From assembly GCF_015223355.1 (NCBI RefSeq), contig NZ_JADFFK010000012.1, positions 124,001-188,000 of the forward strand: a DNA stretch of 64,000 nucleotides. The letters are read 5' to 3'. Positions 1 to 64,000 of the stretch are shown here, in pieces. Each line of letters begins with the position of its first letter. Positions within the stretch are counted from its first letter, which is position 1. Position numbers and translations under genes: made by a program. The DNA comes from Salipiger mangrovisoli. GTDB taxonomy: Bacteria; Pseudomonadota; Alphaproteobacteria; Rhodobacterales; Rhodobacteraceae. The notes under the pieces are model-generated. The model saw only the letters and a program-made list of their open reading frames with translations, was not told where the DNA came from and ran no database searches.

Positions 1-990
1 GTGGATCGGTCAGCCGAAGCAGCCGCCAGAAAGATTGATACGTTTCGCCCCAAGGGAAAACGGCGGGCAAAACGAAGACGCGACCGGAAAACGGGATGCG
101 CCAGATTTTTCAGGATGATTCAGGATGCGGCAGGGCAATCCAGGGGCCGCTTTACTGGTCCAAAATAATCCGAATGAAAGAAAACAAAGAAAATCGTACA
201 AAACTGGACGCAGAGAGAGAGAACATCCTCGCTGCTCAAAATATGAGCCTCATGCGTACTAAATTGTTAACACGGTCTCAGCATCTGGCAACATTTTTTT
301 CGCAGGCCTCGGACAAGGCCAAAACAGCAACAAGAAGCGCGGTATCTGACCACCCTTTCCCTTCTGCGTTACTATCCGGCCGCTTGCTGAAGATACCGCC
401 TGTTTTCAGTGGGATAAAACCATAATTTCCACACGGTGACCGCCCTGGAAAGCGCTTCTGTACCGTTCTCGGAACAGCGCCAACCTGCAATATGCGCTTT
501 CGCAGCATTCTATTTTGCACGCGCAGAAAGAACCTAGGAATCGTCGCAAAGTCCACATGAACCAGAACCCCCTTGGGGAGAGTTACAGAGACCTATACAA
601 TTTAACCGAGCATTAATCAGGCAGCAATTGCGAGACGCAGGCACCCTGCATCCCGCCCGCCCCTCCGCGCCTCAGAGGTTGATTTCCCGCATTGCCGTCG
701 GACATCTGCCGTCGTCCCGGTATTTCCCGTCAGGTCCTCCCCGAGGCGAATACAGGGGCGGGGCGTCTAATCCGGATGGGCAGGCGAATTTGTCATAACA
801 GCTACGTCGCATCTACCCAGGCGATGGGCTGGCTCGCAAAGTTGGCGACGTCGAAACCTCACCGGAGCGCGACCGCGGCTATGCGACCGGAGACCCGACT
901 CCCTCGAAGGCGTCGGCCACGGACTCCCACGGCGACACCGCGTGCAGAGATCATGCCGTGAGGATTGCGCGTCTGAATGCTGGATCGAAC
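1..990. other. Region without a recognisable gene
   Basis: I see no convincing gene here. The first 620 bases or so are visibly richer in A+T than the rest of the window. The short open frames on both strands show no familiar domain and no good ribosome binding site. From about 620 the base composition returns to high GC, and the sequence reads like intergenic or decayed coding DNA leading up to the tRNA 3' end at 991. No copy of the tRNA 3' end, which could mark an attachment site, was found in this stretch. Confidence 0.5.
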
Positions 991-1066
991 TGGTGCCCCC
1001 ACACGGACTCGAACCGCGGACCTACTGATTACAAATCAGTTGCTCTACCAGCTGAGCTATAGGGGC
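991..1066 (-). tRNA. tRNA-Thr (anticodon TGT)
   Basis: On the minus strand the sequence folds as a complete cloverleaf of 76 bases with CCA encoded. The acceptor stem starts GCCCCTA and pairs with TGGGGGC. The D arm contains AGCTGGTA. The anticodon stem ACTGA/TCAGT encloses the loop TTTGTAA, giving anticodon TGT for Thr ACA codons. The T loop is TTCGAGT. The gene sits 49 bases downstream of the permease gene on the same strand, so it could be co-transcribed with it or have its own short promoter. Confidence 0.97.
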
Positions 1067-1115
1067 ACCTTGAGCAGAGGGATATGCCAGCTTCCCCCCC
1101 GAGCGCAAGACCGAT

Positions 1116-2783
1116 TCAGCGATTTGCCCGCGCCAAAAGCGCCACCGCCAGAAGCCCCACCCCGATCACCAGAACCGCCGCCGGGGCGGCGCCTCCGAGG
1201 TTCTCCAGTGAGGCCTGATCGTGGACCCGCGTCGCCAGCGTCTCGTAGTTGAACGGCCGCAGCAGCAAGGTCGCTGGAAGCTCCTTCACGCAGTCCACGA
1301 AGACCAGCAGCAATGCCGAGGCGACCGAGCCGCGCATCAGCGGGTAGTAGATCTCGCGCAAGGTCTGCCCCTGCGTTCTGCCAAGCGAGCGCGCGGCGCG
1401 CGCCAGGTTGGGCGAGATCCGCCCCATCGCCGCATCCGCCGCACCCTGCGCGATGGCGAAGAAGCGTACGAAATAGGACAGCACCAACGCAAAGGACGAG
1501 CCGGTGAGCACCAGTCCGATGTCGATACCGGAGGCGGCCTCGATCGCGTCCGCCAGCATATGGTCCACCGCAGCCAAAGGAATCAGGATGCCCACCCCGA
1601 GCACCGCGCCGGGTGCGGCGTAGCCGATGGTCGAGACCGGCAGCAGCAGCCGTGGCAGCTGCCGCCCCGAGAGGCGCACGCCATAGACGAGGAAGATGCC
1701 GCCCAGCACCGTCAGCACCGCCGCGATTCCGCCGACGGTCAGCGTGTGCACGCCCGCGCGCCAGAGCCGGGGGTCGGCCCAGGCCCCCGCGTTGTCGATC
1801 GCATGGCCGAGGATCACCCAGGCAGGCAGCAGGAAGCCCATGCCGAAAGGGAGGGCGCAGGCCAGCGCCGCGCCCCAACCGGCGGCGCCGCCAAGAGGGG
1901 TCCGTGGCACCGGCCGGTGCCGCGAGGAGAGGTTGAAAAAGCGCATCCTGCGGCGCGAGCCCTTCTCGAGCAACACCAGGACGATGACCAGCGCCAGCAC
2001 CGTGCCGGCGATCTGCGCCGCGCCGCCGGCGTTGTTGCTCTGCAGCCAGACGCTGAAGATGCCGGTGGTCAGCGTCTGCACCGAGAAATAATCCACCGTG
2101 CCGAAATCGTTCACCGCCTCCATCATCGCGATGGCCATGCCCGCGGCAATCGCGGGCCGCGCCAGCGGCAGGCCGACGCGCCAGAACCGGGCCAGCGCAC
2201 CCTGCCCCAGCGAGCGCGCCACCTCGTCGGCGCTGCCCGGCTGCTCGCGGAAAGCGTTGCGCGCCAGCAGGTAGACGTAAGGATAAAGCGCGGCCGAGAG
2301 CACGATGATCGCGGCACCCATGGAGCGGATCTCGGGGAACCAGTAGTCGCGCGAGGTCTGCCAGCCGAAGAGCTCGCGCAGCCCGGTCTGCACCGGCCCG
2401 GCGTATTCGAGGAAATCGACCAGTGCATAGGCCCCGACATAGGCCGGGATCGCTAGCGGCAGCAGCAGCAGCCACTCCAGCCAGCGCCGCCCGGGAAATT
2501 CGTAGCGCGCCACCAGCCAGGCCGCCCCCGAGCCCGCCGCGCCCGCCAGCAGCCCGACCCCCGCCATCAGCTTGATCGTGTTCCCGAAATACCGCGGCAG
2601 CGTGGTCGACAGCAGATGCGGCCAGATGTTCTCGGAGGGAAACAGCGCGATCCAGAGGACGGCGAGAATGGGGGCGATCACCACCGCGGCGATCACCACC
2701 GCCCCCAGCGACCAGGGATTCGGCAGCAGTCGCGCCAGGCGCAGATAGGCGCGATGCGGGGCGCTGTTGTCGGCAAGGCTCAT
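1116..2783 (-). CDS. Fe3+-type ABC transporter permease (FbpB/AfuB-like)
   Basis: This 555-residue inner-membrane protein has about twelve hydrophobic segments in two homologous halves, the double-length layout of FbpB/AfuB permeases that import ferric iron and similar solutes. The EAA-type cytoplasmic loop that contacts the ATPase is visible near residues 183-215 (ADEVARSLGQGALARFWRVG), and a second copy lies near residues 435-465. Start ATG at 2783 is preceded by a moderate purine stretch. No binding protein or ATPase gene is adjacent, so the partners must be elsewhere. The substrate is inferred from family resemblance only; thiamine or putrescine-like substrates cannot be excluded. Confidence 0.88.
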   Translation of the reverse strand: MSLADNSAPHRAYLRLARLLPNPWSLGAVVIAAVVIAPILAVLWIALFPSENIWPHLLSTTLPRYFGNTIKLMAGVGLLAGAAGSGAAWLVARYEFPGRRWLEWLLLLPLAIPAYVGAYALVDFLEYAGPVQTGLRELFGWQTSRDYWFPEIRSMGAAIIVLSAALYPYVYLLARNAFREQPGSADEVARSLGQGALARFWRVGLPLARPAIAAGMAIAMMEAVNDFGTVDYFSVQTLTTGIFSVWLQSNNAGGAAQIAGTVLALVIVLVLLEKGSRRRMRFFNLSSRHRPVPRTPLGGAAGWGAALACALPFGMGFLLPAWVILGHAIDNAGAWADPRLWRAGVHTLTVGGIAAVLTVLGGIFLVYGVRLSGRQLPRLLLPVSTIGYAAPGAVLGVGILIPLAAVDHMLADAIEAASGIDIGLVLTGSSFALVLSYFVRFFAIAQGAADAAMGRISPNLARAARSLGRTQGQTLREIYYPLMRGSVASALLLVFVDCVKELPATLLLRPFNYETLATRVHDQASLENLGGAAPAAVLVIGVGLLAVALLARANR

Positions 2784-2878
2784 GACGGCTCCTTCGTGTC
2801 CCCGGCTGCGCTGCGCGCGGTTTTCCTCGGCTGCGATCCGCTTATAGTGCCTGCCGTTGGTAATCGAAAGTGCAGGTC

Positions 2879-3760
2879 ATGCAGGTCATTCTCCACATCG
2901 GCGCGCAGTGCACGGACGAGGACCGCCTGCTCAAGGGACTGCTGCGCAACGCCGGCGAGTTCCTCCAGGAGGGGATCGCCGTTCCCGGCCCGTCGCGCTA
3001 CCGGATGCTTCTGTCGGAAGCGATCAGCTCGCTCGGCGCGGCAGTTCCCGCGCCCGAGGCGCGCGAGGTCCTGCTGGATGCGATCCTCAGCGAAGACCCG
3101 GACAAGGTGGAGCGGCTGGTCCTCAGCCACGAGGGGCTGTTCTCGGTCCCGAAGCTGGCCCTGGATGGCGGCATGCTCTACCGCAGGGCCGAGCGCCGAC
3201 TGCAGGCGCTGGCGCGGCTGTTCGAGGGCGACGAGCTGCAGATTTTCATCGGCCTGCGCGATTTTGCCACCTGGCTGCCGGCGATGTTGCGCGCCACCCC
3301 ACATCAGGATCTGCACAGCTTCCTCTGCGGCGCCGACCCGATGCGGCTGCGCTGGTCCGACCTCGTGCTGCGCCTGCGCTCTGCGCTGCCCGGCGTGCCG
3401 ATCACCCTGTGGTGCAACGAGGACACGCCGCTGCTCTGGGGCCAGATCCTGCGCGAGGCCGCGGGGATCGATCCGGAACGCAAGATCACCGGCAGCTTCG
3501 ACATCTTCTCCGAGATCGTCAGCCCCGAGGCGATGCAGCGCTTCCGGGGCTTCCTGCGCGAGAACCCCACCGTGAGCGAGGCGCAGAAGCGCCGCGTGAT
3601 GGTCGCCTTCATGGAGAAATACGCGCTGCCCGGTGCAATGGAGGAAGAGCTCGACATGCCGGGCTGGGACGCGGCCTACGTCGATATGCTGACCGGGCTC
3701 TACGACGAGGATGTCTGGCAGATGGCGCAGCTTGACGGCGTGCGCGTACTCGCTCCCTGA
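2879..3760 (+). CDS. Conserved hypothetical protein, function unknown
   Basis: A soluble protein of 293 residues beginning MQVILHIGAQCTDEDRLL. The opening beta-strand plus HIGAQ resembles the start of sulfotransferase-like or P-loop proteins ('HIGxxKTGT'), but the P-loop residues are absent, so I do not assign a function. There is no signal peptide or membrane segment. A GTG codon at 2870 in the same frame is an alternative start; I prefer the ATG because the second strand then begins at the N terminus. It is divergent from the permease gene, with about 95 bases between them. A hairpin spans the stop codon (arms 3749-3755 and 3759-3765), followed by the 3' repeat element. Confidence 0.7.
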   Translation: MQVILHIGAQCTDEDRLLKGLLRNAGEFLQEGIAVPGPSRYRMLLSEAISSLGAAVPAPEAREVLLDAILSEDPDKVERLVLSHEGLFSVPKLALDGGMLYRRAERRLQALARLFEGDELQIFIGLRDFATWLPAMLRATPHQDLHSFLCGADPMRLRWSDLVLRLRSALPGVPITLWCNEDTPLLWGQILREAAGIDPERKITGSFDIFSEIVSPEAMQRFRGFLRENPTVSEAQKRRVMVAFMEKYALPGAMEEELDMPGWDAAYVDMLTGLYDEDVWQMAQLDGVRVLAP

Positions 3761-3780
3761 GCGAGCAGGAGGCAGTCGGA

Positions 3781-3840
3781 GCTCCGCCCCCGCCGCGCGT
3801 CGCGCGGCTCCCCCGGGATAGTTTTGCCTAGAAGAAAGGG
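3781..3840 (+). repeat. 3'-end repeat element, copy 1
   Basis: A GC-rich block with two short inverted repeats is followed by the tail CCCCCGGGATAGTTTTGCC and then TAGAAGAAAG. The same tail recurs near 18450, 53430 and 58835, and a divergent form occurs near 18530. This copy lies just 3' of the gene ending at 3760 and has the same orientation. It has the shape of a transcription terminator or 3'-UTR element. The convergent GapR-family gene ends at 3937. Confidence 0.8.
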
Positions 3841-3936
3841 CGCATCCGCGCCCTCTGCCCCCGCGTCCGCACATCTGCGGCGGCGCAAACCGGGGCCGTG
3901 GCCCCGGTCCGTCGGCCCTGCGCCTGCGCGCGGGGC

Positions 3937-4194
3937 TCACTCCATGCCGAGCGCGGCCTTGTACATCTCGAGCACCGCCTCTTCCTCGGCGATGTCATCC
4001 TTGTCGCGCTTGCGCAGGGCGATGACCTTGCGCATCACCTTGGTGTCGTAGCCGCGGCCTTTTGCCTCGGCCATGACTTCCTTCTGCTGGTCGGCGATCT
4101 CTTTCTTCTCGATCTCGAGCCGTTCGAACCGCTCGATGAACTGTTTCAGCTCGCCCGCCGCGACGCCATAGGCGCCGGAATCATTGTCCTGCAT
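3937..4194 (-). CDS. GapR-family DNA-binding protein (DUF2312)
   Basis: An 85-residue, highly charged, helical protein. The core (LKQFIERFERLEIEKKEIAD, then KGRGYD and MRKVIALRKRDKDD) matches the DUF2312/UPF0335 family. The characterised member is Caulobacter GapR, a nucleoid-associated protein that clamps overtwisted DNA ahead of replication forks and RNA polymerase and stimulates topoisomerases. Length is normal for the family. A purine-rich Shine-Dalgarno (AGGAGA) precedes the ATG. Family assignment is firm; the role is inherited from Caulobacter. Confidence 0.93.
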   Translation of the reverse strand: MQDNDSGAYGVAAGELKQFIERFERLEIEKKEIADQQKEVMAEAKGRGYDTKVMRKVIALRKRDKDDIAEEEAVLEMYKAALGME

Positions 4195-4374
4195 CTCGTC
4201 ATCTCCTGCCAGATTTTCTGCCGGTATCGCCGGTTTGACTACCCCTCGGCGGCGCGCCCATCAAGGGCCGATCCGGTGCCGGAGACGGTTGCCGCCGAGG
4301 GTTGCAGGGCGGCGGGCGATGCAGTACCCGCCCCGAGAGCGCCGACGGGCGGCGCGCAGAGAGGATAATGCGGC

Positions 4375-4590
4375 ATGGAATGGCTGATCTGGCTGGGCGC
4401 GGCGGTTTCGCTCGCGGGGCTTCTGGGGCTTTTCGGATGCATCATCAAGGTCTGGAGCGCCAAGCGCGCCGGGCTCGACGATGCCGGGCTGCGCGAGGTG
4501 ATGCGCAAGATCGTGCCGCTGAACATGGCGACGCTGCTGCTGTCGGTCTTCGGGCTGGCCATGGTGCTGGTCGGCATCCTGCTCGGCTGA
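4375..4590 (+). CDS. Small two-helix membrane protein
   Basis: A 71-residue protein with hydrophobic segments at about residues 3-26 and 49-70, separated by a short polar, basic loop (KVWSAKRAGLDDAGLREVMR). It looks like a conserved small inner-membrane protein of Rhodobacterales; I know of no function. A GAGAGGA ribosome-binding stretch lies upstream. It ends 22 bases before the convergent FadJ-like gene. Confidence 0.75.
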   Translation: MEWLIWLGAAVSLAGLLGLFGCIIKVWSAKRAGLDDAGLREVMRKIVPLNMATLLLSVFGLAMVLVGILLG

Positions 4591-4612
4591 GCGCCGCAGT
4601 TCAGCTCTCTGG

Positions 4613-6607
4613 TCAGATCTCGGGCCAGAGGTCGGGCCAGCGGTCGGCACGGCGCGTGACCAGATCGTCCCAGAGCGGGTGCGGTGTCCAGAAGGCGCGG
4701 TCGGGATGTGCGACCCGCGCGAGCGCCCCGCGCAAATCCCGCGCGCCCATTTGCAGCGCGACATGCATCGGCCCGCCGCGCCAGCGCGGCAGCTCCAGAA
4801 CTTGCAGCGCCACAAGATCGAGGTCGGAGGCGCGGCGCAGCATGCCCGCGCCAAGCATCCGCGCGCCTTCGTTTGCCATGGCGCCGATCAGCAGGCGGCG
4901 CAGCTCGGCAGCGGGCAGCGGCGGCGCCGCCTCGCGGCGGGCGGCGAGCAGCGCGCCAACCTCGTCGGAGGGCTGCGGGGCCCCGTCCTCGGGCCAATCG
5001 TAGAAACCGCCTCCGGCCCCGCGGCCCTTGCGCCCGAGACGCGCCAGCTCGCTTGCCCAGTTCACCGCGCCCTCGGCGCGGATTTGCGCGTCGAGACGTG
5101 TTAGGCCCATCTGGTCTCGGCGCAGGAAGGGTCCGCGCCGCCAGCCCCAGTCGTGGCAGGCCGCGTCGATGTCATAGGGGGTCTGACCCAGATCGACGAG
5201 CGCATCGGCAGCACGGCAGCAGGCGTCGAAGAGACGTCCTCCGAGGCTCTCGCCGCCCGAGCGCACGCGCACCGCGAGGCAGCCCATCCGCAGCGCCAGC
5301 GCCTCTGCCTCGGCCAGCTGCTCGGCGCGCGCTTCGGGGCCGGCGATCACTTCGACCAGCTTCGCGGCAGCCGGAGCCGGGGCAAAGCGCAGGCCCACTT
5401 CCTCGACACGGCCCGGATAGGCCACGAGGCGGCTGACCCCGGCGGGGGCAGCAACGTCACGCTGTCCGGGACCCGCAAGCAGGATCAGCTCTGCGCGGCC
5501 GGCCATCTCGGAGGGGCTCCCGACGCGCAGGCGCGACAGGCGCTGCTCGGCCTCTTCCTCGCTCAGCGTGCCGCGGCTCTGCGCCTCCTCGAGCCGGTCG
5601 CGCAGGGCAATCACCCCGGCGTGAAGTGCCTCGGTTGACTCGCAGCCCCAGGCCACGCCGGACGCGACCGGCAGCAGCGCCAGCAGCAGCGGCACCGCGA
5701 GCGGCCCCTCGCCCAGCACGGCGATGCGGCGCGGGCCGGGCCGCGCAGGCGCCATCGCGGCAGCGGCGGCGCGTTCTGCCGCGGCCATCGCGCGCAGCGC
5801 CTTCCCTGCCTCGGACTCGCGACAGGTCTCGTAGGCATCCCCCTCGAACTCGAGTCCCCCGGCGAAGGGCAGCAGCTGCGCCGCCTCGACCGCGGCGACA
5901 ATCTCGCGCAGGGCGGGATTGGGGGTGGCCGCGACCGCGGCGCGGCGCGTTGCAACCGCCTGCTGGTAGCCGATCGGATCGGCGAAGCCGTCGCGGCGCT
6001 GCGCGGCCGGGCGCGGCCCGAGCGCCTCGGCACGCAATTCAGCACAGAAGGCGCGTGCCTCCTCTTCCAGCGGCCCGGTGGCAAGGTGGTCGATCAGCCC
6101 CGCCGGGGCGGCTTCGAGCGGGATTGCCCGGCCCGACAGCATCAACTCGAGCGCGGGCGCGGCGCCAATCAGACGCGGCAGGCGCTGCGTCCCGCCGGCG
6201 GCAGGGGTCAGGCCGAGGATCACGTTGGGCAGGCCAAAGCGCGTGCCCGGCGCGGCCAGCCGATAATGCGCCGCCAGCGCCAGCTCGGCACCGGTGCCCA
6301 GCGCGCGGCCCTGCAGCGCGGCGATCACCGGCTTGGCGCAGTTCTCGACCCGGCGGCAGAGCGTTGCGGGATCCGGCGCGGCATGGGGCGCCTCGAGTTC
6401 GGCGGGGTCATCGCCCTCGGAAAAGCAGGCACCTGCCCCCATCAGCACGATGCAGGCGACCGAGGCATCGGCCTCGGCGCGGCCCAGCGCGGACAGGAGC
6501 TCGCGGCGCAAGGATGCGGTCAGCCGGTTCGCGGCATCGCCGGCCATGACCAGCCAAGCGATCCCCTCACCCATGCGCACCTCAACCGCGCCCGCCGTCT
6601 GCGCCAT
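4613..6607 (-). CDS. FadJ/FadB-like enoyl-CoA hydratase/3-hydroxyacyl-CoA dehydrogenase, probably catalytically degenerate
   Basis: A 664-residue cytoplasmic protein with the FadJ order: crotonase domain (about 5-190), linker, NAD-binding 3-hydroxyacyl-CoA dehydrogenase domain (about 294-445) and C-terminal dehydrogenase domain (about 450-660). The beta-oxidation family hydrates enoyl-CoA and oxidises the 3-hydroxyacyl-CoA. Several key positions are changed. In the crotonase half the first catalytic Glu is kept (E108), but the second is Asn (N128 in GLPNV, normally GLPE). In the dehydrogenase half the dinucleotide motif reads GEGPLA instead of GxGxxG, the catalytic His of HFF is Arg407, and the Asn of the NR motif is Gly457; only Glu419 (LVEVI) remains. 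It may have a binding or scaffold role or use an unusual substrate. No thiolase gene is adjacent. Confidence 0.85.
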   Translation of the reverse strand: MAQTAGAVEVRMGEGIAWLVMAGDAANRLTASLRRELLSALGRAEADASVACIVLMGAGACFSEGDDPAELEAPHAAPDPATLCRRVENCAKPVIAALQGRALGTGAELALAAHYRLAAPGTRFGLPNVILGLTPAAGGTQRLPRLIGAAPALELMLSGRAIPLEAAPAGLIDHLATGPLEEEARAFCAELRAEALGPRPAAQRRDGFADPIGYQQAVATRRAAVAATPNPALREIVAAVEAAQLLPFAGGLEFEGDAYETCRESEAGKALRAMAAAERAAAAAMAPARPGPRRIAVLGEGPLAVPLLLALLPVASGVAWGCESTEALHAGVIALRDRLEEAQSRGTLSEEEAEQRLSRLRVGSPSEMAGRAELILLAGPGQRDVAAPAGVSRLVAYPGRVEEVGLRFAPAPAAAKLVEVIAGPEARAEQLAEAEALALRMGCLAVRVRSGGESLGGRLFDACCRAADALVDLGQTPYDIDAACHDWGWRRGPFLRRDQMGLTRLDAQIRAEGAVNWASELARLGRKGRGAGGGFYDWPEDGAPQPSDEVGALLAARREAAPPLPAAELRRLLIGAMANEGARMLGAGMLRRASDLDLVALQVLELPRWRGGPMHVALQMGARDLRGALARVAHPDRAFWTPHPLWDDLVTRRADRWPDLWPEI

Positions 6608-6796
6608 CTGCCTGCCCTTCCCTTCGCCCGCGGGCGCAAGCCTGTGCCGCGCGGCCCGTCATGATTTCCATGCCTCATCGGCATCCGCGCGAGCTAGAGC
6701 GTTCCGAAAGGCACGGCAAGACGAGATTTCGCCGCGCCGCCCCAGCGGACCGCGCGGCGGTCAGGTGTACAGGTCCTGCAGGCAGCGCGCTGCCTC

Positions 6797-7009
6797 TCAG
6801 ATCGGCATATTGTCGAAACGGGCTTCGAGCTCGGCATCGACCTCGCAGCGCAGGCGATCGCGCACATGCGCGGGCAAGGCGACGCCGCGCACCCGCGCCT
6901 CGACCGCCAGCCGTTCCAGTTCGGCCACGAGCGCCGCGTGTTCCGCGCCGCGCGCATCGGCGAGCGCGCGTTCAACCGTATCCATCCGCCGCTTCAATCT
7001 GTCGTCCAT
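6797..7009 (-). CDS. Small coiled-coil hypothetical protein
   Basis: A 70-residue protein beginning MDDRLKRRMDTVERAL, alpha-helical and charged, with heptad-like spacing over residues 1-40. The ATG at 7009 has a strong ribosome binding site (GGAGGAGACAGAC), which decides the start against longer in-frame extensions. Function unknown. A 14-bp perfect palindrome follows the stop at 6781-6794. Confidence 0.72.
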   Translation of the reverse strand: MDDRLKRRMDTVERALADARGAEHAALVAELERLAVEARVRGVALPAHVRDRLRCEVDAELEARFDNMPI

Positions 7010-7435
7010 GGTCTGTCTCCTCCATGTCGGTGTGCCAGGGCGAAGCTGCGCTCGCGCCGACACTGGCGCGACGCCCGATGCGGGCCGCACGCGCCGTCCA
7101 GAAATGCCTTGACGTGTTCTGCGCAACCCCAAGCGGACCTGCACAGTCCTTCCGACGCGCCGCAATTCGGCTGCAGCCAATTGGGCCCTGAGCCTTGTGG
7201 ACCCCTGGGCCTTTTGAGCCCCTGAGCCTTTCGTTGCCCTCCCCCGTCGGCGCGATCCCGGCCCCTTCTCTAACTGCCGTATCGAACAGCCTGATCCCGC
7301 CTTGGGTACTAGGGTCCGGCTGATGTGAATCATGCACCAACCCGGCGATGATGACCATGATATGGGTCAATCGCAACGAATCCTTGAACACACATTCAGT
7401 TTTGTCTATATGATAGTCAAACGGAGGATCGTCCC
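7010..7435. other. Intergenic control region between the 70-aa gene and the sulfide operon
   Basis: These 426 bases hold no convincing gene. The right end carries the promoter and operator of the operon starting at 7436. A second upstream segment (7010-7250) is the leader/promoter area of the divergent minus-strand small gene. Confidence 0.5.
7384..7420 (+). promoter_or_regulatory. Sigma70-like promoter with overlapping palindromic operator
   Basis: TTGAAC at 7384-7389, a 17-bp gap, then TATATG at 7407-7412 forms a good promoter. A 19-bp imperfect palindrome, TTGTCTATATGATAGTCAA (7402-7420), covers the -10 box; arms TTGxCTAT and ATAGxCAA match exactly. This geometry suggests a repressor. In related operons an ArsR-type sulfide sensor (BigR/SqrR class) does this, but no such gene is in the window. 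Confidence 0.6.
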
Positions 7436-8302
7436 ATGATCACACCTGAAGTCACCGCCTTCTTCGACGAGGCCACCAACACCATCTCCTACGTCGTCCG
7501 CGACCCCTCGGGCAGTGCCTGCGCGATCGTCGACAGCGTGCTCGACTTCGACTACGCCTCGGGCCGCACCGACACCCGCTCGGCCGACGCCATCATCTCC
7601 TACGTCAGGGAGCACGACCTGAAGGTCGAATGGCTGCTGGAAAGCCACGTGCACGCCGACCACCTTTCGGCGGCGCCCTACATCCAGCGCGAGCTTGGCG
7701 GCAAGATCGGCATCGGCGAGCGCATCACCGTGGTGCAGGACACCTTCGGCAAGGTGTTCAACGAGGGCACCGAGTTCCAGCGCGACGGCTCGCAGTTCGA
7801 CCAGCTCTTCAAGGAGGGCGACGCCTTCCACATCGGCCAGCTGCGCGGCGACGTGCTGCACACGCCGGGCCACACGCCGGCCTGTCTGACCTACGTGATC
7901 GGCGATGCCGCCTTCGTCGGCGACACGCTGTTCATGCCCGACTTCGGCACCGCCCGCTGCGACTTCCCTGGCGGCTCCTCCGAGACGCTCTACGCCTCGA
8001 TCCAGAAGATCCTGGCGCTGCCGGACGAGACCCGCATCTTCGTGGGCCACGACTACAAGGCACCGGGCCGCGACGACTACGCCTGGGAAACCACCGTGGG
8101 CGAACAGAAGGCGCTCAACATCCACGTCGGGACCGGCAAGTCGGCCGAGGAGTTCATCAAGATGCGCGACGCGCGCGACGCGACCCTCGCCATGCCGAAA
8201 CTGATCATCCCGTCGCTGCAGGTGAACATGCGCGCCGGCCAGATGCCGCCCGCCGACGAGAAGGGCGACGTTTTCCTGAAGGTGCCGGTCAACAAGCTCT
8301 GA
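7436..8302 (+). CDS. MBL-fold persulfide dioxygenase-like hydrolase (Blh/ETHE1 type)
   Basis: A 288-residue cytoplasmic metallo-beta-lactamase-fold enzyme. The metal motif HVHADH is at residues 71-76, the next ligand lies in HTPGHTP, and GDTLF and GHDY motifs follow in family order. ETHE1/Blh relatives oxidise glutathione persulfide to sulfite with a single iron, and length and motifs fit the bacterial Blh/PDO branch. GGAGGA lies seven bases before the ATG. It is the first gene of an operon with two YeeE/YedE proteins and a DUF442 protein, the usual sulfide-detoxification set. Confidence 0.88.
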   Translation: MITPEVTAFFDEATNTISYVVRDPSGSACAIVDSVLDFDYASGRTDTRSADAIISYVREHDLKVEWLLESHVHADHLSAAPYIQRELGGKIGIGERITVVQDTFGKVFNEGTEFQRDGSQFDQLFKEGDAFHIGQLRGDVLHTPGHTPACLTYVIGDAAFVGDTLFMPDFGTARCDFPGGSSETLYASIQKILALPDETRIFVGHDYKAPGRDDYAWETTVGEQKALNIHVGTGKSAEEFIKMRDARDATLAMPKLIIPSLQVNMRAGQMPPADEKGDVFLKVPVNKL

Positions 8303-8374
8303 CCGCTCAGGACCACCGCTCACGCACAGCTGTGCGTTCCGTTTCCGGGCGGAGCGCACCCCTCCCATTCTGAA

Positions 8375-8399
8375 CGGCCGCCGCGCTTTCGGGCGGCCG
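8375..8399 (+). other. Intercistronic stem-loop
   Basis: Arms CGGCCGCC (8375-8382) and GGCGGCCG (8392-8399) form a perfect 8-bp stem with a 9-base loop between the MBL gene and the first YeeE gene. It has no U-tract. It could stabilise upstream mRNA or attenuate read-through. It ends two bases before an unfavourable ATG at 8401. Confidence 0.55.
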
Positions 8400-8421
8400 C
8401 ATGACACTAGGAAACGCGCAA

Positions 8422-8850
8422 ATGCAACCAGACTGGATTTGGGGCCTGATCGGCGGCCTGCTGATCGGCACCGGCGGCGCCATCTACCTGCTCGTCAACG
8501 GGCGGATCATGGGCGCCTCGGGCATCATCGGCGCGCTGGTCGATGGCTCGGCCGGCGACAGCAAGTGGGAGCGTCTGAGCTTCCTTGCCGGGGTGATCCT
8601 GCTGCCCGCCCTGCTGCTGCCGCTCTATGGCGGCACGGTCGACACCCATATCACCGGCAATATCCCCGTGCTGGTCGCCGCCGGGCTGCTGGTCGGCATC
8701 GGCACGCGCCTGGCCAATGGCTGCACCTCGGGCCACGGGGTCTGCGGCATGTCTCGGCTGTCGCTGCGCGGCATCGTCGCCACCTGCTGCTACATCCTTG
8801 CCGGCGGTGTCGGCGTGGTGATCTTCCGTCACCTGCTTGGAGTGATCTGA
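8422..8850 (+). CDS. YeeE/YedE family inner-membrane transporter (sulfur compound channel), part 1
   Basis: A 142-residue membrane protein with four hydrophobic segments and the conserved motif [11 protein letters not shown] near residues 100-110, whose cysteines mark YeeE/YedE (TsuA-like) sulfur-compound transporters. I start at ATG 8422 because AGGAAA lies at a proper distance; an in-frame ATG at 8401 abuts a stem-loop and has no ribosome binding site. It overlaps nothing and is followed one base later by the second half-transporter. Confidence 0.85.
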
Positions 8851-8851
8851 C

Positions 8852-9304
8852 ATGTCCTATCTTTCTCCGGCCCGGCTCTTCTTCGCCTTCGTCGCCGGCG
8901 GCTTCTTCGGCGCGGGCCTGCTTACCTCGGGGATGACCGACACCGCCAAGGTTCAAGGGTGGCTCGACGTCTTCGGCAATTGGGACCCGACCCTCGCCTT
9001 CGTCATGGGCGGCGCGATGATCCCGATGGCGCTGGCCTGGCTCGTCGCGCGCGGCCTCAACCGCTCGGCGCTCGGCACGCCGCTGCCGCCGAAGCCCGGA
9101 ACACAGATCGACCGCAAGCTGGTGCTCGGCTCGGTGCTGTTCGGCATCGGTTGGGGGCTCGCCGGGCTCTGCCCCGGCCCGTCCATCGCCTCGCTCAGCT
9201 ATGGCGGCGCGTCGCTCTACGTCTTCGTGGCGGCGATGATCACCGGCATGTTCGCGGCCCCGGCCCTGCGCAGGAGACTCGACAAGCCAGTGGCGGCGGA
9301 ATAA
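8852..9304 (+). CDS. YeeE/YedE family membrane protein, part 2 (DUF6691 type)
   Basis: A 150-residue inner-membrane protein with about four hydrophobic segments. Conserved features include the start SPARLFFAFVAGGFFGAGL and the central GIGWGLAGLCPGPSIASL with its cysteine, as in the second component of split YeeE/YedE pairs. The pair is assumed to move thiosulfate or a related sulfur species; the direction is not shown by sequence. It starts one base after the upstream stop, so the two are probably translated together. Confidence 0.86.
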   Translation: MSYLSPARLFFAFVAGGFFGAGLLTSGMTDTAKVQGWLDVFGNWDPTLAFVMGGAMIPMALAWLVARGLNRSALGTPLPPKPGTQIDRKLVLGSVLFGIGWGLAGLCPGPSIASLSYGGASLYVFVAAMITGMFAAPALRRRLDKPVAAE

Positions 9305-9313
9305 CCGTTTGCC

Positions 9314-9742
9314 ATGGATTTGAACCGCATCACCCCCCGCTACACCGTCTCGCCGCAGATCGCGGTGGAGGATGTGCCCGCCCTGGCCGAGGCTGGCTTC
9401 ACCCTGGTCATCTGCAACCGGCCCGACGGCGAAGTGCCGCCCGAGCTGCAGGCCGAGACCATCGGCGCCGCCGTGCGCGCGGCAGGCATGGAATTCGCCG
9501 TGCTGCCGGTGACTCACGACGGGCTGACGCTCGATCTCGTCGCCGAGCAGGCGTCGCTGATCGAGAACGCCGCGGGCCCGGTCTTTGCCTACTGCCGCTC
9601 GGGCACCCGCTGTGCAACGGTCTGGGCCATGGGCCAGGCGGGCAAGATGCCGACGGACGACATCCTCGCGGCCACCGCCAAGGCGGGCTATGCGCTCGAT
9701 GGCATGCGCCCGACGCTGAACGCCATCGCCGAGCGCGGCTGA
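9314..9742 (+). CDS. DUF442/TIGR01244 sulfurtransferase-like protein
   Basis: A 142-residue soluble protein. The phosphatase/rhodanese-like loop AYCRSGTRCATVW near residues 94-106 carries the reactive cysteine. The N-terminal VICNRPDGE and later THDGLT are typical of the DUF442 domain, which in Blh of other proteobacteria is fused to the persulfide dioxygenase. Here it is a separate gene in the same operon, supporting a joint role in sulfide/persulfide processing. It is last in the operon and is followed by a terminator. Confidence 0.87.
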   Translation: MDLNRITPRYTVSPQIAVEDVPALAEAGFTLVICNRPDGEVPPELQAETIGAAVRAAGMEFAVLPVTHDGLTLDLVAEQASLIENAAGPVFAYCRSGTRCATVWAMGQAGKMPTDDILAATAKAGYALDGMRPTLNAIAERG

Positions 9743-9766
9743 AGGCCGATCGGCACCCAACCGACC

Positions 9767-9793
9767 AAAAGGCCGCCCGATGGGCGGCCTTTT
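9767..9793 (+). terminator. Rho-independent terminator of the sulfide operon
   Basis: AAAAGGCCGCCC and GGGCGGCCTTTT form a perfect stem around a short loop, with A- and T-runs at the ends, 25 bases after the operon's last stop codon. The A-run on the left means it could also act in the opposite direction. Confidence 0.9.
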
Positions 9794-9868
9794 GCGTATG
9801 GGCCCGCCCGGCCTTTCCGCGCAGCGCAGGCCGCTTGTCTCGTGGCCGCGCGCAAGGCATCCTAGCGC

Positions 9869-10207
9869 ATGACCAAGTATCTCATCTCTTTTCCCAGCGA
9901 AGCCATGACACTCACCGACGAGGAGTTTCCGCAGGTGGTGGCGGACTCCCATGCTGTGATCGAACAGGCGAAGGCCGCCGGCGTCTATGTCTTCGGCGGC
10001 GGCATCGACGAGCAGGTTGCCCCGGTGATGGTCACCGCCGACGGCGAGATCTGCCCCGAAACCTATCGCGGCAGCCACCTGACCGGCGGCTTCACGGTGC
10101 TTGAATTGCCCTCGCGCGCCGAGGCGGAAATCTGGGCCCAGAAGATCGCGGCCGCCTGCCGCTGCGCCCAGGAACTGCGCGAGTTCATGTACGATCCGGC
10201 CAGTTGA
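9869..10207 (+). CDS. YCII-domain protein
   Basis: A 112-residue soluble protein of the YciI/DGPF ferredoxin-like fold. Visible features are MTKYLISFPSE, a VFGGGIDE segment, and the EARLPSRAEAE-like helix region (LELPSRAEAEIWA) before CRCAQELREF. Family members are small and mostly of unknown function; some are chlorophenol-related or sigma-factor-associated. No sigma factor gene is nearby here. Length is normal. Confidence 0.78.
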   Translation: MTKYLISFPSEAMTLTDEEFPQVVADSHAVIEQAKAAGVYVFGGGIDEQVAPVMVTADGEICPETYRGSHLTGGFTVLELPSRAEAEIWAQKIAAACRCAQELREFMYDPAS

Positions 10208-10348
10208 GCCGCACGGGATAGACACCGCAACCGACCGGCCCAACGGGAAAAATCCGCCGCCGCCTCGACAGCGGGCTTCGCAGTTCCATTTGCCTCTGGC
10301 AAACTCGGCGCAGGCGGATGCCGGGGTAGAGAGCAGAACAGAGGCCCG

Positions 10349-11530
10349 ATGACCAAGATCACCCTCACCCGCAGCGCGCAGTTGCCCGACGACCTGCGCG
10401 TCGCCCGTGCACTGAGCGCACCGCACCTCGGGCCGCGCATCCTGTTCTTCAGCGGCGGCAGCGCGCTCACCAAGGTCTCGCGCGCGCTGAAAAGCTACAC
10501 CTACAACTCCGCCCACCTGATCACCCCCTTCGACAGCGGCGGCAGCAGTCAGGTGCTGCGCGAGGCCTTCGACATGCCGGCCGTCGGTGATCTGCGCAGC
10601 CGCCTCATGGCGCTGGCCGACGAAAGCGACCTTGGCCAGCCCGACATCTACGCCCTGTTCAGCCACCGCCTCGCAAAGGACGCGCCGAGCCCCCCGCTGC
10701 GTGGCGAGGTCGAGGCGCTGGTGGCTGGCACGCACCCGCTGATCAAGGCCGTCTCCAGCCCCGTCGGGCTGCTGATCCGCGACTTCCTGCGCGAGTTCCT
10801 CGTGGCCGCGCCGATGACCTTCGACTACCGGGGGGCAAGCATCGGCAACCTCATTCTCGCAGGGGGCTACCTCGCCCATGGGCGGCAGCTGGAACCAGTG
10901 CTGTTCCTGATGTCCAAGATGGTGGACGTGCGCGGCACGGTGCGCGGTGTCGTTGACTGCAACCTGCAGCTGGGGGTCGAACTGGCGGATGGGCGGCGCA
11001 TCCACGGTCAGCGCCAGATCAGCGGCAAGGAGGCTGCGCCGATCGACACACCCATCACCCGCCTGTTCCTCTGCCAGCAAGGCCAGGAGATCGACCCCGC
11101 CTCGGTCCCCCTGCCCAAGCGCAACCGCAAGCTCATCCGGCAGGCCGACCTGATCTGCTACCCGCCGGGAAGCCTGTTTTCCTCGGTTGTCGCCAACCTG
11201 CTGCCCGGCGGCGTCGGACGCACCATCGCGCGCTGCGAGGTGCCCAAGGTCTACGTGCCGAGCCTTGGCACCGACCCCGAAGCGCTGGGGCTGCGCCTGG
11301 CCGATCGGGTGGCTGCGATCCTCGCGCCGCTGCGCGCGGATGCGGGGATGGACGTCCCCGCGACGCGGCTCATGAGCCACGTGCTCTGCGACGGCTCCGA
11401 GGACCCCGCCGCCTGCGCCGAGGTCACCGAGCGCCACGGCATCCCCTGCCAGCGACTGCCGCTGACCACCGACGATCCCGAGCGCTACGACCGTGACCGG
11501 ATCTGCGCGCTGCTCGTCTCGATGGTCTGA
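10349..11530 (+). CDS. CofD-like protein (related to the 'GAK system' CofD-like family), orphan
   Basis: A 393-residue cytoplasmic protein. RILFFSGGSALTKVSRAL and SAHLITPFDSGGSSQVLREA near residues 30-75, then VGDLRSRLMALAD, are the hallmarks of the CofD/YvcK fold. The later YPPGSLFSSVVANLLPGGVG (about 270-290) is the second CofD signature. CofD transfers a 2-phospholactate group to the F420 precursor, and YvcK-like relatives bind UDP-sugars. This protein belongs to a divergent branch that I recall being annotated as a CofD-like protein of the 'GAK' system, where it accompanies an ATP-grasp enzyme; that partner is not adjacent here. Function unknown. Confidence 0.75.
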   Translation: MTKITLTRSAQLPDDLRVARALSAPHLGPRILFFSGGSALTKVSRALKSYTYNSAHLITPFDSGGSSQVLREAFDMPAVGDLRSRLMALADESDLGQPDIYALFSHRLAKDAPSPPLRGEVEALVAGTHPLIKAVSSPVGLLIRDFLREFLVAAPMTFDYRGASIGNLILAGGYLAHGRQLEPVLFLMSKMVDVRGTVRGVVDCNLQLGVELADGRRIHGQRQISGKEAAPIDTPITRLFLCQQGQEIDPASVPLPKRNRKLIRQADLICYPPGSLFSSVVANLLPGGVGRTIARCEVPKVYVPSLGTDPEALGLRLADRVAAILAPLRADAGMDVPATRLMSHVLCDGSEDPAACAEVTERHGIPCQRLPLTTDDPERYDRDRICALLVSMV

Positions 11531-11537
11531 CCGCGCC

Positions 11538-13004
11538 CTAGCGGTAGCGCTTCTCGGTCACCTCGAAGGCCCCGAGCTTCAGATCGCGGCGGAACATCGC
11601 GTGGTCGCGGCGCAGCCGTGCCACGGCTTCCTCGGCGAAACAGAGGATGTCGTCGATGAACAGCTCCGCCGGCGCCATTGCCTCAAGGATCGCCGGCTCG
11701 ATGTCATAGTCGAGCTGGCCAAGGTCATCCGAGCGCGCGTGGGCCTGCGCCAGCGCCCGCCCGCAGGCGAAGGCGTAGCGCTGCCAGTCCTTCTTCGACA
11801 GGTCGTCGAGATCGGCATCGTTGCGGAAAGGGGCGCGTTCGCGCGACATGAAGCTCTCGCCCTCGATGTCGACGTTGCCGTAGAAGACATCGCCCTGCGC
11901 AAGGTGCACGGATTGACCGTGCGCGATGCGGTCGCCCTGATCGCCCGCGTCGAAATCATGCGTCGGAACCAGCCCCTCGAGCGCCGAGCGCCGCGCCTTC
12001 TTGAATTCGATGATGATGTCGTCGCTGGCATTGCCCGACGGCCCCTCAAGCAGCACGTAGTAGCGCGGCAGCCCCAGCGAGGCGGTGCCCTGACCATGCC
12101 GCATGGCCACGTCCTTGACATTGAGCGGCCCGTGGCGGCCGCCCGCCTCGATGCCGTTCTGCCCGGCGAGTGCCTTCACCAGCTTCTGGAACTCCTCGAC
12201 CCGGCTGCTCACCGGGGTCAGCTCGTCATTGGCGCGGAAGCCGCGCCCGGTCTCCTCCAGATAACGGTCCTTCAGCCAATCCTCACGCGACCGGCGCACC
12301 TTGCGGAACAGCGGTCGGATGATCTTGGGGCAATTGTCCTCGCGCATCTCGACGTTCTGCTCGGTGTTGTGCTCGGCAAAGAACGCCATGCCGTGGCGAT
12401 ACCCCTTGAGGAACTTCTTGGCGATCTTGCGCTGCTTCTTGCGGCTCAACCCGCCCTCGACCTCGGCGGCGATCATGAAACCCGCCGCGCCGCGCTTGAG
12501 ATCCCAGACAAACGGGCCGTAGATCACGTCGTCGAAATCGTTCACTCCGAAAATCGGAACGTTGTCGGCGTTCGGCATCACCCCGAAATTGCCCGGATGC
12601 ACATCGCCGAGGCAAAGCACCGTCGGCATCCGCGCGTCATCGCCGGTCATGTCGCGGTGGAACAGCAGCGAGGTGCCCCGAAAGAACGAGAAAAACGACT
12701 TCGACAGCACGCGGAACTTCTCGTCCGCCCCCGAGGCTTTCTGGTCGATGCGCACCATGTGATCCTCGATGATCGTGCTGCGCACGTGCAGACGCCGCGC
12801 CTGTCCCACAAGCTCGCTCGGACGGAACACCAGCGCCTCGTCATCGGCACGGCGCGCGAGACGGGCATAATCGTCGGTGCGGCGGCGCATCTCGCCGACC
12901 GGCTCGGCCGCGCCCGACTTGGCGCCGGTCGATGACCTGCGCGGGGCCTGCCCGCCCTTCTGCGACGGCGCGGTGCGGTTGCGGGGTTTGTCTGTGGTGG
13001 CCAT
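11538..13004 (-). CDS. DUF2252 family protein (kinase-like fold)
   Basis: A 488-residue protein. Conserved motifs include LCLGDVHPGNFGV (about 124-136) and VNDFDDVIYGPFVWDLKR (about 146-163), which look like the catalytic-loop HxGN and the DFD metal site of aminoglycoside-phosphotransferase-like kinases. SRKKQRKIAKKFLKGYR follows. The family is uncharacterised, and kinase activity is an inference from the HxxN/DFD pattern. I chose ATG 13004 because GGAGGA lies just upstream; the frame stays open to 13178. The first 40 residues are basic and low-complexity. It converges with the CofD-like gene, leaving seven bases. Confidence 0.85.
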   Translation of the reverse strand: MATTDKPRNRTAPSQKGGQAPRRSSTGAKSGAAEPVGEMRRRTDDYARLARRADDEALVFRPSELVGQARRLHVRSTIIEDHMVRIDQKASGADEKFRVLSKSFFSFFRGTSLLFHRDMTGDDARMPTVLCLGDVHPGNFGVMPNADNVPIFGVNDFDDVIYGPFVWDLKRGAAGFMIAAEVEGGLSRKKQRKIAKKFLKGYRHGMAFFAEHNTEQNVEMREDNCPKIIRPLFRKVRRSREDWLKDRYLEETGRGFRANDELTPVSSRVEEFQKLVKALAGQNGIEAGGRHGPLNVKDVAMRHGQGTASLGLPRYYVLLEGPSGNASDDIIIEFKKARRSALEGLVPTHDFDAGDQGDRIAHGQSVHLAQGDVFYGNVDIEGESFMSRERAPFRNDADLDDLSKKDWQRYAFACGRALAQAHARSDDLGQLDYDIEPAILEAMAPAELFIDDILCFAEEAVARLRRDHAMFRRDLKLGAFEVTEKRYR

Positions 13005-13513
13005 GCGGTCCTCCGTTCTGCCAAGCTGTCTGTTCAACAGGAACGAGGTGATGCTGGTTCCGAAACGGATCAGCGGCAGAGTCTCGCCGGGATAAGATGT
13101 TTTTAAAATGTATGATAATAATCCGGACATTTCCGGTAACCTGAGAAAGTTGAATGGACTGAATTTCCTTCGAATCAAAGCTTTTACCAGTTGCCCGTTT
13201 TGCCCGATTGCCCGTTGTCGCGGCGCCTAGCTCAGGCAGTGATCCTGCTCGTTTCCCGCGCCGCATCAGGACTGCTTCAAGGGTGGACTATGTTGACCGA
13301 ACGCCTTCGCGACATTCCCTGTCTGGCGCGAACCCCGCTTCGCCGTCGCGCGGGCGGCAACGTGATCCTTCCTCGCCGCGGCCGCCGCCCATTCCAACCT
13401 CCCGTTCCTCTCCGCACATCCCGCTTCTGCCACAGCCGCGCCGCATCTCGTCGCGGCGGACCAGAGGCCATGCCCCGCGCCAGCAGCGCGCGTTTACCCA
13501 AGGAGACGACACT
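13005..13513. other. Intergenic region upstream of the DUF2252 and GlsB-like genes
   Basis: These 509 bases contain no gene that I can support. The part near 13095-13165 is A+T-rich and probably holds the DUF2252 promoter (minus strand). It includes TTATCATACA on the minus strand (13109-13118), identical to the core of the pectin-regulon motif, and a small inverted repeat CCGGA/TCCGG at 13123-13136. The rest is GC-rich leader in front of 13514. Confidence 0.45.
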
Positions 13514-13867
13514 ATGAGAAAACTCCACATCTTCACCGCCCTCGCCCTCGCTGCGCCCCCGGCGCTCGCGCAGGACGCCACGCCGGACGCCGTGGCCACG
13601 GGCGGCAACGCGCTGGTCAGTCTGATCATCACGCTGGTCATCGGTGCCATCGTCGGCTGGCTGGCAAGCGTCATCATGAAGGGCGGCGGTTCGGGCCTCG
13701 TCATGGACATCATTCTCGGCATCGGCGGCGCGCTTGTCGCGGGCTGGCTGTTCCCGCTGATCGGCGTGTCCTTCGGTGCCGGGCTGGTGCCCTCGATCAT
13801 CGCCGCGGTGATCGGCGCCATCATTCTGATCCTCATCGTGCGCCTGCTGCGCGGTGCAGCGCGGTGA
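13514..13867 (+). CDS. GlsB/YeaQ/YmgE-family membrane protein with signal peptide
   Basis: A 117-residue protein. Residues 1-20 (MRKLHIFTALALAAPPALAQ) look like a cleavable signal peptide. After it come three glycine-rich hydrophobic segments (LIITLVIGAIVGWLASVIMK, GLVMDIILGIGGALVAGWLF, LVPSIIAAVIGAIILILIV), the pattern of transglycosylase-associated/GlsB stress proteins. Typical members are about 80-90 residues and have no signal peptide, so the N-terminal extension is unusual. AGGAGA eight bases before ATG 13514 fixes the start. Confidence 0.85.
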   Translation: MRKLHIFTALALAAPPALAQDATPDAVATGGNALVSLIITLVIGAIVGWLASVIMKGGGSGLVMDIILGIGGALVAGWLFPLIGVSFGAGLVPSIIAAVIGAIILILIVRLLRGAAR

Positions 13868-13994
13868 TCCGCCCCCGCGGGTGACCACAACCCGCGGGAG
13901 CCCGCCTTCACAGGGCCGCTTGGAGCGGACCAGTCTCTGCATTTCAGATCGGGTCGTTCAGACCCCGCCCTTCAGACCAGGGAGACCAGACAAC

Positions 13995-14291
13995 ATGACC
14001 GGATTCCACAGACTCCCCACAGCGGCCCTCGGGCTTTCCGTGCTGGCCGCCCTCGCCGCCTGCGGCGGCAAGGAAGAGCCCGCCGCCAACATGCGCCCGG
14101 CCACCGAGGCCGAGGCCGCCTGCCTGCGCGACGTCGCGACCACCGCGGGGACCAAGGAGCTGGAGCTCACCGGCTCGGAGTTCTCCGAGGCCGGGACGAT
14201 GGTGACCGTCCGCGTCGGCCCGGAGCGCACCCAATGGAGCTGCATCGCCTATGCCGACGGCACCACGGCCGAAGTCAAGCCGGACGCCTGA
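13995..14291 (+). CDS. Small lipoprotein, function unknown
   Basis: A 98-residue protein with a type II signal sequence and lipobox ending LAALAAC (Cys near residue 23), followed by GGKEEPAAN. The mature part is an acidic domain of about 70 residues with two cysteines (ACLRD and SCIAYA) that could form a disulfide. It is conserved-looking but of no known function. It is probably co-transcribed with the small membrane protein that begins seven bases after its stop codon. Confidence 0.78.
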   Translation: MTGFHRLPTAALGLSVLAALAACGGKEEPAANMRPATEAEAACLRDVATTAGTKELELTGSEFSEAGTMVTVRVGPERTQWSCIAYADGTTAEVKPDA

Positions 14292-14298
14292 TCGGCCT

Positions 14299-14613
14299 GT
14301 GCTGAACCGGCAGAGGCACCGGGCCGTGGCCAAGCGGGACATATTGGGCATCGCGCTCTGGGGGGTAATACTGGCCTATCTCGCGGCGCTTGCGATCTTC
14401 CTGCTTGGCCAATTCGGCCTCTTCGGCATCGATCGCGACCCGCTCGCCGGTGCCTTCCTGATCCCGCTGGGGCTGCCCTGGAACCGCATGATCGACCCCT
14501 TTCCAGAGCCGCTCTGGCCCTGGCTGGCGGCTCTCGCACCGCTGCTCAACATTCTGCTCGTGGCGCTGCTGCGCCGCGCCTTCCCGCGCCCTGCCCGACG
14601 TGACCCTGGCTGA
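14299..14613 (+). CDS. Small membrane protein, function unknown
   Basis: A protein of about 104 residues from GTG 14299, or 95 from GTG 14326. Hydrophobic segments lie at about residues 18-40 (ILGIALWGVILAYLAALAIF) and 75-95, with a basic C terminus (RRAFPRPARR). The frame is open upstream to 14251, but those extra residues overlap the lipoprotein and look like shadow coding. I see no family match. The start codon is uncertain. Confidence 0.6.
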   Translation: MLNRQRHRAVAKRDILGIALWGVILAYLAALAIFLLGQFGLFGIDRDPLAGAFLIPLGLPWNRMIDPFPEPLWPWLAALAPLLNILLVALLRRAFPRPARRDPG

Positions 14614-14647
14614 TGCTCCTTTCTGCCTTTCTCGGCCGAGCCGACCC

Positions 14648-15673
14648 ATGCTGACCCGCCGTACCCTGCTGCGCGCCGCGACGGCGGCGCTGGCCCTCGC
14701 GCGGCCGGGCCAGGCGCAGCAGCTGCCGGTCGAGCTCGATCAGATGCTGCCCGGCGAGTTCACCTGGCACCCCGAGCGCGCGCCGCGCGGTCCGGTCGCG
14801 GTGATCGTCTCGCTGCCCGAGCAGCGCGTGCATGTCTATCGCAACGGCATCCGCATCGCGGTCTCGACCTGCACCAGCGGCATGGCCGGACACGAAACCC
14901 CGACGGGGGTGTTCACCATCCTGCAAAAGGACGTCGATCACCACTCGACGATCTACAACAACGCCCCCATGCCCAACATGCAGCGGCTGACCTGGGACGG
15001 CATCGCGCTGCACGCGGGCAACCTGCCCGGCTACCCCGCCTCGCACGGGTGCGTGCGGCTGCCGATGGACTTCTCGAAACGGCTCTACGAGATCACCCAC
15101 CTGGGCACGCCGGTGATCGTCGCCGGCCACAGCAGCGACCCGTGGGAACTGATCCACCCAGGCTTCGTGCTCGCGCGCCTCACCGAGGCGGAACTCGATG
15201 GCGCGGTGCGCGAGCTCGAGGTGCGGCAGCGCCCCTCGGACTGGCCCGACGCCTGGGATCAGAGCGCGCCCTATCCGATCACCACGGCGCTGGTCACCTC
15301 GCCCGACCGGCGCATCACGCTGCTGCGCGACGGCCGCGAGCTGCTCACCGAGACCTTCATGCTCGACGATGACCGCCCGTTGGGCGAGCACGTGCTGATC
15401 CTCAGCGCCGCGGAACAGGGCAAGCTGCGCTGGCTCGGCGTCACCCATCAGCCCGATCCGGAGCGCCCTCTGCAACCGGAGTCGAGCATTCTCGATCGGC
15501 TCGTCCTCTCCGCCGGAACCCGCGAACGGCTGATCGGCTACGCCCATCCGGGGCTGACGCTGGTGATCTCGGACATCGCCGCAACCCCCGAACGGCGGTC
15601 GGACCGCGGCTTCGTGATCATGGAAAGCGGACTTCTGCGCTCGCCCCAGCCCGAGGAGGCACCCCGGCCATGA
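14648..15673 (+). CDS. L,D-transpeptidase (YkuD domain), exported
   Basis: A 341-residue periplasmic protein. The twin-arginine start LTRRTLLRAATAALALA indicates export, possibly by Tat. The YkuD domain (about 49-150) holds H122 and the active-site motif SHGCVRLP (132-139, nucleophile Cys135). Such enzymes make 3-3 peptidoglycan cross-links or attach proteins to the wall. The C-terminal half (about 190-341) looks like a repeat of strand-rich sequence of unknown role. It overlaps the SH3 gene by four bases (ATGA), so the two are translationally coupled and probably act together on the wall. Confidence 0.9.
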   Translation: MLTRRTLLRAATAALALARPGQAQQLPVELDQMLPGEFTWHPERAPRGPVAVIVSLPEQRVHVYRNGIRIAVSTCTSGMAGHETPTGVFTILQKDVDHHSTIYNNAPMPNMQRLTWDGIALHAGNLPGYPASHGCVRLPMDFSKRLYEITHLGTPVIVAGHSSDPWELIHPGFVLARLTEAELDGAVRELEVRQRPSDWPDAWDQSAPYPITTALVTSPDRRITLLRDGRELLTETFMLDDDRPLGEHVLILSAAEQGKLRWLGVTHQPDPERPLQPESSILDRLVLSAGTRERLIGYAHPGLTLVISDIAATPERRSDRGFVIMESGLLRSPQPEEAPRP

Positions 15674-16308
15674 GCCCGGCTGCCAAGCTCCGCATCCTGC
15701 TGCTCGCGTCGCTTTTCGCCGCTCCGGCGCTGGCCCCGGCGCAAGAGGCGCCGCCCCTGCCGCAGAGCAGCTTCGTCTATGTCACCAGCGAAGGGACGCT
15801 GCGGCTCCGCCACGCGCCCTCGACCGATGCCCCGGTGATCACCGAACTCGATCCCGGCGCGCTGCTGCGCAACCTCGGCTGCGCCGCCGCGCCCGACCCT
15901 TGGTGTCAGGTGCAGAGCCTCGACGGCGCGCAGGCAGGATGGGTCGCGGCCAGCTATCTCGCGCCTTTCGCCGGGGCCGATCCGGCGGCCCTGAGCAGCC
16001 CGGCCGTCAGCGCCACCGAAACCCGGCAGCTCGACCTGCGCGCCGGACTTCTCTTCGGCACGCTCGCGCCCGGAGGCATCCACGACCTGATCACCGCCGC
16101 GCCTCCGGATCAGGCGGTGACGCTGAGCCTCGACGCCCCCGGCAACATAGGGATCGCGGCCTTCGTGCGCCCCGCCACGCTGCTCGCGCGCGGCGACCCG
16201 GGCACGCCGCTGTCGCTGGTGCTTCCCGAAGGTGGCGACCTGCTGATCCGCCTCGTCGACCGCAGCGGCGCCGGGGGGGACTGGCGGCTCAGCATTGCCC
16301 TCGACTGA
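15670..16308 (+). CDS. Exported SH3-domain protein
   Basis: A 212-residue protein with a signal peptide (residues 1-25, ending APAQEAP). A bacterial SH3 domain spans about 35-100 (FVYVTSEGTLRLRHAPSTDA through GWVAASYLAPF), a module that often binds peptidoglycan. A second strand-rich domain (about 115-212) ends GGDWRLSIALD and resembles inhibitor/plug-type beta-sandwiches. The overlap with the L,D-transpeptidase gene suggests a wall-targeting or regulatory partner; this is inference. Confidence 0.78.
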   Translation: MSPAAKLRILLLASLFAAPALAPAQEAPPLPQSSFVYVTSEGTLRLRHAPSTDAPVITELDPGALLRNLGCAAAPDPWCQVQSLDGAQAGWVAASYLAPFAGADPAALSSPAVSATETRQLDLRAGLLFGTLAPGGIHDLITAAPPDQAVTLSLDAPGNIGIAAFVRPATLLARGDPGTPLSLVLPEGGDLLIRLVDRSGAGGDWRLSIALD

Positions 16309-16425
16309 CCCCGAACGCCCCGCCAAGGCTTGACGTAGCGGTCTTGCTCGGAAAGGATCGCCCCATGCGCGCCGCGCGATCCAAGTCTTTTCACCGCATA
16401 TATTTTTCTCTCCGGAACCCGCCTC

Positions 16426-18408
16426 ATGACGCACCGCCTTGCCCATCTCCTGCTCTGCCTTGCGCTGGCCCTGACAACCTCCGCCGCGTGGGCCCAGGAC
16501 AGCGCAGCGGACGGCGTGCCGGACTATCTCGGCTCCGCGCGCTGCATCACCTGCCACGAGGCCGCGGGCGCCGCCTGGAAGGGCTCGCATCACGCCCTCG
16601 CCTGGACCGAGGCGACCGGCGAGACCATCACGGCGAATTTCGACGGCACCGAGTTCACGCTGGGCGACATGCAGGCGCGTTTCAGCCTCACGCCCGAGGG
16701 CAAGGCCCATGTCAGCGTCACCGAGCGTGACGGGGTGACCACCGAATACGACGTGCACTCGGTGATCGGCGTCGAGCCCTTGCAGCAATATATCCTCGAG
16801 ACAGAACCGGGGCGGCTGCAAAGTTTCGACGTGGTCTGGGACACCGAGAAGGGCGGCTGGTTCCACCTGTATCCGCAAGAAAATTACGCCCCCGACGACG
16901 GGCTGCACTGGACCGGAGCCTACAAGACCTGGAACAGCCGCTGCGCCGCCTGCCACGCCACCGGCTTCGAGGCCAACTACGATCCGCAAACCCGCAGCTT
17001 CGCCTCGACGCAGGTCGAGATCGGTGTCGGCTGCGAAGCCTGCCACGGCCCCGGCGCGGCACATGTGGGCTGGGCCGAAACCTACGAGACCACGCAGGCG
17101 GCGCCGCCCCCGGCGCATGGCTTCACGGTCGACATGTCCGACCCCGCGCAGATGATCGAACAATGCGCGGGCTGCCACTCCCGGCGCGAGCCCTACACCG
17201 AGGGCAACCCGGTGCCGGGCACCCCCTATCATGACGCCTACAACCTCTCCTTGCTGCGCGAGGGCAGCTACGAGGCGGATGGGCAGATCCTCGACGAGGT
17301 CTACGTCTACGGCTCTTTCCTGCAGTCCAAGATGTACGAGAAAGGCGTCAGCTGCTCCAACTGCCACCTGCCGCACGAGGCCGAGCTGATCGCCGAGGGC
17401 AACGCCGTCTGCGCGCAATGCCACAGCCCGGCAGGCAACCCCGACTTCCCCTCGCTGCCCCTCAAGGTCTTCGACGGGCCCGAGCACACCCGCCACCCCG
17501 AGGGGTCGGCCGGGGCGCAGTGCAAGAACTGCCACATGGTCGAGCGTGTCTACATGGGCAACGACTGGCGGGCGGATCACTCCTTCCGCATCCCGCGCCC
17601 CGACCTCGACGCCGAGACCGGCGCGCCCGACGCCTGCACCAGCTGCCACGCGGACCAGAACCCCGACTGGGCGGCGGCCAAGCTCGATGAATGGTTCCCG
17701 GACAGCCGCCACCGCGGACCGCATTACGGCGAGGCGCTCGCCCACGGCCGCCGCGATCCCGCCCGCGCCGCGCCGGAGCTGCGCAGCCTGTCGCAGGACA
17801 CCGACATGGCGGGCATCGTGCGTGCCACGGCGATCTACCTGCTGGAGCAGACCGGCGATCCCGCCGAGGCCGCCGCGCTCGAGGGCCTGCTGCAGGACAG
17901 CGACCCGCTGGTGCGCAGCGCCGCCGTCCGGCTCCAGCGCGTCGCCCCGGCGATGACCCGCGCGCCGCGCCTCATGGGCGCGCTCAGCGATCCCTCGCGC
18001 TCGGTCCGCATGGCCGCCGCGCAATCCCTGCTCGACGCACAGATCGCCGCCCTGCCGCCGCGCTACGAAACGGCGCTGCGCAGAGCCTACGGCGAATGGC
18101 AGGCCTCGATGGCGAGCCGCCTCGACTTCCCCGAGACGCACCTGCAGATGGGCGGCATGGCCCTCGTGATGCGCAACCTGCCCGCCGCGGCCAATGCCTT
18201 CGCCGAGGCCACCCGGCTCGACCCCCAGCTCAGCGATGCCTGGATCATGCAGGTGCGCATCGCTTTCGCCATGGGCGACGCGCCGCGCGGCCGCGCGCTG
18301 CTGGACGCGGCGCTGGCGCGCACCCCCGACAATATGACCCTCCAGATGATGCGCCGCGAGCTGACCGGCGAAGAGCTCGACCTGATGCCGCCGCCTGCCG
18401 CCGAGTGA
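16426..18408 (+). CDS. Exported eight-haem cytochrome c with HEAT/TPR-like C terminus
   Basis: A 660-residue periplasmic protein with a signal peptide (residues 1-23, ending SAAWAQ). Eight CxxCH haem motifs are visible: CITCH, CAACH, CEACH, CAGCH, CSNCH, CAQCH, CKNCH and CTSCH, the first at residues 40-44. After about residue 430 the protein becomes helical-repeat (HEAT-like, SDPLVRSAAVRLQR; then TPR-like, ANAFAEATRLDPQLSDAWI). Similar architectures exist among uncharacterised multihaem cytochromes, where electron transfer or an oxidoreductase role is presumed. It appears to be a single-gene unit, and no cytochrome maturation or quinol dehydrogenase gene is adjacent. It is followed by copy 2 of the 3' repeat element. 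Confidence 0.87.
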   Translation: MTHRLAHLLLCLALALTTSAAWAQDSAADGVPDYLGSARCITCHEAAGAAWKGSHHALAWTEATGETITANFDGTEFTLGDMQARFSLTPEGKAHVSVTERDGVTTEYDVHSVIGVEPLQQYILETEPGRLQSFDVVWDTEKGGWFHLYPQENYAPDDGLHWTGAYKTWNSRCAACHATGFEANYDPQTRSFASTQVEIGVGCEACHGPGAAHVGWAETYETTQAAPPPAHGFTVDMSDPAQMIEQCAGCHSRREPYTEGNPVPGTPYHDAYNLSLLREGSYEADGQILDEVYVYGSFLQSKMYEKGVSCSNCHLPHEAELIAEGNAVCAQCHSPAGNPDFPSLPLKVFDGPEHTRHPEGSAGAQCKNCHMVERVYMGNDWRADHSFRIPRPDLDAETGAPDACTSCHADQNPDWAAAKLDEWFPDSRHRGPHYGEALAHGRRDPARAAPELRSLSQDTDMAGIVRATAIYLLEQTGDPAEAAALEGLLQDSDPLVRSAAVRLQRVAPAMTRAPRLMGALSDPSRSVRMAAAQSLLDAQIAALPPRYETALRRAYGEWQASMASRLDFPETHLQMGGMALVMRNLPAAANAFAEATRLDPQLSDAWIMQVRIAFAMGDAPRGRALLDAALARTPDNMTLQMMRRELTGEELDLMPPPAAE

Positions 18409-18413
18409 CCCCC

Positions 18414-18475
18414 AGGAGGGGGCTCCGCCCCCGCCGCTGCGCGGCTCCCCCGGGATATTTGGACCTAGAAGAAAC
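18414..18475 (+). repeat. 3'-end repeat element, copy 2
   Basis: Starting six bases after the cytochrome stop codon, a GGGGGC/GCCCCC hairpin, a GCCGC/GCGGC hairpin and the tail CCCCCGGGATATTTGGACC then TAGAAGAAAC appear in the plus orientation, matching the upstream gene. It faces copy 3 across a gap of about 50 bases between two convergent genes. Confidence 0.82.
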
Positions 18476-18524
18476 CGCCGGGACCGAAGGCCGCGCGGGA
18501 AAGCAGAAGGGGAGCGCCATGCCC

Positions 18525-18566
18525 CCCTTCTTCTCTTGGCAAATACGCCCGCCGGAGGCGGTCCCG
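18525..18566 (-). repeat. 3'-end repeat element, copy 3 (divergent)
   Basis: On the minus strand the block CCGCCTCCGGCGGGCG is followed by TATTTGCCAAGAGAAGAAGG. The hairpin and the ATATTTGCCxAGAAGAAG-like tail resemble the other copies. It is oriented with, and located 26 bases after, the minus-strand kduD gene ending at 18592. Confidence 0.6.
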
Positions 18567-18591
18567 CGGCACGCGCAGGCGCGCCGCCCGT

Positions 18592-19335
18592 TCAGCGCGC
18601 CAGCCAGCCGCCGTCGACGTTGAGCACCGCGCCGGTCACGTAGCGCGCCGCGCGCGAGCAGAGGTAAGCGGCGGTGCCACCGATGTCCTCGGGATCACCC
18701 CAGCGGCCGGCGGGGATGCGCGCGAGGATGGCCTCGGAGCGCTCGGGATCCTCGCGCAGCGCCGTGGTGTTGTTGGTGGCGATATAGCCCGGCGCGATGG
18801 CGTTGACGGTGATCCCGTGCCGCGCCCATTCGTTGGCGAGGATCTTGGTGATCCCGGCAACCCCATGCTTGGCCGCCGTATAGGCCGGCACCCGGATGCC
18901 GCCCTGGAAGGAGAGCAGCGAGGCAATGTTGACCACCGCGCCCTCCTGCCCCTTGGCGATCAGCTCGCGGCCGAAGGCCTGGCAGGTGAAGAACACCGCC
19001 TTCATGTTGACGTCGATGACCGCGTCCCAGTCCGCTTCGGAATACTCCACGCTGTCGGCGCGGCGGATGATCCCGGCGTTGTTGACCAGCAGCGTGTAGC
19101 CGGCCTCCTTGAAGACATCCTTCGCCGCCATGGGATCGGCGAAGTCGAGCAGCAGGCTGTCCGCCGTGCCGCCCGCCGCCGCGATCATCCCCACGGTCTC
19201 GTCGCAGGCGCGGCGCCCGACGCAGGTGACCGCGGCGCCCTGCCCGGCCAGCGCCACGGCGATGGCCTGGCCGATGCCGGTGTTGGCACCGGTGACCAGC
19301 GCGCGCCGACCTTCGAGCGAGAAGAGCCCGGACAT
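18592..19335 (-). CDS. 2-dehydro-3-deoxy-D-gluconate 5-dehydrogenase (KduD)
   Basis: A 247-residue short-chain dehydrogenase. TGANTGIG (15-22) binds NAD, NNAG is at 85-88, and the catalytic residues are Ser139, Tyr152 and Lys156. KduD reduces 2,5-diketo-3-deoxygluconate (DKII) to 2-keto-3-deoxygluconate. The assignment rests on the SDR sequence pattern plus direct coupling to kduI: its start codon shares one base with the kduI stop (TGATG). It is expected to be co-regulated with the pectin genes through the 20248 operator. Downstream KdgK and KdgA are not in the window. Confidence 0.92.
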   Translation of the reverse strand: MSGLFSLEGRRALVTGANTGIGQAIAVALAGQGAAVTCVGRRACDETVGMIAAAGGTADSLLLDFADPMAAKDVFKEAGYTLLVNNAGIIRRADSVEYSEADWDAVIDVNMKAVFFTCQAFGRELIAKGQEGAVVNIASLLSFQGGIRVPAYTAAKHGVAGITKILANEWARHGITVNAIAPGYIATNNTTALREDPERSEAILARIPAGRWGDPEDIGGTAAYLCSRAARYVTGAVLNVDGGWLAR

Positions 19336-20159
19336 CAGCGCAGGTCCTTGGGCTGGATGAAGTCCATGTCGGTGTAATCGACGTTGTCGCCCGCCATCGC
19401 CCAGATGAAGGTGTACTTGCCGATGCCCGCCCCCGAGTGGATCGACCAGCTGGGGCTGACCACGCCTTCCTCGTTGGCGACGAAGAGGTGGCGGGTCTCG
19501 TCGGGCTCGCCCATCAGGTGCAGCACGCGGCTCTCGGCGTCCATGCCCCAGTAGAGATAGGCCTCCATCCGCCGGTCGTGGATGTGGCTGGGAATGGTGT
19601 TCCAGACCGAGCCCTCTTCCAGCGACGTGTAGCCGAGGATCAGCTGGCAGCTTTCCATCACCTGCGGATGGATGAACTGCTTGATGGTGCGCTTGTTCGA
19701 GGTCTCGGCCGCGCCCATCTGAACCTCGACGCAATCGGCGAGGGTGATCAGCTTCGACGGGTAGCTCTTATGCGCCGGGCAGGAGGTGATGTAGAAGCGC
19801 CCCGCCCCCGAGAAGGTCACCGCACCGGCACCCATGCCGAGGTAGAGCACGTCGCCGCGGCCCATCTCGTAGGTTTCGCCGCCGGCCTCGACGGTGCCCG
19901 CCTCGCCGATGTTGACGATGCCCATTTCGCGGCGGTCGAGGAAGTTCGGGGTCTTGGTCTCCGCGACCACATCCAGCGTCAGCCTGCCGCTGCCGGGCAC
20001 CGCGCCGCCCATGACGAAACGGTCGTAATGCGTGTAGACCAGGCGGATCTCGCCATCGCGGAACATGTCCTGCGCCAGGAAATGCTCGCGCAGCTCCTCG
20101 GTCCACATGTCGCGGGCATGGGCAGGATGGATGGCGTGGCGGGTTTCGACGGTCAGCAT
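19335..20159 (-). CDS. 5-dehydro-4-deoxy-D-glucuronate isomerase (KduI)
   Basis: A 274-residue cupin-fold enzyme. Zinc ligands are visible in SHIHDRRMEAYLYW (HxHx4E) and in SWSIHSG, the expected KduI set. It converts 5-keto-4-deoxyuronate (DKI) to DKII in unsaturated galacturonate breakdown. Length is normal. GGGAGAG precedes ATG 20159; an upstream open frame to 20657 has no ribosome binding site and is not used. It is the first gene of the kduI-kduD operon, divergent from the GntR gene. Confidence 0.95.
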   Translation of the reverse strand: MLTVETRHAIHPAHARDMWTEELREHFLAQDMFRDGEIRLVYTHYDRFVMGGAVPGSGRLTLDVVAETKTPNFLDRREMGIVNIGEAGTVEAGGETYEMGRGDVLYLGMGAGAVTFSGAGRFYITSCPAHKSYPSKLITLADCVEVQMGAAETSNKRTIKQFIHPQVMESCQLILGYTSLEEGSVWNTIPSHIHDRRMEAYLYWGMDAESRVLHLMGEPDETRHLFVANEEGVVSPSWSIHSGAGIGKYTFIWAMAGDNVDYTDMDFIQPKDLR

Positions 20160-20487
20160 GTGCTCTCTCCCAAGAAGATCGTCCTGCGCGTCCGGACCCG
20201 GCCGCGCTGTCGCGGCCAAGGAACCACGGATGGGCCGTAGCTTCAAGATGTTATCATACAACATTGCAAAGCTATCAGATCCCTGCGCCGTTCCCCGCCG
20301 ACGCCAGCCCACAGCGCGTGACATCTTGCGCATTAAGCCGACAATCCTCACGAAATGCGGAGTTGGCGGCGCGTCGCTTTGACTGAAATCGTCCGCGCCA
20401 AGGCCCGAGGAGAGCGCCGGGCGTGGACAGGCCCTTCGAAACCTGTAATATAGGTGAGACGCAGCCAGGAACGAGAAGACCACAGAC
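20160..20487. promoter_or_regulatory. Divergent control region, kduI versus gntR, with palindromic operator
   Basis: These 328 bases have no gene. At 20248-20264 lies ATGTTATCATACAACAT, an imperfect 17-bp palindrome with identical ATGTT/AACAT arms, typical in size for GntR/FCD dimers. Its core GTTATCATACAA occurs again before the TRAP operon (36995-37011) and, with changes, before the ABC operon (22556-22572). It probably controls both divergent units. Confidence 0.65.
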
Positions 20488-21228
20488 GTGACCGAGCAGA
20501 AAGTCAGGACGGCCCGCCCCTCTCGCGGCAGCGGCAAGACTCTCGTCGAACAGGTGCGCGACCGCCTGCGGGCGCAGATCGAAAGCGGGCAATATGCGCC
20601 CGGCAGCCGCCTGCCGAGCGAGGCGAAGATGACCGAGGAATTCGAGGTCAGCCGCACCGTGGTGCGCGAGGCCGTCGCCTCGCTGCGCTACGATGGTCTT
20701 GTCGAGCCGCGCCAGGGGGCCGGCGTCTTCGTGCTCGACCAGCGTCCCGAGCTCGACCTGCCGTTCCAGAACATCGACTTCGTGCGGATTTCCTCGATGA
20801 TCGAGATGCTCGAGCTGCGCACCGCGGTCGAGGTCGAGGCGGCCGGGCTCGCCGCCCTGCGCCGGTCACCGGCGCAGGAAGAGCTGATCCTTCAGGCCCT
20901 CGGGGCGCTGCGCGCCAGGGCGCGCGCCGGCGAGCCCACCGCGCTGGCCGATTTCGAGCTGCATCTGGCCATCGCCGATGCCACCAACAACCCGCGGTTC
21001 CGTGACTTCCTGTCGATGATCGGCGCCAGCCTGATCCCGCGCCACGCGCTGAGCGACACCAAGGATGCCGCCACCGCCGTTTACCTCCAGGCCATCGACG
21101 CCGAGCACGAAGCCATCGTCACCGCGATCATCGACGGCGACGAGGAGGCGGCGCGGCTGGCCATGCGCCTGCACCTCAAGGGCGCGCAGTCGCGCTACCG
21201 CAACCTGCTGCGCAAAAGCGGCAAATAG
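20488..21228 (+). CDS. GntR-family (FadR/FCD) transcriptional regulator of pectin genes
   Basis: A 246-residue regulator. The N-terminal winged helix (about 18-85) includes LVEQVRDRLRAQIESGQYAP, GSRLPSEAKMTEEFEVSRTV and LRYDGLVEPRQGAGVFV. The C-terminal FCD ligand domain (about 105-235) has FELHLAIADATNNPRF and EHEAIVTAIIDGDEEAA, with His residues suited to a metal/acid ligand. It is likely a uronate- or KDG-responsive repressor. It sits between kduI and kdgF and is the natural candidate to bind the repeated operator motif. Confidence 0.92.
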   Translation: MTEQKVRTARPSRGSGKTLVEQVRDRLRAQIESGQYAPGSRLPSEAKMTEEFEVSRTVVREAVASLRYDGLVEPRQGAGVFVLDQRPELDLPFQNIDFVRISSMIEMLELRTAVEVEAAGLAALRRSPAQEELILQALGALRARARAGEPTALADFELHLAIADATNNPRFRDFLSMIGASLIPRHALSDTKDAATAVYLQAIDAEHEAIVTAIIDGDEEAARLAMRLHLKGAQSRYRNLLRKSGK

Positions 21229-21246
21229 CCCCATCAGGAGCCTTTC

Positions 21247-21555
21247 ATGAGCAGTTTTCCCGTTGTTTTCCCCGACACCGGCGTCGCGCGGCAGGTGTTG
21301 GCCGACAGTCCCGAACTGATGGTCGTTTCCTTCCGCTTCGAGACCGGCGCAAAGGGCGCGCTGCACCATCATCCGCACGTGCAGTCGACCTATTGCGAGA
21401 GCGGGCGCTTCACTTTCTTCCTCGGCAACGAGAGCTTCGAGGTGAAGCAGGGCGACAGTTTCGTCATTCCCTCGGGCGCCAAGCACGGCTGTGACTGCCT
21501 TGAGGCCGGGCGGCTGATCGACTGCTTCACCCCGCGACGCGACGATTTCCTCTGA
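21247..21555 (+). CDS. Cupin protein KdgF (unsaturated uronate ketonisation)
   Basis: A 102-residue single-domain cupin. The metal motif HHHPHVQSTY and the later SGRFTFFLGNESFEV, GDSFVIPSGAKHGCDCLE match KdgF, which speeds linearisation of 4,5-unsaturated uronates to DKI before KduI. Position 18 bases after the regulator gene, and the kdu genes nearby, make this more likely than a generic cupin. SD: CAGGAG. Confidence 0.85.
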   Translation: MSSFPVVFPDTGVARQVLADSPELMVVSFRFETGAKGALHHHPHVQSTYCESGRFTFFLGNESFEVKQGDSFVIPSGAKHGCDCLEAGRLIDCFTPRRDDFL

Positions 21556-21591
21556 TCGCTTCCGGACCGCGCGCCGAGCGGGAGCGATCAG
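21552..21591. terminator. Hairpin between kdgF and the convergent araC-type gene
   Basis: CTGATCGCT (21552-21560) and AGCGATCAG (21583-21591) form a perfect 9-bp stem that includes the kdgF stop codon; the GC-rich loop can pair further. It can serve both convergent genes. It lacks a clear T-run. Confidence 0.6.
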
Positions 21592-21597
21592 CGGCCC

Positions 21598-22518
21598 CTA
21601 GCCCTGCCCCAGCGCCCGCGCCTGGTCGGCCTCGTCCATTCCCATGACCTGACCGTCCTGCGCGCGCTTCACGCGCTGCTGGTGGCCGCGCGGGCTGATC
21701 CCCATCTGCCGCTTGAAGGCGCGACTGAAGTAATAGGGGTCGGAATAGCCGATCTCCCCGGCCACCTGCGACGGGCTCATGCCGCGCTCGAGCAGCGACA
21801 TGGCGCGCTCCATCCGGCAATATTCCTGGTACTGGCGCGGGGTGCGCCCCAGCCGGTCGCGGAAGGCACGGTGGAAATAGTCGTCGTTGTAGGGCGCCTG
21901 CTCGACCGCCAGCGCCGCGACCTCGGGGTCGAGCGGCGCGGTCGAGATCTGCGCCGCCGCCTTCATCACCGCAAGGTCGATCGCCGCCGCGCCGTCGATC
22001 GGCACCGACCCGCCCTGCCGCCAGCCGAGGAAGGCATCGTCGACGAAGGCGATCAGGAAGACCATGAAAAGATGATGCTGCATCAGCGTCACCGAGTTCG
22101 GCGGCGCGCTCTCGCGGTAGCTTCGCACCAGCGGCGCCAGCTCGTCCCAGCGTGACAGCCGCACCTTCCGGCGCAGGTCCATCTGCGCGATGAGATCCGC
22201 ATCGCCATAAATGCCCAGAGTGAAATGCTGCGCCAGCCCGGTGTAGAGCCCCGCGCCCTCGTTCCAGCCGGTAAAGGCCTCGCCCCGGCGCAGCAGCATC
22301 GCCTCGCCCGGCTCAAGCGCGAAACGCTCGTCGCCGACAAGGTATTCGCCCCGTCCGTTCAGCGCGATCACCAGATCCTCGACCGGATTCTCCTTCTCGA
22401 TGCGCCAGAGTCTGGAATGTTGCATGCGGATGGCAGAGCGCGTCAGCGTCAGGGTCAGCGCCGTCGCGGGCACGCGGTCGAGAATTGAGCCTCCGATTTC
22501 GTCCATCTTTTTCGCCAT
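21598..22518 (-). CDS. AraC-family transcriptional regulator
   Basis: A 306-residue regulator with an N-terminal cupin-like sensing domain (about 25-150; NGRGEYLVGDERFALEPGEA) and a C-terminal double helix-turn-helix (about 200-290; RDRLGRTPRQYQEYCRMERA, then SQVAGEIGYSDPYYFSRAFK). It is divergent from the oligogalacturonide ABC operon and probably activates it. Two ATGs (22518 and 22506) are possible starts; neither has a strong ribosome binding site. Confidence 0.9.
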   Translation of the reverse strand: MAKKMDEIGGSILDRVPATALTLTLTRSAIRMQHSRLWRIEKENPVEDLVIALNGRGEYLVGDERFALEPGEAMLLRRGEAFTGWNEGAGLYTGLAQHFTLGIYGDADLIAQMDLRRKVRLSRWDELAPLVRSYRESAPPNSVTLMQHHLFMVFLIAFVDDAFLGWRQGGSVPIDGAAAIDLAVMKAAAQISTAPLDPEVAALAVEQAPYNDDYFHRAFRDRLGRTPRQYQEYCRMERAMSLLERGMSPSQVAGEIGYSDPYYFSRAFKRQMGISPRGHQQRVKRAQDGQVMGMDEADQARALGQG

Positions 22519-22555
22519 CTTGGTGAATTCAATCCACGCTCGCCATCTGTCATGA

Positions 22556-22572
22556 ATTCATCATACAACTGT
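22556..22572 (+). promoter_or_regulatory. Candidate GntR operator, ABC operon
   Basis: ATTCATCATACAACTGT matches the kduI/gntR palindrome at 13 of 17 positions (core ATCATACAAC). It lies in the 200-bp divergent gap between the araC-type gene and the ABC permease gene, about 150 bases before the latter. Confidence 0.5.
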
Positions 22573-22718
22573 ACAGGACCGCCTGTCACCCGCCAGCCCC
22601 GAGGAGAGGGCGAGCTGACGCAACGGGATGGGCAAACTCCGCACAGTTCGGGAGGACATATGCTTATTTCGCCGAAGTCGGCCGCCGTTCCGGCAGGTCG
22701 CGGCACGGGAGGCCGGCC

Positions 22719-23600
22719 ATGACGCGCAAGCGCGCTTTGGGGCTTGGCTACCTGACGCCCTACATCATCGGACTTCTGGTCTTCACGATGATCCCCTTCG
22801 GGGCATCGCTCTATCTCAGCTTCACCGACTACAACCTGATGTCGGCGCCAAGATGGACGGGACTGGAGAATTACATCCAGCTGTTCACCAAGGACCGGAC
22901 GTTCCGCCGCTCGCTCACGGTGACGCTGATCTACGTGTTCACCACGGTGCCGCTGAAGCTCGCCTTCGCGCTCTTCATCGCCTACATCCTCAACTACAAG
23001 CTGAAGTTCATCAACGTCTTCCGCACCGCCTTTTACGTGCCCTCGATCCTCGGCGGGTCGATCGCCATCGCGGTGCTGTGGCGTTACATCTTCGCTTCCG
23101 AAGGGCTGGTGAACATGATGCTGACCGGGCTCGGCTTCGAGGCGGTGAACTGGTTCGGCGATCCGCAGAACGCGCTCTTCACCATCACCCTGCTGCGCTG
23201 CTGGCAGTTCGGCTCGGCCATGGTGATCTTCCTCGCCGCGCTGCAGTCGATCGACAAGTCGCTCTACGAGGCGGCCGAAATCGACGGCGCGAGCAAGGCG
23301 CATTGCTTCATCTTCATCACCATCCCGCTGATCACCCCGGTGATTTTCTTCAACCTGATCATGCAGATGGTCCAGGCGTTCCAGGAGTTCAACGGCCCCT
23401 ACATCATCACCCAGGGCGGCCCGCTGAAGTCCACCTACCTGCTGCCGATGTACATCTACGACGAGGCCTTCCGCCGCTTCGACATGGGCTATGCCTCGGC
23501 CATCGCCTGGGTGCTCTTCGTGATCATCATGGTGCTCACCCTCGCGGCCTTCTGGTCCTCGAAGAAGTGGGTCTACTACGCCGGCGACAAGCGGAGCTGA
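22719..23600 (+). CDS. Sugar ABC transporter permease (MalF-like, oligogalacturonide import)
   Basis: A 293-residue inner-membrane protein with six predicted segments starting LGYLTPYIIGLLVFTMIPFG, and the EAA loop (AALQSIDKSLYEAAEIDGAS, near 185-205) that meets the ATPase. It belongs to the CUT1 family of oligosaccharide importers; genomic position with kdu, GH28 and GH105 genes supports pectin oligomers as cargo (Tog-like). GGGAGG precedes ATG 22719. It is first in a permease-permease-ATPase-binding protein operon. Confidence 0.92.
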   Translation: MTRKRALGLGYLTPYIIGLLVFTMIPFGASLYLSFTDYNLMSAPRWTGLENYIQLFTKDRTFRRSLTVTLIYVFTTVPLKLAFALFIAYILNYKLKFINVFRTAFYVPSILGGSIAIAVLWRYIFASEGLVNMMLTGLGFEAVNWFGDPQNALFTITLLRCWQFGSAMVIFLAALQSIDKSLYEAAEIDGASKAHCFIFITIPLITPVIFFNLIMQMVQAFQEFNGPYIITQGGPLKSTYLLPMYIYDEAFRRFDMGYASAIAWVLFVIIMVLTLAAFWSSKKWVYYAGDKRS

Positions 23601-23602
23601 AC

Positions 23603-24526
23603 ATGACCGATATCTCACACGCCTCCGACGTCATCACCGCCGGTGCCGACGGCCTCGCCGAGGCCCGCGCCGCCAACGCCCGGCAGATCCGCAACGCCAA
23701 GATCTCCGCCGCAGTGCGCTACGTCATCCTCTTCGGCGTCGGGCTGCTGATGCTCTACCCGCTGATCTGGCTGGTGGGCGCGTCCTTCAAGACCAACGCC
23801 GAGATCTTCGCCAACCCCGGCTTCATCCCGCAGCAGCCCACCACCGAGGGCTACGTGAAGGGCTGGGAGACCTCGACCCCCTACACTTTCGGGCGGTTCT
23901 TCCTGAACTCCTTCCTGATCATCATCCCCAAGGTGATCGGCACGGCGATCAGCTGCACCATGGTGGCCTATGGCTTCGCCCGCTTCGACTTCCCGCTGAA
24001 GAAGCTGCTCTTCGGCTCGGTCATCGCCATCCTGCTGCTGCCCAACGTGGTCACCCGAATCCCGCAGTACCTGCTGTTCCGCGATCTGGGCTGGCTCGAC
24101 AGTTTCCTGCCGCTCTGGGTGCCCTCTGCCTTCGCCGGTGACGCCTTCTTCGTCTTCATGCTGGTGCAATTCCTGCGCGCCATCCCCGGCGACATGGAAG
24201 AGGCAGCGCGGGTCGACGGCGCGAACAGCTGGCAGACGCTGGTGTTCATCGTGGTGCCGATGCTGGCCCCGGCGCTGATCTCGGTGTGCCTCTTCCAGTT
24301 CATGTGGACGATGAACGACTTCCTCGGCCCGCTCATCTACATCAGCTCGGTCGACAAGTACCCGGTCAGCCTGGCGCTGAAACTCTCGATCGACACGACC
24401 GAGGCGTTCGAATGGAACCGCATCCTGGCGATGTCCGTGCTCACCATCACGCCCGCGCTCATCGTGTTCTTCATGGCTCAGAAATACTTCATCGAAGGCC
24501 TCTCGGCCGGTGGGGTGAAAGGATAA
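23603..24526 (+). CDS. Sugar ABC transporter permease (MalG-like)
   Basis: A 307-residue protein with an unusual cytoplasmic N-terminal extension of about 35 residues, then six membrane segments (YVILFGVGLLMLYPLIWLVG and others). The EAA loop is RAIPGDMEEAARVDGANSWQ (about 193-212). Partner of the preceding MalF-like permease, separated by two bases. CUT1 family; cargo inferred from neighbours. Confidence 0.93.
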   Translation: MTDISHASDVITAGADGLAEARAANARQIRNAKISAAVRYVILFGVGLLMLYPLIWLVGASFKTNAEIFANPGFIPQQPTTEGYVKGWETSTPYTFGRFFLNSFLIIIPKVIGTAISCTMVAYGFARFDFPLKKLLFGSVIAILLLPNVVTRIPQYLLFRDLGWLDSFLPLWVPSAFAGDAFFVFMLVQFLRAIPGDMEEAARVDGANSWQTLVFIVVPMLAPALISVCLFQFMWTMNDFLGPLIYISSVDKYPVSLALKLSIDTTEAFEWNRILAMSVLTITPALIVFFMAQKYFIEGLSAGGVKG

Positions 24527-24530
24527 TCCA

Positions 24531-25637
24531 ATGGCACGTCTGCAACTCAGCAAGCTCGAGAAGGTCTACGGCGGCGGCTTCAAGGCGGTGCACGGGATCG
24601 ACCTCGACGTCCAGGAAGGCGAGTTCATGGTGCTGGTCGGCCCCTCGGGCTGCGCCAAGTCCACCACGCTGCGGATGATCGCCGGGCTCGAGGAAGTCAC
24701 CAGCGGCGAGATCCGCATCGGCGACCGCATCGTCAACGCCCTGCCCCCCGGCAAGCGCCGCATCGCCATGGTGTTCCAGAACTACGCGCTCTACCCGCAC
24801 ATGAAGGTGCGCTCCAACCTCGCCTTCGGCCTGCGCCTCGCGCATGTGCCGAAACCCGAGCGCGAGGCCGCCGTGCAGGAGGTCGCCCGCATCCTCGAGA
24901 TCGAGCCGCTGCTCGACCGGCTGCCGAAGCAGCTTTCCGGCGGTCAGGCGCAGCGCGTGGCTTTGGGCCGGGCGCTGATCAAGAAGCCCGAGGTGTTCCT
25001 GTTCGACGAGCCGCTGTCGAACCTCGACGCCAAGCTGCGCGCCTCGATGCGGGTGCGGATCACCGATCTGCACAAGCGCCTGAAGGCCGAGGGCCGCCCC
25101 TCGACGGTGGTCTACGTCACCCACGACCAGACCGAGGCGATGACCATGGGCGACCGCATCTGCGTGATGAAGGACGGCCACATCATGCAGGTCGCCACCC
25201 CCAAGGAGCTTTACGACCGCCCCGCCAACCTCTTTGTCGCGGGCTTCATCGGCTCGCCCGAGATGAACGTGATCGACGGCGAGATCGAGGGCACCGACTT
25301 CCGCCTCGGCGGGCAGGTCATCTCGCTCGACGAGGCGGTGCTGAACCGGATGCAGTCGAAGCCGCAGGAGGCCGCCCTCGGCATCCGCCCGCAGCATATG
25401 AAGCTCTCGGCGGGCAACGGGCTGACCGCGCGGCTGCGCTCGGCCGAGTTCATGGGGCATGAGGTCTACCTGCACGCCATGCTCGAGGGCAAGGAGATCA
25501 CCACCGTCGCCGGAGCCGCCGAATATGACGCGCTGGACCGCTCGGACGAGCGCATCCGCCTGACCCCCGATCTTGGCCACGCCCATATCTTCGACCGCCA
25601 GAGCGGCCGCAACGTATCCCTGCCCCTCGCGGGCTGA
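24531..25637 (+). CDS. ABC transporter ATP-binding protein (UgpC/MalK type)
   Basis: A 368-residue ATPase. Walker A is GPSGCAKST (about 38-46; the usual G before K is replaced by A), signature LSGGQAQRVALGRAL (about 134-148), Walker B VFLFDEPLSNLD, and the H-loop THDQTEA. The C-terminal regulatory TOBE region (about 240-368) is typical of MalK-like proteins. It powers the adjacent permeases. The Walker A variant GCAKS is common in MalK-like proteins of this group, so activity is expected. Confidence 0.95.
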   Translation: MARLQLSKLEKVYGGGFKAVHGIDLDVQEGEFMVLVGPSGCAKSTTLRMIAGLEEVTSGEIRIGDRIVNALPPGKRRIAMVFQNYALYPHMKVRSNLAFGLRLAHVPKPEREAAVQEVARILEIEPLLDRLPKQLSGGQAQRVALGRALIKKPEVFLFDEPLSNLDAKLRASMRVRITDLHKRLKAEGRPSTVVYVTHDQTEAMTMGDRICVMKDGHIMQVATPKELYDRPANLFVAGFIGSPEMNVIDGEIEGTDFRLGGQVISLDEAVLNRMQSKPQEAALGIRPQHMKLSAGNGLTARLRSAEFMGHEVYLHAMLEGKEITTVAGAAEYDALDRSDERIRLTPDLGHAHIFDRQSGRNVSLPLAG

Positions 25638-25664
25638 CCCGAAAACTTGGAGGAGGTTTTCACC

Positions 25665-26930
25665 ATGAAGAAGTCGATCAAGACGGCGCTGCTCGCCAGC
25701 GCCCTGCTACCCTGCGCCCTGTCGGCCGCAAACGCGGCCGACCTGCGGATGAGCTGGTGGGGTGGCGACTCGCGCCACGTGGCCACGCAGGAGGCGTTGA
25801 AGGCCTGCGGCGCAAAATACGGCCACACCATCGCCCCCGAGTTCACCGGCTTCGCGGGCTATCTTGAAAAGCTGACCACCCAGATGGCGGGCGGCACGGA
25901 AGCCGACATCATGCAGGTGAACTGGCCGTGGCTGCCGCTGTTCTCGCGCGATGGCACCGGCTTTGCCGATCTCAAGGACATGGGCGGGGTGGACCTGTCG
26001 CAATACCCGCAGACCGACCTCGATGGCGTCACCGTCAAGGACCACGTGCAGGGCATCCCGGTCTCGACCACCGGCCGCGTGTTCTTCTTCAACACCACGA
26101 CGCTCGAAGAGGCCGGGCTTGGCGCACCGACCACTTGGGACGAGTTCTTCGGCGCCGCCGAGGCGCTGCGCAAGAAGGAGGGCGAGGACTACCGCCTGTT
26201 CAACGCCGTCTCGGAAAGCGCGCAGCTGCTGGTCTCGCTCGCGGTCACCCAGAAGACCGGCAAGGACCTCGTGGACCCGGAAACCAACCGCGTCGCATGG
26301 ACCCCGGAAGAGCTGGTCGAAGGCATCAACTTCTACCAGCGCATGGTCGACACCGGCGCCATCCAGTCGCGCCAGGACGAGGCCGCCGAGGGCAACGTGA
26401 AGCTCTACGAAAAGACCGCCTGGGCCGAGGGCAAGATTGCCGGCTCCTACGAGTGGGACAGCACCTATTTCAAGTTCTCCGACCCGCTGGCCGAGGGCGA
26501 GGTCCTGACTGCGGTGCCCATGGTGAAATTCGAGGATGCGGTGACCGAAGGCGTCTACCGCAAGCCCTCGATGCTGCTGTCGATCTCGAAGCACTCGAAG
26601 AATCCCGAGGCCGCGGCCGAGATCCTCAACTGCCTGGTCAACGAGCCCGAGGGCATCGACGCGCTTGGCGACACCCGCGGCCTGCCGGCCTCGAAGGTGG
26701 CGCTGGAGCGGCTGCAGGCTGCCGGCGCGATCAAGCCAGAGCTGCTGAAGGCGCATGAGATCATGATGGCCTCCGAAGGCCCCGCTGTCTCGCCGTTCAA
26801 CGAACATCCCGAACTGCGTGCCACCTTCGTCGACACGCTCGAAGAGTTCGCCTACGGCCAGGTCAGCGCCGAGGAGGCCGCCGCCTACATCATCGACGGC
26901 GCCAATGACGTGCTGAGCCAGTTCGACTGA
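25665..26930 (+). CDS. ABC transporter sugar-binding protein (oligogalacturonide, inferred)
   Basis: A 421-residue periplasmic binding protein with signal peptide 1-28 (ending SAANAAD). The mature fold is the cluster-B extracellular solute-binding type ([40 protein letters not shown]). AGGAGG lies seven bases before ATG 25665. It is fourth in the ABC operon, so the usual high expression may depend on the stem-loop after it. Cargo is inferred from the pectin genes on both sides. Confidence 0.92.
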
Positions 26931-26950
26931 TCTGACACCACGCAAGGCAC

Positions 26951-26969
26951 GGCCCCAGTCCTCGGGGCC
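26951..26969 (+). other. Intercistronic stem-loop after the binding-protein gene
   Basis: GGCCCC (26951-26956) and GGGGCC (26964-26969) pair around a 7-base loop, 21 bases after the binding-protein stop and 31 bases before the GH28 gene. Such hairpins often protect the binding-protein mRNA from 3' decay. Confidence 0.55.
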
Positions 26970-27000
26970 GCGCCGCTCTCCCAAGACGAAAGCCCTTCCC

Positions 27001-28557
27001 ATGACCCTCCGTTGCGCCGCGGTGACTCCGCGCATGGCCGTGCTGTGCCTCGCGCCGCCGCCCGCCCGCTTCACGCTTGCCCCGGCCCGCCCCTGGCGGC
27101 TCTGCCGCGAGGGCACGACCATCGCCGAAGGTGTGGCGTCCCGCGTGGTGCTGCCCCTCGGTCCGCTGGAGCCGGGCACCGAATATCACTTCGACTGCGA
27201 CGGCGAGACCCTGGCCTTCACCACCGCCGCCTGCCCCGGCGCGCTCGAGGTCACCGCCTATGGCGCCCGCGCGGACCTGCCTGACACCCTTCTGGCCGCC
27301 GCCGGCAACGGCGCGGCCTTTGCCCAGGCGATCGCCGCGCTGCCCACCGGCGGCACGCTGATTGTCCCGCCCGGCAACTGGCTCTGCGCCCCGATCGAGC
27401 TGCGCTCGGACATGATCCTGCATCTGTCCGAAGGTGCCACGCTGACTGCGCCCGCGGATCGCAGCGGCTGGCCGATCCTGCCCGCCCGTGCCTCCGATGG
27501 CACGATGCTTGGCTCGTGGGAGGGCCTGCCCGAGCCCTGCTTCCGCGCCCCTCTGCATGCGATCGGCACGCGCAACCTCACCATCGAGGGCTTCGGCACG
27601 CTCGATGGCGGCGGCGACCGCGGCGACTGGTGGACCTGGCCCAAGGAGACCCGCAACGGTGCCCGCCGCCCGCGCGGGCTGCACCTGATCGGTGCCGAGG
27701 CCACCCGTCTCATCGGTTTCACCATCCGCAACGCGCCCAGCTGGACCATCCACCCGCAGGGCTGCCGCGACCTCTTCGCCGCCTGTCTCAGCATCGAGGC
27801 GCCGCATGACAGCCCCAACACCGACGGGTTCGATCCCGACATGTGCGAGGACGTCACCATCCTCGGCACGCATTTCTCGGTCGGCGACGACTGCATCGCG
27901 ATCAAGGCGGGCAAGCGCGGCGACAAGGGCGAGGAAGACCACCTGCGCCCCACCCGCCGTGTCACCGTGCAGCATTGCCTGATGGAGCGCGGCCACGGCG
28001 GCTGCGTCATCGGCTCGGAAATGTCGGGCGGCGTCACCGATGTGACCGTCCGCGACTGCGAGATGGTCGGCACCGACCGCGGCCTGCGGCTGAAGACCCG
28101 ACGCGGCCGCGGCGGCGAGATCGCCCGCATCGCCATGCGCAACGTGACCATGGACGGGGTGCTGACCGCCTTCTCGGCCAACGCCCACTACTATTGCGAC
28201 CACGACGGCCACGCCGATTGGGTGCAGACCCGCGAAGCCGGGGCGGTCAGCCACCTCACCCCGCACATCGGCAGGATCACGGTGGAGGATGTCGAGGTCC
28301 GGGGGCTCGCCCATGCGCTCGGTGCCTTCCTCGGCCTGCCCGAGGCCCCGATCGGTCCGATCCGCCTTTCGAATGTCACGCTGGTCTCGCATGACCCGGA
28401 GGCCCGCGCCGAGCCGCCGGTCATGGCCGATGGCGTCCGCGCCCTGCGCCACGCTGGCGTGCTTGCCGAACACGCGATGATCGAGGGCGACCTTCGCCCC
28501 GACGCCGCCCCTCTCAGCACCGACGATTTCCTCAACCGGAGCCCCGCCCAGCCATGA
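27001..28557 (+). CDS. GH28 polygalacturonase, cytoplasmic
   Basis: A 518-residue enzyme. The parallel beta-helix region (about 80-430) carries the complete GH28 set: NTDGFD (about 272-277), GDDC (about 296-299), GHGG (about 331-334) and RLK (about 364-366). A short N-terminal beta-domain (1-80) precedes it. No signal peptide is visible, so it should act in the cytoplasm on imported oligogalacturonides, probably as an exo-enzyme releasing monomers. Next in line after the ABC operon; it overlaps the GH105 gene by four bases. Confidence 0.92.
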
Positions 28558-29639
28558 CCGCTCTCGCCACACCCGTGCTCGACTATTTCGACGCCTTCGC
28601 GGCCCGTTACAGCCATTACAAGGACGGCAGCTGGTGCTACGAGGACGGCTGCGTCTACCGCGGCCTCGCGCTGTTGCATGACGCGACCGGAGAGGCGCGC
28701 TGGTGGGATCACCTGAAGCGCCTGACCGACGCGCAGATTGCCCCGGATGGCACGCTCGCGGGCTATCGCATCGACGAATTCAACATCGACCATGTCCTCG
28801 CCGGGCGGTGCCTTTTCCACCTCGCCGACCAGACCGGCGATCCGCGCTACATGGCTGCGGCGGCGCATCTGGCCGCACAGCTCTCCCGCCACCCGCGCAC
28901 GGCGGCGGGCAACTACTGGCACAAGCAGCGTTACCCGCAGCAGGTCTGGCTCGACGGGCTCTACATGGGGCTGCCCTTCCAGATCGAATACGGGCTGCGC
29001 ACCAGGCAGCCCGCGCTGATCGAGGATGCCCTGTCGCAGCTTTCGCGCGCGCTCGACCTGACACGCGGACCCGCCGGGCTGTACGTGCATGGCTACGACG
29101 CGGCGAAGACGCAGGGCTGGGCCGATCCCGAGACCGGCCGTTCTGCGGCGGTCTGGGCGCGCGCGGTGGGCTGGCTGGCCATGGCGCTGGTCGACATCTG
29201 CGCCTTGGTCCCCGAGCGCGCCCCAAGGCGGCAGACCACCGAGTTGCTCGATGCCGTGGTCCGCCAGCAGTTGCCCTCGGGTCTTTGGCCGCAGGTGCTC
29301 GATGCGCCGGATCTTGCGGGCAACTACGAGGAAAGCTCTGCCTCGGCCATGTTCGCCTACGCGCTGATGCGGGGCAGCGAGCTGGGGCTGGACGACGGGT
29401 TCGAGCACGGGCAGCGCGCCTATGACGCGCTGGTCGAGACACGGCTCGAGACCGAGGGCGGCGCGACGCGCTTCACCGGCATCTGCCACGTCGCGGGACT
29501 CGGCGGCTTCGACGGCAAGATGCGCGACGGCTCGCGGGAGTATTACCTCAGCGAGGATATCGTCGAGGATGATGCCAAGGGGGTCGGCCCGCTGATGATG
29601 GCGGCGGCGCAGCGGCTGACCGCCCGCGCCCCCGCCTGA
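28554..29639 (+). CDS. GH105/GH88-type unsaturated galacturonyl hydrolase (YteR-like)
   Basis: A 361-residue (alpha/alpha)6 glycosidase. [20 protein letters not shown] (about 120-139) includes the aspartate used to hydrate the 4,5-double bond, and [13 protein letters not shown] (about 179-191) and WARAVGW (about 201-207) are typical of YteR-like proteins. It removes the terminal unsaturated uronate from lyase-made oligomers, feeding KdgF and KduI. No signal peptide, so cytoplasmic. Its start overlaps the GH28 stop. Confidence 0.93.
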
Positions 29640-29642
29640 GCC

Positions 29643-30275
29643 TCAGGGATTGAGAAGCGCGCGCACCGGCTCTGCCAGTGCCGCGCCGATGGCACGTGTG
29701 TTCGCCGCGTCAAGGTGAATGCCATCGACCGACGAGGCCTGCGCCACGGTCCCGGCATCGAAGAAGGCCACGCCCATCTCCTCGGCCAGCGCGGCGTAAA
29801 GCGGCGCGAAGAGCGCCGACTGCGCCGCACGGACCGGACTGTCGAGCGCACCCTCGGCCGGACCAATGCAGAGCGGCGGCGCGACGATCAGCACCTGTGG
29901 CTGTGCGCGCGCCGGCTTGTAGGGAAAGCCGCGGATCAATTCGATCAGCCGCCGCATGCCCTGCTGCGCGCTGAGTGCCATGCCGCCGAACTTCGGCTTG
30001 AGATCGTTTGTCCCGAGCATGATCACCACGACATCGAGCGGCATATGCGCCGCCAACGCCACCGGCAGCGTGCGCACGGCATTGCGGTCACAGGGTGCGG
30101 CGTGGTCGTCGAAGGAGGTTGTCCGCCCGCCGACGCCATCGGCGAGCACGGTGACGCCGGGCAGCGCCCCGGCCAGCACCGAGGGCCAGAGATCGTCAAA
30201 GGCGTGGCGCAACGCGCCGTTGTCAGGGTCATGGCCCCAGGTCAGGCTGTCGCCGTAGCAGAGTATCCGGGCCAT
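29643..30275 (-). CDS. SGNH/GDSL hydrolase
   Basis: A 210-residue esterase-like protein. GDSLTWG (about 8-14) holds the nucleophilic Ser, GTNDLK is block III and DGIHLD (about 183-188) holds the catalytic Asp/His. It has no signal peptide, so cytoplasmic. It is the last gene of the minus-strand uronate cluster and converges with the GH105 gene three bases away. A role in removing acetyl groups from pectin-derived sugars is an attractive inference but unproven. Confidence 0.88.
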   Translation of the reverse strand: MARILCYGDSLTWGHDPDNGALRHAFDDLWPSVLAGALPGVTVLADGVGGRTTSFDDHAAPCDRNAVRTLPVALAAHMPLDVVVIMLGTNDLKPKFGGMALSAQQGMRRLIELIRGFPYKPARAQPQVLIVAPPLCIGPAEGALDSPVRAAQSALFAPLYAALAEEMGVAFFDAGTVAQASSVDGIHLDAANTRAIGAALAEPVRALLNP

Positions 30276-30284
30276 GGCCTTCCC

Positions 30285-31148
30285 CTAGTCCAACGTCGGA
30301 AAACCATAGAGCTTTTGCGGATTTTCCACCAGCACCTGCCGCTGCGCCGCCTCGTCCGGCAGCCAGCTCATCGCAAGGTCCAGCAGATGCGCGTCGTCGG
30401 GATAGTCCTCGGTGCGGCCGGCGGCATTGTGCGGCCAGTTGGTGCCCCAGACGATGCGCTCGGGCGCATGGGCGCCGATCTCGCGGCTGAGGGCGGCGAT
30501 GTCGGGATAGTCGGGACCCGAGGTGGTGGTCGCCTCGTAGCAGCCGGCAAACTTGAACCAGCAGCGGCCACCGTCGATCAGCCGCTTGATCACCGCCACA
30601 TGCTCCGGGGTGACGCCGCCGAAGATCTTGCCGTGGTGGTCGAGCACCCAGTTGGATTTCAGCGCTGCCAGCCGTGGCTCGAGCTCCGGCAGCGCGGTGC
30701 CGTCGAATTGCACCGCCATCATCCATCCCGCTGCCTGGGCGCGCGCGTCCACCGCCTCGAGCTGGTCCAGCCCTACCGCCCCGCCGGGCAGGTCCATGAT
30801 CCGCGCCCCGACGATGCCCCCCGCAGAGAGCCGCGCCATCTCGGCATCCGGGGTCTCGCCGGTGATCACCGCCACGCCGCGCGCGCAATCGCCCATCTCG
30901 GCGACGCAGGCGAGCAGGCTGGAATTGTCCATGGCATGCCCGTTGCCCTGGGTGATCACCACCCGGTCGATGCCGAGCCAGCCCATCGCCTGCCGGTACA
31001 TCGCGGGCGTCGGCAGCGGTTCGGCGGGCACGCCCCGGCCATCCTCGCGCCAGCTGTATCCCGGAAGGTACATGTGCATCTGGGTGTCGCAGGCGCCCTT
31101 GGGCATCTGCGTCTTCGGCTTGGGGCCGGTGAGTTTTCGGTCGATCAT
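30285..31148 (-). CDS. D-galactarolactone isomerase-like amidohydrolase (Gli, COG3618)
   Basis: A 287-residue amidohydrolase-fold protein. DTQMHMY near residues 21-27 and VLDHHGK and VWGTNWPHN (about 235-243) are the COG3618 landmarks. Agrobacterium Gli converts D-galactaro-1,5-lactone to the 1,4-lactone used by Gci. Placement immediately after gci, with udh and kdgD in the same direction, supports this; other lactonase activities in the family are the alternative. Start ATG 31148 has AGAGGACCAACC upstream. Confidence 0.85.
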   Translation of the reverse strand: MIDRKLTGPKPKTQMPKGACDTQMHMYLPGYSWREDGRGVPAEPLPTPAMYRQAMGWLGIDRVVITQGNGHAMDNSSLLACVAEMGDCARGVAVITGETPDAEMARLSAGGIVGARIMDLPGGAVGLDQLEAVDARAQAAGWMMAVQFDGTALPELEPRLAALKSNWVLDHHGKIFGGVTPEHVAVIKRLIDGGRCWFKFAGCYEATTTSGPDYPDIAALSREIGAHAPERIVWGTNWPHNAAGRTEDYPDDAHLLDLAMSWLPDEAAQRQVLVENPQKLYGFPTLD

Positions 31149-31190
31149 GGTTGGTCCTCTCGGTCGGGCGCCACGGAGGGCAATGCCCGC

Positions 31191-32324
31191 TCACCCCTTG
31201 GGGGCGAATTCCTTCAGCGCAGCGCGGTCGATCTCGATCCCCAGCCCCGGACCGCCCGGAATGCTGACCCAGCCGTTCTCGTGCTCGATGGGCCGAGTCA
31301 CCACCGCCTGGCGGAAGGGATTGTGCGTGCGGTCGAATTCCATGATCGGCTCGATCGGACCCCGCCGCACCGGGTCGGGCACCATCGCCGCCATGAATTG
31401 CAGCGCCGCCGCGATCTGCACCGCCGTGCCCCAGACATGCGGCACCACGCGCACCCCGTGGAGGGTCGCCAGATCGGCCACGCGCTTGGCCTCAGTGAAG
31501 CCGCCCACACCGCAGAGGTCGGGCTGGGCGATGTCGATCACCCGGCGCCGCAGCGGCTCGGCAAAGCCCCAGCGGGTGTGCCATGTCTCGCCGCCCGCCA
31601 CCGGGATCGGCTGGCGCGCGCGGACCTCGGCATAGGCATCCAGCTGCTCGGGGATCACCGGCTCCTCGAACCAGTCGATGTCGTACTCGGCCGCCGCGTT
31701 GCCGACGCGCACCGCCTCGATCACGTCATAGCCGTGGTTGCCGTCGATCATCAGCCGCGTGTCGGGGCCGATGGCCTCGCGCACCGCCTTGATCACCTGC
31801 AGATCCTCCGAAGGATCGAAGCCGATCTTGATCTTCACCGCGTGGAAGCCATCCGCCGCGTGGCGGCCGGTCTCCTCGGCATTGTCGGCCACCCGGTCCA
31901 CGCCGTCGCGCTTGAACGAGCCGGTGGCATAAGCGCGGATGCGCTCGCGGAAACGCCCGCCGAGCAGCGTGGAGACCGGCACGCCGAAGTGCTTGCCCTT
32001 GATGTCCCAGAGCGCGATGTCGATGCCCGAAAGCGCGCAGACGGAAATCCCCCGCTGCCCCTGGTCGCGCAGCGCGTTGTAGAGCACCGCCCAGTGCTTC
32101 TCGGTCTCCAGGGGGTCCTTGCCGATGAGCCAGGGGGTGTAGGCCTCGACCATGGCGCGGTTCGGGCCCGCCGGGCCGAGGCATTCGCCCCAGCCCGTGG
32201 TGCCGTCGTCGCAGATCACCTCGACCAGCAGGTGTACCCGCTTGTCGAAACGCATGGAGGCGCTCTCGAACGCCGTCTCGAGCTTGTGTTCCAGAAGGTG
32301 GGTGCGGATCTCGGTGATCTTCAT
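31191..32324 (-). CDS. D-galactarolactone cycloisomerase (Gci)
   Basis: A 377-residue enolase-superfamily enzyme (muconate lactonising type). KIKIG (about 164-168) holds the first general base, metal ligands lie in LMIDGNHGYD, WFEEPV and GGETWH, and RTHLLEHKLETAFESASMRF at the N terminus closely resembles Agrobacterium Gci from memory. Gci opens D-galactaro-1,4-lactone to 3-deoxy-2-keto-hexarate. It lies between gli and kdgD in one minus-strand operon. Confidence 0.93.
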   Translation of the reverse strand: MKITEIRTHLLEHKLETAFESASMRFDKRVHLLVEVICDDGTTGWGECLGPAGPNRAMVEAYTPWLIGKDPLETEKHWAVLYNALRDQGQRGISVCALSGIDIALWDIKGKHFGVPVSTLLGGRFRERIRAYATGSFKRDGVDRVADNAEETGRHAADGFHAVKIKIGFDPSEDLQVIKAVREAIGPDTRLMIDGNHGYDVIEAVRVGNAAAEYDIDWFEEPVIPEQLDAYAEVRARQPIPVAGGETWHTRWGFAEPLRRRVIDIAQPDLCGVGGFTEAKRVADLATLHGVRVVPHVWGTAVQIAAALQFMAAMVPDPVRRGPIEPIMEFDRTHNPFRQAVVTRPIEHENGWVSIPGGPGLGIEIDRAALKEFAPKG

Positions 32325-32340
32325 CGGTCTTGCCTTCGTC

Positions 32341-33309
<969 letters not shown>

Positions 33310-34107
33310 TCAGCTCTGGTGGATGGGCTCGTCGGTGAAGACACCGCCCTGGTATGTCGCGACCGCCTCGTCGCGGCCGGGGCGCGGCACGCTGCGGCGG
33401 ATCTCCTCGGCGTAGTCCTGGGAATTGTCCTGCGGCACCCAGCCGAGGAAGGCGGCGTGGGAATTGTCCCACCAGCCCATGGCGTTGGCCGATTGCCCCC
33501 AGACCACGGTGCAGCCAAGGCGCGGCACGGTGAAGGCCGCCATGATCAGCGAGGTGAAGTCGCGCGGGCTGAGCCAGGTCGACAGCATCCGCCAGTTCTC
33601 GGGCGCGGGCGTGCAGGAGCCGATGCGCACCAATGCGCTCTCCTGCCCGAACTTGTCATGGTAGAGGCTGGCCACCGCCTCGCCGAAGATCTTCGACACA
33701 CCGTAGAGGCTGTCGGGCTTGAACGGGTCGGTATGCCTCAGCCGTTCGTCCTGCTTGTAGTAGCCGATGGTGTGGTTCGAGCTGGCAAAGATGATCCGGG
33801 GCATGCCGTGCAGCCGCGCCGCCTCGTAGAGGTTGTAGACGCCGCGCAGGTTGGCCGCCTCGATCAGGTCGAAGCTCTTCTCCACCGAGATGCCGCCCAG
33901 ATGCACGATGCCGTCGCAACCCTCGACCAGCGCCTTGACCGCCTCGCCGTCGGCGATGTCGCAGGCCACGAAGCTCTCATTGGGGCCAAGGTCGGGGATC
34001 TCGGTGATGTCCGACAGGCGCAGTTCCTCGGCGTGGGGCTTCAGCGTCTCGCGCAGGATGGTTCCGAGCTGGCCCGCCGCGCCGGTGATCAGGATACGTT
34101 TCATCAT
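33310..34107 (-). CDS. Uronate dehydrogenase (Udh)
   Basis: A 265-residue NAD-dependent SDR of the extended type. ITGAAGQLG (near residues 6-15) binds NAD, FASSNHTIGYY holds the catalytic Ser region, and YGVSK near residues 135-139 the Tyr-Lys pair. It oxidises D-galacturonate (and glucuronate) to the aldaro-1,5-lactone. Two consecutive ATGs exist (34107, 34104); GGAG is suitably placed for the first. It begins five bases after the TRAP large-subunit stop, so import and first oxidation are co-expressed. Confidence 0.94.
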   Translation of the reverse strand: MMKRILITGAAGQLGTILRETLKPHAEELRLSDITEIPDLGPNESFVACDIADGEAVKALVEGCDGIVHLGGISVEKSFDLIEAANLRGVYNLYEAARLHGMPRIIFASSNHTIGYYKQDERLRHTDPFKPDSLYGVSKIFGEAVASLYHDKFGQESALVRIGSCTPAPENWRMLSTWLSPRDFTSLIMAAFTVPRLGCTVVWGQSANAMGWWDNSHAAFLGWVPQDNSQDYAEEIRRSVPRPGRDEAVATYQGGVFTDEPIHQS

Positions 34108-34112
34108 GTCTC

Positions 34113-35390
34113 TCACTCCATCAGGCTTGGCAGGAACATGGAGAAGGCGGGCACGTAAGTCACCAGCATCAGGGCCACGAAGATCGCCGCGTAGAACGGC
34201 AGGATCGTCCGCACCGCGTGTTCGATCCGCACCCCGCCCACGACGCAGCCGACGAAGAGGCAGGCACCCACCGGCGGGGTGCAGAGGCCGAGGCCGAGGT
34301 TCATCATCATCACCACGCCGAATTGCACCGGGTCCATGCCAAGCCCCACCGCGACCGGCAGGAAAATCGGCGTGCAGATCAGGATCAGCGCCGCCATGTC
34401 CATGATCATGCCGAGCACCAGCAGGATGAGGTTCAGCAGGAGCAGGATCACAAAGGGATTGTCCGAGATGCCGGTGACCGCGTTGGCCAGCAGGTCCGGC
34501 ACCCGGTAGAGCGTCAGCAGGTAGGAGAACGCCGAGGCGGTCGCCACCAGCAGCATCACCAGCGCCGTTGTCCGCACCGAGCTGACGACGGCGGTCTTGA
34601 AGCCCGTCCAACTCAGTTCGCGGTAGACGAAGGTGGTCACGAGGATGGCCCAGATCGCGCCGAAAGCGCCGGATTCAGTGACGGTCATCACGCCAGAGAG
34701 CACGCCGCCGACGACGATGATCGCGGTCATCAGCCCCGGCAGGGCGACGACAAAGGAGGTGCCGAGCGCTTTCCATCCGGGGAAGGTCTCGGCCGGGTAG
34801 CCCCGGCGCACGGCAACTGCATAGGCGACGATGCCGAGGCAGAGGCACATCAGGATGCCGGGGATGACACCGGCGATGAACAGCTTCGAGACTGACACGC
34901 CCCCCGCCGCCACGGCGAAGAGGATCATGTTGTGCGACGGCGGGATCACCACGCCCGCGACCGAGGAGGTCACCGTGACGTTCACCGCGTAGTCGGGGTC
35001 GTAGCCCTTTTCCTTCATCACCGGGATGAGGATCGAGCCAAGCGCCGAGGTGTCGGCCACTGCCGAGCCCGAGATGCCGCCGAACAGCATCGACGAGGCG
35101 ACGTTGACCACGCCCAGCCCGCCCTTCATCGAGCCCACCGCCGAGGAGGCCAGCCGCACCAGCCGCCCGGCGATGCCGCCGTGCATCATCAACTCGCCCG
35201 CGAAGATGAAGAAGGGGATGGCCAGCAGCGAGAACACCGAGATGCCCGAGAGCACGCGCTGGAAGGCGATGAACAGCGGCAGCCCCTCGTAGACGAAGCC
35301 GCCAACCGCCGCGAGGCCGAGCGCGAAGGCCACCGGCATGCCGCTGACGAGGCCCAGCGCGAAGACGCCGAAAAGAATGATCAGACCCAT
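34113..35390 (-). CDS. TRAP transporter large permease (DctM/SiaM family)
   Basis: A 425-residue inner-membrane protein with about twelve hydrophobic segments and family motifs such as GGIAGRLVRLASSAVGSMKG, GISGSAVADTSALG and VVIPPSHNMI. It is the sodium-coupled channel subunit. It follows the small subunit with one base between stop and start. Uronate cargo is inferred from udh directly downstream. Confidence 0.94.
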   Translation of the reverse strand: MGLIILFGVFALGLVSGMPVAFALGLAAVGGFVYEGLPLFIAFQRVLSGISVFSLLAIPFFIFAGELMMHGGIAGRLVRLASSAVGSMKGGLGVVNVASSMLFGGISGSAVADTSALGSILIPVMKEKGYDPDYAVNVTVTSSVAGVVIPPSHNMILFAVAAGGVSVSKLFIAGVIPGILMCLCLGIVAYAVAVRRGYPAETFPGWKALGTSFVVALPGLMTAIIVVGGVLSGVMTVTESGAFGAIWAILVTTFVYRELSWTGFKTAVVSSVRTTALVMLLVATASAFSYLLTLYRVPDLLANAVTGISDNPFVILLLLNLILLVLGMIMDMAALILICTPIFLPVAVGLGMDPVQFGVVMMMNLGLGLCTPPVGACLFVGCVVGGVRIEHAVRTILPFYAAIFVALMLVTYVPAFSMFLPSLME

Positions 35391-35391
35391 G

Positions 35392-35895
35392 TCAGTACCC
35401 GCGGCCCTTCGCCAGTTCAGTCATTTGATAGAGGGTGAACACGGCGCTGAGCGCGCCGCAGATCGCCATGGGCACCGCGCGCATTCCCTCGGAGATGCCC
35501 AGCATCGGCACCGTGCGCGCCCAGGTGTTCCCGGCCAGGATGAACCCCTGCCAGCCGAGGCAGAGCGCGAAGACCAGCACGCCGACCAGCGCCAGCCACT
35601 TCAGCGCCAGGGCGATGGGGCCGGGGAAGGCATCGCGCAGGAAGTCCACCGACAGGTGCGTGCGGCTCCAGACGCCCGCGGCCGCGCCGAGGAAGGTGAT
35701 CCAGACGACGAGCAGCAGCGCCAGCTGTTCGACCCAGGTCGGGGTGTCATTGAGGATGTATCGTCCCCAGACCAGCCACCCGAAGATGCCGATCAGGACG
35801 ACGAGGCCGGTTCCGGCCACCGTCACGCAGATCCGCGACAGCAGATCGAGCAGGCGATAGACGGCCCCTGCCCCGGCCCCGTGGCTCTGTGCCAT
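35392..35895 (-). CDS. TRAP transporter small permease (DctQ family)
   Basis: A 167-residue protein with four membrane segments; NDTPTWVEQLALLLVVWITF and the following RTHLSVDFL are typical of DctQ. I start at ATG 35895, preceded by GGGAGA; an in-frame extension to 35937 has no such signal. It lies between the binding protein and the large permease. Confidence 0.92.
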   Translation of the reverse strand: MAQSHGAGAGAVYRLLDLLSRICVTVAGTGLVVLIGIFGWLVWGRYILNDTPTWVEQLALLLVVWITFLGAAAGVWSRTHLSVDFLRDAFPGPIALALKWLALVGVLVFALCLGWQGFILAGNTWARTVPMLGISEGMRAVPMAICGALSAVFTLYQMTELAKGRGY

Positions 35896-35957
35896 GATGT
35901 CTCCCGGAAGAGGCGTGTCCCCTTCGGGACACGCCATGCCCTGATCGTTGTCTCAGT

Positions 35958-36950
35958 TCACTCGATGGCCTGGATGTCGCGGATCAGGCTTTCGAGGTCC
36001 GGGTTGGACTCGATGAACTTGGCATAGACCGGCTCCATCGCAGACTGGAACGCCGCCGGGTCAGAGACCTCGTTCACCGCCACGCCGCTGTCGATCACCT
36101 TCTGCTTCGAGACCTCCTCTCGCGCGGCCCAGAGTTCGCGCTGCTTCTCGGCGGCCGAGATCGCCGCGGCGGTGACGGTGGCCTTGTCCTCGTCCGAGAC
36201 CTTGTCCCAGACCTTGGTCGAGACGCAGATGCACTCGGGAATGATCAGGTGGTTGGTGATCGAATAGTACTTGGCCACCTCGAAGTGGTTCGAGCTCTCG
36301 AAAGAGGGATAGTTGTTCTCGGCCCCGTCGATCACCCCGGTCTTCAGCGACTGGTAGACCTCGCCATAGGCCATAGGCGTGGCGTTGCCGCCAAGCTGGT
36401 CGACCATCTGCACGTAGAGGTCGTTGTTCATCACGCGGAACTTCATGCCATCCATGTCGGCCGGCGTCTCGATGGCGTGCTTGGTGTTGTAGAAGGAGCG
36501 CGAGCCGCTATCCATCCATGACAGGGCGACAAGCCCCTCTTCCGACAGCGCATCCGAGAAACGCTGGCCGATCTCGCCATCCATCGCCTTGTGCATGTGA
36601 TCGACGTCACGGAAGATGAAAGGCAGCGACAGCACATTGGTCGCCGGGACGATCTCGCCCATCGGGCCCATGTTGAAGTTCCCCACCGCGATGGCACCGG
36701 CGCGGACCTGCTCGATCGCATCGGGCTGCGCACCCAGCACGCCATTGGCATAGACCGTCGGCTCGATGCGGCCCTCGGTCTTCTCGGTCACCTCGTCGGC
36801 GAACTGCTGCATCGCGACGACGTTCGGGTAATCCTCGGGGTGAATGGCCCAGGCGCGCCAGGTTTCAGCCTGGGCCGCCCCTGCCAGCATGCCGCAGAGC
36901 GCGGTTGCCGCAACCAATGCCGTTTTTGCCTTGGTGAAGTACATCATCAT
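35958..36950 (-). CDS. TRAP transporter uronate-binding protein (DctP family)
   Basis: A 330-residue periplasmic protein; signal peptide 1-28 ends AGAAQAE. Signature features include the central GMKFRVMNNDLYVQM, whose Arg anchors the ligand carboxylate, and YGEVYQSLKTGVIDGAENNY, standard for DctP. First gene of the TRAP-udh-kdgD-gci-gli-SGNH operon. GGAGGAG lies upstream of three consecutive ATGs. A candidate GntR operator is located 45-60 bases upstream. Confidence 0.94.
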   Translation of the reverse strand: MMMYFTKAKTALVAATALCGMLAGAAQAETWRAWAIHPEDYPNVVAMQQFADEVTEKTEGRIEPTVYANGVLGAQPDAIEQVRAGAIAVGNFNMGPMGEIVPATNVLSLPFIFRDVDHMHKAMDGEIGQRFSDALSEEGLVALSWMDSGSRSFYNTKHAIETPADMDGMKFRVMNNDLYVQMVDQLGGNATPMAYGEVYQSLKTGVIDGAENNYPSFESSNHFEVAKYYSITNHLIIPECICVSTKVWDKVSDEDKATVTAAAISAAEKQRELWAAREEVSKQKVIDSGVAVNEVSDPAAFQSAMEPVYAKFIESNPDLESLIRDIQAIE

Positions 36951-36994
36951 CTCCTCCCTGTAGATGTGTATGACGTTACGCGGCAGTTATGGAT

Positions 36995-37011
36995 GACTTG
37001 TATGATAACTG
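36995..37011 (-). promoter_or_regulatory. Candidate GntR operator, TRAP/galacturonate operon
   Basis: On the minus strand the site reads CAGTTATCATACAAGTC; its 12-base core GTTATCATACAA is identical to the palindrome between kduI and gntR. It sits in the A+T-rich promoter area of the operon starting at 36950 and about 210 bases from the divergent efflux gene. Confidence 0.6.
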
Positions 37012-37221
37012 TCAATGTTTTCGTATTACAAGAGCACGCGACCAGCCGCGACCCGTTCCCGTATGCCCCTGGAGGCGTATCCCGGAGTGGTATGACGATT
37101 TTTCAACCATGAATTTCTACACATGCGCGGAAGCTCGCGCTCGAAGTGCAGTCGTTGTCGATATTTCATTCATATCGTGTAAACTCAGGCGCATAGATCC
37201 GTCCTTGGAAGGACCATTGAT

Positions 37222-38373
37222 ATGTTGATTAGACTTATTGCGTCGTTTTCGGCTGTATCTCTGTGCGCGTTTATCCTTGCCTCCGTCACATTCACCCCGG
37301 CCCATGCCCAGGATGCTGCCGAGACCGCGGGCCCGACGGTTCTGGTGCAGACCGTGGCAACCCAGAGCATCCGGCCTTCCTTCACCCACCCGGCCCGCAT
37401 CGAGGCGCTGAACACCGCGTCGATCCGGCCTCCCATCCAGGCGCAGATCACCGCGCTGCACATCACCGCCGGTGCCTACGTCGAGAAAGGTGATCTGCTG
37501 GTGGAGATGGACGAGACTGACTTCCGCATCGCCCTCGCCCAGGCTCATGCGGCGCTGAAGCAGGCCGAGGCCTCCGCCATCAAGGCCGACCTCGACCTCG
37601 ACCGGGCAACCCAGCTGTCTCGCAGCAACACCGTCTCGCAGCGAGAGGTGGAATACGCCCAGGCCCAGGCCGACGTGGCGCAGGCGCAGGTCGACGTGGC
37701 CAGCGCGCAGATCGCGCAGGCAGAGGAGAACCTTGCCGATACAAAGGTCTACGCCCCGTTCAGCGGCCGCATTTCGGCCCCGCAATTCGCGGTCGGTGAC
37801 CTCTTCGCGCCCGGCGATCCGACGCAGCCCGGCTTCATAGCGACGCTGGTCTCGCTCGATCCGATCTACGCGGTCGGACTGGTCGACCAGTCCAATTACT
37901 TCGGCTTCCTCGCAAAGCGGCTCGAACTGGAAGAGGCCGGCGGATCTATCCCCCCGCTCGAGCTCGAAGCGATCCTGCCCGGTGGGCAGGTCTACCCCGA
38001 GAAGGGCACCTTCGAGAACTGGGACAACACCGGCGCCGCCAGCACCGGGACCATCGCCGCCCGCGTCCTTTTTCCCAATCCCGACGGGGTCCTCCTTCCG
38101 GGGCAGAACGTGACCATCCGCGGCCAGGTGCTTGAACCGATTCAGGCGCCTCTCATCCCGCAACGGGCGGTGAGCCTCGACCAGCAGGGCCATTTCGTCT
38201 GGGTGGTCGGCGCGGACAACACCGTCGAGCGCCGCAATATCACCGTCGGCGTCCGCAGCGGTGCGAACTGGACCATTACCGAAGGTCTCGCCGACGGCGA
38301 ACAGGTGGTCGTCGAGGGGCTGCAGAGCATGCGCCCCGGCATCACCGTCACGCCGAAACCCTACGACAGCTGA
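37222..38373 (+). CDS. RND efflux periplasmic adaptor
   Basis: A 383-residue membrane-fusion protein with signal peptide 1-33 (ending TPAHAQ). Lipoyl-like half-motifs flank an alpha-hairpin of about residues 95-170 (AQAHAALKQAEASAIKADLD), followed by VYAPFSGRIS and the beta-barrel region. It links the inner-membrane pump to an outer-membrane channel. It is not a lipoprotein, since no lipobox is seen. Coupled with the pump gene, 21 bases apart; no regulator or outer-membrane factor is adjacent. Confidence 0.92.
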   Translation: MLIRLIASFSAVSLCAFILASVTFTPAHAQDAAETAGPTVLVQTVATQSIRPSFTHPARIEALNTASIRPPIQAQITALHITAGAYVEKGDLLVEMDETDFRIALAQAHAALKQAEASAIKADLDLDRATQLSRSNTVSQREVEYAQAQADVAQAQVDVASAQIAQAEENLADTKVYAPFSGRISAPQFAVGDLFAPGDPTQPGFIATLVSLDPIYAVGLVDQSNYFGFLAKRLELEEAGGSIPPLELEAILPGGQVYPEKGTFENWDNTGAASTGTIAARVLFPNPDGVLLPGQNVTIRGQVLEPIQAPLIPQRAVSLDQQGHFVWVVGADNTVERRNITVGVRSGANWTITEGLADGEQVVVEGLQSMRPGITVTPKPYDS

Positions 38374-38394
38374 GCCCCGGCAGCGGAGAATTTC

Positions 38395-41300
38395 ATGGGA
38401 CCTTTATTTTTCATCCGGCGGCCCAAGTTCGCCTTCGTCATTTCCATGCTCATCACGCTGTTCGGCCTTCTGACGCTGACCGTGATGCCCATCGACCAGT
38501 ATCCCGACATCACTTCGCCCAAGGTCGTTGTGCGCGCCAACTATCCCGGCGCCGACGCCCAGACCCTGCTGCAGGCCGTCGCCGCCCCCATCGAGGACGA
38601 GGTGAACGGCGCCGAGGGCATGGCCTACATGGAATCCAAGGCCGCCTCGGACGGCAGCTACACGCTGACCGTGACCTTCGAGACCGGCGTCGATGCCGAT
38701 CTGGCGCAGGTCGACGTGCAGAACCGCGTGGCGCTGGCCGAGCCCTCGCTGCCCGCCGAGGTGCGCCAGCGCGGCATCCGGGTGCGCAAGCGCAACCCCG
38801 ACATCCTGATGGTGGTCGACATCATCTCGCCCGACGGGCGCTTCGACGGGCTCTTCCTGTCGAACTACGCCTCGATCAACGTCGAGGGCGAGCTGGCCCG
38901 CATCGCCGGTGTCGGTGCCGCCGAGAACATCGGCGCGCTGGACTACGGCATGCGCGCCTGGCTCGACCCGGTGAAGATGGCCAACCACAACCTCACGGTG
39001 AACGACATCGTGCTGGCGGTGAAGGAGCAGAACGTGCAGGCCGCCGTGGGCTCGCTCGGGGCCGCTCCGGCGGCCGAGGACACGCAGTTCCAATACGTGC
39101 TGACCACCAAGGGCCGGCTCGAGTCCGAGGAGGAATTCGGCGACATCATCCTGTCGGCCAATGACGCGGGCTCGGTGGTGCGGCTGCGCGACGTAGCGCG
39201 GATCGAGCTCGGGGCCTTTGCCTACAAGGGCTACGGCGAGTTCAACAACAAGCCCGGCGTGCTGCTGGCGGTCTACAAGCTGAGCGAGGCGAACTCGCTC
39301 GACGTGGCCGAGGCGGTGCGCGAGAAGATGGAGGAGTTGAAGCAGTACTTCCCCGAGGGGGTCGATTACGTCATCGGCCATGACACCACGCTGTTCATCG
39401 AGGCGTCGCTTGAAGAGACGGTGATCACCATGATCTTCACCATCCTTCTGGTGGTGGCGGTGACCTACATCTTCCTCGGCTCGATCCGCGCGACGCTCAT
39501 TCCGACCATCGCCGTGCCGGTGTCGATCATCGGCACATTGGCGGTGCTCTACGCCTTCGGCATGACGATCAACACCGTCACGCTCTTCGCCCTGATCCTT
39601 GCCATCGCGCTGGTGGTGGATGACGCGATCATCGTGGTCGAGAACGTCGAGCGCATCCTGCACGAGAACCCCGAGATCAGCTCGGTCGAGGCGACGAAAC
39701 GCGCCATGGCAGAGGTGACGGGGCCGATCGTCGCGACCTCGCTGGTGCTGGCGGCGGTCTTCGGGCCGACGCTGCTTCTGCCCGGCATCACCGGGCGCAT
39801 GTTCAGCCAGTTCGGCGCGACGCTCACCGTCTCGGTGCTGATCTCGATGGTCAACGCGCTGACGCTGAGCCCGGCGCTGGCCTCGGTGCTGATGAAGCCG
39901 GGGATGCACCCGAACTTCGTCATCCGGGGCTTCAACAAGGGCTTCGACTGGGTGACGCGGGTCTACGCGGGGATCGTCGATTTCCTCGCCAAGAACGCGC
40001 TCATCGCCATCGCCATCGTCGCGGCGCTGTTCTTTGCCATGTACACGCTCTTCACCACCACGCCGACCAGCTTCATCCCGACCGAGGACAAGGGCTTCTT
40101 CATGGTCGACGTGCAGCTGCCCTCGGGCGCTTCGCTGAACCGGACCGAGGTGATCATGGACCGGCTCACCGATGCGCTCGGCGAGGATGAGGCGGTCGAG
40201 AACGTGCTCTCGGTGAACGGCTATTCGATCCTCAACTCGGCGCTGCAGTCCAACGCCGGGATGATCATCGTCAAGCTCAAGGAATGGAAGGAGCGCACGA
40301 CTCTCGAAAGCAGCCAGGCCTTCCTGCAGCAGAAGTTCAGCAAGATGTTCGCCGACATGCCCGAGGCCAAGACGATCATCTTCGGTGCGCCCGCCCTGCC
40401 GGGCATTGGCGCGGTCGAGGGGCTCTCGTTCGTGCTCGAGGACACGCAGGGGCGCGGACCGGAGGAGATGACCGCCGCGCTTCAGGGCTTCCTCGGCGCG
40501 GCCAATGGCGCCGACGAGATCGCGCTGGCCTATTCCACCTTCAAGGCCGATGCACCGCAGCTCTTCCTCGACATCGACCGGGTGCGCGCCAAGACGCTGG
40601 GGGTGCAGATCTCGGACATCTTCCTGACCCTGCAGGCCCAGCTCGGCGCGCTCTACATCAACGACTTCAACGTCTTCGGCCAGTCCTACAAGGTGATGGT
40701 GCAGGCCGACGCGCAGTTCCGCCAGAACGAGCGCGCCTTCGACACGCTCTACGTGCGCAACCGCGAGGGCGGCATGGTGCCGCTCTCGACCGTGGTCACC
40801 CCGGTGCCCACCACCGGGCCGGACGTGCTCTACCGCTACAACACCTACAACTCGGCCACGGTCACCGGCATTCCCAACTCCGCTGGTGGCTTCAGCACGG
40901 GCAACGCGATGGACAGTTTCGAGCAGACCGCCGGGACCGCCCTGCCCGAGGGCTTCCGCTACGAATGGACCGGCTCGTCGCGCGAGGAGCGCGCCTCGGG
41001 CAATGCGGTGCCGATCGCGCTGGGGCTGAGCCTCGTCTTCACCTTCCTCTTCCTCGCGGCGCTCTACGAGAGCTTCCTGACGCCGGTGGCGGTGCTGCTG
41101 ACGGTGCCCTTCGCGGTGCTGGGGGCGCTGGTCTCGCTGAGGATCGCCGGGGAACCGCTCAGTCTCTACGGGCAGATCGGCCTCTTGATGCTGATCGCGC
41201 TGGCGGCGAAGACGGCAATCCTGATCGTCGAATTCGGCAAGCAGCAGCGCGAGGCGGCGGAGCTCGACCTGCACGAGGCGGCGATGCAATCGGCGAAGCT

Positions 41301-41529
41301 GCGCTTCCGGCCGGTGATGATGACGGTGCTGGCCTTCGCGGTCGGGGTCTACCCGCTGGTCATCGCCTCGGGCGCGGGCTCGGCGAGCCGGGTGTCACTG
41401 GGCCTGGCGGTCTTCGGCGGCGCCATCGCCTCGGCGGTACTGGGGGCGATCTTCGGGCCGGTGTTCTTCAAGATCATCCAAGGGCTGCGCGAGAAGATCC
41501 ACCGGGGCCGCACGCCGCCGGTGGTCTGA
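38395..41529 (+). CDS. RND multidrug efflux permease (HAE1 family)
   Basis: A 1044-residue inner-membrane pump with twelve membrane segments and two large periplasmic loops. The proton-relay aspartates are in LVVDDAIIVVENVER (about 403-417), and the matching Lys in LIALAAKTAILIVEFGK (about 932-948). The segment is usually AAKNAI, so Thr replaces Asn. The start MGPLFFIRRPKFAFVISMLI is typical. Cargo unknown. Followed by a strong hairpin. Confidence 0.95.
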   Translation: MGPLFFIRRPKFAFVISMLITLFGLLTLTVMPIDQYPDITSPKVVVRANYPGADAQTLLQAVAAPIEDEVNGAEGMAYMESKAASDGSYTLTVTFETGVDADLAQVDVQNRVALAEPSLPAEVRQRGIRVRKRNPDILMVVDIISPDGRFDGLFLSNYASINVEGELARIAGVGAAENIGALDYGMRAWLDPVKMANHNLTVNDIVLAVKEQNVQAAVGSLGAAPAAEDTQFQYVLTTKGRLESEEEFGDIILSANDAGSVVRLRDVARIELGAFAYKGYGEFNNKPGVLLAVYKLSEANSLDVAEAVREKMEELKQYFPEGVDYVIGHDTTLFIEASLEETVITMIFTILLVVAVTYIFLGSIRATLIPTIAVPVSIIGTLAVLYAFGMTINTVTLFALILAIALVVDDAIIVVENVERILHENPEISSVEATKRAMAEVTGPIVATSLVLAAVFGPTLLLPGITGRMFSQFGATLTVSVLISMVNALTLSPALASVLMKPGMHPNFVIRGFNKGFDWVTRVYAGIVDFLAKNALIAIAIVAALFFAMYTLFTTTPTSFIPTEDKGFFMVDVQLPSGASLNRTEVIMDRLTDALGEDEAVENVLSVNGYSILNSALQSNAGMIIVKLKEWKERTTLESSQAFLQQKFSKMFADMPEAKTIIFGAPALPGIGAVEGLSFVLEDTQGRGPEEMTAALQGFLGAANGADEIALAYSTFKADAPQLFLDIDRVRAKTLGVQISDIFLTLQAQLGALYINDFNVFGQSYKVMVQADAQFRQNERAFDTLYVRNREGGMVPLSTVVTPVPTTGPDVLYRYNTYNSATVTGIPNSAGGFSTGNAMDSFEQTAGTALPEGFRYEWTGSSREERASGNAVPIALGLSLVFTFLFLAALYESFLTPVAVLLTVPFAVLGALVSLRIAGEPLSLYGQIGLLMLIALAAKTAILIVEFGKQQREAAELDLHEAAMQSAKLRFRPVMMTVLAFAVGVYPLVIASGAGSASRVSLGLAVFGGAIASAVLGAIFGPVFFKIIQGLREKIHRGRTPPVV

Positions 41530-41549
41530 GGCGCAGCGTTGAAATGGAG

Positions 41550-41580
41550 AAGGCCCGGGCACAGCGCCCGGGCCTTCCTT
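41550..41580. terminator. Hairpin terminator after the RND operon
   Basis: AAGGCCCGGGC (41550-41560) and GCCCGGGCCTT (41566-41576) form a perfect 11-bp stem with a 5-base loop, followed by CCTTATTC. It lies between the convergent RND and arsJ genes and can serve both. Confidence 0.85.
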
Positions 41581-41640
41581 ATTCAAGCGACGATGAGCGG
41601 CCAGCCCCGACCGGACAGGGCAAAGCCGCCGGTCGCGCGC

Positions 41641-42918
41641 CTAGACCGCCACCTCTTGCGCCTCGGCACTCAGCTTGCCCGAGGTCAGCGCCGCCAGCGC
41701 CACCATGACCGCCGCCGTACCCAGCACCAGCGGCAGGCCGCCCAGCTGGTAGGTCAGCCCCGACAGCAGCGTGCCGATCAGCCGCCCCGCCGCGTTCGCC
41801 ATGTAGTAGAAGCCCACGTCCATGGTCACCCGCTCGGATTTGGTGAAGGCGAGGATCAGGTAGGAATGCAGCGCGGAGTTCACCGCGAAGATCGCGCCGA
41901 AGACCAGCAGCCCGAGCACCAGCAGCCCGGTCAGCCACGCCTGCGGCCCTCCGGCAAGCAGCACCCCCACGCAGAGCGCCGCAGGCACAACGAAGAGCGC
42001 CGCGGCCCAGCCGCGGGCGGCATGGATAAGCTCGGCTTGCGGGCGGCTGCGCGCGCGCAGGATGCGCGGCGCCGCGGCCTGCACCGCGCCATATAGGATC
42101 ACCCAGACCGCCATGAACGTCCCGATCATGAAGAAGGCGGCGCGGTTGCCCGCCTCGGTCCCGTCGGACAGCACCGCGTAGAAATAGATCGGAATGCCCA
42201 CCACGAACCACACGTCGCGCGCGCCGAAGAGGAACACCCGCGCCGCCGACAGCCAGTTGACATTGGCCGACTTCGAGAAGACCTCGGAGAATTTCGCCCC
42301 CCTGCGGCCCTTCGGCAGCCCGCCCGGCATCAAGGTGGCCACCGCCATCAGGATCACCGCCAGCACCAGCGCCATGGCCAGCACCGCCCACTTGAAGCCG
42401 AGCGTCGCCAGCAGCGCCGCACCGAGCAGGAAGCCCAAGCCCTTCACCGCGTTCTTCGAGCCGGTGAGCACGGCGACCCAGCGGAAGAGCCCGCCGGCCT
42501 CGGAGGGCGCCAGCAGCTTGACCGCCGATTTCGAGGACATCTTGGCCAGGTCCTTGGCGACGCCCGAAGCGCCCTGCACGCACATCACAAAGGTCACCGA
42601 GGCGGCAATGCTCCATGCCGGATCAAGCTGCGTGAGCGCCAGCAGCGCCACCACCTGCAGCCCGAGCCCCGCGTAGAGCGTTGCGGTCAGTCCGAAGCGG
42701 GCCGCGATCCAGCCCGCCGAGAGGTTGGTCGCCATCCCGGCGATCTCGTAGAGCACGAAGAGATAGGCCAGCTGCACCGCCGAGAAGCCAAGACCGTGGA
42801 AATGCAGCAGCACCAGCATCCGAAGCGCACCGTCGGTGAGCATGAAGGCCCAGTAGGCGGCGGTGACGGCGATATAGGCCGAGAGCGCCTCGGGTCTCTC
42901 CCGCGCAGCTTGGCTCAC
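41641..42918 (-). CDS. Organoarsenical MFS exporter ArsJ
   Basis: A 425-residue inner-membrane protein of the major facilitator superfamily with about twelve segments. [19 protein letters not shown] and [14 protein letters not shown] are typical ArsJ motifs. ArsJ exports 1-arseno-3-phosphoglycerate made by the neighbouring GAPDH; the product hydrolyses outside, giving net arsenate efflux. Start is GTG 42918, which overlaps the GAPDH stop by four bases (GTGA). An upstream open frame to 43074 only shadows GAPDH. Confidence 0.93.
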
Positions 42919-43913
42919 AGCCGCCCCCCGACCATCAGCGCCACGTCCACCAGCCGGTGTGCGTAACCCATCTCGTTGTCGTACCACGCGTAGACCTTCA
43001 GCTGGGTGCCATTGACCACCATCGTCGAAGGCGCGTCGATGATCGCGCTGCGGGAGTCGTTGGTGTAGTCGCAAGACACCAGCGGGCGTTCCTCGTACCC
43101 GAGGATGCCTTTCAGCGCGCCCTTTGACGCCGCCTCGAACAGCGCGTTGACCTCCTCGGCGCTGGTGGCGCGTTCGACCTCGAAGACGCAGTCCGTCAGC
43201 GAGGCGTTGAGCAGCGGCACCCGCACAGCGTGGCCGTTCAGACGCCCCTTCAGCTCGGGGTAGATGAGCGTGATCGCCGTGGCCGAACCGGTGGTGGTGG
43301 GGATCAGAGAGTTCAGCGCCGAGCGCGCCCGGCGCAGGTCCTTGGCGGGGCGATCGACGATGGTCTGCGTGTTGGTCACGTCGTGGATTGTCGTGATCGA
43401 TCCGTGCCTTATGCCGATGTTCTCATGGATCACCTTCACCACCGGGGCAAGGCAGTTGGTGGTGCAGGAGGCCGCCGTGACGATACCGTGCCGCGCCGGA
43501 TCATAGGTGCCGTCGTTGACGCCGAAGACAATGTTGGCGGTGGGTCCATCCTTGACCGGGGCCGAGACCACCACCTTCTTCACCCCCGCTGCGAAGTAGG
43601 GCGCGAGCGCCGCCTCGGACTTGAAGACGCCGGTGCAGTCGATCACCACGTCCACCCCCTCGAGCGGCAGCGCCGAAAGCTCGCGTGTGCCGATGAAGGG
43701 TAGCCGCCTGCCGTCCACGCTTACGCTCTGCGCATCATGCGAGAACTCCGCCTTCCAGCGCCCGTGCACCGTATCGAATTCCAGCAGATGCGCGTGCATC
43801 GCGGGATCACCCACGGCGTCGTTGATCCAGGCGATCTCTGCCCCTCTCTCCAGCAGCGGTTTCAGGGCGAGCTTTCCGATGCGGCCGAGGCCGTTCAGGG
43901 CATAGGTGGTCAT
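42915..43913 (-). CDS. ArsJ-associated glyceraldehyde-3-phosphate dehydrogenase
   Basis: A 332-residue [13 protein letters not shown] (7-14) begins the NAD domain, catalytic Cys150 sits in ASCTTNC and His177 in TTIHDVTN. In ars operons this enzyme uses arsenate in place of phosphate to make 1-arseno-3-phosphoglycerate for ArsJ. It overlaps arsR-arsC by four bases upstream and arsJ by four downstream, a tightly coupled three-gene unit; a housekeeping GAPDH would not be expected here. Confidence 0.94.
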
Positions 43914-44770
43914 GCGTGGTCTTCCAAAGTGGTCAGGGTCAGGGATGTGCGGCCGATCTCGTCGATGGCCGATTGCAGCGAGATGCGGTCGAGCGTGGCA
44001 ACGGGCAGCGCCGCAAAGGCTTCGATCCGGTGCTTGAGCGCGCCGTAGGACTGCTGAAAGGCCAGCATCTTCTCGGCCTCGCTGCCCGTGGCGCCCGCCG
44101 GGTCGGGCATACCCCAGTGACCGGAGATCGGCTGCCCCTCCCAGGCCGGACAGTCCTCGTTGGCGGCCTGGTCGCAGACGGTGAAGACGAAATCCAGCGC
44201 GGGCGCACCCTCGCCAGAGACCTCCGACATGGTTTTGGCCCGCAGCGGCGTCACGTCATGGCCCTTCTGGCGCAGCAGCGCGACGGCGATGGGGTTCAAT
44301 GCCGAGTTGGGGTTCGTTCCGGCCGAATAGGCATTGAACCGATCGCCAGCCATCTCGCGCAGCAGCGTCTCCGCAAAGATAGACCGGGCGGAATTGCCGG
44401 TGCAGACGAACAGCACGTTGAACTTGCGCCGAGACATCGGGGCGTTTCCCTGCTGGGCCAGGAACGGGCTCGGCGCACAGATCTCGGGGCGACCGCGACA
44501 GCAGTCGCGCAGCAGGTAGTCGAAGGTGTCCCGCACCTGCCCCATGTCGACGGCGTAGAGCAGCGAGGTGCCGGCCCGCTCCTGCGTCACCACCCCGGCG
44601 CGCATCAGCGCGGCGAGATAGGTCGAGAGTGTGCTGGCCTTCAGCGTCAGCACCTCGGCGATCTCGCCCGCCGGAAGGCGGTCGGGGTAACGGCGCATGA
44701 GCAGCCGGAAAATCGCCAGCCGCTGCGGGTGGCCGAGGGTCATGAGGCGGTCGGGAATCTCTTTTTCCAT
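43910..44770 (-). CDS. ArsR-ArsC fusion: arsenic repressor joined to arsenate reductase
   Basis: A 286-residue two-domain protein. Residues 1-105 form an ArsR winged helix ([40 protein letters not shown]); Cys90, Cys91 and Cys98 in [11 protein letters not shown] could bind As(III), as in the CC...C type of ArsR. Residues 116-286 form a low-molecular-weight phosphatase-type ArsC: P-loop CTGNSAR at Cys123-Arg129, further cysteines at 199 and 207, and HWGMPDPAG with the acid residue. The sensor is thus covalently tied to the enzyme producing its inducer. No Shine-Dalgarno is visible upstream of ATG 44770. Confidence 0.92.
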
Positions 44771-44793
44771 ATTTCATGAATATACGAAATATG
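44768..44793. promoter_or_regulatory. ArsR operator overlapping the arsR-arsC start codon
   Basis: CATATTTC (44768-44775) and GAAATATG (44786-44793) are perfect inverted arms around a 10-base spacer; the left arm contains the ATG of arsR-arsC on the minus strand. A TATATT element inside the spacer could be a -10 box, which would place the transcript start at or next to the ATG (leaderless). Confidence 0.65.
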
Positions 44794-44890
44794 GACCGCC
44801 CGAAAAGTGAAGCTTTGATGACACCCCGATGCCCGTCCCCTCCTGACCCGCCTCACCGCGCCGTGATCCTCCGCCCTCTTGCGTATTTTT

Positions 44891-44917
44891 CGATATATCT
44901 TATCTTCCGATATATCT
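44891..44917 (+). promoter_or_regulatory. Duplicated CGATATATCT operator before padR
   Basis: CGATATATCT occurs at 44891-44900 and again at 44908-44917, 17 bases apart. Each copy contains the 8-bp palindrome GATATATC. Two copies about 1.6 helical turns apart in the padR leader suggest autoregulation by the PadR dimer. The gene starts at 44944. Confidence 0.6.
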
Positions 44918-44943
44918 GAAATCGCCCCTCGGAGGCCAGACGG

Positions 44944-45495
44944 ATGCGACATGACAAACACACGCGCCACGAGGGTCGCGGCCAGGGCAGCCCCGGTCGC
45001 GGCGGCCAGCGCGGCAAGCGCCTGTTCGAATACGGCGAGCTGCGCCTGCTGATCCTCTCGATGATCGCAGAACAGCCGCGCCACGGATACGAGTTGATCA
45101 AGGCCATCGAAGCGCGTTTCGACGGCGCTTACAGCCCCAGCCCCGGTGTGATCTACCCCACCCTGTCGTGGCTCGAGGACATGGGCTACGTGCAGGTGGA
45201 GCCGGATGCGAGCGGTCGCAAGCGCGCCCGCCTCACGCCCGAGGGCACAGACTTCCTGTCGGCCAACCGCGCCGCCGCCGAGGACCTTCTCACGCGCAAG
45301 CCGCCGGCCTGGCACCGGGGCAACGCGCCGAAAGAGATCGTCGCGGCCATGGACGAAATCAAACTTGCCCTGCGCCGCCGGATGGCGGCCGAGGGCACAG
45401 ACAAGACCCTCATCGCCACGCTTGCCGCGCAGCTACGAGACACCGCACGGGCCATCGCGGGCGACACGCCGGATGCGCCTTCCGACGACAGTTGA
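44944..45495 (+). CDS. PadR-family transcriptional regulator (YqjI-like)
   Basis: A 183-residue regulator. The N-terminal tail (MRHDKHTRHEGRG) is rich in His and resembles the nickel-binding tail of E. coli YqjI. The winged helix (about 28-105) includes LILSMIAEQPRHGYELIKAI and PSPGVIYPTLSWLEDMGYVQ; a C-terminal helix for dimerisation follows. It is directly upstream of a siderophore-interacting reductase, as YqjI is paired with YqjH. GGAGG precedes the ATG. Metal response is inferred from the His-rich tail. Confidence 0.9.
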   Translation: MRHDKHTRHEGRGQGSPGRGGQRGKRLFEYGELRLLILSMIAEQPRHGYELIKAIEARFDGAYSPSPGVIYPTLSWLEDMGYVQVEPDASGRKRARLTPEGTDFLSANRAAAEDLLTRKPPAWHRGNAPKEIVAAMDEIKLALRRRMAAEGTDKTLIATLAAQLRDTARAIAGDTPDAPSDDS

Positions 45496-45510
45496 TTGCA
45501 AGGATACCCT

Positions 45511-46257
45511 ATGGAAAGCGTCATCACCCGACACAAGCACGAGTTGAAGCGCCGCACGCTGACGGTGCGCGACAGCATCCGGCTTACCCCGCACATGATC
45601 CGCATCACCCTCGAGGACGAGTCGCTGGCCGATTTCTCCAGCCTCGGCGCGGATGACCACGTGAAACTCTTTTTCGACACCGGGGCCGAGACGCCGCTGG
45701 CCCGCGAGTACACGCCCCGCGCCTTTGACCCCGAGGCGCGCACGCTGGTGCTCGATTTTGCCATCCACCAGGCCGGACCGGCAACCGCCTGGGCAGAGCG
45801 CGCCGCCCCCGGCGACACGCTCAACATCGGTGGGCCGCGCGGCTCGGCGGTGATCGCGCCGGTGTTCGACTGGTACCTGCTGATCGGCGACGAGACCGCC
45901 CTGCCCGCCATCGGCCGCCGCATCGAGGAACTGCCGGAGGGCGTGACCGCGATCACCCTCGTTGCCGTGCCGGGGCCCGGGGATGAGCAGAGCTTCGAGA
46001 GCGCCGCGGCCCAGCAGGCGCACTGGCTGCACCGCCCGGTGTCGCAGGCGCACGAGGCAAATGACTTGCTGGCGGCGGCGCGCGCGCTGACCCTGCCAGA
46101 GGGTCGGGGCTTCGTCTGGATCGCCGCCGAGGCACAGGTCGCACGCGCGCTCAAGCAGCACTTCCTGACCGAGCGGCAGCATCCCTCGCACTGCCTCAAG
46201 GCGGCAGGATACTGGGTGAAGGGCGACGCGGGCCAGAGCGACAAGGCGCTGGACTGA
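45511..46257 (+). CDS. Siderophore-interacting FAD ferric-chelate reductase (YqjH-like)
   Basis: A 248-residue flavoprotein: FAD-binding barrel (about 15-120; REYTPRAFDPEARTLVLDF includes the RxYTxR-type flavin motif) followed by the SIP NAD(P)H domain (about 130-248; YLLIGDETALPAIGRRIEEL, WIAAEAQVARALKQHF, KAAGYWVKGDA). It reduces ferric siderophores to release iron in the cytoplasm. ATG 45511 has AAGGA upstream; a TTG at 45496 is in frame but less likely. Operon with padR. Confidence 0.93.
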   Translation: MESVITRHKHELKRRTLTVRDSIRLTPHMIRITLEDESLADFSSLGADDHVKLFFDTGAETPLAREYTPRAFDPEARTLVLDFAIHQAGPATAWAERAAPGDTLNIGGPRGSAVIAPVFDWYLLIGDETALPAIGRRIEELPEGVTAITLVAVPGPGDEQSFESAAAQQAHWLHRPVSQAHEANDLLAAARALTLPEGRGFVWIAAEAQVARALKQHFLTERQHPSHCLKAAGYWVKGDAGQSDKALD

Positions 46258-46296
46258 CGCCCCGACGGGCACCGAGAAGGCCGAGCGCGAAAAGGC

Positions 46297-46328
46297 AGAG
46301 GCCGGGCGACATCATGCGCCCGGCCTCT
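46297..46328. terminator. Strong hairpin between convergent genes
   Basis: AGAGGCCGGGCG (46297-46308) and CGCCCGGCCTCT (46317-46328) form a perfect 12-bp stem with an 8-base loop, between the reductase gene (plus) and the 58-aa membrane protein gene (minus). No T-run follows in the plus direction. Confidence 0.75.
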
Positions 46329-46348
46329 CGGCGTTCAGGATCCAGGGA

Positions 46349-46525
46349 TCAGGGCTTGGCGTAGCGCGCTGCGAACCCTTGCACGTGCACCCGTGCGCGG
46401 CTTCCTCCCGACGGCGGCGTCCTCTCCTCGCCGCGGCGGGTGACGATGCCCGCGAACAGGATCAGCGCGATCACCGGAGACATGATGAGAAGGCCAATGG
46501 CCAGACCAACCAAAAACAGTTCCAT
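46349..46525 (-). CDS. Small membrane protein of 58 residues
   Basis: A short minus-strand gene beginning MELFLVGLAIGLLIMSPVIA. One hydrophobic segment spans about residues 3-28, followed by a basic tail (TRRGEERTPPSGGSRARVHV) and ending ARYAKP. An excellent ribosome binding site (AGGGAGGA) lies about eight bases before ATG 46525. It falls between two strong hairpins, so it is likely its own transcript. No known family. Confidence 0.65.
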   Translation of the reverse strand: MELFLVGLAIGLLIMSPVIALILFAGIVTRRGEERTPPSGGSRARVHVQGFAARYAKP

Positions 46526-46652
46526 GAAAGTTCCTCCCTAGGAATCAACGCTATCACGGATCCGTGGCGACACAATGCCGCATTTTAATTTTCGACATCG
46601 CCTTCGCAGCGGCAGCAATCCACGCTGCGTCGCGGCATTCCGCACGGACCTG

Positions 46653-46693
46653 CCAAAACGGAAAGCGCCGGCCCGCAGAAACGGGCCGGCGCT
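46653..46693 (-). terminator. Rho-independent terminator of the tct operon
   Basis: On the minus strand AGCGCCGGCCCG and CGGGCCGGCGCT form a perfect 12-bp stem (46664-46675/46682-46693) with a 6-base loop, followed by TTCCGTTTTGG. It lies 28 bases after the tctA stop. Confidence 0.9.
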
Positions 46694-46720
46694 GTGCTGG
46701 CAAGCAAGGGTGCAGAGGGC

Positions 46721-48259
46721 TCAGTCGCTGATCGCGCCTTCCTCGTCGCCGCGCTCATGCATCTTGCGTCGCACGACCCGGCCGACGATCAGCGGCATGA
46801 TGAAGCCGATGATGGCGATCGCCCAGAGCGTCAGCGCGAGCGGGCTGTCGAACAGGGTGAACCAGTCGCCGTTGTCGATGGTGATCGCGCGGCGCAGGTT
46901 GTTCTCCATGGTGTTGCCGAGCAGCGTGCCGAGGATGATCGGCACCAGCGGCACGTCGAACTTGCGCAGCAGCCAGCCCATCACGCCGAAGCCGATCATC
47001 ACCAGCAGATCGAAGCTCGATCCCGAGATGCCGTAGATGCCGACGAAGCTGACCATGGCGACCACCGGCATCAGGATGCGCGGCGGCACCATCAGCACGC
47101 GGGTGAAGATACCCACCATCGGGATGTTCAGCGCCAGCAGCATGAAGTTGGCGATGAAGAGCGCCGCGATCAGGCCCCAGACCACGTCGGGGTTGTTGGC
47201 AAAGAGCAGCGGCCCGGGGGTGATGTTGAGCGACAGCAGCACGGCCAGCAGCACCGCCGTGGTGCCCGAACCCGGCACGCCGAGCGCCAGCATCGGCACC
47301 AGCGCGCCGCCCGCGGCGGCGTTGTTGCCCGCCTCGGGGGCCGCGACGCCGCGCGGATCGCCCTTGCCGAAGGTGCCTTCCTTGTCGACCAGGCGCTTTT
47401 CCATCGAGTAGGAGATGAACGAGCCCAGCGAGGCCCCCGCGCCGGGCAGCACACCGGCGATGAAGCCGAGCAGCGAGGTGCGCAGCATGGTCGGCGTGCA
47501 CTGCTTGATCATCGACAGCGGCGGGGTCAGACGGCCGAGCTTGAGCTGGCCCGTGCTGGCGTCCGAACCGCCGTGACGGTGTTCGAGGAAGATGAAGACT
47601 TCCGACAGCGCGAAGAGGCCGACGATGGCGACAAGGAAGTCGAGCCCGTCGTAGAGGTGCACCTCGCCGAAGGTGAAGCGCGGCACGCCGGTCTGGGTGT
47701 CGACGCCGATCATCGCAAGGCCGAGGCCGAGCATGGCGGCGAAGGCCGATTTCGCCTGGTTGGTCGAGGAAACCCCGCCCAGCGTCGCGAAGGCCAGCGC
47801 GAAGAGCGCGAAGTACTCGGCCGGTCCGAAGAGCAGCGCGATCTTCACCAGCTGCGGGGCCAGCAGGATCAGCCCCCAGGTGGCGATGAAGGCGCCGACG
47901 AAGGAGGCGATGCCGGAAAGCGACAGCGCTTCGCCGGCCATGCCCTTCTTGGCCATCGGGTGGCCGTCGAGCACGGTCATCATCGCCGGCTCGTCACCGG
48001 GGATGCCCAGCAGGATCGAGCTGATCCGCCCGCCGTACATGGCGCCGTAGTAGACCGAGGTCAGCAGGATCAGCGACGGCGTCGGCCCGAGGCCGAGGGT
48101 GAAGGCCAGCGGGATCAGGATGGCGACGCCGTTCGACGGGCCGAGGCCCGGCAGCGCGCCCATGATCGTGCCAAGGAAGCAGCCCAGCAGCGCGAGGCCG
48201 AGGTTCTGCAAGGTGAAGGCGACGACGAAGCCGTCCCCGAGGTTGGAAAGAACGTCCAT
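46721..48259 (-). CDS. Tripartite tricarboxylate transporter large permease TctA
   Basis: A 512-residue inner-membrane protein with about eleven to twelve segments. GALPGLGPSNGVAILIPLAF (about 34-53) and GVLPGAGASLGSFISYSMEK (about 267-286) are the two conserved glycine-rich substrate loops of TctA. I start at ATG 48259; the open frame continues upstream into tctB. Cargo is a carboxylate, unspecified. Last gene of the tctC-tctB-tctA operon. Confidence 0.95.
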   Translation of the reverse strand: MDVLSNLGDGFVVAFTLQNLGLALLGCFLGTIMGALPGLGPSNGVAILIPLAFTLGLGPTPSLILLTSVYYGAMYGGRISSILLGIPGDEPAMMTVLDGHPMAKKGMAGEALSLSGIASFVGAFIATWGLILLAPQLVKIALLFGPAEYFALFALAFATLGGVSSTNQAKSAFAAMLGLGLAMIGVDTQTGVPRFTFGEVHLYDGLDFLVAIVGLFALSEVFIFLEHRHGGSDASTGQLKLGRLTPPLSMIKQCTPTMLRTSLLGFIAGVLPGAGASLGSFISYSMEKRLVDKEGTFGKGDPRGVAAPEAGNNAAAGGALVPMLALGVPGSGTTAVLLAVLLSLNITPGPLLFANNPDVVWGLIAALFIANFMLLALNIPMVGIFTRVLMVPPRILMPVVAMVSFVGIYGISGSSFDLLVMIGFGVMGWLLRKFDVPLVPIILGTLLGNTMENNLRRAITIDNGDWFTLFDSPLALTLWAIAIIGFIMPLIVGRVVRRKMHERGDEEGAISD

Positions 48260-48269
48260 GGCGCGCTCC

Positions 48270-48701
48270 TCAGAAACCCAGCGGGCCGCGGGCCAGCGAC
48301 AGCCCCAGAGCCAGATGGAAGACAACGTAGATGCCGACCGAGGTCAGCACGCCGATCAGCAGCGACGACAGCACCGGGCTGCCGAGGCGCCAGGTCAGAT
48401 AGGCCGAGGCGACGGCAGTGGCGATGACGAAGCCCGCGACGGGCAGGAACTCGGCATAAAGGATCATCACGACCACCGCCGCGAGGATCTCGGCGAGCCG
48501 GGCCAGCGAGGGCCACTCGGGATCTGCGTCGGGCTTGAGCGCGATGAAAATCGACGAAATACCGAGAATGGTGGCGATGATCAGCGGGAAGGCCTTGGGA
48601 CCGACCTCGTCAGAGAGGAAGCTTTCCTCGATCTGCAAAGCGGCCCAGGCGAAGAAGATGGCGAGCGCCAGCCCGAAGAGGCCGAAGATGCGGTCACTCA
48701 T
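48270..48701 (-). CDS. Tripartite tricarboxylate transporter small subunit TctB
   Basis: A 143-residue protein with four hydrophobic segments (RIFGLFGLALAIFFAWAALQ; AFPLIIATILGISSIFIAL; paired segments at about 75-140), the normal size and pattern for TctB. Ten bases separate it from tctA. It follows an intercistronic hairpin after tctC. Confidence 0.92.
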   Translation of the reverse strand: MSDRIFGLFGLALAIFFAWAALQIEESFLSDEVGPKAFPLIIATILGISSIFIALKPDADPEWPSLARLAEILAAVVVMILYAEFLPVAGFVIATAVASAYLTWRLGSPVLSSLLIGVLTSVGIYVVFHLALGLSLARGPLGF

Positions 48702-48743
48702 GGTGTCCCCCGTAATTTGCGTGAATAGGTCGAAAACTGGCGA

Positions 48744-48769
48744 CGGGCCCCCGGAGTGACAGGGGCCCG
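48744..48769 (-). other. Intercistronic stem-loop after tctC
   Basis: CGGGCCCC (48744-48751) and GGGGCCCG (48762-48769) form a perfect 8-bp stem with a 10-base loop between the binding protein gene and tctB. It probably raises tctC mRNA stability over the permease genes, as with the 26951 hairpin. Confidence 0.6.
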
Positions 48770-48791
48770 CCGGTCATTGCGTGGGGTCAGG

Positions 48792-49781
48792 TCACTTGAT
48801 GATGCCGATCTCGCGCGAGATGTCCTGGATCTCGCTCACGCTGTTCTGAACGAACTGCTGGAAGTCCGCGCCCTGCAGGTCGAGCGGGGCGAGGCCGTTG
48901 TTGGCCATGATCTCCTTCCACTCGTCCGACGCATAGAGATCGCCGATCTTCTTGACCCAGGCGTCATAGGCCGCGTCGCTCATGCCGCCGGGGGCGTAGA
49001 AACCGCGCCAGTTCGCGCCGATCGCATCGACGCCCTGCTCCTTGGCGGTCGGGAAATCGGCGAAATCGCCTTCCAGGCGCTCGGGCGCGAGCACCGCGAT
49101 CACCTTGATGTCTCCCGAGTCGACGAAGCCCTTGGCTTCCGACGCATCGCCGGTGAAGGCCTGGACCGAGCCTGCGAGCAGCTGGGTCACCGCCTCGCCG
49201 CCGCCGTCGAAGGCGACGTATTTGACCGAGCGCACATCCTCGATGCCGTAGGCCGACGCCGCGATCAGCACCTTCAGGTGATCCCAGCCGCCCACGGCCG
49301 AACCGCCGGCCACGGAGACCGAGCGCGGGTCCGACTTGATCATGTCGAGCAGCTGCGGCAGCGTCTCGATCTCGCTGTCGGCAGAGACGGCGATCACGCC
49401 GTAATCGGCACCGATCGACGCCAGCCAGCGGACCTGGTCGGTGGTGTTGCCCGGATAGGCGCCCTGCGCCAGGCGGGTCGCGGTGGCCGAGCTGGCCGCG
49501 ACGATCAGATCGTTGTCGTCAGCGCGCTTGTTGACCACCTCGGCGAAGGCGACGCCGCCGCCACCACCTGCGAGGTTGACCACCTGCATGGTCTTGTCGA
49601 TCAGGCCGAGATCCTGAAGCTCCTTGCCCACCTGCCGGCAGGTGAAGTCCCAGCCGCCGCCCGGGTTGGCGGGCGCGATGCACTCGGGGTTCTCGGGGGT
49701 GAAGTCCTGGGCCTGCGCGGCGAAAGCCGAAACGCCAAGAACGGTCGCGGCAATCAGGCCGCGGGTAGCAGTGACAAACAT
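48792..49781 (-). CDS. Tripartite tricarboxylate transporter binding protein TctC
   Basis: A 329-residue periplasmic protein; signal peptide about 1-23 ends AFAAQAQ. The mature N terminus FTPENPECIAPANPGGGWDF includes the family's P-x-NPGGGxD motif for ligand contact, and GGSAVGGWDHLK matches a second loop. Start ATG 49781 has GAGGAGGA upstream. It is first in the operon, divergent from the tctD-like gene, which likely controls it. Confidence 0.94.
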   Translation of the reverse strand: MFVTATRGLIAATVLGVSAFAAQAQDFTPENPECIAPANPGGGWDFTCRQVGKELQDLGLIDKTMQVVNLAGGGGGVAFAEVVNKRADDNDLIVAASSATATRLAQGAYPGNTTDQVRWLASIGADYGVIAVSADSEIETLPQLLDMIKSDPRSVSVAGGSAVGGWDHLKVLIAASAYGIEDVRSVKYVAFDGGGEAVTQLLAGSVQAFTGDASEAKGFVDSGDIKVIAVLAPERLEGDFADFPTAKEQGVDAIGANWRGFYAPGGMSDAAYDAWVKKIGDLYASDEWKEIMANNGLAPLDLQGADFQQFVQNSVSEIQDISREIGIIK

Positions 49782-49987
49782 GGTATCCTCCTCAAGTTCG
49801 GCCACCGAACCGGTACACGCCGGCGCCGTCGTCTCCCCGCGGAACCCGACTGCACTTTGCAGCCTCCCCGGTTGCGGGTTAAGACGTGTCTCTAAGCCAC
49901 GAAGCTGTCGTGAACCTGTCAGATGCCCGACGGTGCATGTGTACGTCCCGTCATCCGGACCAGGGCCAATGGAAAGGTACCAGTGTC

Positions 49988-50659
49988 ATGCGAGTCCTGA
50001 TGGTCGAGGATGCCAGCGATCTGGCCGAGGGCGTCTCGGCCCGACTGGCCCAGTCCGGCATCGTCTGCGATGTCGCCGAAAGCCTCGAGGCGGCGCGGGA
50101 TTTCCTTGCCGTGCAGGGCTATGACGCCATCGTGCTCGACATCAACCTGCCCGACGGTTCGGGCCTGCGCTTCCTGCGCGAGCTGCGCGCCTCGGGGGCA
50201 CGCACCCCGGTGCTGATGCTGACCGCGCTGATCTCGGTGGACGACCGGGTGAGCGCGCTCGACCTCGGTGCCGACGACTACCTCGGCAAGCCCTTCGACC
50301 AGCGCGAGCTGGAAGCACGGCTGCGCGCCCTCATCCGCCGCGAGGCGGACCAGAAGGGCGCAGAGATCGTGCTCGGTCCGCTGGCCTATTCTCCGGCCGG
50401 GCAAAGCGCCACGCTGGACGGCAGGCGGCTCGATCTGACCGCGCGCGAAGCGGCGCTGCTCGGTGTGCTCCTGCGCCAGCAGGGACAGTACCTGAGCAAG
50501 ACCCGACTCTACGATTCCCTCTATGGCTTCGGCGACGCCGATGTTGGGGTCAACGCCATCGAGCTCTACGTCGCCCGGCTGCGCAAGAAGCTCGCGGGCA
50601 GCGGAGTCAGCATCGCCACCCAGCGCGGCATCGGCTACCGGATCGGCCTCGATGGCTGA
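49988..50659 (+). CDS. Response regulator, TctD-like (OmpR family)
   Basis: A 223-residue regulator. The receiver domain (1-115) has acidic residues at the N terminus, phosphoacceptor Asp51 (IVLDINLPDG) and Lys101 (DYLGKPF). The winged-helix DNA-binding domain (about 125-220) includes LTAREAALLGVLLRQQGQYL and VNAIELYVARLRKKL. Divergent from tctCBA, it is expected to activate that operon. Overlaps the kinase gene by eight bases. Confidence 0.93.
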   Translation: MRVLMVEDASDLAEGVSARLAQSGIVCDVAESLEAARDFLAVQGYDAIVLDINLPDGSGLRFLRELRASGARTPVLMLTALISVDDRVSALDLGADDYLGKPFDQRELEARLRALIRREADQKGAEIVLGPLAYSPAGQSATLDGRRLDLTAREAALLGVLLRQQGQYLSKTRLYDSLYGFGDADVGVNAIELYVARLRKKLAGSGVSIATQRGIGYRIGLDG

Positions 50660-52061
50660 CAGGGGCGCGCTGCCGGCGAGCCTTGCCTCGCGGGTCCTCA
50701 AGGCGGTGCTGCTGATCCTGCTCGCCGGGGCGCTGCTGGTCGCCGGATCGACGCTCTACAACGGCAGGCTCGCGGCGCGGCAGTCCTATGACCGCATCCT
50801 TCTGGGCGCAGCGCAAGACATCGCCGCCTCGATAAGCATCCAGTCCGGGCGACCGATCGTCGACCTGCCGGTCTCGGCCTTCGAGCTGCTGGCCCAGGCG
50901 CCCGAGGACCGCATCCACTACGCGGTGCGCGGCCCCGGTGGCACGCTGATCACCGGGCTCGACGAGACCGAGATCGCCCCGACCGCCCGCCGCTCCGGCA
51001 CGCCCTCCGGTCCCGAGTTCTTTGACGCCCGCCTCAATGCCGAGCCCGCGCGCTTCGTCCGGGTGACGCGCCGCTTCGCCGAGCGCGACTTCTCGGGCAG
51101 CATTTCGGTCACCGTCGGCCAGACCCTGCGCGCGCGGCAGGCGATGGCGGTCGGGCTGATGCTCGACACGCTGCTGCCAATGATGCTCGCCGGGCTTGCG
51201 CTGCTCGCCATGTCCTGGGCGATCACCCGCTCCGCGGTCCGCCCGCTCGCGGCGCTGTCCGAGGACCTGGCCGGGCGCGACCCCTACGACCTCACGCCGG
51301 TGCCAACCGAGGGGCTGCCGCGCGAGCTGGCGGTGATGCTGGATTCGATGAACCGCTTCATGGGCCGGCTCGACCGGCAGATGGAGGGCATGCGCCACCT
51401 GATCTCCGATGCGGCGCACCAGCTGCGCACCCCGGTCGCCGCGATCCGCGTGCAGGCCGAGGCGATGCAGGACCAGCCCGACGAGGCGCTGCGCGCCCGC
51501 GCCCTCACGCGGCTGCTGACCCGGACCCGCTCGCTTGGCGCGCTGCTCGACCAGCTGCTCTCGCGGGCGCTGGTCAGCCACCGCACCGAAAGCGCGCCGC
51601 GCGCCCTGCTCGACCTGCGCGAGGTGGCGCTGGAGGTCGTCGAGCGTGGCGACCACGAGCTCATCGCCCCCGGCGCCGAGCTGAGGCTGGAAATCGGCGA
51701 GGACCCGGTGATGGTCCGCGCCGACGCCTTCTCGGTCGGCGAGGCGGCGAAGAACCTGCTGGTCAACGCGCTGAAGCATGGCCGCGGCCCCATTGCCATC
51801 GGAGCGGAGCGGCGCGGCGCCGAGGCCGCGCTCTGGGTGCTGGACGCCGGTCCCGGCCCCGAGCCCGCCATCGCCGCCCGCCTCGGCCAGCGTTTCGAGC
51901 GCAGCGCCGGCTCGCGCGAGGACAGCGCCGGGCTCGGCCTTGCCATCGTCGCCGCGGTGGCGACTGCCTTCGACGGGCGCGTCGCGCTGGAATATCCCGA
52001 AGCCGGCTTCCGCATCGCCCTGCTGCTGCCCGCCGCCCCTGACGAGGAGCCCACCCCGTGA
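50652..52061 (+). CDS. Sensor histidine kinase, TctE-like
   Basis: A 469-residue inner-membrane kinase. Membrane segments lie at about 13-34 and 173-192 with a periplasmic domain between them. A HAMP-like linker precedes the H-box SDAAHQLRTPVAAIRVQAEA (about 253-272), and the ATPase domain holds NALKHG, DAGPGP and GLGLAI. Start ATG 50652 lies inside the regulator's end. Its stop overlaps the start of the binding protein gene that follows, so all three are translationally coupled. Confidence 0.92.
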   Translation: MADRGALPASLASRVLKAVLLILLAGALLVAGSTLYNGRLAARQSYDRILLGAAQDIAASISIQSGRPIVDLPVSAFELLAQAPEDRIHYAVRGPGGTLITGLDETEIAPTARRSGTPSGPEFFDARLNAEPARFVRVTRRFAERDFSGSISVTVGQTLRARQAMAVGLMLDTLLPMMLAGLALLAMSWAITRSAVRPLAALSEDLAGRDPYDLTPVPTEGLPRELAVMLDSMNRFMGRLDRQMEGMRHLISDAAHQLRTPVAAIRVQAEAMQDQPDEALRARALTRLLTRTRSLGALLDQLLSRALVSHRTESAPRALLDLREVALEVVERGDHELIAPGAELRLEIGEDPVMVRADAFSVGEAAKNLLVNALKHGRGPIAIGAERRGAEAALWVLDAGPGPEPAIAARLGQRFERSAGSREDSAGLGLAIVAAVATAFDGRVALEYPEAGFRIALLLPAAPDEEPTP

Positions 52062-53107
52062 CAGCCCGCACAGCCTTGCCCCGCCTGATCGCCCTGCTGC
52101 TGGCGCTGCTGCTGCCGCGCGCCGCCGCCGCGCAGGAAGGCACCGCCAGCTTCGGCAGCGGCCCGACCGACCTGCTGCTGCGCTCGACCACCGACATCGC
52201 GATCATCCGCCCGGTCATGGCGCGCTTTGCCGAACGCAACCCCGATCTCACGCTGCGCTACGAGCAATGGGGGTCGAATGCGCTCTACGCCCTCGGGCGG
52301 GCCGCCTGCGCGGGCCGCGCCGAGCCCGCCGACGCGCTGCTCTCCTCCGGCGCGCACCAGATGCTGGCGCTGGTCAATTCGGCCTGTGCCCATCCCTACC
52401 GCTCCGCGGCCACCGCCGCCCTGCCGGACCAGCGGCGCTGGCGCGACGAGCTCTGGGGGATCACCGAAGAGCCGGCGGTGATCATCTACAACACCACGGC
52501 ACTCTCCCCCGAGGATGTGCCGCGGACCCGCTTCGCCCTGCTCGACCTGATGCGCAAGAAGCCCGAGCTGCTGCGCAGCCGGATCGCCACCTACGACATC
52601 GAGGATTCCGGCCTCGGCTATCTCTTCGCCCATGCCGACAGCCTCGAGGCGACCACCTTCGGGGCCATGCTCGAGGCCTTCGCGCGGATCGGAGCGATCG
52701 CCACCTGCTGCTCGCTGTCGATCATCGACGGCGTCTCCGAGGGGCGCTACTACATCGCCTACAACGTGCTCGGCTCCTACGCCGAGGCGCGCGCCGCGCC
52801 GAATGTCGGGATCATATTGCCCGAGGACTACACGCTGATGATGTCGCGCAGCTTCATGATCCCGAAGACCGCCCGCCACCCGGAAGCGGCGCAGCGGCTG
52901 CTCGACTTCCTGCTCTCGCCCGAGGCGCAGGGGATGCTGGCCGATCTCGGGCTCATCGCCCCGACCGATCCCGCCGAGACCAGCCTGCTGCCCAGCGCCC
53001 GGCGGCTGATCGCGCTCTCGCCGCCGCTGCTGCTGGCGCTCGACCGCAGCACCCGCGAGCGGCTCTTCCGGCTCTGGGACGAGGCCTTTTCGCCGGACGC
53101 CGGCTGA
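52058..53107 (+). CDS. Periplasmic binding protein coupled to the TctDE system
   Basis: A 349-residue exported protein; signal peptide about 1-25 ends RAAAAQE. The mature part resembles ABC-type Fe3+/polyamine-like binding proteins (ITEEPAVIIYNTTALSPEDV; LPEDYTLMMSRSFMIPKTAR; PEAAQRLLDFLLSPEAQGML). It overlaps the kinase gene by four bases (ATGA) and no ABC permease or ATPase is nearby. A role as ligand-presenting partner of the kinase is likely. Confidence 0.87.
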   Translation: MTARTALPRLIALLLALLLPRAAAAQEGTASFGSGPTDLLLRSTTDIAIIRPVMARFAERNPDLTLRYEQWGSNALYALGRAACAGRAEPADALLSSGAHQMLALVNSACAHPYRSAATAALPDQRRWRDELWGITEEPAVIIYNTTALSPEDVPRTRFALLDLMRKKPELLRSRIATYDIEDSGLGYLFAHADSLEATTFGAMLEAFARIGAIATCCSLSIIDGVSEGRYYIAYNVLGSYAEARAAPNVGIILPEDYTLMMSRSFMIPKTARHPEAAQRLLDFLLSPEAQGMLADLGLIAPTDPAETSLLPSARRLIALSPPLLLALDRSTRERLFRLWDEAFSPDAG

Positions 53108-53171
53108 GGTACGACAGGCGCTTGCAATGCCGCCCGGACTCGGGCTTGATCAGGAAATGAAGGACCGGGCC

Positions 53172-53336
53172 ATGATCCGACTTGCCATCCTCGGCGCCGC
53201 GCTGCTCGCGCTGGCGGCTTGCGCCGCAAGACAGCCGACCGAGGCTGAAGTGCTCACCGTGGCCTGCTCGGCGGGCATCAACGAGGCCTGCGGCTATCTC
53301 GCCCGCGGCATGTCGGTCACAGGCCAACCCCTTTGA
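53172..53336 (+). CDS. Small lipoprotein of 54 residues
   Basis: MIRLAILGAALLALAACAAR is a type II signal with lipobox LAAC (Cys near residue 17). The short mature part (QPTEAEVLTVACSAGINEAC then GYLARGMSVTGQPL) has two cysteines. The stop codon falls inside the first unit of a 15-bp tandem repeat, so the C terminus may vary between strains. Function unknown. Confidence 0.68.
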   Translation: MIRLAILGAALLALAACAARQPTEAEVLTVACSAGINEACGYLARGMSVTGQPL

Positions 53337-53401
53337 GGCCAACCCCTTTGAGGCCAACCGCCCTGAGCCCAGCCGCTCCGGGGTCAACCGTTCCGAGGCC
53401 C
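53321..53401 (+). repeat. 15-bp tandem repeat, about five units
   Basis: AGGCCAACCCCTTTG occurs at 53321-53335 and 53336-53350 identically, then degenerates in 53351-53365, 53366-53380 and 53381-53395. The repeat begins before and contains the lipoprotein stop codon. A period of 15 preserves the reading frame, so copy-number change would not shift it. Confidence 0.85.
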
Positions 53402-53426
53402 CGCCGCGGCGGAACCGCAGCCCCCC

Positions 53427-53488
53427 TCTTCTTCTAGGCAAAAATATCCCTGGGGGAGTCCGCGCAGCGGACGGGGGCAGAGCCCCCG
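53427..53488 (-). repeat. 3'-end repeat element, copy 4
   Basis: On the minus strand a GGGGGC/GCCCCC hairpin, a GTCCGC/GCGGAC hairpin and CCCAGGGATATTTTTGCC then TAGAAGAAG appear, the best-formed copy. It follows, in the same orientation, the minus-strand peptidase gene ending at 53559, with two perfect palindromes in between. Confidence 0.85.
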
Positions 53489-53512
53489 CTTTCCCGAGCG
53501 CTCGGGAAAGCG
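53487..53512. repeat. 26-bp perfect palindrome
   Basis: The sequence from 53487 to 53512 is identical to its reverse complement: the left half is CGCTTTCCCGAGC and the right half GCTCGGGAAAGCG. It directly adjoins the 3' repeat element on the gene side. In the minus direction it forms a 13-bp hairpin-capable stem (or a cruciform). Confidence 0.85.
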
Positions 53513-53526
53513 CCAGGCCGGGGGAC

Positions 53527-53550
53527 GCAGGGCGGCCGCGGCCGCCCTGC
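53527..53550. repeat. 24-bp perfect palindrome
   Basis: The sequence from 53527 to 53550 is fully self-complementary (left half GCAGGGCGGCCG, right half CGGCCGCCCTGC), nine bases after the stop codon of the minus-strand peptidase gene. It could form a strong hairpin in that mRNA. Confidence 0.85.
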
Positions 53551-53558
53551 AGGCGGCA

Positions 53559-54722
53559 TCAGGCCGCGGGCATGCGGCGCTCGATGATCTCCGCCCACCA
53601 GGAGCATCCCGCCGGGATCGCCTCGTCGTTGAAGTTGTACTTGGGATGGTGCACCGCCGCCGTGTCGCCGTTGCCGACGAGGATATAGGCCCCCGGCCGC
53701 TCCTCGAGCATGAAGGCGAAATCCTCGCCGCCCATGACCAGCGGCGCGTCGGCGCAGTCGCCCGAGACCGCGCGCGCCACCTCGGCGGCAAACGCGGTCT
53801 GCTCCTCGGAGTTGACCATCACCGGGTAGTTGCGCGTGTAGTCCACCGTCGCGACGCAACCCAGCGCCGCCGCCATGCCGGTGCAGATCTCGGTGATCCG
53901 GGTCTCGGCGAGGTCGCGGTTCTCGGGCGCCAGCGTGCGCACGGTGCCGCGCAGGGTCACGCGCTGCGGGATCACGTTGAAGGCCTTCGACGAGGTCTCG
54001 AAGCTGGTCACCGAAACCACGATCTCTGTCACCGGGTTGGCGTTGCGCGCGGCGATGGTCTGCAGCGCGGTGACGATCTGCGCCGAGGTCACCGTGGGAT
54101 CGATGGTCTCATGCGGCTTGGCGGCATGGCCCCCCTTGCCCTCGACGGTCACCTCGAAGACGTCGGTGGCGGCGAAGAAGGCGCCGGGCCGGATCGAGAA
54201 GCTGCCCACCGGCAGGCCCGGCCAGTTGTGCATGCCGTAGACCTCCTGGATGTTCCAGCGCGCCATCATGCCGTCGTCGCACATTTCCTTGCCGCCGCCG
54301 CCGCCCTCCTCGGCGGGCTGGAAGATCACCACGGCGGTGCCGTCGAAGTTGCGCGTCTCGGCGAGGTATTTCGCGGCGCCGAGCAACATGGCGGTATGGC
54401 CATCATGGCCGCAGGCATGCATCGCGCCGGGGGTCTTCGAGGCATAGTCGAGCCCGGTGTTCTCGAGGATCGGCAGCGCGTCCATGTCGGCACGCAGGCC
54501 GATGACCTTGCCCGAGCCGCCCGCCTTGCCCTTGATCACCCCCACGACGCCGGTGCGGCCGATGCCCGTCACCACCTCGTCGCAGCCGAACTCCCGCAGC
54601 TTTTCCGCCACCACAGCCGAGGTGCGGTGGGTCTCAAACAGGATTTCGGGGTTCTCATGGAGATCGCGGCGCCATTCGGTGATTTCGGACTGGAGCTCGG
54701 CGAAGCGGTTCTTGACGGGCAT
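53559..54722 (-). CDS. M20-family amidohydrolase (hippurate hydrolase/HipO-like)
   Basis: A 387-residue cytoplasmic metallopeptidase. GLRADMDALPI, HACGHDGHTAML (about 99-110), PAEEGGGGGKEM (about 135-146) and the dimerisation lid carry the metal ligands of the M20D group, which cleaves N-acyl amino acids. I start at ATG 54722, giving the standard N terminus MPVKNRFAELQSEITEWRRD; an in-frame ATG at 54749 is possible. Probably a separate unit from the DAO/ArgE pair. Confidence 0.92.
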   Translation of the reverse strand: MPVKNRFAELQSEITEWRRDLHENPEILFETHRTSAVVAEKLREFGCDEVVTGIGRTGVVGVIKGKAGGSGKVIGLRADMDALPILENTGLDYASKTPGAMHACGHDGHTAMLLGAAKYLAETRNFDGTAVVIFQPAEEGGGGGKEMCDDGMMARWNIQEVYGMHNWPGLPVGSFSIRPGAFFAATDVFEVTVEGKGGHAAKPHETIDPTVTSAQIVTALQTIAARNANPVTEIVVSVTSFETSSKAFNVIPQRVTLRGTVRTLAPENRDLAETRITEICTGMAAALGCVATVDYTRNYPVMVNSEEQTAFAAEVARAVSGDCADAPLVMGGEDFAFMLEERPGAYILVGNGDTAAVHHPKYNFNDEAIPAGCSWWAEIIERRMPAA

Positions 54723-54840
54723 GGAGGGGGATCCCTGTTGTTTGATCATATTTCGCACGGAGCCTGCCACCGCCGCCGGGGCGTGGCAAGCAGAGCCGGG
54801 CCGTGACCCTGGGGCAAAGCGCCGGCGCGCCGGCCGCCCG

Positions 54841-56190
54841 TCAGAGGTTCGGCCCCGGCACCAGCCTGCTGCCATCCGAGAAGCGCGACAGGCGGAAGCG
54901 GCTCATGTCATGGCCGGGCTTCCTGCCCTGCACCATGTCCGCCACCACCCGGCCGAAGCCCGGACCGATGCCGAAGCCGTGGCCGCACATGCCCGTGGCG
55001 ACGATGAGGCCGGGGATCTGCGCCACGTGATCGACCACCGGGACCACGTCCGGCATCACGTCGATCATCCCGGCCCAGCTCGCCTGCAGTGGCACCTCGC
55101 CCATCTGCGGGAAATGCTGCGCGAACTGCCGGCGGGTGGCGGCCACCTTGCCCGCATGGGGCTCGGGCGAGAGGATGCGCATCCGCTCGAAAGGGCTCTG
55201 CTCGTCATCGCGCCAGTCGCGCGGCGTGCCCCAGGCGTCGGGATACCCCGCGGGAGCCTTCGCCCGGAAGCGCACGTCGAAGCTGCCCTGTCGCGCCAGC
55301 GCGATGTAGGGACGCGCGTGGCGCAGTGCGTCGGGACCGAGGTACAGCTCGGAAAACGCCGAGGGCGCCAGCGTGTAGCCGCCATCGGCGCGCGGGCGGA
55401 AGGCCAGCACGTCGTCCACCGCCGCCTTGTTCGCCACCTGCGGCAGCGGCGCGGTGGCCATGGCGGTCGAACGCACGGAAAGCTGCGGGATCGTCACCCC
55501 GTGCCGCTTCAGGAACAGCCCGGACCAGGCCCCGCCCGCAAGCACCGCCTGCGCGCAGCGCACGGTCCCCGCCTCGGTGACCACGCCGGTCACGCGGCCG
55601 CCGCTGCGCGCGAGCCCGCGCACCGCGCAGCGCTCGCGCACGATCACCCCTTCCGAGGCCGCGAGCCGCGCCAGCTCGGGAACCGCGACCCAGGGCTCGC
55701 CCTTCATGTCGGTGGGCGTGTGCAGCATGCCGACCCAGGGGCTCTCGGTGGCCCCGGTCAGCGCCCGTGTCTGCGCCGCGTCCAAGAGCTCGGAACTGAC
55801 GCCAAGCGGCTTTGCCTGCGCGAGCCAGCCCGCGAAGCCCTCCATCTCGGCGCAGCTCTTGGCCAGATAGCCGACGCCCACGGTGCGCGTGCCGAGCCGC
55901 CCCTCGCAGAGCACGTCCAGGTCCTGCCAGAGCCGCTGCGCCTCCATGGCGATCGGGATCTCGGCCATGTCCCGGCCCTGCACGCGGATCCACCCCCAGT
56001 TGCGCGAACTCTGCTCGGCGGCGACTCGGCCCTTCTCCAGCAGCACCACCTTCAGCCCGGCGCGATTGGCAAACAGCGCCGTGCAAGTGCCGATGACGCC
56101 ACCGCCGATGACCACGAGGTCGGCGGCCTCGGGCAGCGCGCCCTGGTGTTCGGCCGGGATGACCTCGGCAAGGGGAAAGCTCATGCTCAT
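54841..56190 (-). CDS. FAD-dependent amino acid/amine oxidoreductase (DAO family)
   Basis: A 449-residue flavoprotein. The N-terminal Rossmann motif VVIGGGVIGTCTALFANRAG (about 26-45) binds FAD; SSRNWGWIRVQGRD and the C-terminal GLIVATGMCGHGFGIGPGFG are typical of the DadA-like DAO branch. It oxidises a D-amino acid or N-methyl amine, not identifiable by sequence. Its start overlaps the argE stop by four bases, so both are co-translated. Confidence 0.9.
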   Translation of the reverse strand: MSMSFPLAEVIPAEHQGALPEAADLVVIGGGVIGTCTALFANRAGLKVVLLEKGRVAAEQSSRNWGWIRVQGRDMAEIPIAMEAQRLWQDLDVLCEGRLGTRTVGVGYLAKSCAEMEGFAGWLAQAKPLGVSSELLDAAQTRALTGATESPWVGMLHTPTDMKGEPWVAVPELARLAASEGVIVRERCAVRGLARSGGRVTGVVTEAGTVRCAQAVLAGGAWSGLFLKRHGVTIPQLSVRSTAMATAPLPQVANKAAVDDVLAFRPRADGGYTLAPSAFSELYLGPDALRHARPYIALARQGSFDVRFRAKAPAGYPDAWGTPRDWRDDEQSPFERMRILSPEPHAGKVAATRRQFAQHFPQMGEVPLQASWAGMIDVMPDVVPVVDHVAQIPGLIVATGMCGHGFGIGPGFGRVVADMVQGRKPGHDMSRFRLSRFSDGSRLVPGPNL

Positions 56191-57353
56191 GCCAGGCGCT
56201 CCAGCAGCTGTTCCATGAACTCCTGGCCCGCATGAAGCTGGGACACGGCGATGGATTCATCGGGTTGATGCGCGATGCCGATATCGCCCGGCCCGCAGAC
56301 CACCACGTCGTAGCCGCCAGCCTGGAAGTGGCTGGCCTCGGTTCCGTAGCTCACGTGGCGCATGCCGTTGTCGCCGGTGATCTGGCGCACCAGCTCCTCG
56401 GCGCGGTTGCCCGCGGTGGGCGCAAAGGGCGGCAGGTTGAACGCGGCGCGCACTTCGATCCGGGCCTCGGGCCGCACCGCCTGCATCTGCGCGTTGAGCT
56501 CGGCCACCTTGTCCATGAGCTTCGCCTGCCAAGAGGCCGGGTCCTCGCCGGGCACCACGCGGAATCCGAGCGGGAACCAGCAATCCTTGGCGGTGATGTT
56601 CTGCGCGGTGCCGCCGCGGATCTGGCCGACGTGGACGTTGGTATAGGGCGGCGTGAAGAGCGCCGCCACCGGCCCCGGCGCGGCCGCGGCGTTCTCGGCG
56701 TTGACCGCATTGCACCAGTCGATCAGCTTGGCGCCCCACATGATCGCCGAGACGCCGGACTCGAGGATCGAACTGTGCACCTCGACGCCACGCACATGCA
56801 CCTCGAAGCTGATGCCGCCCTTGTGGCCGGTGACCGGCTTGAGCATGGTCGGCTCGCCGACGATCACCGCGCTGGCCTTCGGCACCACACCCTGCATGGC
56901 CGCGACAAGGTCGATCGCCCCGGCGCAGCCGATCTCCTCGTCGTAGCTGAAGGCCAGCTGCAACGGCCGCGTCACGCCCCGGTGTTTCGCCTCCACCAGC
57001 GCCCAGATCGCGAGCGCGTCGAAGGCCTTCATGTCCGTCGCGCCGCGCCCGTAGAGCCGCCCCCCGCGCTCGGTCAGCACCCAGGGGTCCGAGCTCCAGT
57101 CCTGCCCCTCGACCGGCACCACGTCGGTATGGCCCGACAGCACCACCCCGCCCTCGACTTCGGGGCCGACATGGGCAAAGAGCGCCGCCTTCAGCTCCGG
57201 CTCGGAGGGCTTGGCGTGGCGGTGGCTTTCAATGCCATGGCTGGCGAGATAGTCCTCGGTCCAGCCGATCAGGTCGAGATTGCTGACGGTGCTGACGGTG
57301 GGAAAGGCGACGAGCTTTTCCAGAAGCTCGCGCGGGGTAAGCCGGGGGGTCAT
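56187..57353 (-). CDS. Acetylornithine deacetylase (ArgE)
   Basis: A 388-residue M20A metallohydrolase. SGHTDVVPVEGQDW (about 73-86), YGRGATDMKAF (about 100-110), DEEIGCAGA and GEPTMLKPV match ArgE, which removes acetate from N-acetylornithine. Here it is first in an operon with a DAO-family oxidase, an arrangement that hints at catabolic N-acyl amino acid use. ATG 57353 is the family-consistent start; the frame is open to 57422. Confidence 0.9.
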   Translation of the reverse strand: MTPRLTPRELLEKLVAFPTVSTVSNLDLIGWTEDYLASHGIESHRHAKPSEPELKAALFAHVGPEVEGGVVLSGHTDVVPVEGQDWSSDPWVLTERGGRLYGRGATDMKAFDALAIWALVEAKHRGVTRPLQLAFSYDEEIGCAGAIDLVAAMQGVVPKASAVIVGEPTMLKPVTGHKGGISFEVHVRGVEVHSSILESGVSAIMWGAKLIDWCNAVNAENAAAAPGPVAALFTPPYTNVHVGQIRGGTAQNITAKDCWFPLGFRVVPGEDPASWQAKLMDKVAELNAQMQAVRPEARIEVRAAFNLPPFAPTAGNRAEELVRQITGDNGMRHVSYGTEASHFQAGGYDVVVCGPGDIGIAHQPDESIAVSQLHAGQEFMEQLLERLA

Positions 57354-57470
57354 GGGGCGTCCTTGGTCTGTCTTCGGCGCCGACCTAAACCTGCCTGAGC
57401 GGCGGCCACAAGGGGGCCCCACCGCCGTCTCCGCGCATTCATGCCCCGCAGCGGCGCTCCCGCCCGCGTT

Positions 57471-58754
57471 TCAGGCGCGCGCCACGCCGCGGCCCGAGGC
57501 CGCCCAGGCGAGCCCGTCGACCACCGCGGTGAAGGCCTCGGACCGGCGCAGCATCGCGCCCGGACAGACCGCCCGCGCCTCGTCCTCGACCAGCGCCATC
57601 AGGCTCGAGCCGCCGACCAGCACCACGCTGTCCACCTGCGCGGGCGAGACCTGCGCCAGCATCAGCGTCTCGTAGATCGCCATGCGCAGCGCCTCGCGCG
57701 CCTCGCCGAGCGCGGCATTGAGCGTGCCTGCGGTGATCCTCGCGCCGAGCCCCGGCTCGATCATCCCCATGGCGATCTGCGCCCCCGCAACGCCCGAGTT
57801 GGCATCGATCTTGCCGCGCTCCACGGCAAAGGCCAACTCATGCCCCAGCTCGTCGGTGATCACCGCCTGCAATCGTCGCATCGCCTCCGGCGCCTCGGCA
57901 AGGCGCAGCATCTCCGCCACGGCCCGCTCGGTGTCGCGGGAATAAAGGAAGGGGATCTTCGCCCAGGTCGAAAGATCCACGTAAAGCGCGTTCGGCACCG
58001 GCAGCAGCCCCTCGCCGAAGTCGCGCCGCAGCGCGCCGCCGAGGCCGAGCAGCGGCATGGCATGGCGCATCGAGACCGCGTGGTCGAAGTCCGTGCCACC
58101 AAGCCGGATGCCGTGGCTGGCGGTGATCGCAATGCCGTCGCCCGCGCTGCGGAAGACGGTGAAATCCGAGGTGCCGCCGCCGATGTCGATGATCAGCCCG
58201 GTGCCCCCGGTGCCCCCGGTGCCCTCGGCGATGCGGCTCGCCAGGGCTGCCGCCTCCGGCTCGAACATCATCTCGACACCCTCGAACCCGGCAGCAAGAT
58301 AGCACCCGCGCAGGTCCTCCTCGGCGCGGGCGTCGCGCTCGGGATCACGGGTGTGGAAATGCACCGGACGACCCGACAGCGCCCGGCGGAAGCTCCGCCC
58401 GGTCTGCGCCTCGGCCCGCGTCTTCATCTCCACGAGAAAGGCGGTGACGATCTCCGCCAGGGTCCGCCGCCTGCCGCCGATCAGCCGCTTTTCATGAAAC
58501 AGCCCGGTCCCGAGCACGCTCTTCAGCGCGCGCATGTAACGGCCTTCCTCGCCGGCGATCAGCGCCTCGGAGGCCGCCGCGCCGATACGCATGCCGCCGT
58601 CTTCGGGGAAGAACACCGCCGTGGGCAGGGTCTCGGCACCGGCCTCGATCTCCAGCAGGCGCACCGCGCCGCCCTCGACGATCCCCGCCGCAGAGTTGGA
58701 GGTTCCGAAATCGATTGCCAGGCAGTCGCCGCCCGCATAGCCCGCATCCGCCAT
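57471..58754 (-). CDS. YegD-like Hsp70-family protein
   Basis: A 427-residue actin-fold ATPase. AIDFGTSNSAAGI (about 13-25) is phosphate-1, IIDIGGGTSDFTVF (about 187-200) phosphate-2 and VVLVGGSSLM (about 378-387) the adenosine region. It lacks the Hsp70 substrate-binding domain, as YegD does. Residues before phosphate-2 include a GTG GTG GTG amino-acid repeat encoded by a 9-bp tandem repeat. A chaperone role is not established for this class. Confidence 0.9.
   Translation of the reverse strand: MADAGYAGGDCLAIDFGTSNSAAGIVEGGAVRLLEIEAGAETLPTAVFFPEDGGMRIGAAASEALIAGEEGRYMRALKSVLGTGLFHEKRLIGGRRRTLAEIVTAFLVEMKTRAEAQTGRSFRRALSGRPVHFHTRDPERDARAEEDLRGCYLAAGFEGVEMMFEPEAAALASRIAEGTGGTGGTGLIIDIGGGTSDFTVFRSAGDGIAITASHGIRLGGTDFDHAVSMRHAMPLLGLGGALRRDFGEGLLPVPNALYVDLSTWAKIPFLYSRDTERAVAEMLRLAEAPEAMRRLQAVITDELGHELAFAVERGKIDANSGVAGAQIAMGMIEPGLGARITAGTLNAALGEAREALRMAIYETLMLAQVSPAQVDSVVLVGGSSLMALVEDEARAVCPGAMLRRSEAFTAVVDGLAWAASGRGVARA
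58201..58227 (-). repeat. 9-bp tandem repeat inside the YegD-like gene
   Basis: GTGCCCCCG is repeated three times (third copy with one change). It encodes Gly-Thr-Gly units directly before the phosphate-2 motif, so slippage would lengthen a surface loop without a frameshift. Confidence 0.75.
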
Positions 58755-58827
58755 GACATGCTCCCCGAGGATGGAAAGCCGCCGGGCTACCGAAAACGCC
58801 GAACCGGGGCAAGAGCGAAACGCCCGC

Positions 58828-58890
58828 CCCTTCTTCTAGGCAGAAATATCCCGGGGGAGTCCGCCGGAGGCGGACGGGGGCAGCGCCCCC
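58828..58890 (-). repeat. 3'-end repeat element, copy 5
   Basis: On the minus strand: GGGGGC/GCCCCC hairpin, GTCCGCC/GGCGGAC hairpin, then CCCCCGGGATATTTCTGCC and TAGAAGAAG. It lies about 90 bases after, and in the orientation of, minE. Additional GC-rich inverted repeats fill the space between. Confidence 0.85.
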
Positions 58891-58977
58891 TCGACGTGGG
58901 CCGCGCGCGCTCGGCGCGCCGGGCCGGGGCCCACAGGGCGGCGGCCCGATGCCGCCGCGGTCGTCACGGCAAGGGCC

Positions 58978-59292
58978 TCAGCCCTTTGCCGCAGCTTTCT
59001 TCTCGCCCGCCTTCTTCTCGACCGGCTTGGCCTCGGTCTTCTGGTCGACCGGCAGCTCGATGTTGATCTCGAGGCTGGAGACGTCACCGATGGAATCCAT
59101 GCGGATTCCAACGGCATCGTCACTCACCTGCACATAGCGCTTGATCGCCTCGACGATGTCGCGCTGCAGCAGCGGCAGGAAGTCGGCGCTGGGACCCGAC
59201 CCGCGCTCATGCGCGAGAAGGATCTGCAGACGCTCCTTGGCCTGGGCCGAGGATTTTGGCTTGCGGTTGAAGGTGAACCCGAAAAGATTCAT
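58978..59292 (-). CDS. Cell division topological specificity factor MinE
   Basis: A 104-residue protein. The N-terminal MNLFGFTFNRKPKSSAQAKE is the membrane/MinD-binding segment, LLAHERGSG and FLPLLQRDIVEAIKRYVQV form the conserved core, and the C-terminal tail of Lys/Ala repeats is poorly conserved. MinE displaces MinD and drives pole-to-pole oscillation. It overlaps minD by four bases. Confidence 0.96.
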   Translation of the reverse strand: MNLFGFTFNRKPKSSAQAKERLQILLAHERGSGPSADFLPLLQRDIVEAIKRYVQVSDDAVGIRMDSIGDVSSLEINIELPVDQKTEAKPVEKKAGEKKAAAKG

Positions 59293-60107
59293 GCGCTCCT
59301 CCCGAAGAGACGGGACATCAGCCCGGGAACCTTCTCACCCTCGATTTTCATCGGCAGGTCCTCGCCGTCGAGCCGTGCGACGGCTTCCTCGTAGGCGGTG
59401 GCCGCACGGGACTTCTCGTTGAGGATCACCGGCACGCCGACGTTCGAGGCGCGCAGCACCGCGGGGCTTTCCGGGATCACGCCGAGCAGCGGGATCGCGA
59501 GGATTTCCAGCACGTCCTCGACCGACATCATCTCGCCGTCGCCCGAACGCTTGGGGTCGAAGCGGGTGAGCAGCAGGTGGCTCTTGATCTGGTCTTCCTC
59601 GCCCCGCTCGGCGCGGGCGGTCTTCGAGCTGAGCAGACCGAGCATGCGGTCGCTGTCGCGCACCGAGGAGACCTCGGGGTTGGTCACCACCACGGCCTCG
59701 TCGGCGTAGTACATGGCCAGCTGCGCGCCGCGCTCGATGCCCGCCGGGCTGTCGCAGATGATGTAGTCGAACTCCTCGCGGAGCTCGTTCAGCACCTTCT
59801 CGACGCCTTCCTGGGTCAGCGCGTCCTTGTCGCGGGTCTGCGAGGTCGGCAGCACGTAGAGGTTGTCGAGACGGCGATCCCGGATCAGCGCCTGGTTCAG
59901 CTTGGCGTCGCCCTGGATCACGTTGATGAAATCGAACACGACCCGGCGCTCGCAGCCCATGATCATGTCGAGGTTGCGCAGACCCACGTCGAAGTCGATC
60001 ACGACGGTGCGGTGCCCGCGCGATGCGAGACCGGCGCTGATGGCAGCCGAGGACGTGGTCTTGCCCACGCCACCCTTGCCCGAGGTCACAACGATTACTT
60101 TGCTCAC
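59289..60107 (-). CDS. Septum site-determining ATPase MinD
   Basis: A 272-residue ParA-like ATPase. The deviant Walker A KGGVGKTT is at 11-18, switch segments VVIDFDVGLRNLDMIMG and DYIICDSPAGIERGA follow, and the C terminus KVPGLMSRLFGRSA is the amphipathic membrane-targeting helix. It recruits MinC to the membrane at poles. Middle gene of minC-minD-minE. Confidence 0.97.
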   Translation of the reverse strand: MSKVIVVTSGKGGVGKTTSSAAISAGLASRGHRTVVIDFDVGLRNLDMIMGCERRVVFDFINVIQGDAKLNQALIRDRRLDNLYVLPTSQTRDKDALTQEGVEKVLNELREEFDYIICDSPAGIERGAQLAMYYADEAVVVTNPEVSSVRDSDRMLGLLSSKTARAERGEEDQIKSHLLLTRFDPKRSGDGEMMSVEDVLEILAIPLLGVIPESPAVLRASNVGVPVILNEKSRAATAYEEAVARLDGEDLPMKIEGEKVPGLMSRLFGRSA

Positions 60108-60132
60108 TGGCGGCTCCTGTTGAATGCCGAGG

Positions 60133-60960
60133 TTATCCGAACGGCGCGACGATCAGCCGCTCGTCCTCGAGGTAAATCTGCACCATCTTGTGACGCACGT
60201 CGGCGCCAAGGCTGTCGGACGTGCGGTAAAGGCCGGCGATGGCCAGCAGCTCGGCATCGAGCGACTGACAGAAGATGCGGGCGTTCTCGTCGCCGTCGAT
60301 GCCGGCGAAGGCGCGGCCGCGCATCCGGCCATAGACGTGGATGTTGCCGGCGGCGAAAAGCTCGGCCCCCGAGCTGACCGGGCCGACCACCGTGAGATCG
60401 CCCTTGTCGGCGATCACCGTCTGGCCCGAGCGGACCGGCATGGTGACGATCTTGTTCTCCGGCGCGACGCGCTGCGGGATCGGCGCGGGTTCGGGTTCCG
60501 GTGCGGGCGCAGGCTGCGCTTCCGGCATCGGCGGGCGTTCCTGCTGGAACACGCGCTGCGGGCGCTTCTGCTCGGAACTCGGCAGCGCCCCGCGCAGCGG
60601 CGCATCCCGTCCGCCGGTCACGGAGATCAGCCCAAGCCCGGCGGCGGCCGCGCGCAGCGCCTCGTCGCCGCCCTGCAGGCCGAACACCGCAAGCTCGCGG
60701 CGGCGCAGGTCAGCGACCAGCTCGGTCAGCGCCTCTGGGGTCACCGCGGCCTGGGATTGTTCAAGGTCGATGATCACCGGCGCGTCGGTGAAGAAGTTCG
60801 GGGTCTTCTCCAGCCGGTCGGCCAGCATCTCGTAGAACCGGGCATCTGGCGCCGTGCTCAAGCGCAGGGCCAGAGCGGTCAGGAACCGCCCCCGGAACTG
60901 GAAGGGTTTCAGTGTCGTCCCGACACCATCGATGTTGCCGCTGGCGACGTCTGTCTGCAC
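60133..60960 (-). CDS. Septum site-determining protein MinC
   Basis: A 275-residue FtsZ inhibitor. The N-terminal domain (about 10-110) meets FtsZ, a proline/glutamate-rich linker (QPAPAPEPEPAPIPQ) follows, and the C-terminal beta-helix (about 175-275) has VIADKGDLTVVGPVSSGAEL and GNIHVYGRMRGRAFAG. I start at GTG 60960; no good ribosome binding site is visible, so the start is uncertain (frame open to 61059). First gene of the min operon. Confidence 0.93.
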   Translation of the reverse strand: MQTDVASGNIDGVGTTLKPFQFRGRFLTALALRLSTAPDARFYEMLADRLEKTPNFFTDAPVIIDLEQSQAAVTPEALTELVADLRRRELAVFGLQGGDEALRAAAAGLGLISVTGGRDAPLRGALPSSEQKRPQRVFQQERPPMPEAQPAPAPEPEPAPIPQRVAPENKIVTMPVRSGQTVIADKGDLTVVGPVSSGAELFAAGNIHVYGRMRGRAFAGIDGDENARIFCQSLDAELLAIAGLYRTSDSLGADVRHKMVQIYLEDERLIVAPFG

Positions 60961-61111
60961 GCTTGTTCTTAGCCTTCTGCTCTCGGGCCTGGCACAGATT
61001 CGTGTCTGTGCTTCGTTGCATCGTGCATAATCATCCCACGTTCCGGGATCCACCTCCAAGCCAAAATTTTCTCGTCATCGGCAGAGAAATGCCGTGACGC
61101 AACCACAACCC

Positions 61112-62932
<1,821 letters not shown>

Positions 62933-63170
62933 TGGGGGCTCTCCGTCAGTGTCAGTGCAAACGCTAAAGGCAGCATCCGCGAGCTGTCAAACCCAAGGAC
63001 GCGGTGACCCCAAGGCAATGCTTGCATTTTGCGCGTGTTCTGCTTCGATGACCGCCAAGCGGGATCAGAGGATTGTGAACGTCGGACCCCAACAGGCCGG
63101 GCTGACGCGATTTTCCCGCTGCAACAAAGAAGAGACCAACCGGTCTTAGGTCGATAACAGGGAGTGACCT

Positions 63171-64000
63171 ATGAAAATGAAGACCCTTCTGCTCGGGGCC
63201 GCAGCCAGCTTCGCGCTGGCGCCCGCCGCCGCCATGGCGGAGCGCGGCTCGGACGGGCACGTGAACATCATCTATTGGCAGGCGCCGTCGATCATGACGC
63301 CGTACCTGTCGAGCGGCACCAAGGACATCGAGGCCTCTTCGCTCGTGCTCGAGCCGCTGGGCCGCTACACCGAGACCGGCGCCCTGGTGCCCTTCCTGGC
63401 CGAAGAGATCCCCACCGTCGAGAACGGCGGCGTGGCCGAGGATCTCAAGTCGATCACCTGGAAGCTGAAGTCCGGCCTGCTGTGGTCCGACGGCTCCCCG
63501 GTCACCTCGGCCGACGTGAAGTTCACCGCCGACTACTGCATGAACCCCGAGGGCGGCTGCGCGCAGCTGGCCAAGTTCGACCACATCGCGTCGATCGACA
63601 CCCCTGACGATCTGACCGTCGTGGTGAACTTCGACGAGGCCATGCCGAACCCCTACGGCCCGTTCATGGGTGGCCAGTCCCCGATTCTGCAAAAGGCGCA
63701 GTTCGAGAACTGCGTGGGCGCGGCGGCCTCGACCTGCACCGAGGCGAACTTCAACCCGATCGGCACCGGCCCGTTCAAGGTCGACGAGTTCAAGCCGAAC
63801 GACGTGATCTCGCTCTCGGCGAACCCCAACTACCGTGACCCGGCCAAGCCCGCCTTCGCGACCGCCACGCTGAAAGGCGGCGGCGATGCGGAATCCGCGG
63901 CCCGCGCGGTTCTGCAGACCGGCGAGTTCGACTACGCCTGGAACCTGCAGCTGGCCCCCGACGTCCTCGCCTCCATGGCAGAAGGCGGTCAGGGCACCCC
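63171..64000 (+). CDS. Peptide/nickel-type ABC transporter binding protein (partial)
   Basis: The frame stays open from ATG 63171 to the window end (276 codons visible). The signal peptide spans about 1-23 (MKMKTLLLGAAASFALAPAA, ending AMAE). Mature motifs SITWKLKSGLLWSDGSPVTS (about 103-122) and PIGTGPFKVDEFKPND are those of the SBP_bac_5 family that binds oligopeptides. GGGAG lies upstream of the ATG. Permease genes probably follow outside the window, partnered with the fused ATPase. Confidence 0.93.
   Translation, partial: MKMKTLLLGAAASFALAPAAAMAERGSDGHVNIIYWQAPSIMTPYLSSGTKDIEASSLVLEPLGRYTETGALVPFLAEEIPTVENGGVAEDLKSITWKLKSGLLWSDGSPVTSADVKFTADYCMNPEGGCAQLAKFDHIASIDTPDDLTVVVNFDEAMPNPYGPFMGGQSPILQKAQFENCVGAAASTCTEANFNPIGTGPFKVDEFKPNDVISLSANPNYRDPAKPAFATATLKGGGDAESAARAVLQTGEFDYAWNLQLAPDVLASMAEGGQGT

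Follow-up and report, generated by a model that had tools for sequence, protein, structure and literature searches.

The purpose of REP-like repeats at bacterial gene ends is a long-standing question, and it is raised again by positions 18,414 to 18,566 of the window, that is, the whole 64,000-nucleotide stretch of Salipiger mangrovisoli DNA that was analysed. Here two copies of a repeated block stand between genes, and three more occur elsewhere in the window. What is the block for, and is it read in RNA or in DNA? The original prediction described one or two GC hairpins followed by conserved strings, always downstream of a gene and in its orientation, and it suggested a terminator, a stabiliser of mRNA 3′ ends, or a target of an sRNA or RNase.

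The element in the window and its place behind genes

All five blocks exist in the window (Table 1), in which 59 genes cover 88% of the sequence according to a codon-usage gene finder written for the analysis. The string CCCGGGATATTTTTGCC occurs there four times at up to three mismatches, against 0.05 expected. The quoted strings require correction: copy 3 lacks them and reads GGGCGTATTTGCCAAGAGAAGAAG, as a member of a sister series, and copies 1 and 2 end in TAGAAGAAA, not in TAGAAGAAG. Copies 2 and 3 do face each other between convergent genes, tail to tail and 52 nt apart.

Table 1. Copies of the element in the window and the gene used as anchor for comparison across species
Feature	Position	Strand	Description
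Copy 1, series A	3781..3837	+	GC hairpin region and tail 3818-3837, ATAGTT-TTG-CCT-AGAAGAAA
Copy 2, series A	18414..18474	+	Two GC hairpins and tail 18455-18474, ATATTT-GGA-CCT-AGAAGAAA; convergent gap
Copy 3, series B	18527..18566	-	Tail 18527-18546, GTATTT-GCC-AAG-AGAAGAAG; short GCCTCCGGC palindrome
Copy 4, series A	53428..53488	-	Two GC hairpins and tail 53428-53447, ATATTT-TTG-CCT-AGAAGAAG; convergent gap
Copy 5, series A	58830..58890	-	Two GC hairpins and tail 58830-58849, ATATTT-CTG-CCT-AGAAGAAG; directly after minE
minE (PF03776)	58978..59292	-	Gene preceding copy 5; anchor for cross-species comparison

Copy 1 occupies the convergent gap between genes at 2870-3760 (+) and 3937-4194 (-). 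The latter is GapR-like (PF10073), and the GapR-like nucleoid proteins are a family that gathers at gene 3′ ends; its position beside the copy is probably a coincidence. A further observation in the window is a 606-aa open reading frame at 61112-62932 (-) with two stretches repeated 867 nt apart and 71-72% identical, like a protein with a duplicated domain.

The conserved part of the element is a bipartite 20-mer, RTATTT-NNN-word-AGAnGAAG, and the adjoining GC hairpin is variable and optional. The genome of the window (6.35 Mb in 95 contigs) contains 187 exact copies in two series. Series A (96 copies) consists of one or more GC hairpins followed by GGGATATTT-NNN-CCT-AGAAGAA, and series B (91 copies) has the layout GTATTT-NNN-AAG-AGAAGAA. 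At up to three mismatches, GGGATATTTNNNCCTAGAAGAA gives 136 matches in this genome, 68 on each strand, whereas its reversed control gives none. In an alignment of the 103 distinct copies present in the fetched DNA, a set selected by the CCT motif, the information content reaches 2 bits per column in the tail and is 0.04-0.53 bits in the NNN columns. The existence of a conserved tail outside the hairpin, and thus of a recurrent 3′-end element that is more than a terminator hairpin alone, is supported.

The hairpins are real in the sense that pairing is kept while the letters change: 88 of the 103 CCT-pattern copies retain a stem of at least five pairs, in 22 spellings, against about 21 of 103 for shuffled 30-mers. 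Folding gives copies from the window no stability advantage over dinucleotide-shuffled sequences (z from -0.56 to +1.42). Just before the tail, 71 of 86 CCT copies and 17 of 28 AAG copies have a stem of five pairs or more, so that the hairpin is less frequent in series B but not absent from it (15 of 86 and 11 of 28, respectively, have no 5-bp stem). The tail is directly preceded by GATnTGC in 8 of the 28 AAG copies, and in other genera it follows non-hairpin sequence, as judged by eye. As a part of the block, the GC hairpin is thus common, yet it is neither fixed nor obligatory.

Placement was assessed in an unselected sample of the same genome, composed of contig C11:1-400000 and the window (464 kb, 88% coding), with at most one mismatch allowed in 12 fixed positions. 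All 42 copies found are intergenic. Convergent gaps hold 18 of them (4.5 expected from gap length), tandem gaps 20 (23.8 expected) and divergent gaps 4 (13.7 expected); the occupied gaps number 12 of 35, 16 of 166 and 3 of 61, respectively. The 11 close pairs (less than 200 nt) are all arranged tail to tail. In the CCT-selected set, none of the 103 copies overlaps a called gene, 43 of 56 blocks in tandem gaps are nearer to the stop codon than to the next start, and divergent gaps hold 13 of the 102 placed copies. The upstream and downstream neighbours of these copies, relative to the motif, are same/same in 34 cases, same/opposite in 33, opposite/opposite in 22 and opposite/same in 13, with one copy at an edge.

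The placement behind genes repeats in a replicate genome of the genus (G014), where an unselected 400 kb (C1:1-400000) contains 36 tails. Thirty-four are intergenic and two lie in called genes, one exact and one with a mismatch; ten stand in convergent gaps (4.5 expected) and five in divergent gaps (13.0 expected). Copies inside genes, whose equal frequency had been named as speaking against the prediction, are absent from 464 kb in one genome and amount to 2 of 36 in the other. The close pairs of G014 are tail to tail in two cases and head to head in two. Only seven tails occur in a 400-kb stretch of a third genome (G146). At one locus (L208, G018:C8:37978-44237; L numbers label fetched loci), four copies are arranged as direct repeats at intervals of about 120 nt, in contrast to the facing pairs.

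Lineage spellings and their replacement at orthologous sites

The element is widespread in the family. The wide motif RTATTTNNNNNNAGANGAAG has matches in 156 of 248 Rhodobacteraceae genomes, with a maximum of 149 copies and 0 or 1 match per strand for the reversed controls. The CCT pattern at three mismatches gives 0-2 matches, similar to the controls, in each of 24 genomes that belong to other families of the same class. Zero counts within the family may reflect other spellings, since in one genome (G020) the two patterns give 55 matches and a single match, respectively. A 71-base query around copy 4 retrieved 16 plasmid records, mostly weak matches, of which 14 list no feature at the matching position, one is unannotated and one has a hypothetical protein there. 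In the best match, from a Salipiger sp. CCB-MM3 plasmid, the sequence contains two GC hairpins together with ATATTT-TTA-TCT-AGACGAAG; the deposited annotation places a ParB-domain gene on one side of it and a convergent glycosyltransferase gene on the other. A phage origin was discarded, with no match among 50,697 phage records.

Words were counted in 20 genomes of the same genus, including those taken to be Alloyangia mangrovi SAOS 153D (G009) and A. pacifica KcN7-14 (G015). CCT is found 96 times in the window's genome, 147 times in A. mangrovi, 30 times in A. pacifica and twice in G010, and it is absent from the other 16. GCC occurs in G007 (57), G008 (8), G012 (91), G017 (50), G018 (57) and G019 (44) and in none of the other 14. 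CCA with AGAAGAA is represented by 52 copies in G016 and one each in the window's genome and G010, and TCT...AGACGAA by 13 copies in G005, 41 in G014 and 25 in A. pacifica; each is absent from 17 genomes. None of these four words occurs in 7 of the 20 congeners, and series B (AAG) is present in 12 of the 20. An open series-A pattern has 105 matches in G014 and 106 in G016, of which the four words account for 41 and 52, respectively. A third series, GTATTT-NNN-GAA-AGATGAA, is common in G014:C1:1-400000 (L324-L343), whose intergenic tails comprise 13 with AAG, 11 GAA variants, 5 with TCT...AGACGAA and 5 with CCA...AGAGGAA. A. pacifica carries two series-A spellings together, partly on the same contigs. 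One word per genome is hence ruled out by the four words of the G014 stretch and by CCT and TCT in A. pacifica; each genome draws on a small set of discrete words.

Orthologous gaps were compared by anchoring on proteins; loci of the window's genome outside C11 and the window had been chosen by the CCT pattern. Against A. mangrovi and A. pacifica, 56 motif-chosen queries gave 55 with matches, 37 of which span the tail, 32 without gaps. In these 32 tails the 16 fixed positions are identical in 502 of 512 comparisons, NNN in 65 of 96 and the flanks in 6363 of 7178. When lost copies are included, the values are 413 of 444 for the core, 69 of 111 for NNN and 2045 of 2647 for the rest of the gap. 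The word pairs of the 37 tails are CCT/CCT in 24 cases, AAG/AAG in 6, CCT/CCC in 2, CCT/AAG in 1 and CCT/GGA in 1, and the element is absent in 3. A comparison with G018 (12 tails in 9 gaps) gave GCC/CCT in four cases and GCC/AAG in one; seven tails have no aligned partner in the window's genome, where some of the gaps hold the element by eye.

Of 32 TCT queries, 28 match the fetched DNA of the window's genome and 19 align across the tail, at 15 distinct sites. Word position 1 is C at 19 of 19 of these alignments and position 15 is A at 17 of 19. Agreement is 255 of 261 comparisons at the remaining 14 fixed positions and 23 of 57 in NNN. Where TCT sites align to the unselected C11 stretch, 8 of 9 read CCT or CCC with AGA. 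The 36 tails of the G014 stretch have 22 matches in the window's genome, nine of them spanning. Among these, the three CCA...AGAGGAA sites and the single TCT site all read CCT-AGAAGAA in the window's genome, the single AAG site reads AAG, and letters are altered at all three GAA-series sites (GAA-AGATGAA or a version with one letter changed); one genic chance match corresponds to no tail. The site behind minE illustrates the change in a region that is 88-93% identical: it reads CCT in the window's genome and in A. mangrovi, and TCT...AGACGAA in G005, G014 and A. pacifica. In G010 and G011 the element behind minE looks decayed (L273, L276). The four counted series-A words amount to three copies in G010 and none in G011, which keeps 115 series-B copies.

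Copying or gene conversion is argued against by the NNN letters, which would travel along with the word, yet stay mixed while the word switches; indeed, the 41 TCT copies of G014 have 16 different NNN. The notion that NNN is a hypervariable or block-replaced unit was rejected, as the distribution of distances (13, 10, 6, 3) is close to that of independent substitution. Pairing of NNN with a distant letter was also rejected, the strongest correlations for CCT and GCC lying inside NNN; the top correlation of the 28 AAG copies, with a distant column, was taken as noise. The simplest account of the change in place would be selection at each site by a factor that reads the word, and the decay of the GAA series in the window's genome would fit the loss of its putative reader.

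The competing account that survives best, although we consider it unlikely, is a REP- or REPIN-like repeat spread by a putative mobiliser, which would persist mainly behind genes since its presence in promoters or genes is not tolerated and whose words would be subfamilies matching successive mobilisers. According to excerpts of PMC3733652, REPs are short, intergenic and present in many copies, mostly in convergent or tandem gaps near stop codons, with inverted dimers and variable hairpins, and the element resembles them in location, dimers and hairpins. G014 alone contains several discrete subfamilies, copy number varies strongly within the genus, and a copy has been gained or lost in places (present in L121, missing in L076). 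A RAYT mobiliser was nevertheless rejected: Y1_Tnp is absent from the window's genome (5 of 14 control genomes were positive) and from all 30 genomes with high counts. It was detected in only two of the 50 family genomes searched (G131 and G136), both belonging to the 20 without matches to the wide pattern. The missing transposase also agrees with the CGTC REPs, which the same excerpts of PMC3733652 describe as mostly alphaproteobacterial and without a dedicated transposase. A mobiliser between copies was likewise rejected, since the eight genes found to be flanked on each side by a copy at no more than 300 nt encode a racemase, a GST, a GNAT, HrpB- and Lhr-type helicases, an OTCase, an M24 peptidase and a glutamine synthetase, none mobiliser-like. 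The 103 aligned copies show no conserved GTAG, which REPs of the GTAG type carry unpaired at one end of the hairpin, in columns -70 to +61, and no conserved columns for the features of CGTC REPs (CGTC/TGTC/CCTC tag, 8-9 bp stem, CCA tail). The words also switch in place while NNN is not homogenised.

Orientation and the reading as RNA

In the window, each of the five blocks does follow a gene on its own strand. Copies 1-4, however, lie in convergent gaps, where any orientation obeys the rule, and only copy 5 is informative. In larger samples, the rule that the block is oriented with its gene is not supported. Tandem copies are oriented with and against the genes in a ratio of 11:9 in the unselected 464 kb, 34:22 in the CCT-selected set (p = 0.14), 12:14 at pattern-chosen loci of G018, 10:17 at those of A. 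mangrovi and A. pacifica, and 1:4 in 400 kb of G146. The ratio is 15:4 in the unselected 400 kb of G014 (p = 0.019) and 13:4 at TCT-chosen loci of G005, G014 and A. pacifica, which partly overlap with it (p = 0.049). The three unselected stretches pooled give 27:17 (p = 0.17). There is thus no general orientation rule; orientation varies by lineage, a same-strand preference may stand in some lineages, and the bias of G014 does not fit a strand-blind site.

The RNA readings of the original prediction lose their support together with the strand rule. In their broadest form, an RNA element of mRNA 3′ ends (a terminator, a block to exonucleases, or an RNase or sRNA target) whose palindromic hairpins could serve both orientations, they appear improbable. 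The 3′-end placement, the hairpins with their many spellings and the strand bias of G014 and the TCT loci agree with this account, and in some facing pairs CTTCTTCT, a possible U-rich tract, follows a GC stem between the two copies. On the other hand, tandem orientation is mixed in the window's genome and in the G018, A. mangrovi and A. pacifica loci, tails without a hairpin exist, and the words are left unexplained by an RNA stem. Outside the tail, terminators with a stem and TTTT are about equally common at convergent ends with and without the element (7 of 24 against 10 of 40); the figures for tandem ends are 2 of 16 and 27 of 133. A few of the terminators at element-bearing ends adjoin the tail. 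Substitution of the element for a terminator was discarded because these counts show no clear sign of it. At the Rfam gathering score, the window yielded only a tRNA at 994-1066, and the 301 bases around copy 4 gave no credible weak match. The remaining candidate, a sign for DNA uptake or self-recognition, is very unlikely: dialects around a constant core and inverted pairs are shared with the DUS dialects of Neisseriaceae, in which, as stated in excerpts of PMC3630211, few bases differ between relatives around a constant core, but 187 exact copies in 6.35 Mb are far from thousands and genes contain none of the 42 copies sampled.

A putative boundary site and its relation to known repeats

The reading preferred here, to which a probability of about one half is assigned, is that of a putative recognition site which marks gene 3′ boundaries and is read by a sequence-specific factor of the family. 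The unit would be the 20-bp bipartite site, usually close behind a stop codon, sometimes in a facing pair and often beside a GC hairpin. The putative factor would mark or guard the boundary, above all between converging genes, possibly as a roadblock against read-through or as an anchor for supercoiling or the nucleoid. Because sites serve either orientation, G014 excepted, we infer that the reader is more likely a protein that recognises duplex DNA than one that binds RNA. When its specificity changes in a lineage, selection would re-spell the sites at the contacted bases; when the reader is lost, its series would decay; and several words in a genome would correspond to several readers. Boundary marking between converging transcription units is the best guess at the function, by analogy with roles proposed for REPs in excerpts of PMC3733652. 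Some features count against the reading of sites by such a factor: about 19 fixed letters, GGG included, exceed the usual need of one transcription factor, the NNN letters are biased, and a reader of duplex DNA does not explain the hairpin. The coexistence of several words in one genome, the strand bias of G014 and its two tails in called genes also weigh against it. Motif, placement, constraint, discrete words and replacement in place are observations, whereas the reader, its nature and the boundary role belong to the interpretation.

A broader proposal, to which we give slightly less than even odds, is that of an undescribed, family-wide DNA recognition system. It would comprise putative readers and tens to about 200 gene-end sites per genome, with specificities that changed repeatedly in Rhodobacteraceae, each change re-spelling the same few bases at orthologous sites (CCT to TCT...AGACGAA or CCA...AGAGGAA among close congeners). 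In an open-access library of papers, no description of the element was found. If the proposal is correct, A. pacifica (30 CCT and 25 TCT), G014 and other genomes with more than one word would hold several readers or be in the middle of a change. It would add an abundant sequence-specific system to the chromosome biology of alphaproteobacteria and would document clearly, in nature, how a factor and its sites change together. The conserved 20-mer is sharply defined and spelled by lineage, and the large family in which it occurs includes species that are tractable in the laboratory.

Several known systems share features with the element. Like GTAG and CGTC REPs, it is intergenic, placed at 3′ ends, present in many copies, and found with inverted dimers and variable hairpins. 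It differs from both in the lack of their tags and of a fixed 8-9 bp stem, in the conserved 20-bp tail outside an optional hairpin, and in the replacement of words in place. REPINs are reportedly inverted pairs with a short spacer, lineage-specific in sequence and associated with RAYT transposases; inverted pairs and lineage-specific sequence are common to the element, which differs in that Y1_Tnp is missing from the window's genome and from 30 of 30 high-count genomes. Intrinsic terminators, too, stand at gene ends and have a GC hairpin followed by a T-containing tract, as does the element in one orientation, whereas its orientation does not generally follow that of the gene, it has 16 conserved bases outside the stem, and other terminators lie beside it. 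The DUS dialects, as excerpted in PMC3630211, resemble it in the few-base variation around a constant core, while the element has far fewer copies, stands at gene ends and can have several words per genome.
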